NCBI RefSeq assembly: GCF_963678975.1
Contig: NC_089279.1
Location: 34,973,297 to 35,037,296 of the forward strand
Reading direction: 5' to 3'
Origin: Dysidea avara
Lineage: Eukaryota > Porifera > Demospongiae > Dictyoceratida > Dysideidae
Length of the DNA stretch: 64,000 nucleotides
Made by a program: the position numbers and the translations under genes. This document shows, one piece after another, positions 1-64,000 of the stretch (position 1 is the stretch's first letter; every line of letters starts with the position of its first letter). The notes beneath the pieces were generated by a model, which ran no database searches, was not told the DNA's origin, and saw only the letters and a program-made list of their open reading frames with translations.

Positions 1-530
1 ATTCGTGAACGTTGTGGCTATTAGGATTCAGGATTTACTGCATCCTGTGTAAAATATGCTATGTTCTATTAGGGTATTTGATTGATCGATCACCACATCT
101 GAATGGATTTTGAAGTTCACTAATTTGACTAACATACATTTAAGGGATTTAGGTATGTAACTGAAGGTCTACTGTATAGTGTATAACATTACAAGAGTAT
201 GTATATTTATATTGTCTGTCTATAGAAAAGAAAGTGCTTCTGTGTAAACTTCAAAATGATTCCTTGTTGCTTGTTGATATACAGGTTAATTTAAATGACG
301 TGCAGGGACATATTAGATGTAGTAGTACATAGTACGTAGTTTTGTGTGACCGTATGTGATTTGCTGCATATACAGAGACTCATGCAAGTTTGTTTGACTG
401 GATACTTTAAGAACAGCCTCTGTTATAACATACACTATATATTGCTTGGAATATCACAAAATTTAATGCTCTCATGTGTAACTAGTTGCTGAGTTGAATT
501 ATATATACATGCTTGCTGGATAATGAAAAC
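1..530. other. AT-rich stretch with no recognisable gene
   Basis: No open frame of convincing length or known motif is visible on either strand. The stretch lies downstream of the dead UBL copy that runs on the minus strand from position 1087. Confidence 0.5.
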
Positions 531-536
531 AAGTTT

Positions 537-1087
537 TCATATCTGTATCGAACCATAACAACACATTGATAAGGTGGGAACTATAGTATGACATGTCGCG
601 TGTGTTGCATGGACTAAGCTACATGTGTATACTGTTACAATACTACCTGGTACAAAATTAATGTTAAATGTTATCCATATACCAATTCCTCTTGGTAGTC
701 GGAATAGTATAAGGACAGTGGCCCGGTCTTTAATGATTTCATAACTCTTAACCATTCTGTGATCATTCTCTTCTGTTATTGTCTCACCAGCTACTATCAG
801 TCTCATCTGGTTGGCAGAGACACCAATTCTCTTCTCAAGTAACTGCTTCAGTCCCAATATGGACAAGGATTGTCTCTATTTTAAGTAACATGTAAACGGT
901 CTTGCCTGCAATACCTTTAAATTAAATTAGACCACCCCTCTAGATCTGTTTTGAGGCCTAAGGTGTCCTCAATAGAGAAGTTATGCTATGAAGTAGCTAG
1001 TATGTACTTGTAGCTAACCTGGCTGTAAGTGATGATCTGGGTGAAACTCTTGGTACTATTGCTCTGTACAAACAAGGTCATAGCCAT
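537..1087 (-). pseudogene. UBL-only relic of the UBL-RBR ubiquitin-ligase family (copy 1)
   Basis: Exon 1 (1087..1019, 69 nt, 23 codons starting MAMTLFVQS) is followed by a GT-AG intron and exon 2 from 875. The join gives a ubiquitin-like fold with the family's LGLKQLLEKRIGV and QMRLIVAGETI segments, ending near RLPRG. The frame then runs about 40 codons to a stop at 537 without any RING cysteines, whereas the sibling at 3132..4103 goes straight into a RING1 at this point. The exon 1 length and phase-0 intron match two siblings exactly, so the copies arose by DNA duplication. Either a truncated gene giving a lone UBL protein or a relic; I favour relic because the tail looks random. Confidence 0.6.
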
Positions 1088-1089
1088 TT

Positions 1090-3010
1090 TGAAAAATGAT
1101 TTTATAAGTTGCCAGTTGCTATATTTATCTGCTCAACTGATATTACATCATCATTCTGGGAATTATCCCAGTGGTTTAATTAGCAGTATAATCATTTCAG
1201 TGATGCTTTAAAGAATGCTCATGTGATCTATATAGCAGTAGTAACATGATGACCTGCCACTTTGAAATACATACAGCATTTAGTAATGTGTTGTAATAAA
1301 TGTATTGTAGCATCTCCATATGTTAGGAAGTTCATAACAGAATATTATAGATGATGCTTCTCTTTAAATAAGACGGAATAGCAAATTTATTATGTGTCAT
1401 GTTTACAAATGCAGTTATTTTTGGCTTTGGGACTTATTCATGCTCTAACATTGTGGGTAAGGTTATCTATATGTACATTATATCAAAGCAATATATGCCT
1501 CTTGGAAAATTCTTGCAGAGATCAGTCATAATCAGTCTTACTAGCTAGCTACTGATGGTCACTACAGAAGTAGTGAATGTCACAACTAGAAAGTGAGTCA
1601 GTATTGTGGGTATTAGTGAAATTCACTGCTTTCTTTTATGTGGAGTCACTTGAGTGTAATTTGTATGCTGGTAATTGATGGTAATTGGACACTCCAAATT
1701 AAGAGAAAATATTTGCATGTCCTGTTATACTGATACATTTCAGTTGTGTTGAATTTTAAGGATTATAATATTTACTACAATTTATGATCCAATGTACACC
1801 ATGATAGTATTTTCCATGTCTTGCCTTTATATAAAGGTTGACTATGTAACAAGGCTAAGTGTATAGCTTGCTAGCAAGTTATAAAACATGGGATTTTATG
1901 ACACTAGCTAAACGGTATCCAGGATGAATCACATGTTAATCGATTTATGGTAGTGTTTATTGAAGACACTGGATTCCCCGGATAGTGTGCATACTGACTG
2001 AACTATTTTGTACCTCCACTAACACCTGTCTTAAGTCAGCATGACCTGTGATTTTCATATTTGGATATGGTTATTGTAGGTGGCCAAGGATCTTTTCTAT
2101 GAAATGAAACGTTCACATAATAATTTAATAATTTTGAAAAGGTTGAGGTCAATTTTGTTGCACATCATAAGCTTTTAATTGAATTGATTTACAGGCAGTG
2201 CGGTCCTAAAAGTTTCTGAGACCCTACCTTGCAAGCTAGTTCATATATACAGTGCAGTAGAAAATCAAACCGTTTTATAGTTGCGCTTCATTGCTAATGT
2301 ATGCATGTAAATAACACCGCCCATTGCACTACAAGCATGCATAAATCATGTGTTTGTACTTTTATGTAAATTTGTGCAGCATGCATGCACACTTCAATGC
2401 AGTCAAACTGATTTGTCGTTATGTGGATCTATTCATTTGTTTCTCCAACTTTATCTGACTTCTAAACTAAAAAGCACAATACTTTGAACCTAAACTATAC
2501 ATGCATATAGATTGTAGGTCTTCCATGTACAGTGTATAACAGTACCAGTCTTACAGTAATAGTACATATAAAATTTGCATTGTTAGATGTCAGATTATAG
2601 CAACTGCTGAAATCGCCTAATAAAGCCTGGGTTAATGTGGTGGTCTTGTATTACACGTAGTGCATAGTTATGTTAAAAAGTAAGAAAGTCGTACTTAGGC
2701 AATATTGTGTAAATTTGTTTAAAGTGTACTATGGTTGCATGTCAGTTCTTGGAGTTGTAAGTCTTGGCTTTTTTTTTTTTTTTGCTTGCAGAAAATGGCT
2801 GCATCTGCTATATTATATGGGTCATGCATGCAAGGCTGACAGATCATATGGAAGTACATACAGAGTTTCATGGCTTCAGTATACTTTTTATGTACTGAAA
2901 TAAACAAAAATTATCTTGCACAATGCACATATGTAATAGCTATACACTTCTATAATATAGTATGTGTGTTTATACTCTCTGATAGATTTAATTACTAATA
3001 CAGTTGTGTT
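1090..3010. other. Intergenic AT-rich DNA
   Basis: Only short frames without recognisable motifs are present. A poly-T run sits near 2770. I see no RNA gene or clear repeat structure. Confidence 0.45.
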
Positions 3011-3131
3011 GTGAGGTCAAATCAGTAGCTTTATGGTGTATGATGTTACAAGTATGTACGTGCATACCCACAACAATACAGTATTAAAAAATGTGTAAAA
3101 GAAAAAAAAATTAAAGCTGCTTAATATATGT

Positions 3132-4103
3132 TCATCCAGGAACAGAAGTCTGCACTGGAGCTGGTTTGCATGTTTTAGTACAATAATGGCTATGTCACTG
3201 CTCCAGTCAGCAAGGCAAATGAAACAGAACACTTTGGCACATATTGCACATTCCATACGCTTGCAGTCTCTTGTGTGCTCAATTGGAATTCCACATTTTG
3301 GGCACAGCCTTAATGAAGGGCAGTTGGTAATTGAACCAATGGTTTTATAATCAGCTAAAGGAAGCAAGGAAAGTGGACCAGAAGATTTGCAGTTTGAGTT
3401 CCACAGTATGTGTTGCTGCTTGAATTTCTCCATGGGAGGGAGCACTGAAAGCAATACTCCGCTGGCTTGCCTGCTCTGGAACACAAGCGGCAGTACACTC
3501 TAAACTTTGTTTTATCTTGACGTTCACAATAGTTCTGGCAGCCTGGACACTCTTGAATACCTGGTTGCACATTAACAAATTTTTGAGACATCTGCTTGGC
3601 AATTTTATTAAACTCTGTATTACTAATGCCTATTAGTCGTTGAATTGTTCATTTCTCATTGCAGGATGAGCAAGTCATTGTGCTTTTTCTGTTACCAGCC
3701 ATGCTTTGACAGTTCCGCAGCATACATTCCTTGCAGTATGGAGCACGACATCTGCATGGTGAAACAAAGGTTGACCTTCCATAACATCCTACACAGTCTT
3801 GTCCACCTGGTAAGTGGACAATCAAGTGAATTGTACACTGGGGTTTAATTGCTGGATAATCTTTGATAAGTTTGCCATCGTGTATTAATTGTTCATCACC
3901 GACCACCAGTCTCTGTTCTTCAGAAGGAACACCAGTTTTGTCTTCTATTTTCTTCTTTAACCCTAACACAGTCAGCGTTTGCAGCTACAATAAGAGATTA
4001 GCATACAAACTATAACTAAGAGGCTGTGACTTACTTCTCTGTCAAGTATAGGAGTAGTGTATGTCTTATTGTTAGCAGTGGTGACAAACAAGTTAAAAGG
4101 CAT
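3132..4103 (-). pseudogene. UBL-RING1-IBR-RING2 (RBR) E3 ubiquitin ligase, broken (copy 2)
   Basis: RBR ligases pass ubiquitin through a RING2 cysteine. Exon 1 (4103..4035, MPFNLFVTT) joins exon 2 (from 3984) in phase 0 to give an N-terminal UBL (LTVLGLKKKIEDKTG). Next come a RING1 (CVGC...CRC...CKEC...CSSC), an IBR (CPGC...CRLC...CFQC) and a RING2 (CPKCG, CAIC, FCFICL). Three lesions interrupt it: an in-frame TGA at 3649-3651 where siblings encode Trp (EKW before xIQR); loss of one base around the CG-N motif at the end of the IBR (near 3404), after which the frame moves; and a second one-base shift after FCFICLADW, since the expected CKPAPVQTS tail ends at a stop at 3132 in another frame. 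Domain order resembles parkin without RING0. Otherwise well preserved, so death looks recent. Assembly error is an alternative for single bases but unlikely for three. Confidence 0.85.
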
Positions 4104-4109
4104 TTTGAT

Positions 4110-7100
4110 AAATGATGGTTTTACAATGTAGTTACTTTTATAGTGGTCACACTTGCATGACATCATTAAGAATAACATAATAAATTGATGATTGTATCAT
4201 GCATACTTGCACACATGACCTATCATTTACGTACCCACAATAATGTGTGGTTAAATCAAGATGTTGTCATGCAGGGCCTCAATCCAGAAAGTTGCAACCA
4301 TTGCATTGTGCATGGTTGTAGACACAAGATTAATTTAACAGGAGAATGGACAGAGAACTTAGCACTACTATTTATGCAAATGTACAAATCTGAGTTCTCT
4401 GTCCATGGCATAGAATCATGGCATAGAATACAGTTCCATGTGAGTGTACAGCAGCTAAAAGGCATGATTATAAGTTTAATCAGTAATAATTTGGCTTTGA
4501 TAGGCAGCAGGTGTCTAGTCTTAATTGTATAGCCATAATACCATTCTTTAGTATGTGGTCTTTTCCATGAAATAGAATAACTATAGATTAATATGTAGGT
4601 AATTTGACAAGTAGATTATTGTATGAAGTGAAGTTCTAATTGCAAATATGGCTATTAGTCATCTCCTGTGTTGGTGAACTATATTTTGATGCACATATGC
4701 AAGCACAATGTATGTGATTAAACTGTATAGTAGCTAATGCTAGTATCACATGTATCTGTATAGCTACATATAAATAAGTACAATAACTAATGCAAGAAAA
4801 GTCCTTTGAATAACAATTATAGTTATACATAGAATGATTGATAACGGTATAATATAGTAATGTGTTATCAATGTCACTGCTTGTCATAAGCAAAAACTGC
4901 ATGGAACCACAGTATGTAACAATGTTAAATAGGTTGTAGGACCAGGTGTCCTACAGACCTTCAGCACTTGTATATGGGCTGTAAGCCTTAATAAATAAAT
5001 ATATGCACTACCATATATAGGTATTAATTGTTCAAACTATATATATACACGTAGTGCTAAAGTGCTAATCCAGTTTGCTTAAAATAAACAATCTTTCTGG
5101 CTGCATAGCCTATTTGCAGGTATAGATAACAGTTGTTCAACTGTTCACATGCAGAGATGATGATGATGATGATGCTTCTTGGAAAGCAATTAACCACATT
5201 ATTATTATAGTGTAATAAATTTCACCAAATATGTAAATACACTTTAAAGCAAGCCATGTTTTCCAAGAATCCAGCCATCATTCTCTCAAGATGTTTACAA
5301 TGTATTGCACTACTTGGAATAATAATAATAATCACATGACCAATAACATTACAACTAATATGCACAACAACTTCAACTGTTTGTATGAAGGTTCCTACTA
5401 CATAATGTATAACCATACAAGCATTTTCTTGCTATAGTATACATACTACATAGCAACTGAAATGTAACAGATGTGAGAGGCATACCATACTACCAACAGT
5501 AAATAATGGTTACCATTGGTACTACTGATTGAGATAGATAATATATCAATCAAAGCAAATGCCTGCACAATGGCTATGATATCTGTTACATACCTATAAT
5601 TTTCCCGTAACATAAGATGCAAGGTCGTAATCACAGTACTCAGTGGAATTGCGAAGGCATGCAAAATTGTTCTGGATTGGTTCTTGGAATAATGAGTAGA
5701 CAGCACACCATTAACCACAAGCAACCACAAAAACATCTTAACAGTTTACTTGTCTGATAATTGTATATTGTGGTAAGAAATTTAAATAAGTACCACAATA
5801 ATTTCACTTAATGATGCAACTTTTTTATGTACATGTAATAATTTATACATGCAGCTAGAAATGTGTAAGTGCCACAACCTGAGCTGCACAACATGGCATT
5901 TTAAAAATATAGCTATATTACAATTAATTTGATAGAAGCCAAGTATAATAGTATGTAGTGCTCTGTATTCACTCCTATACTCATAACCAGCTTAATATGC
6001 TGCCTGCCCAGTATCCCAACAATGTACACAGAATGACATTGAAGAGTTAACTATAATAGTGGGGGGTTACCCTTATTAATAATAATTCAGTCTGATATAT
6101 ATTGTCATGATGTAAAGAGTGGTCAAGAAGGGAAGGCTGAAGGGAATTCTCACCAACTATGCATGGACAGTCTATTGGCATACTCCCCTAGAAAATTAAG
6201 AATATAGATCCTATATATGTATGTTTGGTAGAGCAGTGAGTGCTGCAATGATGACAGTGGTATGTAATACCTAGTGCAACCGTCATGCACATGCACCTCA
6301 TGTACATATGCAAAATCATAAAGCACAGTACATTCGAGATCACATCATGATGGAGGTTAGGTTTGCATTTTCACACAGAAAATATGGACCAGAAACCATG
6401 CAGCCCCACAATACCTTCATGGTGCAGTGCAGCCAGTATTGGTTTGGGCGGGTATGCATATATACGTATTATAAAGCCCAAAAGTGCCTTCAGTATGACC
6501 TGAAAATGCAGAATTTTCTGCTGATTGACTGCATGGCTGATACTTTCAGTATCATACTTAAGGATACAAGCTTGAGTTTGATGTCGCCTTCAGCACAACA
6601 GGTGCTAATTTTGGCATACTGCAGTACATACATTGCACACTTACCTTTGTGTCCCATTTTTTTGTGTAAGATGTCAATTTTTGTTAGCGCATTGTGGCTT
6701 TCCTGTGAATTGTCTTATTTTCTGTAGTGATTGGATTGATTGCAGAGGCACTTCTTGTTCAGTTCTTTGTACTGTGCACATGTAACAGACTGAATACAGC
6801 AGAAAACAAAGCATAATAATCACTTCACTTTTAGTATATAATTAATAGTTGGGGTGTATTCAGTTACTTTTATGACACATCTGGCACCATTCTTTCTTTT
6901 GATGCAGTATGTGCAAGCTTACCAATCATAATTATGTTCCAGAAAGTAAACAATTTTAATATATAAGCACAAGGAAAATTAAAATTTTAAGGATTACAAA
7001 AAAATAATGAAACAAGAGAAGTCATAGCAGACATTTAATCCCTGCTTCAGTCTATTAATTTGTTCCATTTAGATAAGAGATTATGGAGCTATGTAAATAA

Positions 7101-7500
7101 TATGTATGCATGTATGATTATTATCATGTTTTCTTTCTTCCTATATACCAATATTATACCCATGATGCAGCGTGCTGGCTTGGGCTACACAGCACACCAC
7201 TATGTGTAGAATTATCATCACGTAGTGTAATTGTAAATTGCAGTGGACTTGCTATACATTGTCACAGTAATTTAAAAAGTGATCAAGACTAGTGGAGATA
7301 ATGAAGTACCCTCATCCTATACCGTTGCTCTTACAACAACTTGTGCTGCAGCGTTTGGATTGCCTAACCTAATAGACAGAAACTAGTAATAAGGTGAACA
7401 GAAAATAGGCCTATAAAGAAATCCCTTCAACTTCTGACATTTCATAACTACATAGCATGTGACTTATGTGCTGTGGAAGTGAAGTATTCTTAGAGATTAA
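4110..7500. other. Gene-poor interval
   Basis: A small GAT-type microsatellite lies near 5155-5175. Several 60-140 codon frames exist (for example 6308..6727 plus, 5446..5736 minus with hydrophobic stretches), but none has a recognisable domain, a splice context or a relative elsewhere in the window, so I do not call them genes. Confidence 0.45.
4346..4406. repeat. Inverted repeat, 14-bp arms, 33-nt loop
   Basis: ATGGACAGAGAACT at 4346-4359 is repeated as its exact reverse complement at 4393-4406. Possible trace of a small fold-back element; no target duplication was found. Confidence 0.7.
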
Positions 7501-7528
7501 AAACAAAATTTTTATTCAACTGAAGAAT

Positions 7529-7562
7529 ATTCCCATGTTTGAGAGGTGGTAAACATGGGAAT
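7529..7562. repeat. Short perfect hairpin, 12-bp arms
   Basis: ATTCCCATGTTT (7529-7540) pairs with AAACATGGGAAT (7551-7562) around a 10-nt loop. It lies about 270 bp upstream of the fibrinogen-like gene. Function unknown. Confidence 0.7.
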
Positions 7563-7758
7563 TTTTAGTTTACTCTATATCTGATAACATCCTGTTATAA
7601 TGGTTATGTGCATGGCAGCTTTGTGTACATATTAAAATTATGTGTTTTTGTTGTAAAGTTAGTGTTTGAATTACTATGAACACATGAGTTGAGTGCGGGA
7701 AATCTACTATAATGTTTTTGCACTGTCCACTAAGTGAAAAACATCCTGTTAGCAAACC

Positions 7759-7764
7759 TATAAA
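7759..7764 (+). promoter_or_regulatory. Candidate TATA box of the fibrinogen-like gene
   Basis: A TATAAA hexamer lies 66 bp upstream of the ATG at 7830, which would leave a short 5' leader. Only motif and spacing support it, in an AT-rich background. Confidence 0.4.
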
Positions 7765-7829
7765 TGCAGCACGATGCAACTAGTGAGCATGAGGTGTAAA
7801 TTAAACTTCTGTAGTCAGTACCAGTAACC

Positions 7830-8684
7830 ATGGAGAAGTGCCTTATCCTACTACTGCTGTTTGTTACTGCCTCAGCTAACAATGAAGACATCTTACTTGG
7901 TAAAAGCAAGGTCAATCCTGCTTCTTCTTGTAATGAGATATACCAACGTAATCCTACTAGTAGGGGAAGTGTTGGGCAATACTGGATAAAGACTAGTGAA
8001 GGACTGTTTGAGGTCACTTGTAACATGAAGCTAAAGTGTGATGGTATTGAAGGAGGATGGATGCAAGTTGTTGATGTAGACATGAATCGAGATGATAATT
8101 GTCCAGGAACATGGCACAAGATCACCACTCCCAGGAGACTGTGTTTAGGATATGTAGTGGGATGTGCTTCTGCACAATTCTTTGTGAAGGGAGTTGAATA
8201 TCAACACATCTGTGGACAAACTAAAGGTTACCAGAAAGGAGGAACAGATGCCTTTGATGCAAAAATACAATCTATTGATGGTGCGTATGTTGATGGTATT
8301 TCCATCACCTTAGGATCACCACGTAAACATGTGTGGACCTATGCTGTTGGTTTAAGTGATGATCATGACAATAGAGATTGTTGTAACTGTCCATCTGCCA
8401 CTCATCCTGGTCCCCCTCCACCTGCCTTTGTGGGAAATCACTACTACTGCGAGTCTGGAGATGTAGGAAGTTCAGCAGTTGCATTATACTACCTATCAGA
8501 CCCTTTATGGGATGGTGCTGGCTGTGGTACTGGCAATGGGTGTTGTGCTCAAATTGGGATGCCGTGGTTCTATAGGAAACTACCAGTGTGTGTAGCTGAG
8601 GATTTTGAAGTTCGTATCTGTAAGAATGATGTTCATCAGGATGAAGATATAGCTGTGGAAAAGTTAGAAATTTACATCAAGTAG
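7830..8684 (+). CDS. Secreted fibrinogen-like (GGW-motif) protein
   Basis: A single-exon gene of 284 residues. Residues 1-17 (MEKCLILLLLFVTASA) form a signal peptide, so the product is secreted. A GGW motif at about residues 75-77 follows a CNMKL segment, as in the N-terminal half of fibrinogen-related domains. The rest is the cysteine-rich type found in many cnidarian and sponge secreted proteins: VWTYAVGLS, a DCCNC cluster, HYYCESGDVG, SDPLWDGAGC, GCCAQIGMPWF, and a terminal FEVRICKND...EDIAVEKLEIYIK. I see no transmembrane segment. The C-terminal half differs from vertebrate fibrinogen domains, so lectin function should not be assumed. No lesion is seen. A degenerate copy of the last third follows at about 8870. 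Confidence 0.85.
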   Translation: MEKCLILLLLFVTASANNEDILLGKSKVNPASSCNEIYQRNPTSRGSVGQYWIKTSEGLFEVTCNMKLKCDGIEGGWMQVVDVDMNRDDNCPGTWHKITTPRRLCLGYVVGCASAQFFVKGVEYQHICGQTKGYQKGGTDAFDAKIQSIDGAYVDGISITLGSPRKHVWTYAVGLSDDHDNRDCCNCPSATHPGPPPPAFVGNHYYCESGDVGSSAVALYYLSDPLWDGAGCGTGNGCCAQIGMPWFYRKLPVCVAEDFEVRICKNDVHQDEDIAVEKLEIYIK

Positions 8685-8869
8685 AACTATAAGACACGTT
8701 GTTAAGTGACATGTTAGTTAGTTACATAAACTCTAAACAAATTGTGTACATTTGTAAACAAGAGTGTTATATAACCCATAATATGTGTGTACTATGTTTG
8801 TATTACTCAGTTTACATAATCATGATGTCATTATAATATTTAATATGGAAGCATGGGAATTTGGTCCAC

Positions 8870-9050
8870 ACTGTATGTCATGCAGATTCTATATGGGACA
8901 TTGCTGGTTGTGATTCTGGTAATGGATGCCATTCTCAAGTTGGAATGTTGTGGTTTTATAGGCATTAAACTACTAGCATGTGTGGATGACAGACTTGCAT
9001 AATTATAAATAAAGACGTTGATGTTGAGAAGCTGCAACTGTTCTTCGTAT
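8870..9050 (+). pseudogene. Decayed partial copy of the fibrinogen-like gene
   Basis: Reads as an eroded version of the upstream gene's C-terminal part: a WDxAGCDSGNGC match to WDGAGCGTGNGC, then QVGMLWFYRH against QIGMPWFYRK, a stop, and KDVDVEKLQL against EDIAVEKLEI. Stops and frame changes show it is dead. Confidence 0.75.
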
Positions 9051-9059
9051 AGAATGATA

Positions 9060-10100
9060 CCATGTAGAGGAAGGATCCGTATTCTGATTGGAGTATCATG
9101 TTCCCTCCAATTTGAATATTTGCATATGACTTTTAGCTGCCTGCAATGATTTTTTTACAAGCAGCAATAATATGCTATAGACATGTTTAACGAAGAGGTG
9201 TGGTCATAAAAATGTGCCTCATGCATAAATTATCAGCCATTTTAGTAGGGCAAAAGAAATAATGTTAACCAGAACTTATCAATCAAGCAATATGATAAAA
9301 ATGGGTAGGCCTAGTTTGAAGACTAAAACCATTAATAAACTCAGGCATGGTGACATAAGTTACCTCTCAGACGTTAAAGTTAGTTGTTAGAAGGTAATTT
9401 AAATTTCACTTGATAAACCAGCTGTACAGAAAGTCACCCCTTTATTCTTATTCAGCAAATTCCGAGTATTGATAAAGTATGACTACAAGGTTTGTATTTC
9501 AGGTAATGATTACTTGATGCAGTATTACAGTGCTCAGAAACACTTTGAAAACCTTTGCCCTACATTGATTTTCCCGATCTTTTTGCCCTACACAAATCCG
9601 GATTGTGTAATGTAAAAATGTGCCATGCCTTTTTGTTAAACCTGTCTATAAATTACTACCGCAATTCACTTTTTTCCTTGTAAAATAATTTTTGTATGCA
9701 AAACTTGTACAAAAATTAAATTTTTCTTAGGTTTGAACTGCTCTAATAGAGCAGTCATTCACATAAATCATATGAAAATATTTTTACACGAAAAACTTTA
9801 TCACAAAAAAAGTTTTTTTGCATGAAAATAAAGCAAATTACAGTAGCTACTTCAATAGTGAGGATATATAAATTCTCTCTAAGCTAATAGCAGATTAGGT
9901 AAATAGGTAAAAGCTACACTTAATAAACAGCATGTAATGTAATCTTGTACAAGGCATTTAGCTAATTCCGTAAAAACAAAGTATACAGAGACAGAGAATT
10001 AATTCTCGGTGTCCATCTAGGATATTTTCTCAAAACAAAAACAGTATGGAGTTTGGGAGCATATACATATACATACACACTGTATTCAAGATTTTTTCAA
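9060..10100. other. AT-rich intergenic DNA with one dispersed 20-bp motif
   Basis: No gene seen. At 9738-9760 there is one copy of the CTCTAATAGAGCAGTCA motif that recurs throughout the window. Confidence 0.5.
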
Positions 10101-10147
10101 GGTGGTTCAGTCGAAACGCAACCGTCAAAAAATACACTTTATTACGC

Positions 10148-10235
10148 GTATTTAGTTGCACCATAGATACTAAATACATAATAGATTGGAAACGCAATAC
10201 ATTTTACGGTTACGGGCTCGATACGGTCACGTGAT
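10148..10235 (+). repeat. Internal inverted repeat arm of the outer element
   Basis: This roughly 85-bp arm (GTATTTAGTTGCACC ... GGTCACGTGAT) recurs inverted at 10777-10835. The copy continues at 18998-19019 after the Mutator insertion, so that element landed inside the second arm. The interrupted arm reconstructs without a gap once one copy of the 8-bp target duplication is removed. Confidence 0.8.
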
Positions 10236-10835
10236 TTATGGCAACGTTACCAAGTGTACAAACTGCAGTTGTTCTTAACACTGAGACTACTATTACAGGT
10301 TTTATAAAGCGTTAAATCATTGCTAAAGGATTCAGCTATTTATTGGTTTGTGACTGAAGGTTAGTCGTTTCGTACAACCGAAGGTGTGAAGAAAGGAACG
10401 CGAAATTTGTGTTCAAAAACTAGTGTGGGGGTTTTAGTGCATAGGGCGTATTACATACGAAGTTTTAGAAGTGCTGAACAGTTTCGCCACATCGTAATGA
10501 ATACAAAATAATTGTTTTTAGCACTGTACAGCAGTTACTTTCCGTAAGCGAAGCGAAAGAATGGCTACATGACGGTAGTGGCTGTGGGGGTTTTCCTGGC
10601 TTTGTGAAAACGAGTCTAGCGATACATGCTATACTAAAGAAAAGTTCATACCTTCGAGAGTGCTAAAAAAAGTATGAACGAATTGAACAAGCCACCTGTT
10701 TTCGAGAAAACTCTGGGCGAATTCGACAAAAATGCATTGTGCCTATTGAAAATGCTGCTGTGCCCCCGTATATGTCATCACGTGACCGTATCGAGCCCGT
10801 AACCGTAAAATGTATTGCGTTTCCAATCCATTATG

Positions 10836-10880
10836 GGCCGTCACTAAAATGCGGACTGGACTGGACTAGCGGACTGGACT
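10836..10880 (+). repeat. Left terminal inverted repeat of the MULE
   Basis: Terminal repeat followed by tandem GCGGACTGGACT sub-repeats, which could be repeated transposase-binding sites. Confidence 0.8.
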
Positions 10881-11441
10881 GGCGACCAAGTCCATTCGGG
10901 CCTGCGGACTGATCATCAGGATGACTTGATGGCTCAGAGGACTTTTCGGCTGGTTTACACGCCTGGCACAGCTATAGGAATCGGCCATTCAGGCTACTAA
11001 TCGAGATGCCTACACATCTATAGTCTTGTGTGCTACATGAATCAATTGCATGGTCTGTCATCATAGCAAGTTATTTCGGCTAGCTGTAGTCATCAAGACC
11101 CATCTGGGAAGTAAAAACCATAGATATTAAAGAATCCCAACTGCATCGGTAGCTATACTTTCAACTATGTAATAGAAAGTTCTGAAACTTTTTCAGAATG
11201 AAACCACATACATTAGAGCCTTTATGGTCCTGTAGGCTCTAATATCTATGATGGAACATGTTAGCTACGTATATGTCAGTCTTAGCTAGCTGGTTGTTTA
11301 TGTGTTCTTTTTGTCATATAACTATACATGCAATTATTATAATATAATACTGTATTTCCTTATTTGTTTAACTTGAAAAACGACAATCTTACAATGTATA
11401 AGGGAGAGTGTACTATCACAAGTCAAATAACATGGCATCCA

Positions 11442-14400
11442 CTAGAGACGGGCGCAGGTACAACAGAGGAAGTTGTCAGATATGGCTTCATTTACACATT
11501 CAGTGTGTTGCCAGCATTGGCATTGTGTACACTTGACCTGTAAGTGGTTTACACATGTACAAATTAAGAATGTGATATTACATTTGACCTACCCAATTAT
11601 CATACAAATCGGCAGACCCACACATCACACACAGGTCAGAAAGATCCACTAAAAAAACAAATATATTTGTGACTGGGCCTGCAAAAATAGGGCATGTGGA
11701 CACATGAATTTTGCCTACGTTTTCAAACTTCCAACACTCTTCATGCCACCATTCTATGGCAATGCAATTTTCAGCTCTTAGAGTAAGCATTTAATTGGCT
11801 TTATGATACAAGTTGCAGAATGAAAATATTCTGTTCCAGTACTACAATATTACTTGTTGTGTGACAGGGTGTAGTTTGTGCCCACATTCCCTGTTTTCGC
11901 AGGCCAGGTCACATTTTGACACCACAAGCGCACCATAAACTGGCTATACATGGAACACTATGAAGTGAATATATTCTAACCTGACTGTTGAAGCAACTCT
12001 ATTCCAATTTCACTACGGATCTCCTTCAAATTCAGTTTCTTTAATAAAGATTCATTGATTGTGTTGGTAAAGCATAACTGTTCTGCTAACTAGAGAAAAT
12101 ACAGGTATATAATAGTTATACCATGGCTGTGAGAGATTTTGCTGATATATACATCCAAAGCATGAAGGCCTGTGGCCCTCATGCTTTGCAAATGACCAAA
12201 CCTAAATATAAATCTTTCATTGCTTTGACTTTTATCAAGTTATAAATGTTGTTTATTTATACATTAAGTAGCAACTAGGAACTTTACTTGTTCACTTCCT
12301 ATCAATGTATTACTACATGCGTTATGCCTATACTGACCACTTTGGTGTGGGCGTTCAAAGGCACCGCTTAGGGTTTAACTCACTTATTACCTGGGTAATA
12401 TCATGCAGGAATGTGGCTTGCTCTTGGCTTTGATGCCTGCTTTGTTTACCACAAAATAATATATATCACTTATACCATGACTGCGTCAGGTAAGCACTGT
12501 TTCTTTGCAGTATGTGTAGCATGTATACCTTCAGTGAAAGAACTCCACAATTATAATCATCATATTGTATCCTGGACTTGATCTGAATTATCTTGTAATC
12601 ATCAAGGAGCAAGCTATCATCAATTCCCTTTTCTTGGCGCAAAACAAAATAATCTCTGCAGGTTATACATACACAAACATTTATAATAAAAGCCGGTGAC
12701 AATAAGCTATGGTAACACCACTTCTCACCTAAAGCTAGCAAGTGCGTTACTTGCTAAATCAGAATGTTTCAAAGGATCCAGAAAGTAAAACATCTTATTT
12801 GGTATATCAATTGCCTACATAACAAATCATGTATATCCTTATATAATATAAATCTGCGAAAACAGGGCATGCATGTGGGCACAAACTCCACCCCATATAC
12901 ACAACAGGACAGTACCGAAACACACCATTTGTATTCTGTAACGTTTACGTATCATGTAGTCTATTAAATGCTTAATTATTTGTGAACTTGCATGACTATA
13001 CGTAGCACAGTGGCATAAAAAGTTATGAGTCATGAAAGTTTGAAAAATTTGTCAAATTTTGTGTGCTCATATGCCCTGTTTCGCAGGTCTTGTCTCAAAT
13101 GACTGCTTTGTTTACCACAAATATCCAGTGCTCGAAGTGTACAACCTGATTGTACATTCCAATAAGTAAACTTTGAGAGGCAAATTTAACCTGCAATCAC
13201 TAGATTTCATTACACATGATGATCATGAAAATTATTACTTTGCAGAAGAGATTTCTTGGGACTCGATCTGTTCTGTCAATGATGGCTGTTGTGGGTTGGG
13301 ATGATATGACAAACGTGTCATGCCTTGTTTTGTTCCTAGTTTCTGCTAGGACACTTAAGAATCCATTAACAATCTATAAACATATATGAAGGTAACAGCA
13401 AACAAATAACCAGATAGATATACGTAGCTGTACTCCACTTACTTCATCATTCAGATACTGAACTCCCTTCAACGTATGGAAACTGCTTTCATGTATCTTA
13501 TATTTCCCAATGATTGCAGCAAACTTATAGCAAGGTTTTGAATTCCAAATTTTGTAAAGGCGTATCTGTGAGCACACATAAAAGTAACTTTCATAGTTTC
13601 TTTCATTATACAGTATTATATTACAGATAACAAAAAGTTTTGCCAGTTTCATGACTTCAAGGGGATTTATACATGTAATGCTTGAAAACATGAAAAGGTA
13701 TATACATGACTAGATAGTTTACTCTGGAGTCACGCATGTATTTCCTAACTGCTGTTTCCAGTCTTTTCACCATTACAAGAGACAAATAAACTAAAATACA
13801 GATCATTGATGTCAGTGCTTACTGAATACTGATTCTTGTCTTGACATCCACCACTGCTAGCATCCACAGAAAATGTTTCAGCGACTTTATTACCTAGAAA
13901 AAACTAATGGTTATATGCAGGGCACAATGCATATTATCATAGCTATAGGTATATATAGTGCAAACATTGTAAACAGAAAGGAGTACAATAGTACAAGGCA
14001 AAGCTAAGCACTGTTTCATTCCCATTAATGCAAGCAATGCAACTATTGTTAAGTGACCGTATTGTTGCTAGCATTGATCACTATGGTACACTAGTTGTAG
14101 AATTGGACATGTACTTCCAATAGAAACACTCACACTATTTTAGCTAATCACAAACTTTTGTTGACAAACATGTGTAATACTATTACAATTCTATTAGCTA
14201 ATCGCTTTCAAAATAATACAAGGTGCTATTGAGAGTATTATATTGTAACACATTCACTTGTAGGATTATAGACATGTAATAGATAGTCATGTAGCTATTT
14301 GTTACTAAAGTAATATTATATACTGTAGTTACTGGTTCTGGACAGATATTTATTTTCCAGAACAGTAAATTGAAACTTGAAGTTAATGTTGTTGGTGCAT

Positions 14401-15855
14401 ATTACAATTCGCTGAGTAGCAATTAATACTTATATATATATAGTACAATATGAACCTTCTGATTGAAGATCATCACCAGTGATCTCACACTTGCATCTTT
14501 TAGGTGAAGGGATGTCTTCAGTTACATCTATATGATATGGAATAGCACGCAGTTCTATTTTCTTTTTGTATGCCCTATAATTATGTATTACACACATGCG
14601 TGTATAATAGTAATGTATTTTATAGCACGTGTACTTTATTTAAATTGAAATGCACATACCGTGCCTAAGTACCTGATGAAATAGTTTCTTCTAATATCTT
14701 AATGCACTTTCTGTTAATACAGCACTGCTTCAATTTCCCAGGACCTCCGAACTTGACTTTATCCCTACATTCTATGCACTTTCCACAGTCTTTGGCCAGA
14801 CAACCATTGCATGACTTGCATCTCTGTCTCCTCGGTTTATTTCCTGTATTGATAATTTAAAACATGTGTAATTATCACAAAGCACCTCAAACAATATTCA
14901 ATGCATTGTTATGATATGACATAAAGAAATTATACCAAAAATCACTGTACAGTGTAAAATCAATATGCATCATCATAATGATGATTATGTGCTACAATTG
15001 CAACCCATATCATAACTATAGATTTATTCATTAATACACTATAGACTGTCACTTACTTTTAGAAGATGTACTTGCATCTGTGTTTTCTTTAACTTTCACA
15101 GCACCAGATTCTGCAATGCAAATAATTAAGGACCATGTAGTAAACTTAGAACTACCTTTAAACCAATCTCCATTTATTTTTCTCACACTTATATACATAC
15201 AGAAGCATTAATAACTACATTTAGAACATGGCATGCATAGTACGCTTTGATCTTTGATAATCAATGGGATTTCTTATATCACTAAGAAACCTCCTGGCAT
15301 AATAATTATTATTAGTAACCTCCTTGAGTAATTTATTTAAGCTCATTCACTTAACCTAGCTATGACATTTGTTTTGATTATGGGTTTCAAAAACATAATG
15401 TGGTTAAAATTAAATACTGAGCCATGTTCTACGTAAGTCAGTCAGGAACCATGCCCTTCATGATTTTAGAAACTTCAGCTTCACTATGAAGAACATTGGG
15501 CTATAGGTTCCTATCCTACTGTATATGCAGTAAGCTTCTAACCTTCTGCTGTCGACTTGTTCATTTCTTTTCTAGCCCATTTGCACAAATGATCAAAGTA
15601 ACGACTTTCCAATGGCATAGATGTGACATACACATTGCCAAACTCCCTAATCATTCTGATGGGAATCCCTTCTTGCTTCATGTATTTCAAAAGTAATGGA
15701 GTGGCAATTAGTGGAGACTTTGAATAAAATGCTGTATCCCTGAAATTATCAAAATTCCTTCGGTCTTCAGAAGTGGCTATAACATAGTCTCCATCCTGTC
15801 GTAACTCTCGCATATTGTTGAATTTTCTATACTGAAGCCATATAAATACTGCCAT
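11442..15855 (-). CDS. Transposon-borne CXXC zinc finger - Ulp1/SENP C48 protease - PHD finger protein
   Basis: Thirteen exons splice into 505 codons including the TAG at 11444-11442: 15855-15543, 15110-15057, 14843-14673, 14554-14456, 13893-13823, 13565-13443, 13373-13239, 13190-13116, 12814-12729, 12655-12529, 12089-11981, 11648-11593, 11537-11442. All introns are GT-AG and phases agree. Residues 1-104 are unrecognised. A CXXC finger (about 128-172) has eight Cys, DCGKC, KFGG and KQ, as in CpG-binding DNMT1/KDM2/MLL fingers. A C48 SUMO-protease fold (about 237-454) shows YLNDE, catalytic His in EHWIF, Asp in YFLDPL, Gln in RIQYDDYNC and Cys in NCG, then a LAEQLCF...EIRSEIG helix. A PHD finger (about 459-503) shows CVMC, CTQC, HTEC and CCTC. 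I infer a nuclear protein that reads DNA or chromatin and removes SUMO-like modifiers. The first exon might instead be joined to the transposase upstream, but no phase-compatible splice was found, so I call a separate gene starting at ATG 15855. Confidence 0.82.
11683..13095. repeat. Recurrent CCCTGTTTTCGCAG-like motif in introns of the accessory gene
   Basis: Related copies occur near 11683-11700, 11888-11903, 12855-12872 and 13072-13087 in both orientations, each next to GCATGTGG/CACATGCC-like sequence. All lie in introns of the minus-strand gene. They may be remnants of one small repeated insertion. Confidence 0.5.
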
Positions 15856-15911
15856 GTTAATGTGGATTAAAATTTCTCCTGTATCTCGCTACATGATGAA
15901 ATGCATGCGTA

Positions 15912-18640
15912 CTATAATATATAATGTATAATCAGGTTTACCTCAATGTTTTCATGGGACGTGTCCTCTCTGTAATTTGTTCGATATTTGGCTGACAAAT
16001 CATCCCATAGTCTCAGCATTTCTACATCAGGAACTGTGGAAGAAAGGATACGATACGTGCATAAATCAAAAGACTTACTTTCATTAAGTGAATTGATACC
16101 TGTGCATGCAGATGAATCTTCCATTTCATTCTCAGCCAATGGACTGCATACTTCACTGCATGTCTCAAACTCAGTCCTGTTTTCTTTGATTGGATTATCA
16201 GGCTCATCAGTGTCAATGGAAGTCGGATTTTGTGTGTCCTTAGAGGCAGCCTGTGCACTGTACAGAGAATCTGGCGCTGGGATAATTGTGCAGTCTTCTA
16301 GGTTAGGTTTCTTCCGGCCTAGCTTCTTTCCTTTCCTAGAACGTGTATTCTTTCTCAGTTGTGACAGATTGATTGTTGTAGGACTGTTTGAACAGGGTAG
16401 GTTGAGGCTTAGCTTAGCTGCAAGTATGTGATAACACTCACTTGTAGATGGACAAGTACAAGATTGTTTAGGGAACAATGTGACAGCATTAGGCTTTTCT
16501 TGACTGTTTTTCACAACAAATACTCCTAATTTTGGGTCATGGGATATTCTGTTCTCAGCAATCACCAGCTTTGCTCGGGCTAATTGACTAACTGCACCAA
16601 CCCTAGAATTACAAGCACTGGGTGTAACACTTGGTGTTTCTTGATGAATATCTGATTCTTGAGATTGAGCCCTTGCTACTATATCCTCTGGTAGAATACA
16701 GTTTGTCAATTGAACACTCTCTGGTGGCTGTGCAAAGCAGATAAAATCTGGACACAGAACATATTCTCCAGTCTGACAAAAGCCTCTTTGAATTTCATTG
16801 TAATAGAAATTCTGGAGCTGGTAAAAGCAGAGTAAAATGGTATCAACTGGAGCTTCTTTCCACTTTGTGAGACGTTTAATAACAGTGTTGAACCCTTCAC
16901 TTTGATTTGTAGTTATCCCACTGTATCTGTTGTAAACCCCAAGAGGTTCAACAATCCATCGTCCAGCACATGTGATAACATCTGGGTGAATAAATTCCAT
17001 GTAGTAGTCAAGAAACGGCTGACTCCACCGCACCTATAAAAGTAAGTATATACATGGATAGGTCAATAGAAACAATTATTTATCATGTTAAGTACCTTGA
17101 CTTCTTCCAAGCCGGTTTCATAGTCACTTAAACTGGTAGTCTGAAGTAGGCATCTAACATCTTCTTTGTATACAGGTTTCTCTACAGATGGAGTTTTGTG
17201 TTCCCTCAGCCAATGCCTAACAGCAGCAAATGTATGATTCCAGCAACGCAGACGAACCACACCTGGAAGCCACTTATCAATTGAAGAGCAGAGAGCACTT
17301 TCTTCATCAGTGACAATTGGAATTTTTCTCTTGCTTTTTGGATTTGCTAGAATTGGGCATTTGGTTGCTACATATTTCATTAATTCCTCATGAGCGGATT
17401 TCAGCTTACGTTCATGCAAAAGAAAACAAACTGGAATGACTGGGGCACCTCGAAAGAGTGTGTGGCGCATTACCAGGACAGACGCGTAGATATCACCTAG
17501 TTCAAAAGTTGTGTCATACGAGAGTAATTGTGGAGATGAAAAGTCTGTATGCATTAAGCTCTCTACTTCATCAAACATCTTGGGGTTACCACAGACAATT
17601 ATTAAATCAGGATAGGTAATAATCTTGCCCACAAATCCTGAAAGATCATACGCCATCTCATGAATGTTGTACAGCTCATCATGAGAAACTCTAAATTTTT
17701 GTCGCTCAATTGATTTATGGTTAGCTACTTGTTTAACATTGCGTGGATTTAAAACAGGATTAAGGGTGGAATGACATTTTGATGTTGATATTTTTTTCTT
17801 ATAAAATGATGACGGGCACTCTGCTTGACTGCTTGATTTAATTTCCTGGAGAACAGATGGACAAGTGCGGATGTAGTTTCTTGTGGCAGAATCAATAGCA
17901 TTTCCATGAGGATAATCTTCCACATCAGTGTCATCTCCTGTATATTGAATTAGATACCTGTCCAAGTTATCTGGTAAGTAAACTACTGTTTTCTTGAAAT
18001 TGGTCCTGGCACCAGTTGCTGTTGTGGATGAAAAATAGTATTTTTTAACTTTAGAGTTTTTCAATGGTATGTCTTTGTGGCCATACTGTCTCCATCTGTG
18101 CTGATCACATCTCCAATCTTCTATAAATAACATAGCAGTAATTTACAATGACCAACTTATCTTCAGTGACACATTCATTAAATTGCATATTCCAATTTTC
18201 AAGTCTTCGACCAATTCTTTAACACAATCAACAGTTTACCCTTCCCCACGTGATCAACGCCTGATAAATCAGCAGACTTGATCATACTCTAATAGTACAG
18301 TCACCCTAATAGACATTTAATAAGCTACTATATTCAGTATTCAGTTGAACATTCAACTAAGGCAGGCTGGCAAATGAGAGCACAGGTATACTGGGCCCTT
18401 CGCTATAGTTAGCTAACTTGAGTAAAGTCAATTTATATGACTTAAGCTCTGGGTGGATCGATATACTCTAATATAACAGTCACGCAATCAGTGCACCGCT
18501 AACTCACTTCTTCTCTTTGTGTCTAAAGCACGATACAAGAACACTTCCCCAGAGCAGGGTTTCACTGGTGGTACGGTCGATTCCACATATTTTTCATCTT
18601 GCGCTGTAAGAATGTCGTAGGGGGGCTGCTTCCCACGTTA
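15912..18640 (-). CDS. MULE transposase (WRKY-like core, DDE, SWIM)
   Basis: Exons: one ending 18508 (5' end unresolved), 18120-17096, 17033-16079 and 16033 to the stop at 15912; the last two are separated by a 45-nt intron (GTAAGT...TTCCACAG). The N terminus has DQHRWRQYGHK and KKYYF, the core of WRKY-GCM1 domains, but without the usual Cys/His zinc ligands. The MULE catalytic core shows Asp in LLSYDTTFELG, Asp in IVTDEES, a CWNH motif, and Glu in TTNQSEGFN. A SWIM finger follows (SCTCPSTSECYH), then a basic and acidic tail. About 700 residues in all. I found no stop inside, so it could be functional. No in-frame ATG is seen at the start of the first exon, so an upstream coding or leader exon is expected between about 18640 and the right terminus. 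Confidence 0.85.
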
Positions 18641-18879
18641 ATTCCTCTGCTTGGTTCAGTATGATAGGATGAGCTGTTAAGGACATTCTCGCCTAGCTAT
18701 AGCTGCAGCTGCTATCCATAGTAACGAAATTAGGCATCATGCATCGTAATTTCTCCGTGTTTCGGCCTTCCCCAGCAATGTAAGGAGAAACAATAACAAA
18801 AACTTCTAATTACAGGCTTCACAGGTTAGCCTGCCTAAATGTTAATTAAGAAATCAATGGCGATATATCAGTCGCGCTG

Positions 18880-18989
18880 TGGTTAGTCCGCAAATTAGTC
18901 ACAAGCTTCTAAAATGCGGACTGGACTCCGTGGAGTGCGCTGGAGTATTGGTCCACTGGTCCAGTCCAGTCCGCAAATTAGTGACTACC
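18880..18989. repeat. Right terminal region of the MULE with a duplicated terminus
   Basis: Before the true right end there is a second end-like sequence: TTAGTCCGCAAATTAGTCAC ending near 18901. A left-type end (AAAATGCGGACTGGACT) starts near 18912 and faces the real right end, giving a terminus-to-terminus mini-palindrome of about 80 bp. Confidence 0.6.
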
Positions 18990-19463
18990 CCATTATGTAT
19001 TTAGTATCTGGTTGCACAGCTTGTTTTCCCGCGAAGAAACAAGCGCTTCTTCCGGTAGAACACCGTCTGACTACAAGCGCTTGTAGCTGCCAGATGCAAC
19101 GCTCGTTCCTGTTTGCACTGGGGGTCACGCAACAACAAGTCACTGGTCTCTCCCACAGCAACCAAATTCGATAGGTGCAGTAAGTTAGCAACGAGCTACA
19201 AAGCACTGAACAAAGTTGGTGAGTAATGACAAGGTGGTTTTGAGGTGTGGGTACAATTTGTTTCAAGCCATATTAGTGTTGCTAATTGATTTGCACAACT
19301 AGACAAAAGCCCAAACTTGATAATTATGTTGTAAAAAGTTGTGCACTTTGGCTGCTGTCTACACATACAGTAAGATGACAAATAGCATTTTTGCACACTT
19401 TAAATCAACAATTTCTAAAACAGTTATCTGGTGGAGACTTCTTGTGCCAGAATACTGCTGCCA

Positions 19464-20830
19464 CTACTCCGAGTTGACCACAGAGATGAAAGTTTGTACC
19501 ATCAAATTCAGCAATAACTTGAAACTGCTTGGGGTACAGCCATCTTCAAGGACTCCATTCTTACTGTGTCCAGGGTAAATCCCACATAATACTGCTCCTG
19601 TGGTGGAGATACACAGAGGCCTGGTCATCCATTACAGTCCAAATCCTGTAATAGTTTCAAAGTACATCAAAGATACAACTGGATGTACTAGCCGTTAGAA
19701 TGTAGTATTACTAAATGCGAGGTAAATTGATCAAAAAAAAAAATCACACTAACACCGACCAACTTACCAAGGCCACTTTCACCTATCCAAGTCATTGTTA
19801 CTTCAGAAGGGCCTTTTAATTCCAAAACTAAGTTATCATGGTACGACACTGCATCTGGTACAATCAGTTTGTTCTGGCAGCTTTTACAAACCAAGGTTAC
19901 CTGTACAGTACAAATGTCACAAGTACACATGAGTACAATACAGTTTATTACACTACAGCAGCAATGAAAAAACTTCCGTGACATTTCCCACATACATACA
20001 TACATGCTACAAAAGTACATTTTACACCATCAGAATCCAGCAAATACAATTCTCAGCGAATTCAGAGTTTAGAAGACAACAATGCCCATCATACTAAATC
20101 AGGGGGTGCTAACAGGAACAAAAATTTGTAAAGCAGAGACTCATAAAAGAGATACCGTACGACAAGAAAAATTGATGAATCTACATTTCAGCAGCTTTGG
20201 TAAATTAAATGTCCTCAAAAATCAAGAAATTATATATCTAAACATACTTTTAAAGGTATTTATAATTTAAAATTTCTTATGGTAATCATCCATTTCAAGT
20301 AACTATCATTATTTCCAGCAGTGATTACAAACTTCAAGGAGTTATTTGTATTATTATATTATATATACAGTGGAACTTCAACGCCCCAAATTAAGGACAC
20401 AATAAAAAAACCTCCCTAATAAGGACAAAAAATTTGGTCCCAACAGGTCTGGTTAATACATTTTTTACCTCTGTTTTAACCTCTGAAAGAGGAAAACCTC
20501 TATATTACAGCAAAAAAGTGGCCAAAAATTCTGGGTCCCAAAACGTCCGTAATAGAGAGGTTCCACTGTAGTAGCTCCGTGCAATTATGTACTGGTAAAG
20601 CACCATTGTGAAACACATTAAAAATGCAACTACAGCTGGTCTAAATAAAGATTGTAAAAAAATTCAGGTTACCGTGGGACAATATTTAAGTCCACATAAC
20701 ATACAGCAATGTTCTAACTTGCCAATATTTGCTGTCAGCAATGGGAAGCCCTTACCATTGGATGTGAAATCACAAGTTGCCGAATCCAGCTGCACTGCAA
20801 GAGTCTGACCTAGTAGAAGAGGTCGTAACT
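19464..20830 (-). CDS. Unrecognised multi-exon gene fragment of the outer transposon
   Basis: Three segments look like coding exons on the minus strand. About 20830-20660 contains HQLRPLLLGQTLAVQLDSAT and CCMLCGLKYCP. About 19900-19770 follows an acceptor (CTGTACAG) and contains VTLVCKSCQNKLIV and MTWIGESGLG before a GTAAGT donor. The third, from about 19607 after a CCACCACAG acceptor, contains GAVLCGIYPGHSKNG and LEDGCTPSSFKLLLN, ending at TAG 19466-19464. Junction phases between the last two agree. I do not recognise the family; Cys-x2-Cys pairs hint at metal binding. Start and full exon set unresolved, and the frame may be broken. Confidence 0.35.
20368..20568. mobile_element. 201-bp MITE of Tc1/mariner-pogo type with TA target duplication
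   Basis: Begins CAGTGGAAC and ends GGTTCCACTG, flanked by TA on both sides (20366-67, 20569-70). The body has GGGTCCC and CCTCTATTA features typical of short non-autonomous mariner/pogo elements. It sits inside the larger TIR element. No coding capacity. Confidence 0.75.
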
Positions 20831-21959
20831 GATGATTTATTTTTAATATGTACACCACTGTGTGAAACTAACATAGCAGTAACGATTATTATTTTGAAAC
20901 TACTGTAACACAAGAAATTTTTGTGGGATAAAAAGATTGTATGGATTTTGCAGGCATCTTATCTACAAAATTTTATCATAGATAATGTAGGGAGATGTCT
21001 TTCTCATAGTTTTATGCTTGTTACGAGTCCAGACTATCTCACTAACTCAACTTTGTTTCTTCATGAATTATCTTGTTAGTTTCCTTATCACTTTTACATT
21101 GGGCGAGTGTTATCAAATCATGGTGGCATGCAGCCAGTTTGTTTCAAACTTCATCGTTGTGCATGGTTCCGCAGGTATAGCACCAATATTTTTTTGTGGC
21201 ACTATTTCTAAGCACCAAGACAAGGTATAAGAATTTTTTCAGTATTAACTAAATGATTAAAGATTATATTTGTGTAAACTGAGGCTGATACAGTTGACTA
21301 CTGAACCAGTAACGAAGATTGTCCATAATGATGTCACTGTTGCAAATCTTTACTTGTACTTGATTTTACAGTCCATGTTCAAAAGGTGTGGAACAACTGA
21401 GACATTTTCACAATTGAGAGATCTATATCTGAGCCACAAAAATTTCTTTCAAAAGTTACTTTTACATTTTGGCAATCCACAAAAGTTGTTTAACACCTTA
21501 TGGCACTGTGGTGTATGGTTTATTGTGTATAACAAGATACTGAATAACAACCTCTTCTATATTAACGGAGTACAAATTCGTTTCACAAATGTGTACAGTT
21601 TCATACAACTACTACACGTGCTCCATACAAACCTTATCACTTTCGTTGACTCAGATTTTGTGCACTCTTTTTCGTTTGTCCACAGCAAAGTGAAATCAGG
21701 AGCAGTAAAATTCTTGTTCAATTCTAACACTGAAATACTCCCAACTCACACGCTTAAAGATTAAATAAACGGGATAATTATCTTCATAAATCATCTCTTC
21801 AAGTGTTTTTATTCGAAAATACGACAGAAATTTACTAGTTGAACGCCATTTCTCTCGTCCGCGTGACCTGTCGAAAACGCCATTTTGAACTTCTTGTAAA
21901 TTGCGCGTGCAACTAAAATCGCCCGTTTTTTGACGGTTGCGTTTCGACTGGGTTACCAG

Positions 21960-22250
21960 ATTTTGTAGTGAGTTATGGCTGGGAGTACAGCTCCCATGCA
22001 GCCACTGACAGACTATGGACATTAAAATGCTTACCCTTGTTATGTCTTAATCTACTTTTTAGGATTTAACATTACAACGACAGTAGCTACGTATACACTT
22101 CCCGGCTTGCCCAGTTCCCATTTAGCTAATTTGTATATTTGTGCTGCTAAAATAAGATAGCCTTCCTGCTGCAAGTGCAAAAGTTAAAAATTTTAGAGGG
22201 GGTTTCCAGAACCCCAGAGAAACCACCCTAACTATTCCCCTGTGAGTTGT
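21960..22250. other. Host DNA flanking the outer transposon
   Basis: Immediately outside the right GGTT duplication. No gene or repeat recognised. Confidence 0.4.
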
Positions 22251-22253
22251 ACA

Positions 22254-22478
22254 TTATGCATGTAAATAAAGCAAAGAGTAAATCATATGTTTATTTATTA
22301 CCATACTAGACAGATGCAAACAGCATCGTGGGGCGAGCCTGATGACTGAAGTATTGATGGCAGTGCAAACTACTATAGACCCTACGAGTTGTATGAATAG
22401 TTCATCTTCAGGGGTTTCTCTATCTCTTCTGCGCCTGTACTGCTCTCTCCTGCGTCGAAGGCGTTCATCTGCATCCAT
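22254..22478 (-). CDS. Arg-rich ORF start, possible N terminus of a transposon protein
   Basis: Begins MDADERLRRRREQYRRRRD followed by RETPEDELFIQL, a strongly basic start reminiscent of N termini of helitron-type or Harbinger-type proteins. After about 35 residues the frame enters less convincing sequence, and a donor-like GTAGGG lies nearby, so only the first 30-40 codons look real. The 62-bp tandem array lies directly upstream. Confidence 0.3.
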   Translation of the reverse strand: MDADERLRRRREQYRRRRDRETPEDELFIQLVGSIVVCTAINTSVIRLAPRCCLHLSSMVINKHMIYSLLYLHA

Positions 22479-23008
22479 TGCACGTGGCTGGGCAGTAACG
22501 AGGGCAGTAATCTACGCCGGTAAATGCCGTGATATGGTCCATTACACATCGCCAAATATGGGAAAGCAGTAATCTAGGCTGGTAAATCCCGTGATATGGT
22601 CCATTACACATCGCCAAATATGGGAAAGCAGTAATCTAGGCCGGTAAATCCCGTGATATGGTCCATTACACATCACCAAATATGGGAAAGCAGTAATCTA
22701 TGCCGGTAAATCCCGTTATATGGTCCATTACACATCGCCAAATATGGGAAAGCAGTAATCTAGGCCGGTAATTCTCGTGATGTGGTCCATTACACATCGC
22801 CAAATATGGGAAGGCAGTAATCTACGCCGTTGATTTATCGTGATATGAATCATTACGCTGGAGCAAGTGTAAGGTATCCGCTTTATATCGTAATTTATTG
22901 TCGTATTACGGGTCCATTACACATTGACTCCGTTTCTTATCGTAATTTTTTGTAAACGGGTCCATTACACCGTTGACTCGCTAGTGTGGGGCTTGCTCAG
23001 GCTCGCCC
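22331..23008. mobile_element. Possible small TIR element containing the minisatellite
   Basis: GGGGCGAGCCTGA at the left is matched by its complement TCAGGCTCGCCCC at the right end. No target duplication was found, so this is tentative. Confidence 0.35.
22505..22876 (+). repeat. 62-bp minisatellite, six units
   Basis: CAGTAATCT starts at 22505, 22567, 22629, 22691, 22753 and 22815, exactly 62 bp apart. Each unit contains GGTCCATTACACATCGCC and AATATGGGAA; the last unit is diverged. Confidence 0.92.
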
Positions 23009-23014
23009 CAATAA

Positions 23015-24320
23015 GGATCTTTGCCACTGATACAATGATTTCAAAATCTTTTTGTTCAAATGCTCTGCCCTGAAACGAAATTGCTCATTGCCGATTATGT
23101 TGTTGGTATTTAGATGTTCTACAGTGTGGTGATATTATATAATAAGTTCTAATATCTTGCAACAAACTGATGTCTGACATAATTATATCCTTTTTGTCTT
23201 GAGCACAGCCATTGTGAGCAATATGCATATGAGAGTAAACTGGTCCTAATTCACACACAAACACCAACACTGCTTTACCTCAATGCCAGAGCTGTGAGCA
23301 TGCAAAGAATGCCTCTTAACTCTGGTAATGACTGACAGCTCATGGACCATTGCCTCACATGGGACTTAAATTGTAAGGGGACCATCTTTTTTGAACAGTC
23401 CACCTGATCAGTAGAAATATTTGGCAACTACATCCATACACCAGCCTCAATTTTCAAGCCTCATGCATAAAACATTTGTTCTCAAATTGTGCTTTAAACT
23501 AAACAGTTCTAGCATTAACAGAGCAATTACAGCCTTGTCAAGTGATTTGTGTAACAAAATATTGAGAGCTCAGGTGTACATAACTATGAAATACAATGAT
23601 GTAGCCATGGCTACTATACTTTATACTCAAATACATTTTCCCAGTGAATAATTAAGTAAAGACTAGCTGACTGGTACCTGGAAGTTATTTTTCACATATA
23701 CATACAAGTACATCAAACCAAATAATACCATAAAATATTTACGGGAAATATATAGCTATATGATGTCCCAAATTGACACTATCCTAGAAAGCTATGTATG
23801 CAATAGTGCACATTCCAAACAGAATACACTAAATAACAGTAATAAAATCCCCAGCACTTTTTAGTAGTAAACAACACACATTTCAGTACCAAATTAGCTA
23901 CATATGGGTTCAATACCAGTTTTGTAAGGCTTTCACAATGCCAGCACAGCAACCATCAGCAACATTTTGCAAGTTGGACACTTCATAAATTTGTACTTGC
24001 TGGTCTCCTGGAATTCATAAGTACGTATTGCTAACTAAATTTACTGTAAACTGTGCATTAACAGTGACAGACTATTCATAGGAGAAAAGACTTAAAATTG
24101 CACTTCTCTATCAACTACACTAACTATCAAGCAAATATTTACAAACACTATGAGAGTTTAGCTCTTAAGTCTAGCAAATTTCCTTCATATATTACACAAC
24201 ATAATATTACAGATTGTGAGGTGTCTATAATATATAGCCTGTTATCCATTTGACTGCATCCTATTATACATACATAGCACATAGGTTATGAGAAACAGTG
24301 TTGTGTACAGTGTGAAGATA
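23015..24320. other. Intergenic, nothing recognised
   Basis: Short frames only. No motif, repeat array or RNA gene identified. Confidence 0.4.
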
Positions 24321-24333
24321 ACAGTCTTTCCAA

Positions 24334-25045
24334 CTATGCAAATGATAAATCAAGTCTTTTATTTTCTACAAGCAGTAGTCTTAATTGGAGCAGGTATGCA
24401 GTTATAGTGTGGTACTTCCAATTGGTTAGACAGACAAAACAGAATTGTTTAGGACATGTTTGGTGCATTGCGCATTTGCAACAGCCCTCAAGATGCTGTA
24501 TTATACTATATACCACAAGATGGGCACAGTTTTACTGAGGGACAATTGGTATCCCGTCGATTGTTGCCTTCTTTGTTTTAGACAGCAAATCAAGCAGCTG
24601 GGAGTAATCACGCTCCTGATCAGCCACATGTGAGTTGATATGGTTTTGTGACAGTTTCTCTGGTAGCTGTCTAAACTGAGTGTGTCACTGATGATGGAAG
24701 TTCTTTCAAATCCCACTCCTCTGTACATCTAGGACATGTTATAATGGTGTTCCCTATTATGGTCACAATAGTGGAAGAAACAATTGAAGCAGAATTGACA
24801 TTTGCAGGGTGATAAAAATGTTGTTGTGTCATCAAGACAAAGTCTATACTTTCCTTCACCTTTCAGCATGTGATTCACATCAATTGTATACCAATTGCTT
24901 GTTGTGATAAGATTTTCCACCTTTTCATCATCATCTGTTAATGGTTTGCCAGCAAAAGATACTGTCTGCTTGTCTGATGAAATTCCAATTCTTTGTTGTA
25001 GTTTTTATTTCAGTTCATACACATTTAATTTCAGTAGCTATTAAA
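24334..25045 (-). pseudogene. UBL-RBR ubiquitin-ligase relic (copy 3), heavily decayed
   Basis: Reading inward from about 25045: a UBL part (NVYELK, a TAA in place of a Lys codon, KLQQRIGISSDKQ, then FAGKPLTDDDEKVENL). A RING1 follows (CLDD...SPCKC...CFNCFFHYCDH) with a frame change before ITCPRCTEEWDLKEL. Much of the IBR is missing. RING2 pieces are CPSVKLCPSCG, then after another shift FCFVCLTNW and a tail PAPIKTTACRK in a third frame, ending near 24356. The family's intron and exon 1 could not be placed. Confidence 0.75.
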
Positions 25046-25049
25046 CAAA

Positions 25050-26830
25050 CAGCAACACCATCACTGACTACTTGTAACATCTTTAGCTCACCTCATTTTC
25101 ACTTATTAGAATACTTAAAGTTTTACTATCCCAAGAGTGTACGAACAGTGTTGTGTACATCTTGGGAAGACAAAAACTAATGCCACACTACCATATCTTT
25201 TGTAGGGCTTGAAACCATGCAATCAATACCCCCAAACAGAAAGCTGAACAGATCATGCGGTTTTAGCACTGGTATTATGGGACCATAGGTGACACTTCGC
25301 TTAAAGTGTTACCAAATCTACTGTATATGCATAGATTAGCTATACAGGCATGCCATGGCCTAACACTATTGCCACAGTGCTGTGAATTATTGCTGGGGGG
25401 TTCACATGTAGAAAATACATTGTGATAACACCTCCACACAAGCTCTTGTATCAAGAGTTCACCCTATAATATTATGAACTCTTGCTTGAACATGCCAATT
25501 TTAAAAGTCCACATCAATTATGCAACTGATGCATTTGAGTGCGTGTTCAACCACTGTACCTTTTGAGTTTTTTTCCAGAACTGCACTTCATAATGCACCA
25601 AAATTTTGAACATCAGTCACAGATGGCTTAGCTAATTATTGCCCGGTTAACTATCATACTGTAGGAAAGTGATTTAGCAGTAAAGCTGCTTTTTTTTTAC
25701 AAAAATTGTGCAAGATTTGTGCATGTCCTAGTGCCTTACTTAAGGTCCTGGTAACCAAATGCGGGTAAGAATACCTTTGTTATTTAAACAATATTTTGAA
25801 CTGGCCATCTTGTAATGTATATAACACTGAAACACTTTGTTAATACAGGAGCAACCATCACAAACCTTACTTAGCAATTTATCACTTGCAAAGATGCTTT
25901 AAAATGAAGCCAACTACCTTGTAGTAAACACTTCATAGTAACTGCTGCTAGCATTCCTAGAAAACAGTATTACTCCTAAGAAACATCACACATATGATGG
26001 TAGGTATATGGCTTCCTTACTCCTACAAACACAGCTATGCACATACCTAGCTAAAAATGCCAAGTTAGCTAAGCTTTAAGCTAACAACATATGAATTCAT
26101 ATTTCCAGTTGGTGTTGTAAACACAAAGTATGATATTGTGGCCAGGAGCCTGTAACCTCCTTGTGGCTTATATAAGTTCATGGCAGATGGCATAGAACTA
26201 ACAGAATAGCCAACAAAATAATGTTGTTTACAGATATAAAAGTCACACCTTTAAATTTCATTGTTCATTATTCGCACACAGATCCACAGAGGACAGTGGG
26301 TATGAAAAAATGCACAACATTTATTGTTATAGCAAACTGAAAGATTAAAATACTCTACTATTGTGCAACACATTAAAAAGTTGTCTGAAATTTGCAAGAA
26401 ACAAAAATTCTCATTATTAATGTCAACAAGTCCATAAACACAATGTAGCTACAGGCACAAACTAGTTCTCACAAACTAAGAAAATGCATGAAGCTATGTT
26501 TCCAAGTCAGAGATACAAAACAATAATGCGCATACTTATTACATTACGCTTGCTACTATAGTATCATGTTGGCTGACGATTGGCTATATGCTGTGCCTTT
26601 GCTGGCAAAGCCTGCAGGCTAACTGCAGTTGCTTTCATTCAAGCTCACTAAATGTAGATCAATTCATTGGTTCAAGTCACATGCAACTTTTTAGTGTTAT
26701 TTGCTTCCATATACGTGCAGAGCTTTGATTGTACATTGTACCTTCAAGTTACAGCATGCTAGCTACTTATGTATATAATTGGTATGTCTGTAACAAAATA
26801 GGTTAATTACTATTACATGTCTGGTTGCTG
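25050..26830. other. Intergenic, nothing recognised
   Basis: AT-rich, with a poly-T tract near 25690. No coding potential or structured repeats identified. Confidence 0.4.
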
Positions 26831-26839
26831 CTGGGAATG

Positions 26840-27392
26840 CTGGTCTGTACTGGAACCACTCACGAACACCAGAAATTTAGGGACTTGTTAAATTTCTTAT
26901 CATTCATGCCAGTTACTCGTTGGATGGAGGTCAACTTCCACTTCTCCTTGCATTCTGGGCATGTCAATTTGGTGTTTCAACTGTTGGCCATGCTGTCGCA
27001 GTGATCAATGACACATTTAAAACAATATGGAGTATGGCATTTACATGGGGAGAAAAGTGTTACACTATCTTGACATATTTCACAGTACTCCCCTCCTATC
27101 ATGCGCATAACCATGATAATGTTAGTTGTTTTAAATATCATCATAGTCCTTAAGTAGTTTATGGTCATCGCTTAATTCCTGAATACCTACTATCAGCCTC
27201 TGGTCATTTGGAGCAATGCCAGTTTTGTCTTGTATTCGCTGCTTTAATTTTAACACCGTAAATTGTGGGTACTAGAACAGGAACCAAGTAGCAGTACAAT
27301 AGTTAATAAAACAAAATTCTTACCTCTGAGTCATGCACTATGATGTTGTATTTTTTACTTCCAGAAATTGTCAGAAACAAGTTCATGGCCAT
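26840..27392 (-). pseudogene. UBL-RBR ubiquitin-ligase relic (copy 4), frameshifted and internally deleted
   Basis: Exon 1 (27392..27324, 69 nt, MAMNLFLTI) and exon 2 from 27271 (YPQFTVLKLKQRIQDKTG) form the UBL with the same phase-0 intron as copies 1 and 2. A one-base shift follows KDYDDI. RING1 continues in the new frame (CEICQD...SPCKCHTPYCFKC), with a TGA inside MANS-NTK, then TCPECKEKWKLTSIQRVTG. After MNDKKFNKSLNFW the IBR and RING2 are absent and only a tail like VVPVQTSIPSS remains, indicating one internal deletion. Confidence 0.8.
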
Positions 27393-28181
27393 CTCAACAA
27401 CTGATTCTTAGCAAATAACCATTGTGCTAATGAGAGCTGTTTTTAAGCAATAGTATGTCACTGTTAACAGGAAGTTCTGTGATGACATACAGTAGCAGGA
27501 AGTTGGTATAGGTTTAAGGCTAATCTGTAGCATTGGATGTTCTATTAGTTTTACCAATAGCAGAACTACACTATAGTTAAATGATGGGGTGAGCCACTCA
27601 CATTTTCTGAGAGTGAGAGGATGTTCTGTGAGTGGAGGATAGTATGAGGTAGCACCCTGTGAAGTGTTCACACTAGACATACCAAATTCACATTTTCAAG
27701 TGTGGTTTTTAAACTGTTCAACCAGCAACACGAAAAGAGAATGTAGATCTCTAAAATTCTATTTCTGCATCACTTATCCAGGAAGCCTAAGACCAAAATG
27801 TCCCTAGACAACAGTCACAATACAAATACCAACATACACAGGCTGATAGTAAGATTAGAATACCGCTATTATTGACACTACAGTAAACTATGGAAAGCTG
27901 ATCTTACATGATATTATCCCACCAGGGACCTGTAAGAAGGCTAAGCTACTGTAATTCAGCCTGAAAACATGCAAGGGACTCAGAAATCTTTGCATTTAAT
28001 TGAGCTATTGAAAGAAAGAAAAAACAGATCAGCACTACATGTAAATCAAATCTCGTAATTATAGCGTGTAATCTAGCAATGGAGCCACACATTCACACAG
28101 TCAAGATCTGGAATCCTTCCGGCATTCAATTTACACTTAAACAATCTCATGTCAATTTCAATGGCATTTTAATCTACCCTC

Positions 28182-28215
28182 AACTTATGTACATGTGAAC
28201 ACATGTACATAAGTT
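28182..28215. repeat. Perfect 34-bp palindrome
   Basis: AACTTATGTACATGTG, two A bases, then its exact complement CACATGTACATAAGTT. Could form a cruciform or an RNA hairpin if transcribed. Confidence 0.9.
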
Positions 28216-29594
28216 CTTTATTGCAGTTGCCATTTATAGTCTGAAATCCCATCTTAGAGTGTTTAAAGTCTGAAAATTGTCCTGAAGACATGTCATCCAT
28301 GTCTGTTCTACTGTATGCTTTGAACTTTCACATCGACGGCACAGATGACAGGGTCATCAAGTTGGCTGGTGACCTTATGGCAACCATTGTATCATTTATG
28401 TCAGCTGTCTAAAGTGTTCATGATATTATGAAACCAGCCAGCATGGACTAAGAGAAAACTACCTTTGTTCGACTAACATTACCATACACAGCTTTGGTTG
28501 GGCAAATGTATTTTCCCAGAGTGCTTAGTGACGAAGCTTTCATCTATATGTGACCTTTGTGACAATCTTTTCATATGACCCTAAATGCTAAAAATCATGT
28601 CTCAGTATAAAAACTGAACATAATAGCTAAATTAGCCGTAAAAGTATGTGATAATTTTGATAAAACAGTGATAACTGCTGCAGCAAGCAGTCTTTATTTG
28701 AAACATATACCGATACAGACGGTTGAAACTGGGTCAGTCATCTGGGTAACATTTGTCTGGGTTATCCGAGTTGAACCTGCTTTATAGAATATCCAGGTCT
28801 GACCAGGATTGCCTTTGGATCATGTATGGAATTAAATGGTTTGAAGATGTGAAAGTATATTAATGTGCCATGGTCTAGCCCAGCCTCTTTCATGAGCCAT
28901 GCCCACTTGTCAGGCTTGCTTCTTACTGTCTGTAGGGATACATAAAGCCATGCCCAATTATAAGTAGGTCAGTGCTGCTAACTTGGATTGGAATCTGGAT
29001 TTGATCCTGGATTAAGACATGTGCCAAGAGCTATAAATTGTTGGGAACTTCAGGTAGCTTTATAACAACCAAATAGTTAGTTGTACATTTAAAGTCAACT
29101 ATCAGTTGGTGGGCATAGTTTCACAGTAGTTCGCAGACAACACAACTTATTTTCTATAAGTGAGTGTGGCTTTGTACATACCTACAATCTGCAACACACC
29201 GTACTGATAAACAGCTTGGCTTGGTGACATAGGCCTAAACACAGTATCACATATTCCTGATAAGTGGGTATGGCTCACGAAAGAAGCTGCAAGACAAGGC
29301 TATGACTGGGTATGGCTCCACATTAGGGAACTTTAAGCTCTATACATGTGTCCAACAGATATTTTGAGTGTCACAGTATATGTCAGCAGAACTGACTGTA
29401 CACCAAAAATGGACACTACCAATCTTGTAAATATTGGACACAGCCTAGCTGTTATGGCAAATAGTTGAATAATGGTAATGATCTGTGCACCTGCACTCTG
29501 CTTTCAAAATTTTCTAATGAAATCACCAAATAGTAACGATACCTAGATACCATTGATATACTAAAAACACTTCACTGGTCTCACAGCAGTCACC

Positions 29595-29693
29595 ACATTA
29601 GTATGTTGTGCAATGAAGCTTATAAGTACATTAGTATGTTGTGCAATGAAGCTTATAAGCACATTAGTATGTTGTGCAATGAAGCTTATAAGC
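29595..29693 (+). repeat. 33-bp tandem repeat, three copies
   Basis: ACATTAGTATGTTGTGCAAT starts at 29595, 29628 and 29661; units are almost identical, so the expansion is young. Confidence 0.92.
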
Positions 29694-30009
29694 AAAGTTC
29701 CTCGATTACATGCATGATAAAATTCTTTAGTATGTCTAGCTGGCACACAATGCCTACTGAAGCAGTGTAGCATAGCTGACAGAACCTCTCCACTGAAGAT
29801 GCCATAGACCTCTGTATCAAAGTTTGTTTGAGATTAGTTTCATACTTGGCAAAACAGTTGACAGCTGCACATTATTCAATGAAATCCGTGAAAAAATTTT
29901 ATGACATTTTCTCAAAACAGTGCATGCAACATATATAGAGTTTTAGTATGAGATTTAGATAACTGACAGTCTACCCATTACAAGTGATATTATGCCATAC
30001 AGGATATCA

Positions 30010-33000
30010 TTATTGGTAGTTTATCTTATGGCTAGTAGCATGTATTGGAGTCATCCAGTGGAACACTGTCACACATCCTAGTCCTCCTAGTAGAAACACT
30101 GCCATGGCAATCAGCAGAGTCAGGCGACCAAAGTAAATTGTGTCAATCTCCTGTAATAACACAATGATAACACATAATAGGATTGACATGGGTTTTACTG
30201 TATGTTAGAGAAGCACAAACAGATTAGCTAGAATAAACTTGACATCATCAGCACCATGATATTGAGGGACTAATATACAGGTGTCCATGAAGTTACAGTG
30301 AGCCTTTCTTATCCAAACCCTAATAGAGTCTCAAGTAATGGTAAAAGTGTTTAGATAAGTGAAGTGCTTTGAGCCCATACATTTATATACAGAGCTCTGT
30401 TGAAATACTCTAATAGGACATACACCCGTACTCAAAATACTCTAATAGAACAGTCATTTCCTATATCGGATAAACAAGGTTATGGATATATGAGGGTTGG
30501 ATAAGTGGGGGTCTGCTATAGTATCCATTCACTATAAAAATTGTTCAAAATCTGGTTATTGTACTGAAATTGTAATGTTACATGTTTAAAATATATCTCT
30601 TGTATAATAGTCCCCCGAACATTGTGGCCATATTGTGTTTGTGACATTGTTGTGGAAAAAGGCCAATCTTCTGGTTCTACTATTTTGGTTAGAGAAGAGC
30701 TACACTAAGACAATGGTGCTTGCACAGTAAAACTGAAACTCTTAAAACAGCCAGACCATTCAAAACCTTAAATGCTCTATTACCATTACAGTAGACCAGC
30801 TGTTACCCAAACCATAGTGATCCCAGGCAATAATAGTGTGCAGATAATTGAATTGCTTGGATAATTTAAACCCATATATACAATGCGCTGTTCAAAGTTC
30901 AAATACTCTAATAGAACATTCATTTGCAAAATACTCTAATAGAAGAGCCTTTTTTAAAAATTTTGAGGGTATGGAAACGCGATGTTTAAGGGCCTACTGT
31001 GTTGACTGTTACACTACAGCATTCCAACTTATCTATTGCCTCAGGATGAAGTTCCAGCATAGAAAAGGATTCTGCCTACCACGCTAGAATTATGTTGAAC
31101 ACTTTGTATTATGCCAGTAAAATACCCAGGTACAAATGGAGGCCATCGTACATGTACTTTCACAATATTATCACCAACTCTAATACTAAAATCAATGCAC
31201 ACAGCCAACAATATCATCAACCTTGCGTACCTATCCTTAATATTAATATTTACATTACCAGTATAAGGATCACTTTTATCGTTTACACATATAACTGTAG
31301 AAATTTTTGTGTGAAGACTGAACATTTTGTTCCTCTTGCCATATGATATTTTGAGTGACTTATTATTTTATAAACAAGCCTATTCAGTGCTTTCACTGTT
31401 GTGTATTCAAGCATCATATACACTAATAGAGGTAACCGTAAAGCACTAACAGAGAAACATAATCCATCAACTTTGAAATGTACCAAATTACGTCACCACC
31501 ATTTTGATAGATCACGTTTCTGGTGACAGAACAGGTTGACAAATGGTAATCACCATAGTGGCCATACATTATCAATGAGAATTTCCATAATGATGTCACA
31601 CAGATGCTCTAATTGGGGGACTCCTATATTTTCAAGTGTTGTTTCCTATGACGTCAAATTTTCATGAGTATTTAAACTGTTGATAGAAAGCAAAGCAACT
31701 AGATATGGTTATGACATAAATAAAGGAATGTTAATTTTCCTCAACTTACAACACCAGCTGAAATTTTCACAACTCACATAAATGATTTAATTTCATTGCC
31801 TTATACCTTTAGTTGTAGCTCGATATTTTCTCCTCGGATTACACAAATGATCAATCTTCATTTATCACCCAATACTACCAGTACTTGAAAACATCCCAAA
31901 TAGAGGTCGCCATTTTTGTAGTGATGTTTTAATGGAAAGGCTTTTTAACAGAATGATGTGTTCCTTTCTATTACAACTAAACTTCTATTATGTGGGAAGT
32001 CTATGGACACCAGAGGAGTAGGCACAATATTCCCTGCCTGTTTTAACATCATCATTGCAGTAAGATGAATACAATAAACCTGTTTTAGCAGTATAGAAAG
32101 ACCACCTCTCTATAAAGGCCAATGTCAAATTTCCAAGTGAGAAAGTCATATGCTGATTCAGCTCATATTAAGGCAAAGAATTCTGGGCTGAAGGTGACCA
32201 GTTTCACCGTATAATACTAAGTGACATGTGTTCATAAAATAGTAGACAGGGAGAGATGTATACAAGCACCAACCACCTACAATCCCACAGACAAGCACCA
32301 CCATCTGTTGTGACACACGGCTCTTATAAAGATGTTATCGATACCCAGATGGACATGAAACTACTGTAACATGAAAGCACGAGGGACAGTTATCTTGATA
32401 GTAATGGAAGTTAAACATGAACGAACTACCGCTAAGCTGAGGAGAAAGAGACATACACAAATAGATTGTGAAACTGCATCCTGCTAAGCCCTCTCTACTA
32501 TAATGAACTTTTGAGATTAGGCAATGTAAAATTTTTGCGGATTTGCAAACACTTCCAAAATGTATGTAGGTCTAAGGCTACAATTTTCGCTGATAACCCC
32601 CAAAACCACAAAAATTTCCCCCCTCAAAATATTTAGGCTATACAGTATGAGACCATTAACAGATTAGTCAATTCCAGCCATTTTCTACGTGACACTTGTC
32701 AGTTAGAAATTACAGTACGTGGCCCAGGAATTTGGTGCTTATGCCTTTGTCTGAGAAATCCCAAATCTTGCAGTGGTAATCAGTATCCGATAGATAAGTA
32801 CATAAGATATGATACTTCGATTCACTTCAAACTTTTCCCCCGACAACCTTTAAGCCTCCATGAATTGTATTAAATTTTACCTCTTGAATGTAGTTGGACA
32901 AAATGCAAGCTACCAGTACAAGTCACAGGTAGACCCTGTTAGTCAGCCACCCCACACTTTAATTGCAGTTTTGTACATGATTTTATAAAGTGATTAAATT

Positions 33001-33885
33001 AAATGTATGGGGTGACACACAGGCACACACTGAACATTCTGTGACCACAATCAACTCAAACTTTAAGTCACTAAATTGATGACAAGTCAATGGTCATTTG
33101 AAACCTATGCAATCAAAAGAATAAAGTCATCACTAACTCTCAAGTCAAATACTGGGAAAGGCTCTATAAGTTAATTCAGTGAAGTCAGGACTTTGACTGA
33201 AGCCACAGATCTACAGGTATGTGATTCTCTCTTGAAAATATACACTGAAAATACTGTAGGCACACTAGACCCTTTTGGAAACGTTTAATCAAACCATATA
33301 CCATATTTGACTGGTTAATAACTGCAGTATCAGCAAGGAAAACCCTGTGGTTACTATGCGAAGGTGGCTACTGTGGACTTGTAAGGTAGCAACCAGCAGC
33401 ATTTATATGGATTCACAAGTGAATGGCCTTGCTTAATCAATCGTCAATACTATCACTTTGCCTGGATTCTGTTTAAAACATGTCATAACAGCAATTGCAT
33501 CAGTATAATCATTATTATCATTCAGATACAAGCTGTGGCTCTTATGACAATAATTCTAGGCTGTGGAGTGGCTACTATCTGAGCCATAGATAATAACCAG
33601 TCAAATACGGTATCTTGGGGCAGACAGTGTAAATCAAATGGTTACCTCTTGGGTCTCAGGATTTTCACCTCGAGGGTACACCAACAACACCACGGTGACA
33701 ATGACACTGACCAGTACCACCAGAGGGGAAGCATACCTGTAACAAGGCGTATGTTCTATTAGAGTGTTTTGTGATAGCTCCACCTCTCACCTTGCCTTTG
33801 GTATGGCTAGCAGTAGTAGAGTCACTATTATAGTGATCAGCCATATTACTATCAGTATGATCACTCCTGTACCGATAGCCGCCAT
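30010..33885 (-). CDS. TMEM218: Transmembrane protein 218 orthologue
   Basis: Three exons: 33885-33791, 33736-33646 and 30150-30010, all GT-AG with consistent phases, giving 107 residues. Three hydrophobic helices are visible: GVIILIVIWLITIIVTLLLL, SPLVVLVSVIVTVVLLVYP with the conserved YPRG after it, and LTLLIAMAVFLLGGLGCVTV. The IYFGR before helix 3 and the HW-PIHA tail match TMEM218, which is about 115 residues in vertebrates. TMEM218 is a ciliary transition-zone membrane protein linked in humans to ciliopathies; the role here is inferred from orthology. Intron 2 is about 3.5 kb and contains dispersed CTCTAATAGAACAGTCA motifs but no other gene that I recognise. It is in tandem with the TRIQK-like gene, 0.6 kb apart. 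Confidence 0.85.
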
Positions 33886-34491
33886 TACATGGTCTACTCA
33901 GCTACATCACTTAATTCACTAGTGATGAGAAACCGAGGAAGAATTAGCACACATTACATATATCAAATTTACAACATGAAGTCGTTGATACATAGATAGA
34001 TGAAATTCTGAGCACAGGGCTGCAGTCTACGTGAGACTGCTGCGGAGACGCAACTGGTCTCGCGGCGCCTAGGATGCAACGTAAGCCTAACAGCATATAT
34101 TACGCTAGCAATCACGACATCTTTTGACACGCTTAAACAAACAAATGACTTACCACCAAATTCGCTGCCTTGATCACTGGAACGAAGGTGAGCGTTAAAT
34201 GAAATATATCAAATACTCTAATTGAGTAATCACTGTTTCCCCGGCTAGATGGACTGCCCTTGCCACCACCCCCAGCACTAGGTGGTAAAGTGCTGGACAG
34301 CTGGAAATACCAGCAATCAAACAAGGCCACCAGACTCCAAGCAACCCTCGGAGTAGGCCAGATCAATATTAATTTTGATGTTGATTGACTGTAGTCATTA
34401 CTACTTTAAATTTATACTTTCATAAAAGTATCAAAACATAAACAATAAATTGATTACGATACAAGTTTTGGAGTGACTGATCTAGGCTTGC

Positions 34492-36136
34492 TCAAGTCCC
34501 ATACAAAAATACGAATGCTAGAATACACACTACAGCAAGTACCCCCAGCACAGCTAGCACAACGAGCAGCATTTCCTATATAGGAAGAGAAACAATGTAA
34601 CATTATCACCTAGAACATGTTATGTACCTATCAATGTCATGCCCCACCCCCCACCCTTGGGTAGGGCGAGGGAATACAGGGAATTTGACAAAGTCTAGTG
34701 TCAAATTCTCCAGTACTGGGGCTAAGAAGCTTGTCAAGACCCCACTATATAGGTCCCCACCTCAATAATTTCTATAGGGGGTTTGATTTACCTATTAATT
34801 TTGGTTCAGCAAACTGCTGCCGTCAAAAGCCCAAGGGGTGGGACAAGTGTAGATGTCAAATCTCAGTAGGTGCATGGGGACCCCCCCAAGAGTGGGAGGA
34901 GGGGGTTGACATTGAGCAAGGAAGAACGGCTGTAGCCGATTGTTTGGAGGTTAAATATATAAATCAAATCAAATCAAATCAGCAAAGCATGCAGTCACTT
35001 CTGTACTGTTACACCATAGATTTATAAACCTCAGATTTATAAACCTATGGCTCGATCTATCTAGCTTCAACCTCAAGCTTCAACTGTGATCAATAAATTT
35101 GGCCTACAAAAGTTTCACCTATAAAGCTGTCTTGATCAATTAATGTCTAATATAAAGCCTTTAATTTTGAACCCAGTCACAAGTGCCTCAACATACAAGC
35201 AATACAAAAGTGACTATCTCTTGATACAATCATTCAAGCATTGTTATCTGGACATGCATGGTCTATGCATTGATCACATTTCACATGTTTTTACACAAAA
35301 GGAAGAAGTGATGCACAAAAGGAGAACACAACAGTTAAGATCTACATGAACAATACAATACTAGTAAAACAATTCTTAACAAATTTTGAGAACAGAGGTC
35401 TTTCAAAAATCCAAGAACGTGTATCTTTTCAGATTATCGTTACGTAATGTGATAGTCATAATAATTTATGGACTACTAAGCGTGTTGAGAGTTCTATTAA
35501 CATTTCAAAAACTACCTGTACAAAATGGCTAATGAACAGACAATACAGTTCAGGATCATGTAGGGAGTCTGATGGCTCCAGCTTATAAACTGTGGCTTGT
35601 AGAGTGAATCATGCATTCAGCCTAAAACATCTTAGCAAAAAAACAACAAACAAACAACTTAATTTTTCGACTTTTTTATTCAAAATATACCACTAGATAG
35701 CCCTACTAAATAACTTCTAATCTTTGCTTCAGCTTTAAACAGCCTCTAGGCTGTACAGCAAACTAGTATTTTCACACAATTTCTGTTATGCCTTATAAAT
35801 TCTCGTGGCAATCCACATGACCCATAAATATGTGCGTCTTGGATGATTTTGAAAGAACTCTATACACAACGCTACTTCCGAAAGAGGAGAATGTCATGTA
35901 ACACACTGTAATTATCAAATATCATGTCGTATGTACTGACCCGATATGAGGACGATTCTGCAATTTCTTTACGTCGTTTCTCAGCCTTCATGTGTGACTT
36001 GTTCCGTTTAGCTTCATTCTTCCCTACACCATATTGCCATAACAACATCACCTAGTAACTACAGCTGACACACACCTAATCTCTTCCTATAGTGATCAAT
36101 TTCACTTGCACCATGTATATCATTCTTCCTTGGCAT
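34492..36136 (-). CDS. TRIQK-like small single-pass membrane protein
   Basis: Three exons: 36136-36076, 36023-35941 and 34575-34492, all GT-AG, phases agreeing, 75 residues. It opens MPRKNDIHG, followed by DHYRKRLGKNEAKRNK and a MKAEKRRKEIAES segment. It ends in one hydrophobic helix (LLVVLAVLGVLAVVCILAF) with a very short tail, so the N terminus is probably cytosolic. Layout, spacing and the D-x-YRK-x-x-GK core match vertebrate TRIQK (86 residues), an ER-membrane protein. The glutamines that name the vertebrate protein (QxxK/R) are not kept here: the first is His and the others differ. So I call it a likely homologue rather than a strict orthologue. A retroposon tail (34620-34980) lies in intron 2. 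Confidence 0.7.
34640..34985 (+). mobile_element. Probable 3' end of a non-LTR retroposon with AAATC tail
   Basis: A GC-richer block, unlike its surroundings, ends in ATAAATC followed by repeated AAATC units (34958-34981). A short simple-repeat tail of this kind is typical of some LINE and SINE 3' ends. No protein is recognised. Inserted in TRIQK-like intron 2 in the antisense direction. Confidence 0.5.
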
Positions 36137-36169
36137 CTTGGAAACTGTAGGTAGTCTAACAAAACTTCT

Positions 36170-36425
36170 TTGTCATGCCAATATCTGCTGCTGCTCGTAC
36201 TGCTGCTATGCCGGTACATGCGAGGTACTTTTATGCACGTGCAGCTTATTTAAAAATCAACTTACCACACAAAGTAGGCACAATTATTGCAACAAGCAAA
36301 TGTAACGATCACAACGGAGATCACAGTAGCACAATAGTCCTCGCAATAGTCTTGGGTAGCCAGACCACTTTTTCTCCGCCACGGCGCTTAGATAGTATAA
36401 GCGCATGCCGGGCCCGCGCTAATGG
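36170..36425. other. GC/CpG-richer promoter-side segment of the TRIQK-like gene
   Basis: CpG-containing sequence (GCCGGGCCCGCGC near 36410) stands out from the AT-rich surroundings, directly upstream of the ATG. It may hold the promoter; no core motif is identified. Confidence 0.35.
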
Positions 36426-37003
36426 ATGAATTTCATAATAACAAAAATTGCCCCTAGCAACCTGGATTTTACATTATTTGTAGGGATAAATGTCTATAAT
36501 AACATCTCCAAATTTTAAAAGAATAGCATATATAGATCATGAAATATAATTTAAAGTTTGTCGTTTTTCCATACATTGTCTATGAGAGGGAGTAACAGTT
36601 GCCCCTTCTGGGCAATCTCACAAATATTAAATGTGTGGGAAAACAGCAAATCCAATTAATGTCATTTCTCAATTTAGCGTTATTTGTAGGTATGAATCTC
36701 ACAATTAACCTCTCCAAATTTTAAAATAATAGAGTATATAGATCGTGAGATACGACATTTTGAAATTTGTGGTTTTCCCATGCATTATCCATGTGATTGC
36801 CCAGAAGGGGCAACTGTTACCCCCTACCATAGATAATGTATGGGAAAACTGCAAACTTTAAAATGTCATATCTCATCACCTATATATGCTATCCTTTCAA
36901 AAATTGGAGGCGTTACTTTTGACATTCACACCTACAAAATAATGTAAAATTCAGGTTGCTAGGGGCAACAGTTTAAAATTCCTTATTATGAAATTCATTA
37001 AAT
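36426..37003. mobile_element. Fold-back / MITE-like element with about 200-bp inverted arms
   Basis: The left arm starts ATGAATTTCATAATAA and the right arm ends TTATTATGAAATTCATT. Arms share matching blocks such as GTTGCCCCTTCTGGGCAATC and its complement, and CTAGCAACCTG / CAGGTTGCTAG. A central direct repetition of part of the arm (36620-36790) makes it a three-part structure. It lies about 290 bp upstream of the TRIQK-like ATG. Confidence 0.8.
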
Positions 37004-39740
37004 ATTTTGTCTTGTTTGGCAATCTCAGTTGCTATAGTGATTTTACCTTGATTTTACCACAATATCAGTGAATAGCTATTGAGGTCTACCAGCGTTGTGA
37101 GCAGACTACAACCTTTTTTTTGCTCTTCAGTTCCCTACCAACACACAGATCCACCTATTTATAATGTGTGGGCTTGGTACATGCTGTTTTCAGAGAGTGA
37201 CCATTGAATTTATGAACATATTTTTTTTTACATTTGGAGCAATCATTTGGCAACTCTGTTTCTTCACTCCCTGGACTAACTGCCCCATACAACTGCCCAG
37301 CAAATCACTCTTGCTTCTCTCTAGTAAGATCAGCCATTATGTGTTTGAGGGGTCATCGTTCTACTGCACATCGCCCTACATTTGCTAGCATCGATCTGGC
37401 CTATTCTGAGGACAGGCTTAATGTTATTGCCCTCCTAATAATAATATAGTCACAGGTATTATCCAGCTTTCCAGCACTTGACAACCAGTGCTGGGGGTGG
37501 TGGTATGCAAGGGTTAGCCGTGGAAAAAAAAGTGCATTTTAGTACACTCAGTTGTCAACTCAATATGTGAATCAACTGAATGGACATGAATTGGAGAAGA
37601 TTTTGCAAAACTGGTCTTGGAATTTCGTGGTCAGAAGTTTACCCTGCCAACTAGCTAAGGGGAAGATATCCAGGGGGTTTCTGAGGCTTACAAAAATTGG
37701 TCAAGTACGTTCAGGGAAATTTGCATTGATTTACAAGAGCAGTCAACTACCCTAATAGAACAGTCACATTTTGTAGTCAGTTTCTGTTCACATGATCTAC
37801 ATGTACCAACACAGTAAAATCATACCTTAGAGTGTACAGACCTGAAATTTTCCTGGGTGCATATATGCCCCCAAACCCCCAGAATGATATCCATGTCTAC
37901 CAATCTTTCAAAAACTTTTCTAATGTTTGATACATATTGCTTCCAAATTCAATCCTGTGATATTTGACATTTTACGGTTACAGTTAACTCTTAAGCCTTG
38001 ATTAAAATGAAGGCTTAAGAGTTGACTGAGATCAATTTTTATAGAATTTTTCATAAAAATTGGTAAAATTGTCTCTGGATCTAATCTGTTTTTTACAGTC
38101 CAATAGTTGCCTCCAGATCCAAACTTAGCTATTTTAGAATTTTTCAATTGTAGTGATGGGGGAGGGTATTCCCCAGACTCCCCTAACCAGCATGGTGTGT
38201 GCACTGATGGAAAAAAAACTCCCTTAATCACCTTATCTAATTGTGTCAATCAAATTGAATTACTAAATTACATGCCTAGTCCCTTAAAATTTAATAAGCT
38301 CCCCTGTGATGTACTAAAAATTGGTTAGTACACTATTCCAGAATGTCAATTACCACATAATGCTCTGTAGTTATAATACATGTAGTGGGTGTGTATGCCT
38401 TAGTATAGAATTAAATACAGGCACGTGCTTTGCTAACATTTTGCCAAATAAAATTATTCTGCTTGATTTCCAAAGTTTCCCTCCATATGGTATTGTACAA
38501 AGCTGGTGGTGAAATTTTGTGGTGGTGGTGGTGGTGAAATGAACTGGTGGTGAATCTGGTAGTGAAATACCCTCCCCCACTACTACAAAGTTGGTGGTGA
38601 AACGGACAGTGTATATTTTGTGTATATTCTAGTGCTCTATATTTTGTCATTGGTTTGTTTGTGTTATAGTACAGTAAGGGTTCAGCATTTTACAAGTGTG
38701 CAGAGAATACTCTTACTTATCCCCTACGTACCTTCTACCTAAAAGATAATGTTTTGCATTGCCAGATCATACATGTTAGCTGCTTGGTTAAAAGCACTGG
38801 CTATAATCAGTCTAGTGATATTATGACCCATTACCATTTCTACTGGAATGTAGTAGTAGCATGTGCAGTATGACCATGGTGGCAGCTGTTTCCATAGATA
38901 CTCATACTTTATTATGGTAGTGTTGGGATTATACTACAGTACGTATGAAGTGCAACTGGCTATGGCACAGGTACACTCACTGCTCAGTGCTATTGTCCTT
39001 AGCAACAATGGCTGATTGTCACCAAACAGAGTTAAAACCATGATGTTTATACTACGGACACTGTATGCTGTGCTACTGAACAGGTTATGTGTTGTAATTT
39101 CACTAGACCAATTACAGCCAGTGAATATCAATAAGCACCTGGTGCATATTGTCTGAGTATACCTACTTGGTTACTATATACCAAATTTGTGCCAATGGAA
39201 ATTGCCTGAAGGAAGCACATGGCTTTGTGGACATGCCAGTATCCATGGTGATGAAGCTTTAAGTAGCAACTGTGACCTTTGTTCAGGCCCTGGTGTATCA
39301 CACAGAATCATTCTTGACACTGTCATAATGTACCATATAGCTCTTAACAGGTTGGCTACCGGTTGATCTTGAGTTATTGTCAATTTTGCAACCACTATAC
39401 ATCTAAACTGATATTGGAGCCATGTGGACACAACAGTTGTACAACATGTTTAAACAACACCACGGAATCTGATTGATTGTGTCTGTCATGTAGATGCATA
39501 TGGTATGTAATTGCTGTCTATCCCATCAATTTGCAATACTGTAATATCATTACAACTCAATCTGACGACAAGTTTGTATACAAATCAAAATTATCACTTA
39601 TTGTGCATATTTGTCAGTATCACTCAGTCACAAGTAAATTATTTTTGTAATCTTTTTCTAGTTATAGTCTCCTTTGTATGTACTCTATGTCAGTTTTTTA
39701 AAAGTATTTTGTTGGGAATTCACAAATGAGCTGTCAGGCT
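37003..39740. other. Intergenic, with a hairpin and a GGT-rich patch
   Basis: Includes a hairpin at 37982-38027 and GGTGGT/GGTGAA iterations at 38500-38600. Minus-strand frames around 38930-39430 might be decayed surface-protein exons but show no firm motif. Confidence 0.4.
37982..38027. repeat. Hairpin with 18-bp arms (one mismatch)
   Basis: AGTTAACTCTTAAGCCTT pairs with AAGGCTTAAGAGTTGACT across a 10-nt loop. Confidence 0.85.
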
Positions 39741-39753
39741 GTCTGCACGGAAC

Positions 39754-40010
39754 TCAGTACTGCATTGCTATGTCTGTATATACGTGAATTTTGGTTTTGT
39801 TGAATTCATGTGGTGACTGTTCAGTGTTCACAGTACATTCATTATCTTGATCTTGTATGAGTTTTAATTGATCCAAAAGGGAGAGGACATTATAGTTGGC
39901 AATTGTCACACCACATACACTTTCATGGGTGAAACAAAAATTTACATACTTCAGTACAAATTTTGCAATGCTACAGACACACTTCACATCTACATGCTTG
40001 TACTATTCAT
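39754..40010 (-). other. Exon-like fragment with CGVTIANY motif, related to 61032-61260
   Basis: An open frame (ending MQY at 39754) contains HESVCGVTIANYNVLSLLDQ and an acidic DQDNECTVNTEQ tail. The minus strand at 61032-61260 encodes NCGVTIAKCYKEC. Both are preceded by the same VDDNNMVDP coding patch (40055-40110 here, 61300-61350 there), so a segment of at least 300 bp was duplicated. Whether this belongs to the adjacent Ig gene or is a separate broken gene is unclear. Confidence 0.45.
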
Positions 40011-40040
40011 GTGGGAATACTACTTAACTCAAAAAATAAA

Positions 40041-41786
40041 TTAACAAAACTGTAACAATGTATCTATGGACTTGAGGGTCCACCATATTGTTATCATCCA
40101 CTCTGACCACTTGAACATCTTTGTCATCCCATATTTCTTGAAGTTGCTCTCTGCTCCACTGCTGGCTGAAGTAATTGTAATGGTTGGAGCCTCATTTTTG
40201 TCTGAGGCCTGCACTGGATGTGTGTCTGTAGAATAAAGTGCGGATATTATAAATAGTTCTACAATTTATAAATGCGTGTACGTGTAAGTATGGCATGTGT
40301 GTGTACATGTGTACATGTTGTATTTCCCCCTGTCTGTCTGTCTGTCTGCATTAATGTGAATAATAGTGGTGACCACAATGAGTAGTTGATTTACCTTCAG
40401 TAATGACATTGAGCTCCATCGTCACTTCTTGACATGTCTCCAGTTGACATACACAACAGTATAATATTGCTCCTCTACACTCATCTGTGACTGATGATAT
40501 TCTCAATGCTGCCTGTGTAGTATACACTGTTGTGTTAGTGATGAAGATTGAGTGTGGACAATGTTCTGTGTTCAGTGAAGCATTCACTATTGGCCTGGGA
40601 TCACCAGCTGCATCACATGTCCCTATGTAAGGTTTGTTAAGAACTGCTGGAGGGAACTTGATCTTTACTTCTGCTATCACTGGTATTACTAGGAATATAT
40701 GTACATAGATACACACACTACCATTGTACCATATAAGGAAATGTATTGGAGAATCCATTACCTTGTATAGTGAAGTAACAATATTTTTGGTCAGTTGTGT
40801 TGCATCTCTGCCAGCATCTATGGCTTTCCTCATCATTGTAACCAATCAGGTGGTGAGGTCCATCATTGATGATGTCATATTTCTGTGTTGTCATGTTGTA
40901 GTGTTCCAACACTTGTTCCCCATTACAATGATGTAGAGGACATGGGAGGGACAGTGGTCTACCAACAACTCTCTGGAATACTCGAGCACTTTGAATATCT
41001 GGAGCACAACTTGTTGCTGCAAATTAATTTACAGTTTTCTATATAATACATAATAATTATATAAATTGTTGACTACTCTAATAGAGCAGTCATTTACAGT
41101 GTTCAGTTATATAAGTTAAAGTTGAGATGGTATACTGATACTGTAATGGTATACTCTATGTGGGTGAACGGCTTATCAAATGTGTGTTACAAAATGCTTA
41201 ATAACTGTTGCATGTGAGAGCAGAAGGCGAAGGCTATAGCCATTCTCAATGGATAAATATATATTATATATAGAACTAGAAGGACATGTAGTTAGATGTT
41301 TTACTAGGTTAGTTGCTTGTATGTCAAAAGACTTAAAATTCATGACTAATCCACCAAAACTTAATACTGTGCTTGCTTACTCATTTCCAATAATTATTTC
41401 TTTTAAACCTAATCATAGTGACAACTTTAGGTATATAGCAAACCAGGAGTATTTGTCCTATTGTGTACTATTGAAATCTGTCATGTAAGGCTGACTAGCA
41501 ACAGTTGTAATTTGTAATGCACATAAATTATTTCATATGTGAGCTGTCTATAGCCACACATCACACTAACATAGGAATGCTATTACCAAGAATGTAATGG
41601 TGTGAAATATACGTATGTGCATAGTTTAATACAAATTGTAATACCCTATTGGTGTAGCACTGTAGTATATACAGATAACATAATACATAATGAACTTAAC
41701 CTACACTGCTTCACTGTCAGTTTCTCACCTTCAGTGATGGTAGCTTGTAAAGCTAATAATATAATAATGACAATGAGAAGCATCAT
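40041..41786 (-). CDS. Two-domain Ig-like secreted or surface protein
   Basis: Four exons: 41786-41729, 41016-40762, 40670-40395 and 40225 to a stop at 40041, all introns phase 1 with GT-AG. Exon 1 is a signal peptide (MMLLIVIIILLALQA). Exon 2 is an Ig-like domain with paired Cys (LPCPLHHC ... HRCWQRC ... YCYFTIQ). Exon 3 is a second Ig-like domain (FPPAVLNKPYIGTCDAAGDP, then ILYCCVCQ). Phase-1 single-exon domains are typical of shufflable Ig modules. Exon 4 adds a Thr/Ser-rich stretch. Its last part could be read in a different frame, which gives VDDNNMVDP and a hydrophobic VTVLLIYFLS end, so the C terminus is uncertain. NxT/NxS sites suggest N-glycosylation. Probably a lineage-specific receptor or adhesion molecule; no ligand can be inferred. 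Confidence 0.7.
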
Positions 41787-42170
41787 CTCTCCTAGTCTTA
41801 GAGCATTTTCATAGTAGACAACTTGCGTAATTCAATTCTCCTAACAATATTTCAGCTAGTGTATTCGCTTCTAATCTCAGAGGTGTTTTGTGTTCTAGAC
41901 AACTCAGTTCAGCACTGTACAACAGTGTAATCTCTTACTGGCACAGTGCAGCCTTTATATTCTGACATAGTGATTAAGTTATTGGATATGTGGTAGGGTC
42001 TCTCCGCATTGTATTCCACTTAATAATTGCCAATAACGTCTGATGCTAACATGTTTATACAAGTATGGTATAGTGTTGTTGATTGTTCCCCTTCTCTTCA
42101 CTACCACACCATACACAACTTTACTACTAATATGTTACACTGACCTTCATGATGAAAAAGAGGATTACAT

Positions 42171-42555
42171 AAGAATGCCATCAAATGTTTATTGAGATTC
42201 ACTCAATCACACTGTACCATTGGGACAGGGTGGATGAGTTGTTATAATTCCAACAGTCCCAACCAAGGTAGAACCAATCCTAACCCCCATACCATTGTAC
42301 CACTGGAGCAAGATGGACAGTGGGATGAGATGGATAGTGATACTGAGGATTGGTTCTTCCTTGGTGAGACTTGTTAGGATAGTTCCTCCACCAGGTCCCA
42401 GTGGTACAATGGTATGGGATGGACACAGTTAGGATTGGCTTAGATGGCTTCACCTAGTTTGAGAAAGTTGGGATTATCACACTTCGTCCACCCTGTCCCA
42501 ATGTTACATTGGGAAGGAGACAATCCCAATGAACATCTGATGGCATTCTTGGAAG
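42171..42555. repeat. Long inverted repeat (fold-back), about 0.38 kb
   Basis: AAGAATGCCATCA at the left end mirrors TGATGGCATTCTT at the right. Inner matched blocks are CATTGGGACAGGGTGGA / TCCACCCTGTCCCAATG and ATACCATTGTACCACTGG / CCAGTGGTACAATGGTAT. If transcribed it would form a long imperfect RNA hairpin. It lies about 385 bp upstream of the Ig-like gene start. Confidence 0.85.
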
Positions 42556-42697
42556 GAAAGGAGGATGAGACTTGGCTTAGTTCAAGCAACTATACTATAA
42601 CAACAAATGATGCTGATAAGTTGAATGGACAGCTATCTGCAGTCAGAATGACAAAAGATTGTCAGAGTTGTTCAAAGTAAGTTGTAACATTACAGAA

Positions 42698-42996
42698 CAA
42701 TGGCAGATCCAGGATGGGGCATTTGGGGCAAATGCCCCCTTCAAGAAATTGCATACAAGATCGAGATACTCTAATAGAGCAGTCAATTACTCTAATAAAG
42801 CAGTCACAATGTTCATGAGGCAGTGTAGCTTACCTATGAAGCTATAAATAGGATTTTATTTTACATAACAGACATGATATATTTGGTAAAGGATCACTAG
42901 CTATTATTGTTGTGACCTTTTTTTTTTTTCTTTTTGGTCTTCAACTGTTTTTCAGCAAGGTGCCCCCCGTCTTTCCAAACTCTGGATCCGCCCCTG
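42698..42996. mobile_element. Short TIR element of the CAGGGGCGGATC family
   Basis: The left end CAATGGCAGATCCAGG and the right end CTCTGGATCCGCCCCTG form degenerate inverted termini, as in the 49961 element. Two CTCTAATAGAGCAGTCA-like units lie inside (42766-42808). No coding capacity. Confidence 0.6.
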
Positions 42997-43940
42997 CAGA
43001 GGATGGATCTCTACCATCTGTTGCACATCGATGATCTGATTATGCAAGGAAAAGAGGTGCTAACATTTTATCTGCAGTGAGTAGAACATAATGCTGATGC
43101 TGAAGATGTGGAGAAAACTATTTAATTTTGACATGGTTACCATATTATCATGTTACGTGCATAAAATTCTGTTACATGTACCTATATAAGTGTTTGAAAA
43201 ATGTACATAAAGTGCTATCAATGCAAGGCTGCTACAGGAATGTTTGGGTTCTAAATATCTACATAGTTGGGTGATGCATGTTAAACAAATCTTACTGCTT
43301 GGGCAGTGTCAATATCTGGTTTGTTGACAATGGAAAACAACTGCACAGCCAAGTGGAAATCAACTGTATGAAGTACTGGTGGTCTACTGGGACAAAACCA
43401 TTGTAATTACTAGCATTAATATATCTGGTAACAAAACATACTTACTATTGCAGTGACTTAGCAAAGAGAAATGATGACAACAATCACTTACAAAGCATGC
43501 AACTTGTTGTGTACACACGTAATCGATATAATCAAATTACGTACATACTCCTTCACTACTTTTGGTAGTTACAGGGTAGCTCCAGTGTGTTCTTTTCCCT
43601 TGCATTTAAATGTAGGTCATGGCTAACAGAGCTGGCAACTGAAAGGTGAACTCCTACATGCAAGACATTAAAAACTCCAGAAGCCACATAAAATCTCATT
43701 CAAAAATTTGTTAGTAGATATATAGTCCTGTGCACCTCTGTTTGAAGAGATGAGCATTTAGTTTATCATTTTTCTGTTGTCAGTGTAGGTATGCTACTTA
43801 AAAACGATAATTTGATGCACGGTAGTAATATGTACAAACTTGTTGTATATATTATTATAATATAATAACGTTAAAATCTATGTACAGTACTTATAGTACC
43901 TACGTACACCAACACAGCTTGTATTTGCTGTAACAATATG
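42997..43940. other. Intergenic, nothing recognised
   Basis: No gene or clear repeat between the TIR element and the plus-strand Ig relic. Confidence 0.4.
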
Positions 43941-43944
43941 TTAC

Positions 43945-44682
43945 GTGTATGAGCATTTCAATGAGTCCGCTCATCAGTATGAGGTCGTACAAGAATACCT
44001 CAAACAGGCTCTGCCTTCTGTGTACACCCTCCAGTGCTTAATTGGTAAAGTAGATAATAATAATAATAACAAGAAGGATTGTATCATTTTCAAATTTCAG
44101 CACTTGAACTTCATGATGCTGGGAGTTATCATTGCTGGTGAAGGTGCAACAATACTGAGCAGTCTCCGCACTGTTGCTTCGGAGTGAAAAATTGTAACTT
44201 GCTACCTTTGTCACCCTTGGCTACTATTTTAATATTTTCTGGCACGGTTGAAATGTATTTCCCTCCAGCTTCTCTCAGCACAAGTTATTCTGGAATTTGT
44301 CATATCACCGCAAATCCACAACCAGAACTGCTTGCTCAGATAAATGCACAAAACTGTACCTAAGCTGTAAGCTCTGCTAATATCAGTAAATATACGTACT
44401 GCAGAAATGATGGTCACTATCCCACATGTCACAACACAATGTAAGGATGCCATTATAAGCTATCACGCCTGTCATGTAACTGAGATAATAACACTAAATG
44501 TTAGAGAAAGTAAGCCTGTAGTTCTGTAACTTATCTTAATGCCATTCCTTTACAGACATCAGTAATTCCAACACAGACTATAACAACTGAACCATCACTA
44601 ACTACTACTGCTACTACTACTACTACTACTACTACTGCTGCTACTGCTACTGCTACTACTACTACTACTACTACTACTGCTG

Positions 44683-44729
<47 letters not shown>

Positions 44730-45147
44730 GCTGCTACTGCTACTGCTACTGCTACTGCTACTGCTACTGCTACTGCTACTGCTACTGCTACTGCTACTGC
44801 TACTGCTACTGCTACTGCTACTACTGCTGCTACTGCTACTGCTACTGCTACTGCTACTGCTACTACTGCTGCTACTACTACTACTACTGCTACTACTACT
44901 GCTGCTACTGCTACTGCTACTGCTACTGCTACTGCTACTGCTACTGCTACTGCTACTGCTACTGCTGCTACTACTACTACTGCTACTGCTACTGCTACTG
45001 CTACTGCTACTGCTACTGCTACTGCTACTGCTACTGCTACTGCTACTGCTACTGCTACTGCTACTGCTACTGCTACTGCTACTGCTACTGCTACTGCTAC
45101 TGCTACTGCTACTGCTACTGCTACTGCTACTGCTACTGCTACTGCTG

Positions 45148-45194
<47 letters not shown>

Positions 45195-45249
45195 GCTGCT
45201 ACTGCTACTGCTACTGCTACTGCTACTGCTACTGCTACTGCTACTGCTG

Positions 45250-45302
<53 letters not shown>

Positions 45303-45728
45303 GCTGCTACTGCTACTGCTACTGCTACTGCTACTGCTACTGCTACTGCTACTGCTACTGCTACTGCTACTGCTACTGCTACTGCTACTGCTACTGCTAC
45401 TGCTACTGCTACTGCTACTGCTACTGCTACTGCTACTACTACTACTGCTACTGCTACTGCTACTGCTACTGCTACTGCTACTACTACTACTACTACTACT
45501 ACTACTATTACTACTACTAATTATACAGGAACTACCACTTCTACTACAGGACATACACTAATGTTCCACCGAAGCCAACAGCATTTATTACTGATTTAGT
45601 CTGATTACACACTAACCAACGGTTCTAATGGAGGTGATAAAGAGAGTGCAGCAGGCAGTACTAGAAGCACCATTCTTGTGAAGTTGGCCTTCATTGCAAT
45701 ATTACTGATATACTTCAGCAATTGTTGA
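43945..45728 (+). pseudogene. Ig-like surface protein with huge Thr/Ala mucin-type stalk, broken
   Basis: Plus-strand relative of the Ig gene at 40041. Ig1 fragments: VYEHFNESAHQYEVVQE, then LELHDAGSYHCW, a TGA at 44139-44141, and RCNNTEQSPHCCF. Ig2: MYFPPASLSTSYSGICHIT...PQPELLAQINAQNCT, a TAA, a frame change, then TTQCKDAIISYHACHVTE and TLNVRE at a donor-like AGTAAGC. The next segment reads PTQTITTEPSLTTTA into a stalk of about 300 Thr/Ala codons made of ACT/GCT triplets (44606-45520), then NYTGTTTSTTGHT. A separate downstream frame gives GGDKESAAGSTRSTILVKLA and FIAILLIYFSNC before a stop at 45728, a membrane or GPI-type tail. Stops in both Ig exons mark it as dead. The stalk would have been O-glycosylated. 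Confidence 0.7.
44606..45520 (+). repeat. 0.9-kb (ACT/GCT)n trinucleotide array
   Basis: Blocks of pure ACT alternate with longer blocks of ACTGCT, so there is a higher pattern of homogenised segments. The plus-strand reading is Thr/Ala and continuous with coding flanks; the 318-codon all-Ser frame on the minus strand is an artefact. Confidence 0.95.
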
Positions 45729-45729
45729 T

Positions 45730-46525
45730 TTTTGGGGAGAGGATGTCTTAGCTGCAAGAGTAACACTACCATTAAGAAAAGTATGTAACTTCATCACTTC
45801 ATGCTAGACAAAGATATTTGCATCTGGTTGTACTATTTTACATTGTTGGCGCATGTTGTTGAACAGTTTGTTGAGTAATAAATGTTTTGTACATGTTTGA
45901 TCTGTTGTAAATTTCCAGAGAATTTTGTACATTATTACATGTACTCAACAATTCAAAAACACCTTACTCAGCATGCAGGGAGTAAACAACCGACAGACAC
46001 ACACAAAAGCAGAGCAGGTTGCATCAACAGGAAAAAGGGATGATGAAACTTTATAAACAGATTACACCAGGGGTTTTCCATGGATATTACCCTAAAAGTA
46101 AACATAAACACTCTCACTATCACATTTACATTGGCTGGTATCCTAATTTGAACAATTAATAACACGTTCCACTGTATGCAGACACTTCAATGGTCCATTC
46201 AACAGACACTACTCTTGGAGTGTAGAAGGTAACACTTACATGGGTACATTGGTTAAACAAAATCATTGGCCTGTATTAAATGCAATTCAATACAAACTTA
46301 ATGTAACTAGAAATGTGAAGTGAAGTTTGCATTGTGTGAAATTCACCATGATAGACATATATATAGACAGGAGCCTGTTTATGAGGCCCTATATGGAAAC
46401 CCAGGGAAAATAAAATTCCACCAGCAACAGGTTAAGGCCAAACATGTTGAACATTCTTGATATACTGGAAGCTCTTTGCAACTAGTATCCAGCACATGTG
46501 CAGGTAATTATGGTGGAGGAAACAC
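45730..46525. other. Spacer between two plus-strand Ig relics
   Basis: No gene recognised. Confidence 0.4.
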
Positions 46526-46531
46526 TAGAGC

Positions 46532-46995
46532 ATGTGTGAGAACATCAATTTCCCTCCAGCAGTTCTTATCAAACCTTACACAGGGACATGTGATGCAGCT
46601 GGTGATCTCAGGCCGATAGTAAATGCTTCATTGAACACAGAACATTATCCACACTTAATCTTCATCACTAACACAACAATGCTTACTGCACAAGCAGCAT
46701 TGAGAATACTCTCAGTCACAGATGAGTGTAGTGGAGCAATATTCTACTGTTGTGTATGTCAACTGAGAACTGACATGTCAAGAAGCAATGTTATAGGTGA
46801 GTTGAGTTTACCATTGAAAGAGCTTTGGAGGTCACCATTTCACATATGGTGTGATCAGAGATATACATTTATAAGTTGCACGTTGAGATTGTCCCAGAGT
46901 TTAATACTACTAGGTTCTACTACAGACGCAAGGCAGAACACATCACCAGAGACTTCATGCACCCAATACTCACAATGGAAGGAATGGTGTAGTCA
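46532..46995 (+). pseudogene. Inverted duplicate of the Ig2 exon of the 40-41.8 kb gene
   Basis: FPPAVLIKPYTGTCDAAGDL, ASLNTEHYPHLIFITNTT and SSVTDEC-type sequence mirror exon 3 at 40670-40395 closely, on the opposite strand. The end diverges (CQLRTDMSRSNVIG). A following stretch with TTDARQNTSPETSC could be a tail exon. No Ig1 or signal-peptide exon is found nearby, so it is a partial copy. Confidence 0.75.
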
Positions 46996-48250
<1,255 letters not shown>

Positions 48251-48261
48251 TCTACTTTACC

Positions 48262-48490
48262 TTCAAACCTCAGATTAATCAGATAACAATATGGTGACTG
48301 ATCATCATCATCATCACAATTCTTCCAACACCTGTATATACCTGGTGTAGTGACTGTAGTGTGATGTGTTCCTTCTTGTATCAGCTCATATTGTTGAACT
48401 GTTGGGTTGAGGTGTTTAACATCACAGTTGATGGCAGTAATATTCTTGAATTGGTATAGTAACTCATCTCGGTGTAGGTAGAGTGAACTG
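48262..48490 (-). CDS. Ig-like first-domain exon of the surface-protein family (partial)
   Basis: Minus-strand reading: ELLYQFKNITAINCDVKH, VQQYELIQEGTHHTTVTTPG, then IYRCWKNCDDDDDQSPYCYL and NLRFEG at a donor-like GGTAAAG. This matches Ig1 of the family, with the RCWxxC...YCY pattern. A closely related copy on the plus strand at 51020-51150 has a much longer Asp run. Upstream the frame meets a TGA near 48520, and no signal-peptide exon could be placed; the exon may belong to a live or a broken gene. Confidence 0.5.
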
Positions 48491-48649
48491 ACATTTTGTT
48501 GTTGGTGTGAAGAGTAGCTTCACACATTGTGAACTGTTTGTAGCTACACAAAATAGTGATTAGATAGTATTCTGGGACAACAGTACTACTGGTCATGCGA
48601 TTGGCTATATTATGTTTACACTGTATAATATGATTATACATGTGCTCAA

Positions 48650-49540
48650 CTGCTAGGGGTTAGATATGTATAGCCAAATGTACACTCTACCTTCATGTAC
48701 AGTTAGCTGAGTGCCTAGGTGTCTTAATTTTCATGTGCTCTGCTTATTGTGCAAACTACACAACATTGTGCAGTAAACATGGGAACTTGACCATACCAGT
48801 ACTAACAGTAACTTTGCATTAAGTTTGGATAGTTTACGTATGCTGCATATTATAGTAATAACTTCAAATTGCTTACTTGTAACATTGGCATGTAGCATAC
48901 TTGAAGAACAGACTTTCATTCTGCTACTCATTAATTCAACTTCGATGTTTCTACAATAAGCAATACCTTCTACTTACTTAGCTGAATGTTTCATTTATAT
49001 AATTTTGAGTCTTACTCATGACATAATGATGAATACCCTGGAAGTATGAAGAGACCTTACAAGAGACCTATTAATGTTATTGTATTATTGACAGCAACAC
49101 GCTCTGCATTATGTCACAAATTAAATTTTGTACATGTCTTCTTCATCAGTATCATGTACACACATTTCAAGCAGCTTTCACTTCTTTAAGTATACGGTTG
49201 ATGATGCTTGAAGCAGAATACAATACCTTTTTTAAAAAAGTAAGACCATGGGTATTTCAATTAGCTACGATACAGTCTACAGAACATGATGTAGACATTT
49301 ACTTGCTTTCTTGGTAAATAAAAATTCCCTGAAATGAATGACATTACATTTTCTTTTGTATAATATTATGTTTGTCATCATTAGAAGAATGAGACCAGTT
49401 GAGTTGTCGATGTCAGTATGCCATGTGTTTAGAGTTCCTTCCCTGGCTGAAATATGAATACTCAAACATATCCCTATACTATGCACCTTCTTAGTCTCTC
49501 TAATATAACTTACATAGTAGGAATCTGTGATACCGTCTAC
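48650..49540. other. Intergenic, nothing recognised
   Basis: Short frames only. Confidence 0.4.
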
Positions 49541-49544
49541 AGAA

Positions 49545-49815
49545 ATGTGGTGGAGTAAAAAAAAAACGAAGAAACTAAGCCAATTTTTGAAGTCGCATAT
49601 CTCGGGAACGCTTGAAGCGATTTCGCTCAAATTTGGAATGTGGAGTGCTGAAGGTGGAGGGAGTGTCCACAGCAAAAATCGTCTTGTTTCATCACGGCAG
49701 CACAGAGCTACGCAGGTGCGAAAATTGCGTTTTCTTTCTTCCTGTCAATATACTCACGGGTGTTACGCGCCGGCTTCTTGGGCCGCACGACACACTACCG
49801 TGTGTCTTGATAATT
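49545..49815 (+). repeat. Dispersed repeat A, copy 1
   Basis: From a poly-A run followed by ACGAAGAA to GGGCCGCACGACACACTACC and GTGTGTCTTGAT. Shares order and sequence with 56470-56742, including TTTCTTTCTTCCTGT and ATATACTCACGG. CpG content is above local background. Nature unknown, probably the end of a larger mobile element. Confidence 0.75.
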
Positions 49816-49960
49816 ATATACAGTACATATAATTCAGTAGCTCACTCACACAATACAGCAATAAGTGAAGGTTACCAGCAGAGTTATTTTTATTAGTTTG
49901 ATTGTTGTACACCTACTGACCTACAAGTCACAATTGTCAATACAGGTAAGAGGTATATAG

Positions 49961-50813
49961 CAGGGGCGGATCTAGGGGGGGGGGGGGGGGGGGGGCTTTG
50001 GGGGCTGAAGCCCCCCCCCCCCTTCATATTTAGGCTTTACTTGATCAATATGCTGAGTATTATAATGAAATTTTGTTTTAGCATAATTATATGATAACTA
50101 ATAATACAAATACTCATAAAACTACCTTATAAACATCTTTTCAAGGTATCATCAGTAGATTTATGCTAAAGTCTATGCATCAAGGACCCGGATCAACAGT
50201 GGAGGTGTACAAGATCGAGATACTCTAATAGAGCAGTCAGCTAACTATTCTAATAGAACATTCACTGGAAACATGTAGTTGGTTCTGTTATGGAATTTTT
50301 CCAAATCTGCCTGCACTTATACATACAATGAAGTGCATTGGTCTGTTTAAAGGACTTCATTCATGCATCTACTTGTGTAGTTAATATGTATGGCAATACT
50401 TAATTCAGGTACACAATTTCCATTGAAAATGCTCTCAGATTCAACCTTGTATTGTTCAAATTTCAAAATTTTCCACTTTCAACATTCTTATTCTAACATG
50501 AACCTATTCAGTGTTTTGCTATTGTGAAAGGGGTGCATCATGTACTTGGTTGTCTGTACCTTTTCCATTAGCAAAATGCTTCAGAGAGCCATACCTATAA
50601 AATATCTACAGGTATGAATTTTATGTGGAAATGTCTCCAAATTGCAGTATTTTAGCATATATTTTTCAAAATTTTCCTGGGGGGGCATGCCCCCAGACCC
50701 CCCCTAGTTCCAGCATGCTTTGCATGCTGGGAAGTGTGCTTCGCACATCTCTACCTAAGAGATTAGTACCTTGAGTTAGCCCCCCCCTTTTATAAATCCT
50801 AGATCCGCCCCTG
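49961..50813. mobile_element. 853-bp TIR element, TATAG target duplication
   Basis: Starts CAGGGGCGGATCTAGG and ends CCTAGATCCGCCCCTG, a perfect 16-bp inverted terminus, flanked by TATAG on both sides (49956-49960, 50814-50818). Inside: a G-run/C-run pair near 49975-50022, two CTCTAATAGA motifs at 50218-50263, and CCCCCCAGACCCCCC. No transposase, so non-autonomous. Confidence 0.85.
50218..50263 (+). repeat. Dispersed CTCTAATAGAGCAGTCA motif, tandem pair (example)
   Basis: GATACTCTAATAGAGCAGTC followed by ATTCTAATAGAACATTCAC. Further copies are near 9738, 18284, 18462, 30405, 30431, 30902, 30928, 34207, 37744, 41072, 42766, 42785 and, inverted, 33755 and 55935. The core CTCTAATAGAG is close to a palindrome. 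Confidence 0.85.
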
Positions 50814-51009
50814 TATAGATATATGGTATAAGAGCAAATCAGTGAGCGAATTAGAAGTCCAATTAAAAACCACACAACTGCATATATGTAGCACATGAAC
50901 AGTAGAAAAATACTGACAGGTATTCATTTAACATGTTATTACTTCTGTATATGATCATAAGTCAGTGTCCTTATTGTGTCAAGGATACAGCTGTCCAGGA
51001 AAGTACATG

Positions 51010-51101
51010 TTTGAACAACCCAACAATATGAGGTGATACAAGAAGGAACACATCACACTACAGTCACCACACCAGGTATATACAGGTGTTGGAAGAATTG
51101 C

Positions 51102-51141
<40 letters not shown>

Positions 51142-51483
51142 GGTCACCATATTGTTATAGGTAATGGATTGACAATATACGTAGATTTTATCATCATTAA
51201 TATTTTTAGTGATCCCAACCAATGTGACATTGACGATGCACTTCCCACCAGCTCCTCTCAACACTACACTGGTTCATGTAGTACTAGTGGTAACCCTGTA
51301 CCACCAGTACATGTTACACTGGGTGTCAGAATGAAAACCCTTGCACCTTCGATTCAAGCATGCAACATAAGGAAAGGTCCAGATGGCAATACCTATATAG
51401 CTCCTACGTATATGTTCTGTGAAGTGGAGGTGTCCTGGGGTGTAGAGGAATGGAGGTGTCCTGCTAAAAAAAGCAAATGCTAA
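51010..51483 (+). pseudogene. Ig-like family copy with 13 GAT codons and a frameshift
   Basis: Ig1 part: TTQQYEVIQEGTHHTTVTTP, GIYRCWKNC, then 13 GAT codons (51102-51140) and WSPYCYR, where the minus-strand sibling at 48262 has five Asp codons. Ig2 part begins in one frame (PTNVTLTMHFPPAPLNT) and continues in another (HYTGSCSTSGNPVPPVHVTL), a one-base lesion near 51262. A later GVEEWRCPAKKSKC tail ends at 51483. Confidence 0.7.
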
Positions 51484-51711
51484 CCAGATTTTTTCTCTTG
51501 AAATAGCTATAAGAATCCAATGCACAAAAGAAGGTGTATCGATATGTATAGAATGTGAGTGAATCAATGTATGTAGATGGGCAGTATAACTGCATTGGTT
51601 ATTGGTTTCACTTACAATTCACAATCAGATGGACAAATTTTGATTTACTCTCACACCTTAAAGCTATAAATTTCCTATAAAAGAGCAACAACTTTACTAC
51701 ATAATAAGGTT

Positions 51712-52948
51712 TGGTGTAGCTGAACTCTCTACATGATGGTTTCTTTATAGCTGAACTCTCTACAAGGTAACTTCTTCTAGCTGATCTCTCAACAGGGAGA
51801 TTTCTTTGTAGCTGAACTCTCTACAGGTGATTTGTTTGCAGCTGAACTCTCCACATGATGGTTTCTTTGTAGCTGAACTCTCTACAAGTTAACTTCTTCT
51901 AGCTGATCTCTCTACAGGGAGATTTGTTTGTAGCTGAACTCTCTACAAGGTATCTTCTTCTAGTTGATATTTCTACAGGGTGATTTGTTTGTAGCTGAAC
52001 TCTCTACAAGGTAAGCTGATCTCTCTACATGGAGATTTGTTTGTAGCTGAACTCTCTACAGGTGATTTACTTGAAGCTGAACTCTCTAAATGATGGTTTC
52101 TTTGTAGCTGAACTCTCTACAAGTTAACGTTTTCTAGCTGATCTCTCTACAGGGTGATTTGTTTGTAGCTGAACTATCTAAAGGTGATTTGCTTGAAGCT
52201 GAACTCTCTAAATGATGGTTTCTTTGTAGCTGAACTCTCTACAAGATAACTTCTTCTAGCTGATCTCTCCACAGGGAGATTTGTTTGTAGCTGAATTCTG
52301 TACAGGTGATTTGTTTGCAGCTAAACTCTTTACAGAATGGTTTCTTTGTAGCTGAGCTCTCTACAAGGTAACTTCTTCTAGTTGATGTCTCTACAGGGTC
52401 ACTAGTTTGTAGCTGAATTCTCTACATGGTGGTTTCTTTGTAACTGAACTCTCTACAAGGTGGCTTCTTCTAGCTGATCTTTCTACAGGGTGATTTGTTT
52501 GAAGCTGAACTCTCTACAAGGAAACTTCTTCTAGCTGATCTCTCTACAGGGAGATTTGTTTGTAGCTGAACTCTCTACAGGTGATTTGTTTGCAGCTGAA
52601 CTCTCTACATGATGGTTTCTTTGTAGCTGAACTCTCTACAAGGTAACTTCTTCTAGTTGATCTCTCTACAGGGAGATTTGTTTGTAGCTGAACTCTCTAC
52701 ATGATGGTTTCTTTGTAGCTGAACTCTCTACAAGGTAACTTCTTCTGTTGATCTCTCTACAGGGCGATTTATTTGTAGCTGAACTCTCTACACGGTGGTT
52801 TCTTTGTAGCTGAACTCTCTACAAAGTGAGCTGAACTCTCTACAAAGTGACTTCTTCTAGCTAATCTATCTACAGGATGACTTGTTTCTAACCGAACTCT
52901 CTACAGTGTGATCTGTTCATAGTGGAACTTTCTACTGGGTGATTTGTT
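51712..52948 (+). repeat. 31-bp satellite array with four-monomer higher-order order (part 1)
   Basis: Monomers of 30-33 bp start GCTGAACTCTCTACA or GCTGATCTCTCTACA. Four types recur in sequence: ATGATGGTTTCTTTGTA, AGGTAACTTCTTCTA, GGGAGATTTGTTTGTA and GGTGATTTGTTTGCA, giving a period of about 122 bp with occasional skipped monomers. Confidence 0.92.
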
Positions 52949-52956
52949 TGCAGCTA

Positions 52957-55486
52957 CAGTGGCGTAGCCAAGGGTGGGCATGGGCGGGCATTTGCCCAAC
53001 CATCACAGTTTCTTGCCCAACCATCACAAACTTTTGCCCAACCATCACAAGTAGCTTAAGATTCACGCGAGGATTCACAGCAGCACACAAAACAACCCTA
53101 CTTTAATACTGTAAAGCGTAAACGTGTACCTCATGTTGAACCATTGACTTCGAAGAAGGGATCGAGATAGATGGTGTATTACGTGATCCATTGTGTGGAA
53201 AATCCCTTGGAAAGTCCCTATAATTACACTTCATGTAGACGCACGTGCCACGCTCCTTGGCCCGGTTTAAATTCGAAATTTAAAATGGAGTCGAAGCGTG
53301 GTACTGTAGCTACCTCTAAGTCACAGTTAGTGATAATCGTCAGTAGGATTCAGTGCGGATGGTGCTGGCAACAAAAGATTTCGTTTCAGTGGACTTGTCA
53401 AGCGTATTTTTTGATAAGGAAAATACCATATAGCCTAACTTACTGCTGATGAAAAAAAAATGAGAAAGCGTACTCTTCTAGATAACAATAATGGCAGATG
53501 GAGCTGGAAATGGAGAAAAGGTCAAGTCCTTATAAACGTGCACAATTTGTACTAATTAACCGAGTTGTGGTTTACACCAGATACATGCAAAATGTACATT
53601 GGCTGCTATAAGTCTGGTACGAAGCTTTCTTGGCATGCTGATATTTGTGATTATCTATGGGCTCATTATAGTTCATAAATTAGCGCCCCCCGGCCTTCAT
53701 TTGGGGCTAGGTGGCGTTTACTTGAAAAGCATTGCATATCGCTGTGGTGGTTGGTCTGTAAGCTATACTGCCAGTTGATTGTAGTAAATATGTGATGAAC
53801 TATTTACGTTGTAGGTTCAGCAGTTTGATGTCACGTGATGCTCAGCTACGACGATCGTCAGCGGATGCATACCCTACAAGTAATAGAGTAAAGTATCAAT
53901 TATCGGACAATATGATGTTCGGACAGCTGCCATTCACTTCCTGGGAATCCTGCAGCTTTGGTTATTGTACCAAAAGGTAGGCTACACCAAGCAATAATTA
54001 TCCTCCAATAATCAGCTTTGCATGATTAAAAGCTTAAGAGTTACAGCCAATAGTATGCTTAGTCCGATAAAATCTATGCTCGGATAAAACTATCAGTTGT
54101 CGGACTTTGATTTTTACTACCAGTAAACAATGTCCAATTTATTTCAAATTTGTATGCAATATACCTGTACTCATTAGCTATTAATGGCCAAAAAATGGTT
54201 TCGTTATCTTTAGCATAGAGGGAGTACGAGCTTCCCAATTTTTAGTGGTATTGTCGGACGCCCTCCGCTTTAATTTAGCCATGCCCACCAACAGAGTTCA
54301 TGCTTTTTGCAACAAATGTACCAGTGCTAAACCACAGAAGAAGGTAAATAAATATCTTTCGAGAGTAGAGGTGTGTTTTAAAGTCGATATTCAGGATATT
54401 TCTATTGGAACGCAGTATTTTTGGCTTCTAAATGAAGGAGATGCACGCTAGGTGGAAAAATGAAATTACGAGGCACAACTTTCTGACCAACCACATTTGT
54501 TAGTCTTGGTGTCTCAATCACGAATACCACCTAGAAATGAAAAGATGTTCCATTTTCTACCTTCTATGGATGTACAAAGCAACATTTTCGTCTTTTGTTT
54601 CACCCATATAAGGTAGAGAAAGAAAAGCCTTTCAATTTCCGGGACAGTATTTGTGATAGGACACCAAGACTAGCATATGTAGGTGGTCAGAAGGTGGTTT
54701 TGCATAACTTCATATTTCCACCTTGCGAGCATCTCCTTCATTTAGGAGCCAAAAATACTGCGTTCCAATGGAAATATCCTGAATATCAACTTTAAAGCAC
54801 GCCTCTACTCTTGAGAGATATTTATTTACCTTCTTCTGTGGTTTAGCACTGTGCATTTGTTGCAAAAACATACAAACGCTGTTGGTGGGCATGGCTAAAT
54901 TAAAGCGGAGGGCGTCCGACAATACCGCTAAAAATTGGGAAGCTCGTACTCCCTCTATGCTAAAGATAACGAAACCATTTTTTGGCCATTAATAGCTAAT
55001 GAGTACAGGTATATTGCATACAAATTTGAAATAAATTGGACATAGTTTACTGGTAGTAAAAATCAAAGTCCGACAACTAATAGTTTTATCCGAGCATAGA
55101 TTTTATCAGACTATGCATACTATTGGATGTAACTCTTAAGCTTTTAATCACACAAAGCTGATTGTTGGAGGATAATTATTGCTTATTGTAGCCTACCTTT
55201 TGGTACAATAACCTAAGCTGCAGGATTTCCAGGAAGTAAGTGGCAGCTGTCCGAACATCATATTATCCGATAATTGATACTTTACTCTAGAATAGCTAGC
55301 TAGTAAAATGTTTGCATGCAAGCAATATTTGTTTACACTATAGCATAGGTAGCTGTAGGCCTTGTGTGCATACACTTTTCATATTTTTCTTTGATAAAGT
55401 CTCACATGAAAGTGAGCGTGTTTCTTGTGTGTATAGTTAAGTTGATGTTATGCCCAACCATCAAATATTGGCTGGCTACGCCCCTG
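52957..55486. mobile_element. hAT-type non-autonomous element inserted in the satellite
   Basis: CAGTGGCGTAGCCA at the left and TGGCTACGCCCCTG at the right are inverted termini. TGCAGCTA flanks both sides (52949-52956, 55487-55494), an 8-bp duplication as made by hAT transposases. Three subterminal TTGCCCAACCATCACA repeats follow the left end (about 52990-53050) and one TGCCCAACCATCA precedes the right end, likely transposase sites. Most of the interior is a giant palindrome. No intact hAT transposase is visible. Confidence 0.85.
53885..55285. repeat. 1.4-kb near-perfect palindrome inside the hAT element
   Basis: The left arm 53885-54585 recurs inverted at 54590-55285. Examples: KYQLSDNMMFGQLP is encoded on the plus strand at about 53895 and on the minus strand at about 55255; SDALRFNLAMPTN at 54255 plus and 54920 minus. 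Identity is high at the outside and falls toward the centre near 54588. Confidence 0.88.
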
Positions 55487-55494
55487 TGCAGCTA

Positions 55495-55885
55495 AACTCT
55501 TTGCATGATTGTTTCTTTGTAGCTAACTGAACTCTCTACAAGGTGACTTCTTTTAGCTGATCTCTCTACAGGATGACTTGTTTCTAACTGAACTCTCTAC
55601 AGTGTGATCTGTTCATAGCAGAACTTTCTACTGGGTGATTTATTTGCAGCTAAACTCTTTGCATGATTGTTTCTTTGTAACTGAACTCTCTACAAGGTAA
55701 CTTCTTCTAGCTGATCTCTCTACAGGGCAATTTGTTTGTAGCTGAATTCTCTACAGGGTGATTTATTTGAGCTGAACTCTCTACATGATGGCTTCTTTGT
55801 AGCTGAACTCCCTATTAGGTACCTTCTTCTAGCTGATCTGACTACAGGGTGACTTGTTTGTAGCTGAATTCCCTACAGAATAACT
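55495..55885 (+). repeat. 31-bp satellite array (part 2, beyond the hAT insertion)
   Basis: Continues with the same monomers directly after the target duplication, confirming that the hAT element split one array. Confidence 0.9.
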
Positions 55886-55929
55886 TACAATGTAATATAA
55901 TTGAGTAAATTATAAATGCAGCTGAATGC

Positions 55930-56460
55930 TTTATTAGGGTGACTGTTCTATTACAGTATCTCGATCTCGCATTTGCTGCACGTAGTTGCTTTTCGAATCA
56001 TAACTCAGTGATTTGTAATCCGATTCTTCTGTACTACTGCAAGGACTTTCTATGATGTTTATTCCAGCTACATACTGGTTTTCAGCTCGTTGCTCTAAGC
56101 GGTTTGCCTGGTAGACACGAAAACTAATAGTTTTTTTATTCATAAAAATCGATCGCGTAATTTTGACACAGGTTGGGTTTTGTGTCATATCTCCATGGTC
56201 TTTATCCCGATTCCTTTCAAACCACAAAAAGGCACTCCTACGATGGATGCTCCATCTACATATCAATTTTTGAACTGATTCCTCCAAGGGGTTTACCCTG
56301 TAGGCGTGACAGACCTTCGACCTTATTTTACGCAAATAATCGGTCACAACTCTATGAATGTTCATCGGATTCCTACCAAGGTTGGTACGGAGGTCCGCCT
56401 TAATGGGCCCTTTAAGTGTGCCAAATTTAAGCCCAATCCGTGCACGCATTCGTGTTTTAT
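55930..56460. other. Open but unrecognised 170-codon minus-strand frame
   Basis: The frame 56449..55934 is open and basic (for example LEESVQKLICRWSIHRRSAF). It adjoins repeat A copy 2 and has CpG-rich composition like it, so it is probably part of the same mobile element rather than a host gene. Confidence 0.3.
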
Positions 56461-56469
56461 GGCGAATTT

Positions 56470-56742
56470 TGCGAAATGAAGAGAAAAAAAAACGAAGAAA
56501 TTAAAACGAAATTTTGTTCGCTCGTATCTCGGAAATCGCTAGAGCGATTTTCTTCACATTTTGTATGTTGACTCCCCTAACTGGACGGCACGTCTCTAAC
56601 AATTTTGGTTCCAATCGGATAAGGGATCACAGAGCTACATAGGTGTGAAAATTGTGTTTTCTTTCTTCCTGTTAATATACTCACGGTGTGGCGCGGCGGC
56701 TTCTTGGGCCGCACGACACACTAACCGTGTGTCTTGATTTCA
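56470..56742 (+). repeat. Dispersed repeat A, copy 2
   Basis: Same order of blocks as 49545-49815, ending GGGCCGCACGACACACTAAC then GTGTGTCTTGAT. About 6.9 kb from copy 1 in direct orientation. Confidence 0.75.
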
Positions 56743-56957
56743 TCACATGACCTGTATGATGTCAGGCGGGTATTTCCCCTGGATTCCCCCTGCTATTGTT
56801 TAAGTAGTTACTTTATTGCCTTGTAAGCATGACATTATATTATTACCATTTGTACTACTGTTTGTAGATTTAGCAAATGTGTAGCACAATTATAGTAATT
56901 TACTGTACATGTATGCAAAAGTTATAGTCAATTTTATTTTATCATTCTCGCAAGCCT

Positions 56958-57752
56958 TTACAACAAATAAACTGCTGCCATTATTCCAGTGAGTAGTATC
57001 ATGGTCTGTGAACTGCCATTATGTGTGGTACTTGTACCCCTACCTCCATCATCACTGGGAGGAGCTGGTAATGGTCTCTCATCCATTGTGGTGTTATCTC
57101 CGGTATGGTTATTACAAGGATTGTTTGATGCTGGTCCATTTTCCACATGATCACTTCTAACAACATTTAGTTGTGTTGTCTCTTGCATCTGGTGTACTTC
57201 ACAGCTAATAGTGGCATTCTGACATTGTTCCGTAACTCTTTGTATAGTAAACCTTACTTGACTGGTGAAGTCACTGATGTTATGCTTTGTCATAGTATAG
57301 TTACAACCATTTGAGATTAACTTAGCATGTATCCTTGGTCTAGGGTTTCCTTCTGCACTACACATTCCAACATACCATTCATTAAGAGTTCCTTGTGTAA
57401 AATTCATCTTCACTTTGGTTGGTACCACTTGTACATTAAGATAACAATATTCACTGGTATAATTACACCTGCACCTGTGCTTGCCTCCATCACTGTACTG
57501 GCTGATATTGAAGGTAGCTATATACATGTTATATGGCTGTTCTCTGATCATGTTGTACTGGTCTGTAGATGAGTTTTGGCGCTCAAAAATTAAACTTCCA
57601 TTGCATTCGGAATCGCACAAAAAATCGAATGAATTATTGAGAGTTTTGGGTAGTATCTCTGCTTTCTGTGGCTCTGTTGCACAGCTACTGGTGACAGTAA
57701 TCAGATGGTAGAGTATTCCTGTGATTATAGCAACTAAAAGAATCTTCTGCAT
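56958..57752 (-). CDS. Intronless two-Ig-domain surface protein, probably GPI-anchored
   Basis: 264 residues in one exon. Signal peptide: MQKILLVAIITGILYHLITV. First Ig-like domain: FDFLCDSECNG to KHRCRCNYTSEYCYLNV. Second: MNFTQGTLNEWYVGMCSAEG to NATISCEVHQ. A Thr/Ser/Pro-rich stalk follows (NPCNNHTGDNTT, PLPAPPSDDGGRG). The end is NGSSQTMILLTGIMAAVYLL, a hydrophobic tail without cytosolic residues, as for GPI attachment. Many NxT/NxS sequons. The relative at 40041..41786 is split by phase-1 introns, so this copy may be a retrocopy that kept its frame. No lesion seen. Confidence 0.78.
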   Translation of the reverse strand: MQKILLVAIITGILYHLITVTSSCATEPQKAEILPKTLNNSFDFLCDSECNGSLIFERQNSSTDQYNMIREQPYNMYIATFNISQYSDGGKHRCRCNYTSEYCYLNVQVVPTKVKMNFTQGTLNEWYVGMCSAEGNPRPRIHAKLISNGCNYTMTKHNISDFTSQVRFTIQRVTEQCQNATISCEVHQMQETTQLNVVRSDHVENGPASNNPCNNHTGDNTTMDERPLPAPPSDDGGRGTSTTHNGSSQTMILLTGIMAAVYLL

Positions 57753-57999
57753 CTGTATGGTTTCTTTGAAAAAAATGGATTATCTTTCTGAAAATATAGG
57801 TTTTATTAAAATTGTAAATGGAATTTTCTGAGAAGGAAGATCCCTAAGGAAGAGGTGATGTCATCATTGTGATCCAATAATGAATTTCATCATAATTGTT
57901 TAATTTTAGTATCATGAAATTCAAGATAGAATACTAGGTATGTAGTTATAGAACTATTCATTCTCATGAAGATCATGTAATCTTACAACAAGACTTGAC

Positions 58000-58485
58000 T
58001 TGAACATCTTAACAGAGTGGGCAGACAGATGGAAAATGATGTTCAATGTTGTTTCAAAATGTAGTATAATACAAATCAGTACAGCTCTTCACAAAAGCTT
58101 TTTTGTCTACACAATGAATGGCGACCCAATAAGTCTTGTTACAGAACACAGATACCTTGGAATACTGATAAATGACAAACTATCATGGCATCCACACATC
58201 AATCAACTGTGTCACAAAGTCAACCAGCTACTAGGGCCCCTGCAACGAGGCTGCTCAAGTTTACCTACTATAGATACTGTTCAGCTATTTGGGACCCACA
58301 CCATCAGAATGCTACTCACCGACTGGAAATGATACTACACCATGCCACAAGATTTGTGTTAAATAAACCTTGGAGAAGAAACGATCAAGACAGACGAGTG
58401 TATCACAGATGTTAATGAACTTGAAATGGCCTTCCCTTCAAGATTGAAGAAAACATTCTGGCCTTCTTTTACTTTATAAAATAAT
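58000..58485 (+). pseudogene. 3' part of a LINE reverse transcriptase (Jockey/CR1-like)
   Basis: LTEWADRWKMMFNV, EHRYLGILINDKLSWHPHIN, then in other frames CSAIWDPHHQNATHRLEM and ATRFVLNKPWRRNDQDRR. The order matches the RT thumb and C-terminal end of Jockey/CR1-type LINE ORF2. Several frame changes; 5' truncated. Confidence 0.8.
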
Positions 58486-58629
58486 AACAAATCACCTCAA
58501 AGTCCCGTTAAATTACCTACCCTGCCAATCATACCCTAATACTTGATCTACCCATGCATTATCCGCTGAAATAATCGTTATTCCTTTTTCCCAAGAACTA
58601 TCCCTCAATGGAACAATCTCCCTATTAGC

Positions 58630-58840
58630 AACATTACTTACTTGGGGATCACCTTACACAACAGTATGTCATGGGTTTCTCATATAAATAGCATTGTTAA
58701 TAAAGCTTCCAGGACACTGAATTTTTTAAAGCGAAACATATAAAACTGTTCTAAAAAAGTCAAAGAATCTGCATATTCAGTTTACAATTGTTCGTCCTAT
58801 TTTAGAATGTACCACTCCGCGTGGGCAGTTCAAAGGCACT
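58630..58840 (+). pseudogene. Second LINE RT fragment
   Basis: TYLGITLHNSMSWVSHINSI and ASRTLNFLKRN match the same thumb region as the first fragment, followed by stops. Independent copy. Confidence 0.65.
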
Positions 58841-58855
58841 GCCAGTGCCATAATT

Positions 58856-58978
58856 TGTATATTGCACTGCTGCAGACCGCAGCGAGTGCATTATAACTTA
58901 TAACGAACTAGTTGCGGTTTTGTAGACCACAACGAGTGCATTATAAGTTATAATGCACCGACCGCAGTGCAATATACA
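58856..58978. repeat. Imperfect palindrome
   Basis: TGTATATTGCACTGC ... TGCATTATAACTTATAA on the left mirrors TTATAAGTTATAATGCA ... GCAGTGCAATATACA on the right. Probably a small fold-back element. Confidence 0.8.
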
Positions 58979-59428
58979 GGTATGATAAGAATATGGGACA
59001 TAACACACGTACATACTGAAAACTACACCATACTACTACTTATTACCTAACTATATACTTATTACTACTTACGTACTTAATAATATGGTTTCTCCATTTC
59101 AGATATGTAAGTCTCAGCAAAAACCTGCATAGCTCGCAAAATTTTTGAATTTCTTTTTATTCAGTGTCCAAGGAGTGGGTTACCAAAGTCTCAGCTTATT
59201 GTGGTGAGTAGTTTTGGAATTGTAGTGCTAGACAGTAAGAAGAGCAAAGATATTAATTTGTACAGTGACTCTATTGAAAATAAACTAGTGTTTGAATTTG
59301 TAGCTACAGAGTATAACTTTTGTTTGTATTGACTTTTATATGAGCACTGTTAGGATTCCTGGCTGGTTTTTGTGAGTTGATATACACTGTGTATTGATTC
59401 AACCTGATTTGTTTACTCGTTTGTACAG

Positions 59429-61009
59429 AATACTCATAGACATTCACAACATTGGAGACAATCACTAATGCCACCTCAGCAAAGGAGTGATTGTTAAAAG
59501 CTGCTAATGATGATGTACGTAGTTGTGCAATTGTTTTATCGTGCTCTTATACAGTGTGTCTATAGGTGATGAGTGCTGTAGCCAAACACTTCATGGCATT
59601 ATCAACTAATGAGGTGTGTTGTGTTGTGTAATGTGTTGTGTTGTGTAATATGTTGTGTAGTGTAATGTGTTGTATAGTGTGTTGTGTAATGTGTTGTGTT
59701 GTGTAATGTAATGTGTTGTGTAGTGTGTTGTGTAATGTGTTGTGTTGTGTTGTGTAATGTGTTGTGTAGTGTAGTGTGCTGTGTTGTGTAGTGTGTTGTG
59801 TAATGTGCTGTGTAATGTGTTGTGTAGTGTGTAGTGTAATGTGTTGTGTAGTGTGTTGTGTAATGTGTTGTGCAGTGTGTTGTGTAATATGTTGTGTAGT
59901 GTGTTGTGTAATGTGTTGTGTAGTGCGTTGTGTAATGTGTTGTGCAGTGTGTTGTGTAATATGTTGTGTAGTGTAATGTGTAGTGTAGTGTGTTGGGTAG
60001 TGTGTTGTGTAATGTGTTGTGTAGTGTGTTGTGTAATGTGTTGTGTTGTGTAATGTGTTGTGTTGTGTAGTGTGCTGTGTTGTGTAGTGTGTTGTGTAAT
60101 GTGCTGTGTAGTGTGTTGTGTAATGTGTAGTGTGTTGTGTAATGTGTTGTGCAGTGTGTTGTGTAATGTGTTGTGTAGTGTGTTGTGTAGTGTAATGTGT
60201 TGTGTAATGTGTTGTGTAGTGTGTTGTGTAATGTGTAGTGTAATGTGTAGTGTAATATGTTGTGTAGTGTGTTGTGCAGTGTGTTGTGTAATGTGTTGTG
60301 TAGTGTGTTGTGTAATGTGTAGTGTAATGTGTTGTGTAGTGTGTTGTGTAATGTGTTGTGTAATGTGTAGTGTAATGTGTTGTGTAATGTGTAGTGTAAT
60401 GTGTTGTGTAATATGTTGTGTAATGTGTTGTGCAGTGTGTTGTGTAGTGTGTTGTGTAATGTGTAGTGTAATGTGTTGTGTAGTGTGTTGTGTAATGTGT
60501 TGTGTAGTGTGTTGTGTAATGTGTAGTGTAATGTGTAGTGTAATATGTTGTGTAGTGTGTTGTGCAGTGTGTTGTGTAATGTGTTGTGTAGTGTGTTGTG
60601 TAATGTGTAGTGTAATGTGTTGTGTAGTGTGTTGTGTAATGTGTTGTGTAATGTGTAGTGTAATGTGTTGTGTAGTGTGTTGTGTAATGTGTTGTGTAAT
60701 GTGTAGTGTAATGTGTTGTGTAATGTGTTGTGTTGTGTAGTGTGTTGTGTAGTGTGTTGTATAGTGTGTTGTGTAATGTGTCGCTGCTTTGCTTATGCTT
60801 TTGTGTATCTAATTACTACAATTTTGTGGTGTTCAGGAGCTCATAAGTGCCACAAGGCATTTCATGCCTTCAGTGCTTATAAACTTCTGTTTTTATACTT
60901 GTTAACAGCACACAGATGTTATTACATACGTTATGTGTTTGTTGATGTTATAGGATAAAGTGACAAAGTTTGGAATTGCCAAGGAAAATATGTTTGAATT
61001 TTGGGATAT
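59429..61009 (+). pseudogene. GPI: Glucose-6-phosphate isomerase fragment, broken
   Basis: GPI interconverts glucose-6-phosphate and fructose-6-phosphate in glycolysis. Three consecutive exons are visible. 59429-59514: TFTTLETITNATSAKE, then LLKAANDD. 59566-59613: VMSAVAKHFMALSTNE. 60954-61009: DKVTKFGIAKENMFEFWD. They match the conserved central stretch of animal GPI (TFTTxETxTNA, SAVAKHFxALSTN, VxxFGIxxxNMFEFWDW). Two nonsense codons are present: TAG at 59437-59439 where SKTFTT expects Lys, and TGA at 59488-59490 where AKEW expects Trp. No upstream or downstream GPI exon is found within reach, so it is an isolated dead fragment. It kept introns, so it is a DNA-level duplication. The intron between the second and third exons holds a 1.2-kb simple array. 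Confidence 0.85.
59611..60781 (+). repeat. 1.17-kb (TGTTGTGTAATG/TGTTGTGTAGTG)n array
   Basis: 12-bp-type units with A/G alternation and shorter variants. It starts exactly at the exon donor (GAG|GTGTGTTG), so it likely grew from the intron's own GTGTGTTGTG start. Cys/Val-rich frames over it are artefacts. Confidence 0.95.
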
Positions 61010-61031
61010 GTATGTACGTATGTCAGTGTTG

Positions 61032-61400
61032 TCATGCTCTAAAGACAAGACCTGTATATATTTCTGGTATTGTTACAAGTACCACAATTATCTTGTGGTA
61101 CTTATACCTTGCTGATGTTAATGGCATACACTCTTTATAACATTTAGCAATTGTCACACCACAATTAGTACTCATGGATGTAAAATCAAACAGTAGAGTC
61201 TTAAAAGTTAGTCTGTTTGCTGCAGACATACGTAACACACACATGTCTGTGCTACTCATGTGGGAATACTGCTTTATCTAAGTATATCACTGCTTTTATG
61301 CCCTCGAGGATCAACCATATTGTTATCATCCACTCCCACCACCTCTGTTCCACTGCTGGTCCACTGGGCAAGCATGACTGTGCTTACACGGCAGCTGAAG
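61032..61400 (-). pseudogene. Duplicated coding fragment related to 39754-40110
   Basis: The minus strand encodes EVVGVDDNNMVDPRGHK (about 61350-61300) and NCGVTIAKCYKEC (61175-61137), in the same order as the copy near 40 kb. The nucleotide stretch CATGTGGGAATACT is also shared. Frames differ between the pieces, so it is decayed. Confidence 0.5.
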
Positions 61401-61449
61401 GCTTTGTGTGTGTCTGTGTGGGAGCATGCATGTAATGTAGTGTGTGTTT

Positions 61450-62990
61450 TGTGGGACATCACAACCAGGTGGTAGAGTACATGCTTTTTGTAATCACAAC
61501 ACTGGATTCTCACAGTTATCTGATTGGTGCGTTTTTTGTTTCCTTTAACGGGTAAGAAACTTTTCCCAGTCTACATATATTGGGACCATAATTATGAAAC
61601 TGGATATCTGTCCATATGTCACAAAATAAGAGGATACCCACATTTCTGCCACTATAAGCGCATCCTCCTGTAGGGTACTGACTCTTAGTCACCTACCTGA
61701 GTAGTGCACAGGTTGCTGGTCAGCATAAATCGGTATATAGCAGCCAAAGGGTTTGCATTTGTGCACACTATGTGTGTGTATATGCCATTTGCTTATGTGC
61801 ATTTGTGTGTGTGTGTGTGTGTGTGTATGATTCATAAATTGTAACCTGTAAATTCATGAAAGTTGTTATAGCCATGTAAACTTCACCAAACCTTCGTGAC
61901 TATTGTTTCAGGAAGGTGTCACGAATCTTCGTGACTAATTCGCAATGTTTTTAATGCAAGGTGCTGTACATCAGTTTAACATGTCATTGTTAGTGGACGA
62001 AGCATTGATTTTCATATGGTTTGCTGAATATGGATTGTTAAATTCTTCTGCATGTGCAAGCATAATACTCTGGAGTAAAACTATGACATACCCCTTTCTA
62101 TTTCATTTTTGTGTTATTTAGCTGATTTGTCATTTTTGCAATGTACAGTTGATTGTCTATACCAAATCCTGCAATGCTAAGCTAAAAGTGGTTTAGTAAG
62201 ATGACTGTATAAAAACACAACCAAAGAAGACACATGACCCAGTGTGGTCACCTAATGACATCAATATATCACAAGACCAGCTTTAGGTACTTTTTTGTGG
62301 AAAGTACCTTGATGACATTTTTGATGTTATAACAATAGCGATAATATCTGGATAAAAGTTCATTGAATGCTGTGTAATGTTTGATAGCTGTGCATTGCTA
62401 CATACTTGAACTTGAATTCAGGACTGTATGTGTTTGTAGAGTACGTAATCTTCGAGAGCAAACTACTCACAAAGAATTTCACATGTACAATATTCGTACC
62501 ATAATTTACTGATACCATTGTAATACACATGTATGGATCAACTGTTCACCTTCTTTGCAGTGTTCTAGCCAACATTTTTGTCTGTGTAAACACTTCAGTA
62601 TACTGCTGATCCTTGCTTTACATTGTTTGGGTGCACTTATGAAGCCTGAGATCTTAATTCTCATTAGGAGCCACTACTATACTAATTCTCAACAATTCAT
62701 TGTCAGAGTAACATAGCCACAGTAACATAAATAGATGTACTGAGTATTGGTTAGGTGTATGCACATTCTAGTGAAAAGTGCTAGTCTTGTCCCTTGCATT
62801 GAGCCATACTTAGACTGCAAAAATGAGTCCTCGCATATTGTGCCACGATGATTTATCATGAGTAATTTGATTTATTGTAGATCACCGCTAAAGCTGGCTA
62901 TTCAACCCATTATCAAAATATGTTGCGTATAACTACTATTACTCCTAGGAAGGTCTCCTACCTACTATATTACGAAGCAGAAATACTATT
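61450..62990. other. Intergenic, nothing recognised
   Basis: A short (GT)n run lies near 61807-61826. No gene or structural repeat identified. Confidence 0.45.
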
Positions 62991-62999
62991 TGTATAAAA

Positions 63000-63350
63000 C
63001 TATGACAGTAGTAGTTCCTTGGCTGCATCATAATGTACCAACAATAGTCTGTCTGATGTCAACTGCTTCTTTGCCTCAAAAAAAGCTCTCTCCTGTGCTT
63101 TGCCCCATGACCAGTGTTTGTCTTTCTGTAAGAGAGAATACAATGGAGCCAATGTACTTGCTAAATTAGGCAGGAACTTGCCATAGTAGTTTACCAGTCC
63201 CAAAAATGAATGTAGTTGTGAAACATTGGTGGGTGCTGGTGCTTCCTTGATAGCTCGTACTTTGTCTTCTGTTGGTTGTTCTTCTTCAGCCTGAATCTGG
63301 TTGTTTCTAGTATTGTCAGGACTTTATCTAGAATAGCCATTGCTAAACTC
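63000..63350 (-). pseudogene. Ty3/Gypsy reverse transcriptase relic
   Basis: AILDKVLTILETTRFRLKK is followed after an internal deletion by EEQPTEDKVRAIKEAPAPTN, then FLGLVNYYGKFLPNLAS, LYSLLQKDKHWSWGKAQERA and LLLVHYDAAKELLLS. This is the RT-RNaseH junction of Ty3/Gypsy pol. The frame changes at the deletion and the remainder of pol is missing. Confidence 0.88.
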
Positions 63351-63354
63351 CTTA

Positions 63355-64000
63355 GGGAGCAAGGCAAGCAACAACAATACACTGGCAGCTAGCTTGAAAA
63401 TGGCATGCTGTAGAGAGGAAACTTCTTTTTTCTGTTAAGCGAATAAGTTTCTGAAAAAATGCTGTTAGGGGAATGGTGGTCATGACAACTTAAGTACAAC
63501 ACTAACTAGATGACATGTATACATTGTATAAATCTCTAGAGATGTTATAACATATATTAGGCCATGAAAAGTTTCTGGTTCCCTTCCTGGTCATTTTTTT
63601 GCTGAATGAATTGTGCAATCACCATACAATATTTTATATCTGTTGAAAGGTTTCATGTCTTATAGACACTCTTTTCTTATAAAGATGCAGTACCTTAGCT
63701 TTGTTTTTCTCTTTAATTCCATATACTGCTATGTCAAATGTAGTGTACCACATCAAAAAGTTGCAAAAAAAACAACACCTGATCAATTTTTGGGAATTAG
63801 TAGGACCAGAAACATATAATTAACTTAGCACGGCCTTACATCATCATCATTCTGATGGTTTCCATCACTGACCACAATAGGGTATTTACTTTGGATTCTC
63901 CTCTAACATTGTGGTTATGATATGTGTTCTGTGAAGGTTTATTAGCAAGGATAGATAGTCTACCATCAAGAGTTAATATAGTAAGTAGTCTTTGCTAGCA
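63355..64000. other. Window end, nothing recognised
   Basis: No coding or structural signal found. Confidence 0.4.

Follow-up and report, generated by a model that had tools for sequence, protein, structure and literature searches.

The window, a 64,000-nt stretch of DNA within which all positions below are given, contains a MULE-type DNA transposon of 8154 bp that lies on the minus strand between positions 10836 and 18989, its bounds being set by terminal inverted repeats and a target-site duplication. The arm at the 5′ end of the element (18951–18989, minus strand), which begins with GGTAGTCACTAA and forms the same end in copies C2 and C5, pairs with the arm at the 3′ end (10836–10874, plus strand); the two are 85% complementary over 40 nt, with a spacing of 8076 nt. 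Directly outside them lies an 8-bp duplication, CCATTATG in plus-strand letters, with its left copy at 10828–10835 and its right copy at 18990–18997. The C2 copy has an exact 9-bp duplication at these termini, and the C5 copy one of 8 bp; at the decayed copy C10, no target duplication was seen. MULEs have terminal inverted repeats and target duplications of ∼8–11 bp, and both are found here (repeats of ∼40 nt; duplications of 8 bp in the window and C5 and of 9 bp in C2). Together with the WRKY, DDE and SWIM motifs of the transposase, this bears out the initial annotation, which had placed the locus in a MULE-type DNA transposon.

The gene model for the element comprises 15 exons on the minus strand, from 18133 to 11442, with 1216 codons and agreeing phases; a further exon upstream of exon 1 is possible. 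Exon 1 (17096–18133) encodes a WRKY-type zinc domain and the beginning of the DDE (MULE) transposase, and exon 2 (15942–17033) encodes the remainder of the transposase with a SWIM zinc finger (CTCPSTSECYH). In Pfam searches, the WRKY match of the exon 1 open reading frame was above the cut-off (1e-4). The matches of the window transposase to MULE (0.0056–0.014) and SWIM (0.034) were below it; the CxC..CxH motif is present by eye, as are the DDE motifs (D, D with C-x2-H, and E), and two relatives of this transposase, C7:10443767 (43%) and C4:42283888 (44%), pass the PF10551 cut-off. A MULE-type DDE transposase is thus accompanied by accessory zinc fingers of the WRKY/FLYWCH and SWIM types, as expected for this superfamily.

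The transposase is followed by an accessory tail, encoded by exons 3–15. Exon 3 (15543–15888) contains a conserved domain of no named family, 64% identical to its homologue in C11 and 55% to that in locus L060. It had no Pfam match at E ≤ 1, and its single-sequence AlphaFold model (mean pLDDT of 50) was not usable. After a linker in exon 4 (15057–15110; placed by splice sites and phase, and kept in C2), exon 5 (14673–14843) encodes a CXXC zinc finger (domain at 14704–14838; Pfam zf-CXXC, 2e-12) with eight cysteines, KFGG and KQ. Two more linkers follow, exon 6 (14456–14527; phase, and weak similarity to C11 with an E-value of 0.098) and exon 7 (13823–13893; splice sites and phase, kept in C2). 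An acceptor at 14574 was considered for exon 6 and rejected because it breaks the phase, so the exon must begin at 14527. The Ulp1/C48 domain starts in exon 8 (13443–13565, ..YLNDE) and runs through exon 9 (13239–13373), exon 10 (13116–13190), which contains the catalytic His (HW, codon ∼13130–13128), exon 11 (12729–12814), which contains the catalytic Asp (YFLDPL, codon ∼12778–12776), and exon 12 (12529–12655), which contains the Gln and the Cys of the active site (QYDDYNCG; codon of the Cys, ∼12549–12547) and is conserved in L054; the codon positions in exons 10 and 11 were counted by hand. The C-terminal part of the protease and a linker form exon 13 (11981–12089), which is common to the L054 element. 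Exons 14 (11593–11648) and 15 (11442–11537) encode the two halves of a PHD finger, the latter ending with the stop codon.

The initial annotation had named these three domains and had proposed a domain search on the spliced product. On the full product, zf-CXXC (6e-10) and Peptidase_C48 (5e-6, residues 1054–1159) both exceed the Pfam cut-offs, and the claimed residues of each domain are in place. The His, Asp, Gln and Cys of C48 were found in order by eye, and the His and Asp align with those of SENP2 (E-value of 2e-4). By its residues, the predicted protease is of the SUMO-protease type and may remove SUMO. For the PHD, the C4HC3 ligands are present by eye and the profile score lies below the cut-off: a search with the full product listed no PHD at E ≤ 1, and the C-terminal piece alone scored 4e-4, its 20.7 bits falling short of the required 24. 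Three PDB PHD chains match at E-values of 0.016–0.018, and the homologous PHD in the tail of L054 passes the Pfam cut-off (8e-6, 26.2 bits).

The KFGG and KQ residues have roles in the CpG-binding class of CXXC domains, and by these residues the CXXC of the window element would belong to the class that binds unmethylated CpG. In a comparison by eye of eight transposon CXXC sequences (window, C11, L057, L058 and L060–L063), (F/Y)GG was found in all eight and KQ in six, L060 and L062 being the two that lack it. The genome is CpG-depleted, with an observed/expected ratio of 0.33 in the window, and is presumably heavily methylated; the ends of the element are CpG-rich (first 600 bp, 0.69–0.96; last 150 bp, 0.76), and the bins between them have ratios of 0.28–0.42. 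Of 371 tiles outside the element, each 150 bp long, 10 contain at least eight CpGs. The enrichment at the ends could simply be that of a promoter, and retention of CpGs is not clearly higher there (16 of 20 shared) than in the interior (80 of 109). Alternatively, the CXXC might chiefly be a zinc finger that contacts the element's own ends or proteins, rather than a sensor of CpG methylation: zinc fingers of other transposases bind element ends, and CXXC domains that lack KFGG are not known to bind CpG. The KFGG and KQ residues of the window element and their frequency among its relatives speak against this view, to which we assign a small but appreciable probability. Binding of element ends and reading of CpG can both be true, because the ends are CpG-rich.

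The tail had originally been described as a gene in its own right, with 13 exons at 11442–15855 on the minus strand. Its GT-AG introns, agreeing phases and open frame stand, but its length of 505 codons does not: counted from the ATG at 15855, the frame has 495 codons plus the stop. That ATG opens a frame through the tail exons, as would be expected if the transposase ended after SWIM and the CXXC, Ulp1 and PHD domains belonged to a separate gene; additional genes occur in some other MULEs. However, the part of the exon upstream of the ATG is conserved in two relatives, C11 and L060, and so is the phase-0 intron that precedes exon 3; the gene therefore most likely starts in the transposase, and we rejected the ATG at 15855 as its true start. 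The intron between exons 2 and 3 is only 53 bp long and has the same phase in both relatives, which also argues against two genes, and we regard such a division as unlikely. The gene first described is most likely the 3′ part of a larger transposase gene, and, as judged from these comparisons, the transposase and the added domains appear to form one polypeptide. The linkage of CXXC and protease to a MULE is in this respect closer than had been claimed.

The claim that the exon chain exceeds chance was upheld by the C2 copy, which is 97% identical to the window element. It retains the GT-AG boundaries of all 14 introns (14/14 donors and 14/14 acceptors), and differs from the window at 50 of 3651 exon bases versus 124 of 4434 non-exon bases, so the exons are half as diverged as the remainder. 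The dN/dS ratio between the two copies is ∼0.16 for the transposase and ∼0.17 for the tail, which indicates that both halves of the gene have been under purifying selection. The C2 copy itself contains an in-frame stop, a one-base exon insertion and a large insertion. C5 and C10 are internally deleted derivatives of the window element, and C5 differs from it by five non-synonymous and three synonymous changes, with a dN/dS that is not clearly low.

Among more distant relatives, L060 (44–55% identity) keeps the transposase, the conserved domain and the CXXC in this order. Its matches cover the two transposase exons (52% over residues 2–347 and 55% over residues 344–611), the transposase end (52%), the exon 3 domain (55%) and the CXXC (44%), and all of them are colinear; no Ulp1 was recognized within ∼5 kb after its CXXC. 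At C11, an integrase frame adjoins the homologous sequence. A reading of this locus as a Ginger element with a CXXC was judged less likely, because the end of a MULE transposase is retained there, and the integrase is probably a neighbor or a nested insertion. The integrase-bearing, Ginger-like element L054 has a Ulp1-PHD tail that is 35–39% identical to that of the window.

Profile matches in the remainder of the genome indicate that the MULE-CXXC-protease layout recurs and that relatives share parts of it. The best 150 of 193 CXXC, 410 MULE and 230 OTU candidates were scored, of which 150, 150 and 148 matched, as did 76 of the 150 scored for C48 (best 150 of 277 candidates); as the best 150 candidates of each were used, the element counts are lower bounds. 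Among the best 150 of 193 CXXC matches, 65 are followed on the same strand by an OTU domain at a distance of up to 3 kb, with none upstream or on the opposite strand, and 32 follow a Pfam MULE match at up to 6 kb. One MULE-CXXC pair among the scored matches has the reversed order and none lies on opposite strands. Random placing, for which the sizes of C14, C15 and C73 were approximated, gave means of 0.12 for CXXC-OTU and 0.14 for MULE-CXXC pairs. At least 14 MULE-CXXC-OTU triples were found, six of them with near-constant spacing, and 56 of the 150 scored CXXC matches (best 150 of 193) were not linked to a transposon domain. By eye, L057, L058, L062 and L063 read as MULE-SWIM-CXXC with Ulp1-type or OTU sequence behind it, and Pfam supports those parts that were tested. 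No inverted ends of at least 24 nt that would bound an element were found in L057, L058 and L061–L063 (7.5–8.4 kb per locus). The transposase parts of the CXXC-bearing MULEs L057, L061, L062 and L063 match PF21056 (ZSWIM1-3-like), and that of L062 also matches PF15299 (ALS2CR8-like); in contrast, the Pfam search detected neither in the window transposase, which matched WRKY instead.

MULEs tend to take up fragments of host genes (PMC6446971), and internally deleted derivatives exist (C5 and C10), so the tail could be passenger host sequence of the Pack-MULE kind with no role for the element. Such a tail should be unselected, whereas the tail and the transposase show similarly low dN/dS between the window and C2. 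The retained order of transposase and CXXC in L060, and the many MULE loci with a CXXC, or with a CXXC and then an OTU domain, are also at odds with a passenger, which we consider improbable. A chance exon chain or a dead relic without coding meaning, suggested by some weak Pfam scores, is very improbable given the E-values of CXXC and C48, the homologues at other loci and, as far as sequence can tell, the splice-site conservation and dN/dS.

The initial annotation had tentatively taken the combination of all three domains next to a MULE transposase to be new; Ulp1 with PHD on a transposase is already published. Ginger1 transposases have a C-terminal Ulp1 or OTU domain, never both together (Bao et al. 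2010, PMC2836005), and Ginger1-9_HM is listed there with Ulp1 and PHD; according to the legend to Figure 1e of the same paper, transposases of Ginger1 and Mutator are aligned there in their Ulp1 and PHD domains, and Ulp1 is cited for Mutators of hydra, lancelet and plants. These Mutators likewise combine a MULE transposase with Ulp1; the word CXXC is absent from the main text of the paper (PMC2836005), and no such domain is mentioned there for them. In the limited open-licence set of literature that was searched, a CXXC on a transposase was not found, the only one of the three domains to be absent from that set. The C-terminal Ulp1 with PHD is a module shared with one listed Ginger1 family, and it does not make the window element a Ginger1. 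In Ginger1 elements, the integrase is of the Gypsy type and the target duplications measure 4 bp (PMC2836005), whereas the window element has a MULE-type transposase and duplications of 8–9 bp, and its protein gave no rve match at E ≤ 1. Since a MULE and a Ginger-like element have this Ulp1-PHD tail in common, accessory modules may pass from one superfamily to another.

Sequence alone shows which parts are present and in what order, that the frame is continuous, that the splice sites are conserved in a second copy, that both halves are under purifying selection and that MULE-CXXC-protease recurs in the genome. On this basis, we give about even weight to the reading that the window holds a Mutator-like transposon whose transposase, extended by a C-terminal conserved domain, CXXC, Ulp1 and PHD, is guided by unmethylated CpG and removes SUMO. 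In the proposed mechanism, the CXXC would hold the transposase on unmethylated CpG-rich DNA, be it the element's own ends, open host promoters or both, and the PHD would read the histone state at that DNA. The Ulp1 domain would then strip SUMO from chromatin or repair proteins, upon which silencing may be lifted, or excision and insertion may proceed. OTU-bearing relatives would take the same steps with ubiquitin. A wider and distinctly more tentative proposal is that a class of MULEs evolved transposases with a CXXC that reads unmethylated CpG and an exchangeable SUMO- or ubiquitin-removing protease, as self-contained anti-silencing or targeting machines with modules traded across superfamilies. 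Such elements would keep their CpG-rich ends in use or find unmethylated promoters, strip the modifiers that mediate silencing, and exchange protease modules with Ginger-like integrase elements.

The survival of cut-and-paste transposons in methylated genomes is poorly understood, and a transposase that both senses the methylation state and carries a protease for SUMO or ubiquitin would offer a directly testable answer. A transposon-borne anti-silencing protein has a precedent in VANC, whose element is a MULE (VANDAL). VANC of Arabidopsis counteracts silencing and causes a loss of DNA methylation (PMC5735166); the likeness to the window protein lies in the proposed role against silencing, and the loss of DNA methylation sets VANC apart. 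Within a single genome, the series of Ulp1-PHD, Ulp1 or OTU behind the CXXC would amount to a naturally occurring test of which modification is important. In a genome of this kind, many of the predicted CXXC- or OTU-like genes may belong to transposons.

Splicing of the window sequence along the minus strand from 18133 to 11442 yielded a gene model of 15 exons and 1216 codons plus a stop, with GT-AG at all junctions and consistent phases throughout. The initial annotation had placed a gene at 11442–15855 of this strand; its GT-AG exons and agreeing phases were retained, but its extent was too short, as the gene most likely begins in the transposase, whose first exon in the model starts at 18133. 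The product contains, in order, a WRKY-type zinc domain, a MULE transposase, a SWIM finger, a conserved domain to which Pfam assigned no family (the exon-3 domain), a CXXC domain, an Ulp1/C48 protease domain and a PHD finger. The CXXC and C48 domains, both already claimed in that annotation, were found by Pfam on the full product above the cut-offs (zf-CXXC, E = 6e-10; Peptidase_C48, E = 5e-6); the eight cysteines, KFGG and KQ of the former and the His, Asp, Gln and Cys residues of the latter were seen by eye, and the protease half resembled SENP2 in a PDB search (E = 2e-4). WRKY scored just under its cut-off on the full product (20.6 bits versus 21) and passed on a separate piece, MULE remained under (16.2 bits versus 27.6), with its motifs D, D (with C-x2-H) and E seen by eye, and SWIM was under the cut-off on a separate piece (E = 0.034). 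For the previously claimed C4HC3 PHD finger, the ligands were seen by eye and the PDB search returned three solved PHD chains (E = 0.016–0.018), but the domain was absent from the Pfam listing of the full product and was under the cut-off on a separate piece (4e-4). Two copies of a dispersed repeat of ~250 bp, which has many copies across the genome, lie in opposite orientations within the introns (11661–11914 and 12854–13100).

The gene is located in an element of 8154 bp (10836–18989), bounded by inverted arms at 10835–10874 and 18951–18990. Comparison of copies refined its termini to GGTAGTCACTAA...TTAGTGACGGCC. Target duplications were present in the window (8 bp), around a copy on contig C2 (exact, 9 bp) and around one on C5 (8 bp); none was seen around the termini of a copy on C10. 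The C2 copy (97%) is near-complete and interrupted by ~28 kb of other sequence, those on C5 and C10 are derivatives with internal deletions, and further fragments occur on C4, C5, C7, C9 and C15. A 59-nt inverted repeat (98%; 10177–10835, arms 541 nt apart) adjoins the left end of the element, whose target duplication falls on the end of this repeat.

The window gene is a real transposon gene under selection. Between the window and C2 copies, 50 of 3651 exon bases differ versus 124 of 4434 outside the exons; dS and dN, counted with the C2 stop codon pair excluded, are 0.038 and 0.006 in the transposase, and 0.044 and 0.0075 in the rest of the coding part that follows. All 14 donors and all 14 acceptors are intact in C2, and its exons contain one in-frame stop, one one-base insertion and one nine-base insertion. 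The C5 derivative retains only the protease and PHD exons (746 exon bases), with differences too few for a judgement (three synonymous, five non-synonymous; dS 0.020, dN 0.0085). For the C10 copy the comparison covered the transposase alone, with two stop pairs excluded; this copy is decayed and contains deletions (dS 0.10, dN 0.045).

In the exon with the ATG at 15855, conservation extends beyond this ATG on its upstream side. The exon there reads EILIHIN in the window, EILIHVN in an old homologue on C11 and EILIFVN in the relative L060, and in all three it is preceded by a conserved transposase end and a short intron that begins after GAG. L060 is colinear over two transposase exons (52% and 55%), the transposase end (52%), the exon-3 domain (55%) and CXXC (44%). 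No Ulp1 was recognised across ~5 kb after its CXXC, so the protease there may be lost, unrecognised or further off. In the C11 homologue (transposase end 74%, exon-3 domain 64%, CXXC 82%), motifs of Ulp1 and cysteines resembling those of a PHD were seen by eye, and an integrase frame lies alongside. This integrase-type frame (~12956–14918 of the joined L030+L031 stretch) and a cysteine-rich stretch (~12574–12936) adjoin the homologue on the same strand.

The genome (550.8 Mb, 108 contigs) was searched for CXXC (PF02008, best 150 of 193 candidates) and for MULE (150 matches, best 150 of 410), OTU (148 matches, best 150 of 230) and C48 (76 matches among the best 150 of 277). Among the best 150 of 193 CXXC candidates, at least 32 have a MULE within 6 kb upstream on the same strand; the matches listed contain one pair in reverse order and none on opposite strands (mean of random placing, 0.14). 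At least 65 of the same 150 are followed within 3 kb by OTU on the same strand, with OTU never upstream or on the other strand among the matches listed (random mean, 0.12), and at least three are followed within 3 kb by C48. OTU and C48 were never listed together behind one CXXC. The C48 exons of the window gene itself were missed by the C48 search, so C48 is undercounted. Altogether, at least 94 of the best 150 of 193 CXXC are linked to transposon parts, namely MULE within 10 kb upstream (37), OTU (65, 14 also with MULE), C48 (3), together with the loci in the window, on C2 and on C11. The 56 others include that of L060, in fact linked and missed by the Pfam MULE search, and two in L001 (G000:C3:17370303-17370707), a frame of 394 aa that also has a PHD-like stretch, is CFP1-like and is probably a host gene. 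MULE, CXXC and OTU lie in a row at 14 or more of the loci listed, six of which have spacings of 2415–2565 and 1241–1356 bp, near-constant as expected of copies moving as one unit. As judged from the sequence, CXXC in MULEs is a class and not a single case.

Individual loci were also read by eye. MULE, SWIM and CXXC are followed by Ulp1-type motifs in L057 (C2) and L058 (C12), by one Ulp1-like motif in L061 (C10) and by OTU in L062 (C11) and L063 (C12); L059 (C5) has CXXC and Ulp1-type motifs, with no recognisable transposase in the stretch examined. Pfam supported MULE and/or ZSWIM1-3 RNaseH in L057, L061, L062 and L063, CXXC in L057, L058, L062 and L063, C48 in L057 and, through the genome match C12:6338399, in L058, and OTU in L062 and L063; the SWIM fingers and the L061 motif were seen by eye only. 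Beside the L061 MULE, the reverse complement of 6510–7622 holds a 371-aa frame that looks by eye like a non-LTR reverse transcriptase, and a similar piece lies at 909–1289 of L055, an integrase locus.

The Ulp1-PHD tail is also found behind a different enzyme. In L054, a Gypsy-type integrase core (rve, 3e-12) precedes such a tail, broken by one stop codon, and L055 and L056 are near-identical to it by eye. Two pieces of the L054 tail match that of the window gene at 39% identity (133 residues) and 35% identity (130 residues), and the part that connects protease and PHD is covered by the match. Ulp1 pieces of other MULE families, short fragments that give weak evidence, did not match the window tail in the same comparison. 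Together these comparisons suggest that superfamilies have exchanged the tail, in either direction. In the available text of Bao et al. 2010 (PMC2836005), Ginger1 tails are Ulp1, Ulp1-PHD or OTU, never Ulp1 with OTU; Ulp1 is cited in Mutators of hydra, lancelet and plants, and a role in transposition is suggested. The available main text of Dupeyron et al. 2019 (PMC6446971) names FLYWCH, SWIM, RING and C2H2, and PHD fingers in Rehavkus, with no mention of CXXC or Ulp1; neither was found in the accessible portion of PMC10027918. Among the open-licence papers searched, Repbase aside, no description of CXXC in a MULE was found, which is not proof of novelty. Ulp1- and OTU-tailed transposases are already known, and what appears new in the layout is the added CXXC, with Ulp1 or OTU behind it, at many loci.

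Beyond the observed structure, selection and recurrence of the CXXC-MULE layout, the domains suggest a mechanism in which CXXC would bind unmethylated CpG, PHD would read histone marks and Ulp1 would take off SUMO. A transposon-encoded anti-silencing protein, VANC, is described in Arabidopsis (PMC5735166). CpG in the window is at 0.33 of expectation (TpG 1.43). Such depletion usually reflects germline CpG methylation. The first and last 150 bp of the element contain 8 and 9 CpG (observed/expected 0.96 and 0.76), along the rest of the 600 bp nearest the 5′ end the ratio is still 0.69–0.73, and bins between the CpG-rich ends have 0.28–0.42. Of 371 tiles of 150 bp taken outside the element, 10 have at least 8 CpG; each end of the C2 copy has 8. 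The CpG-rich ends would suit a protein that binds the ends of its own element while they are unmethylated. However, CpGs are not clearly better kept at the ends (16/20) than inside (80/109), and the 5′ end would have the same appearance if it were simply a promoter rich in CpG.

Elsewhere, the window contains a 918-bp (ACTGCT)n repeat with several open frames on both strands (44601–45518), minisatellites with the common core unit AGCTGAACTCTCTACA (51715–52955 and 55523–55878) and ~96 tandem copies of the 12-bp unit TGTGTTGTGTAA (59620–60781). A minus-strand frame at 3017–3499 has a cysteine pattern (CPKCGIPIEHTRDCKRMECAICAKVFCFIC) that by eye resembles an IBR/RING ligase.
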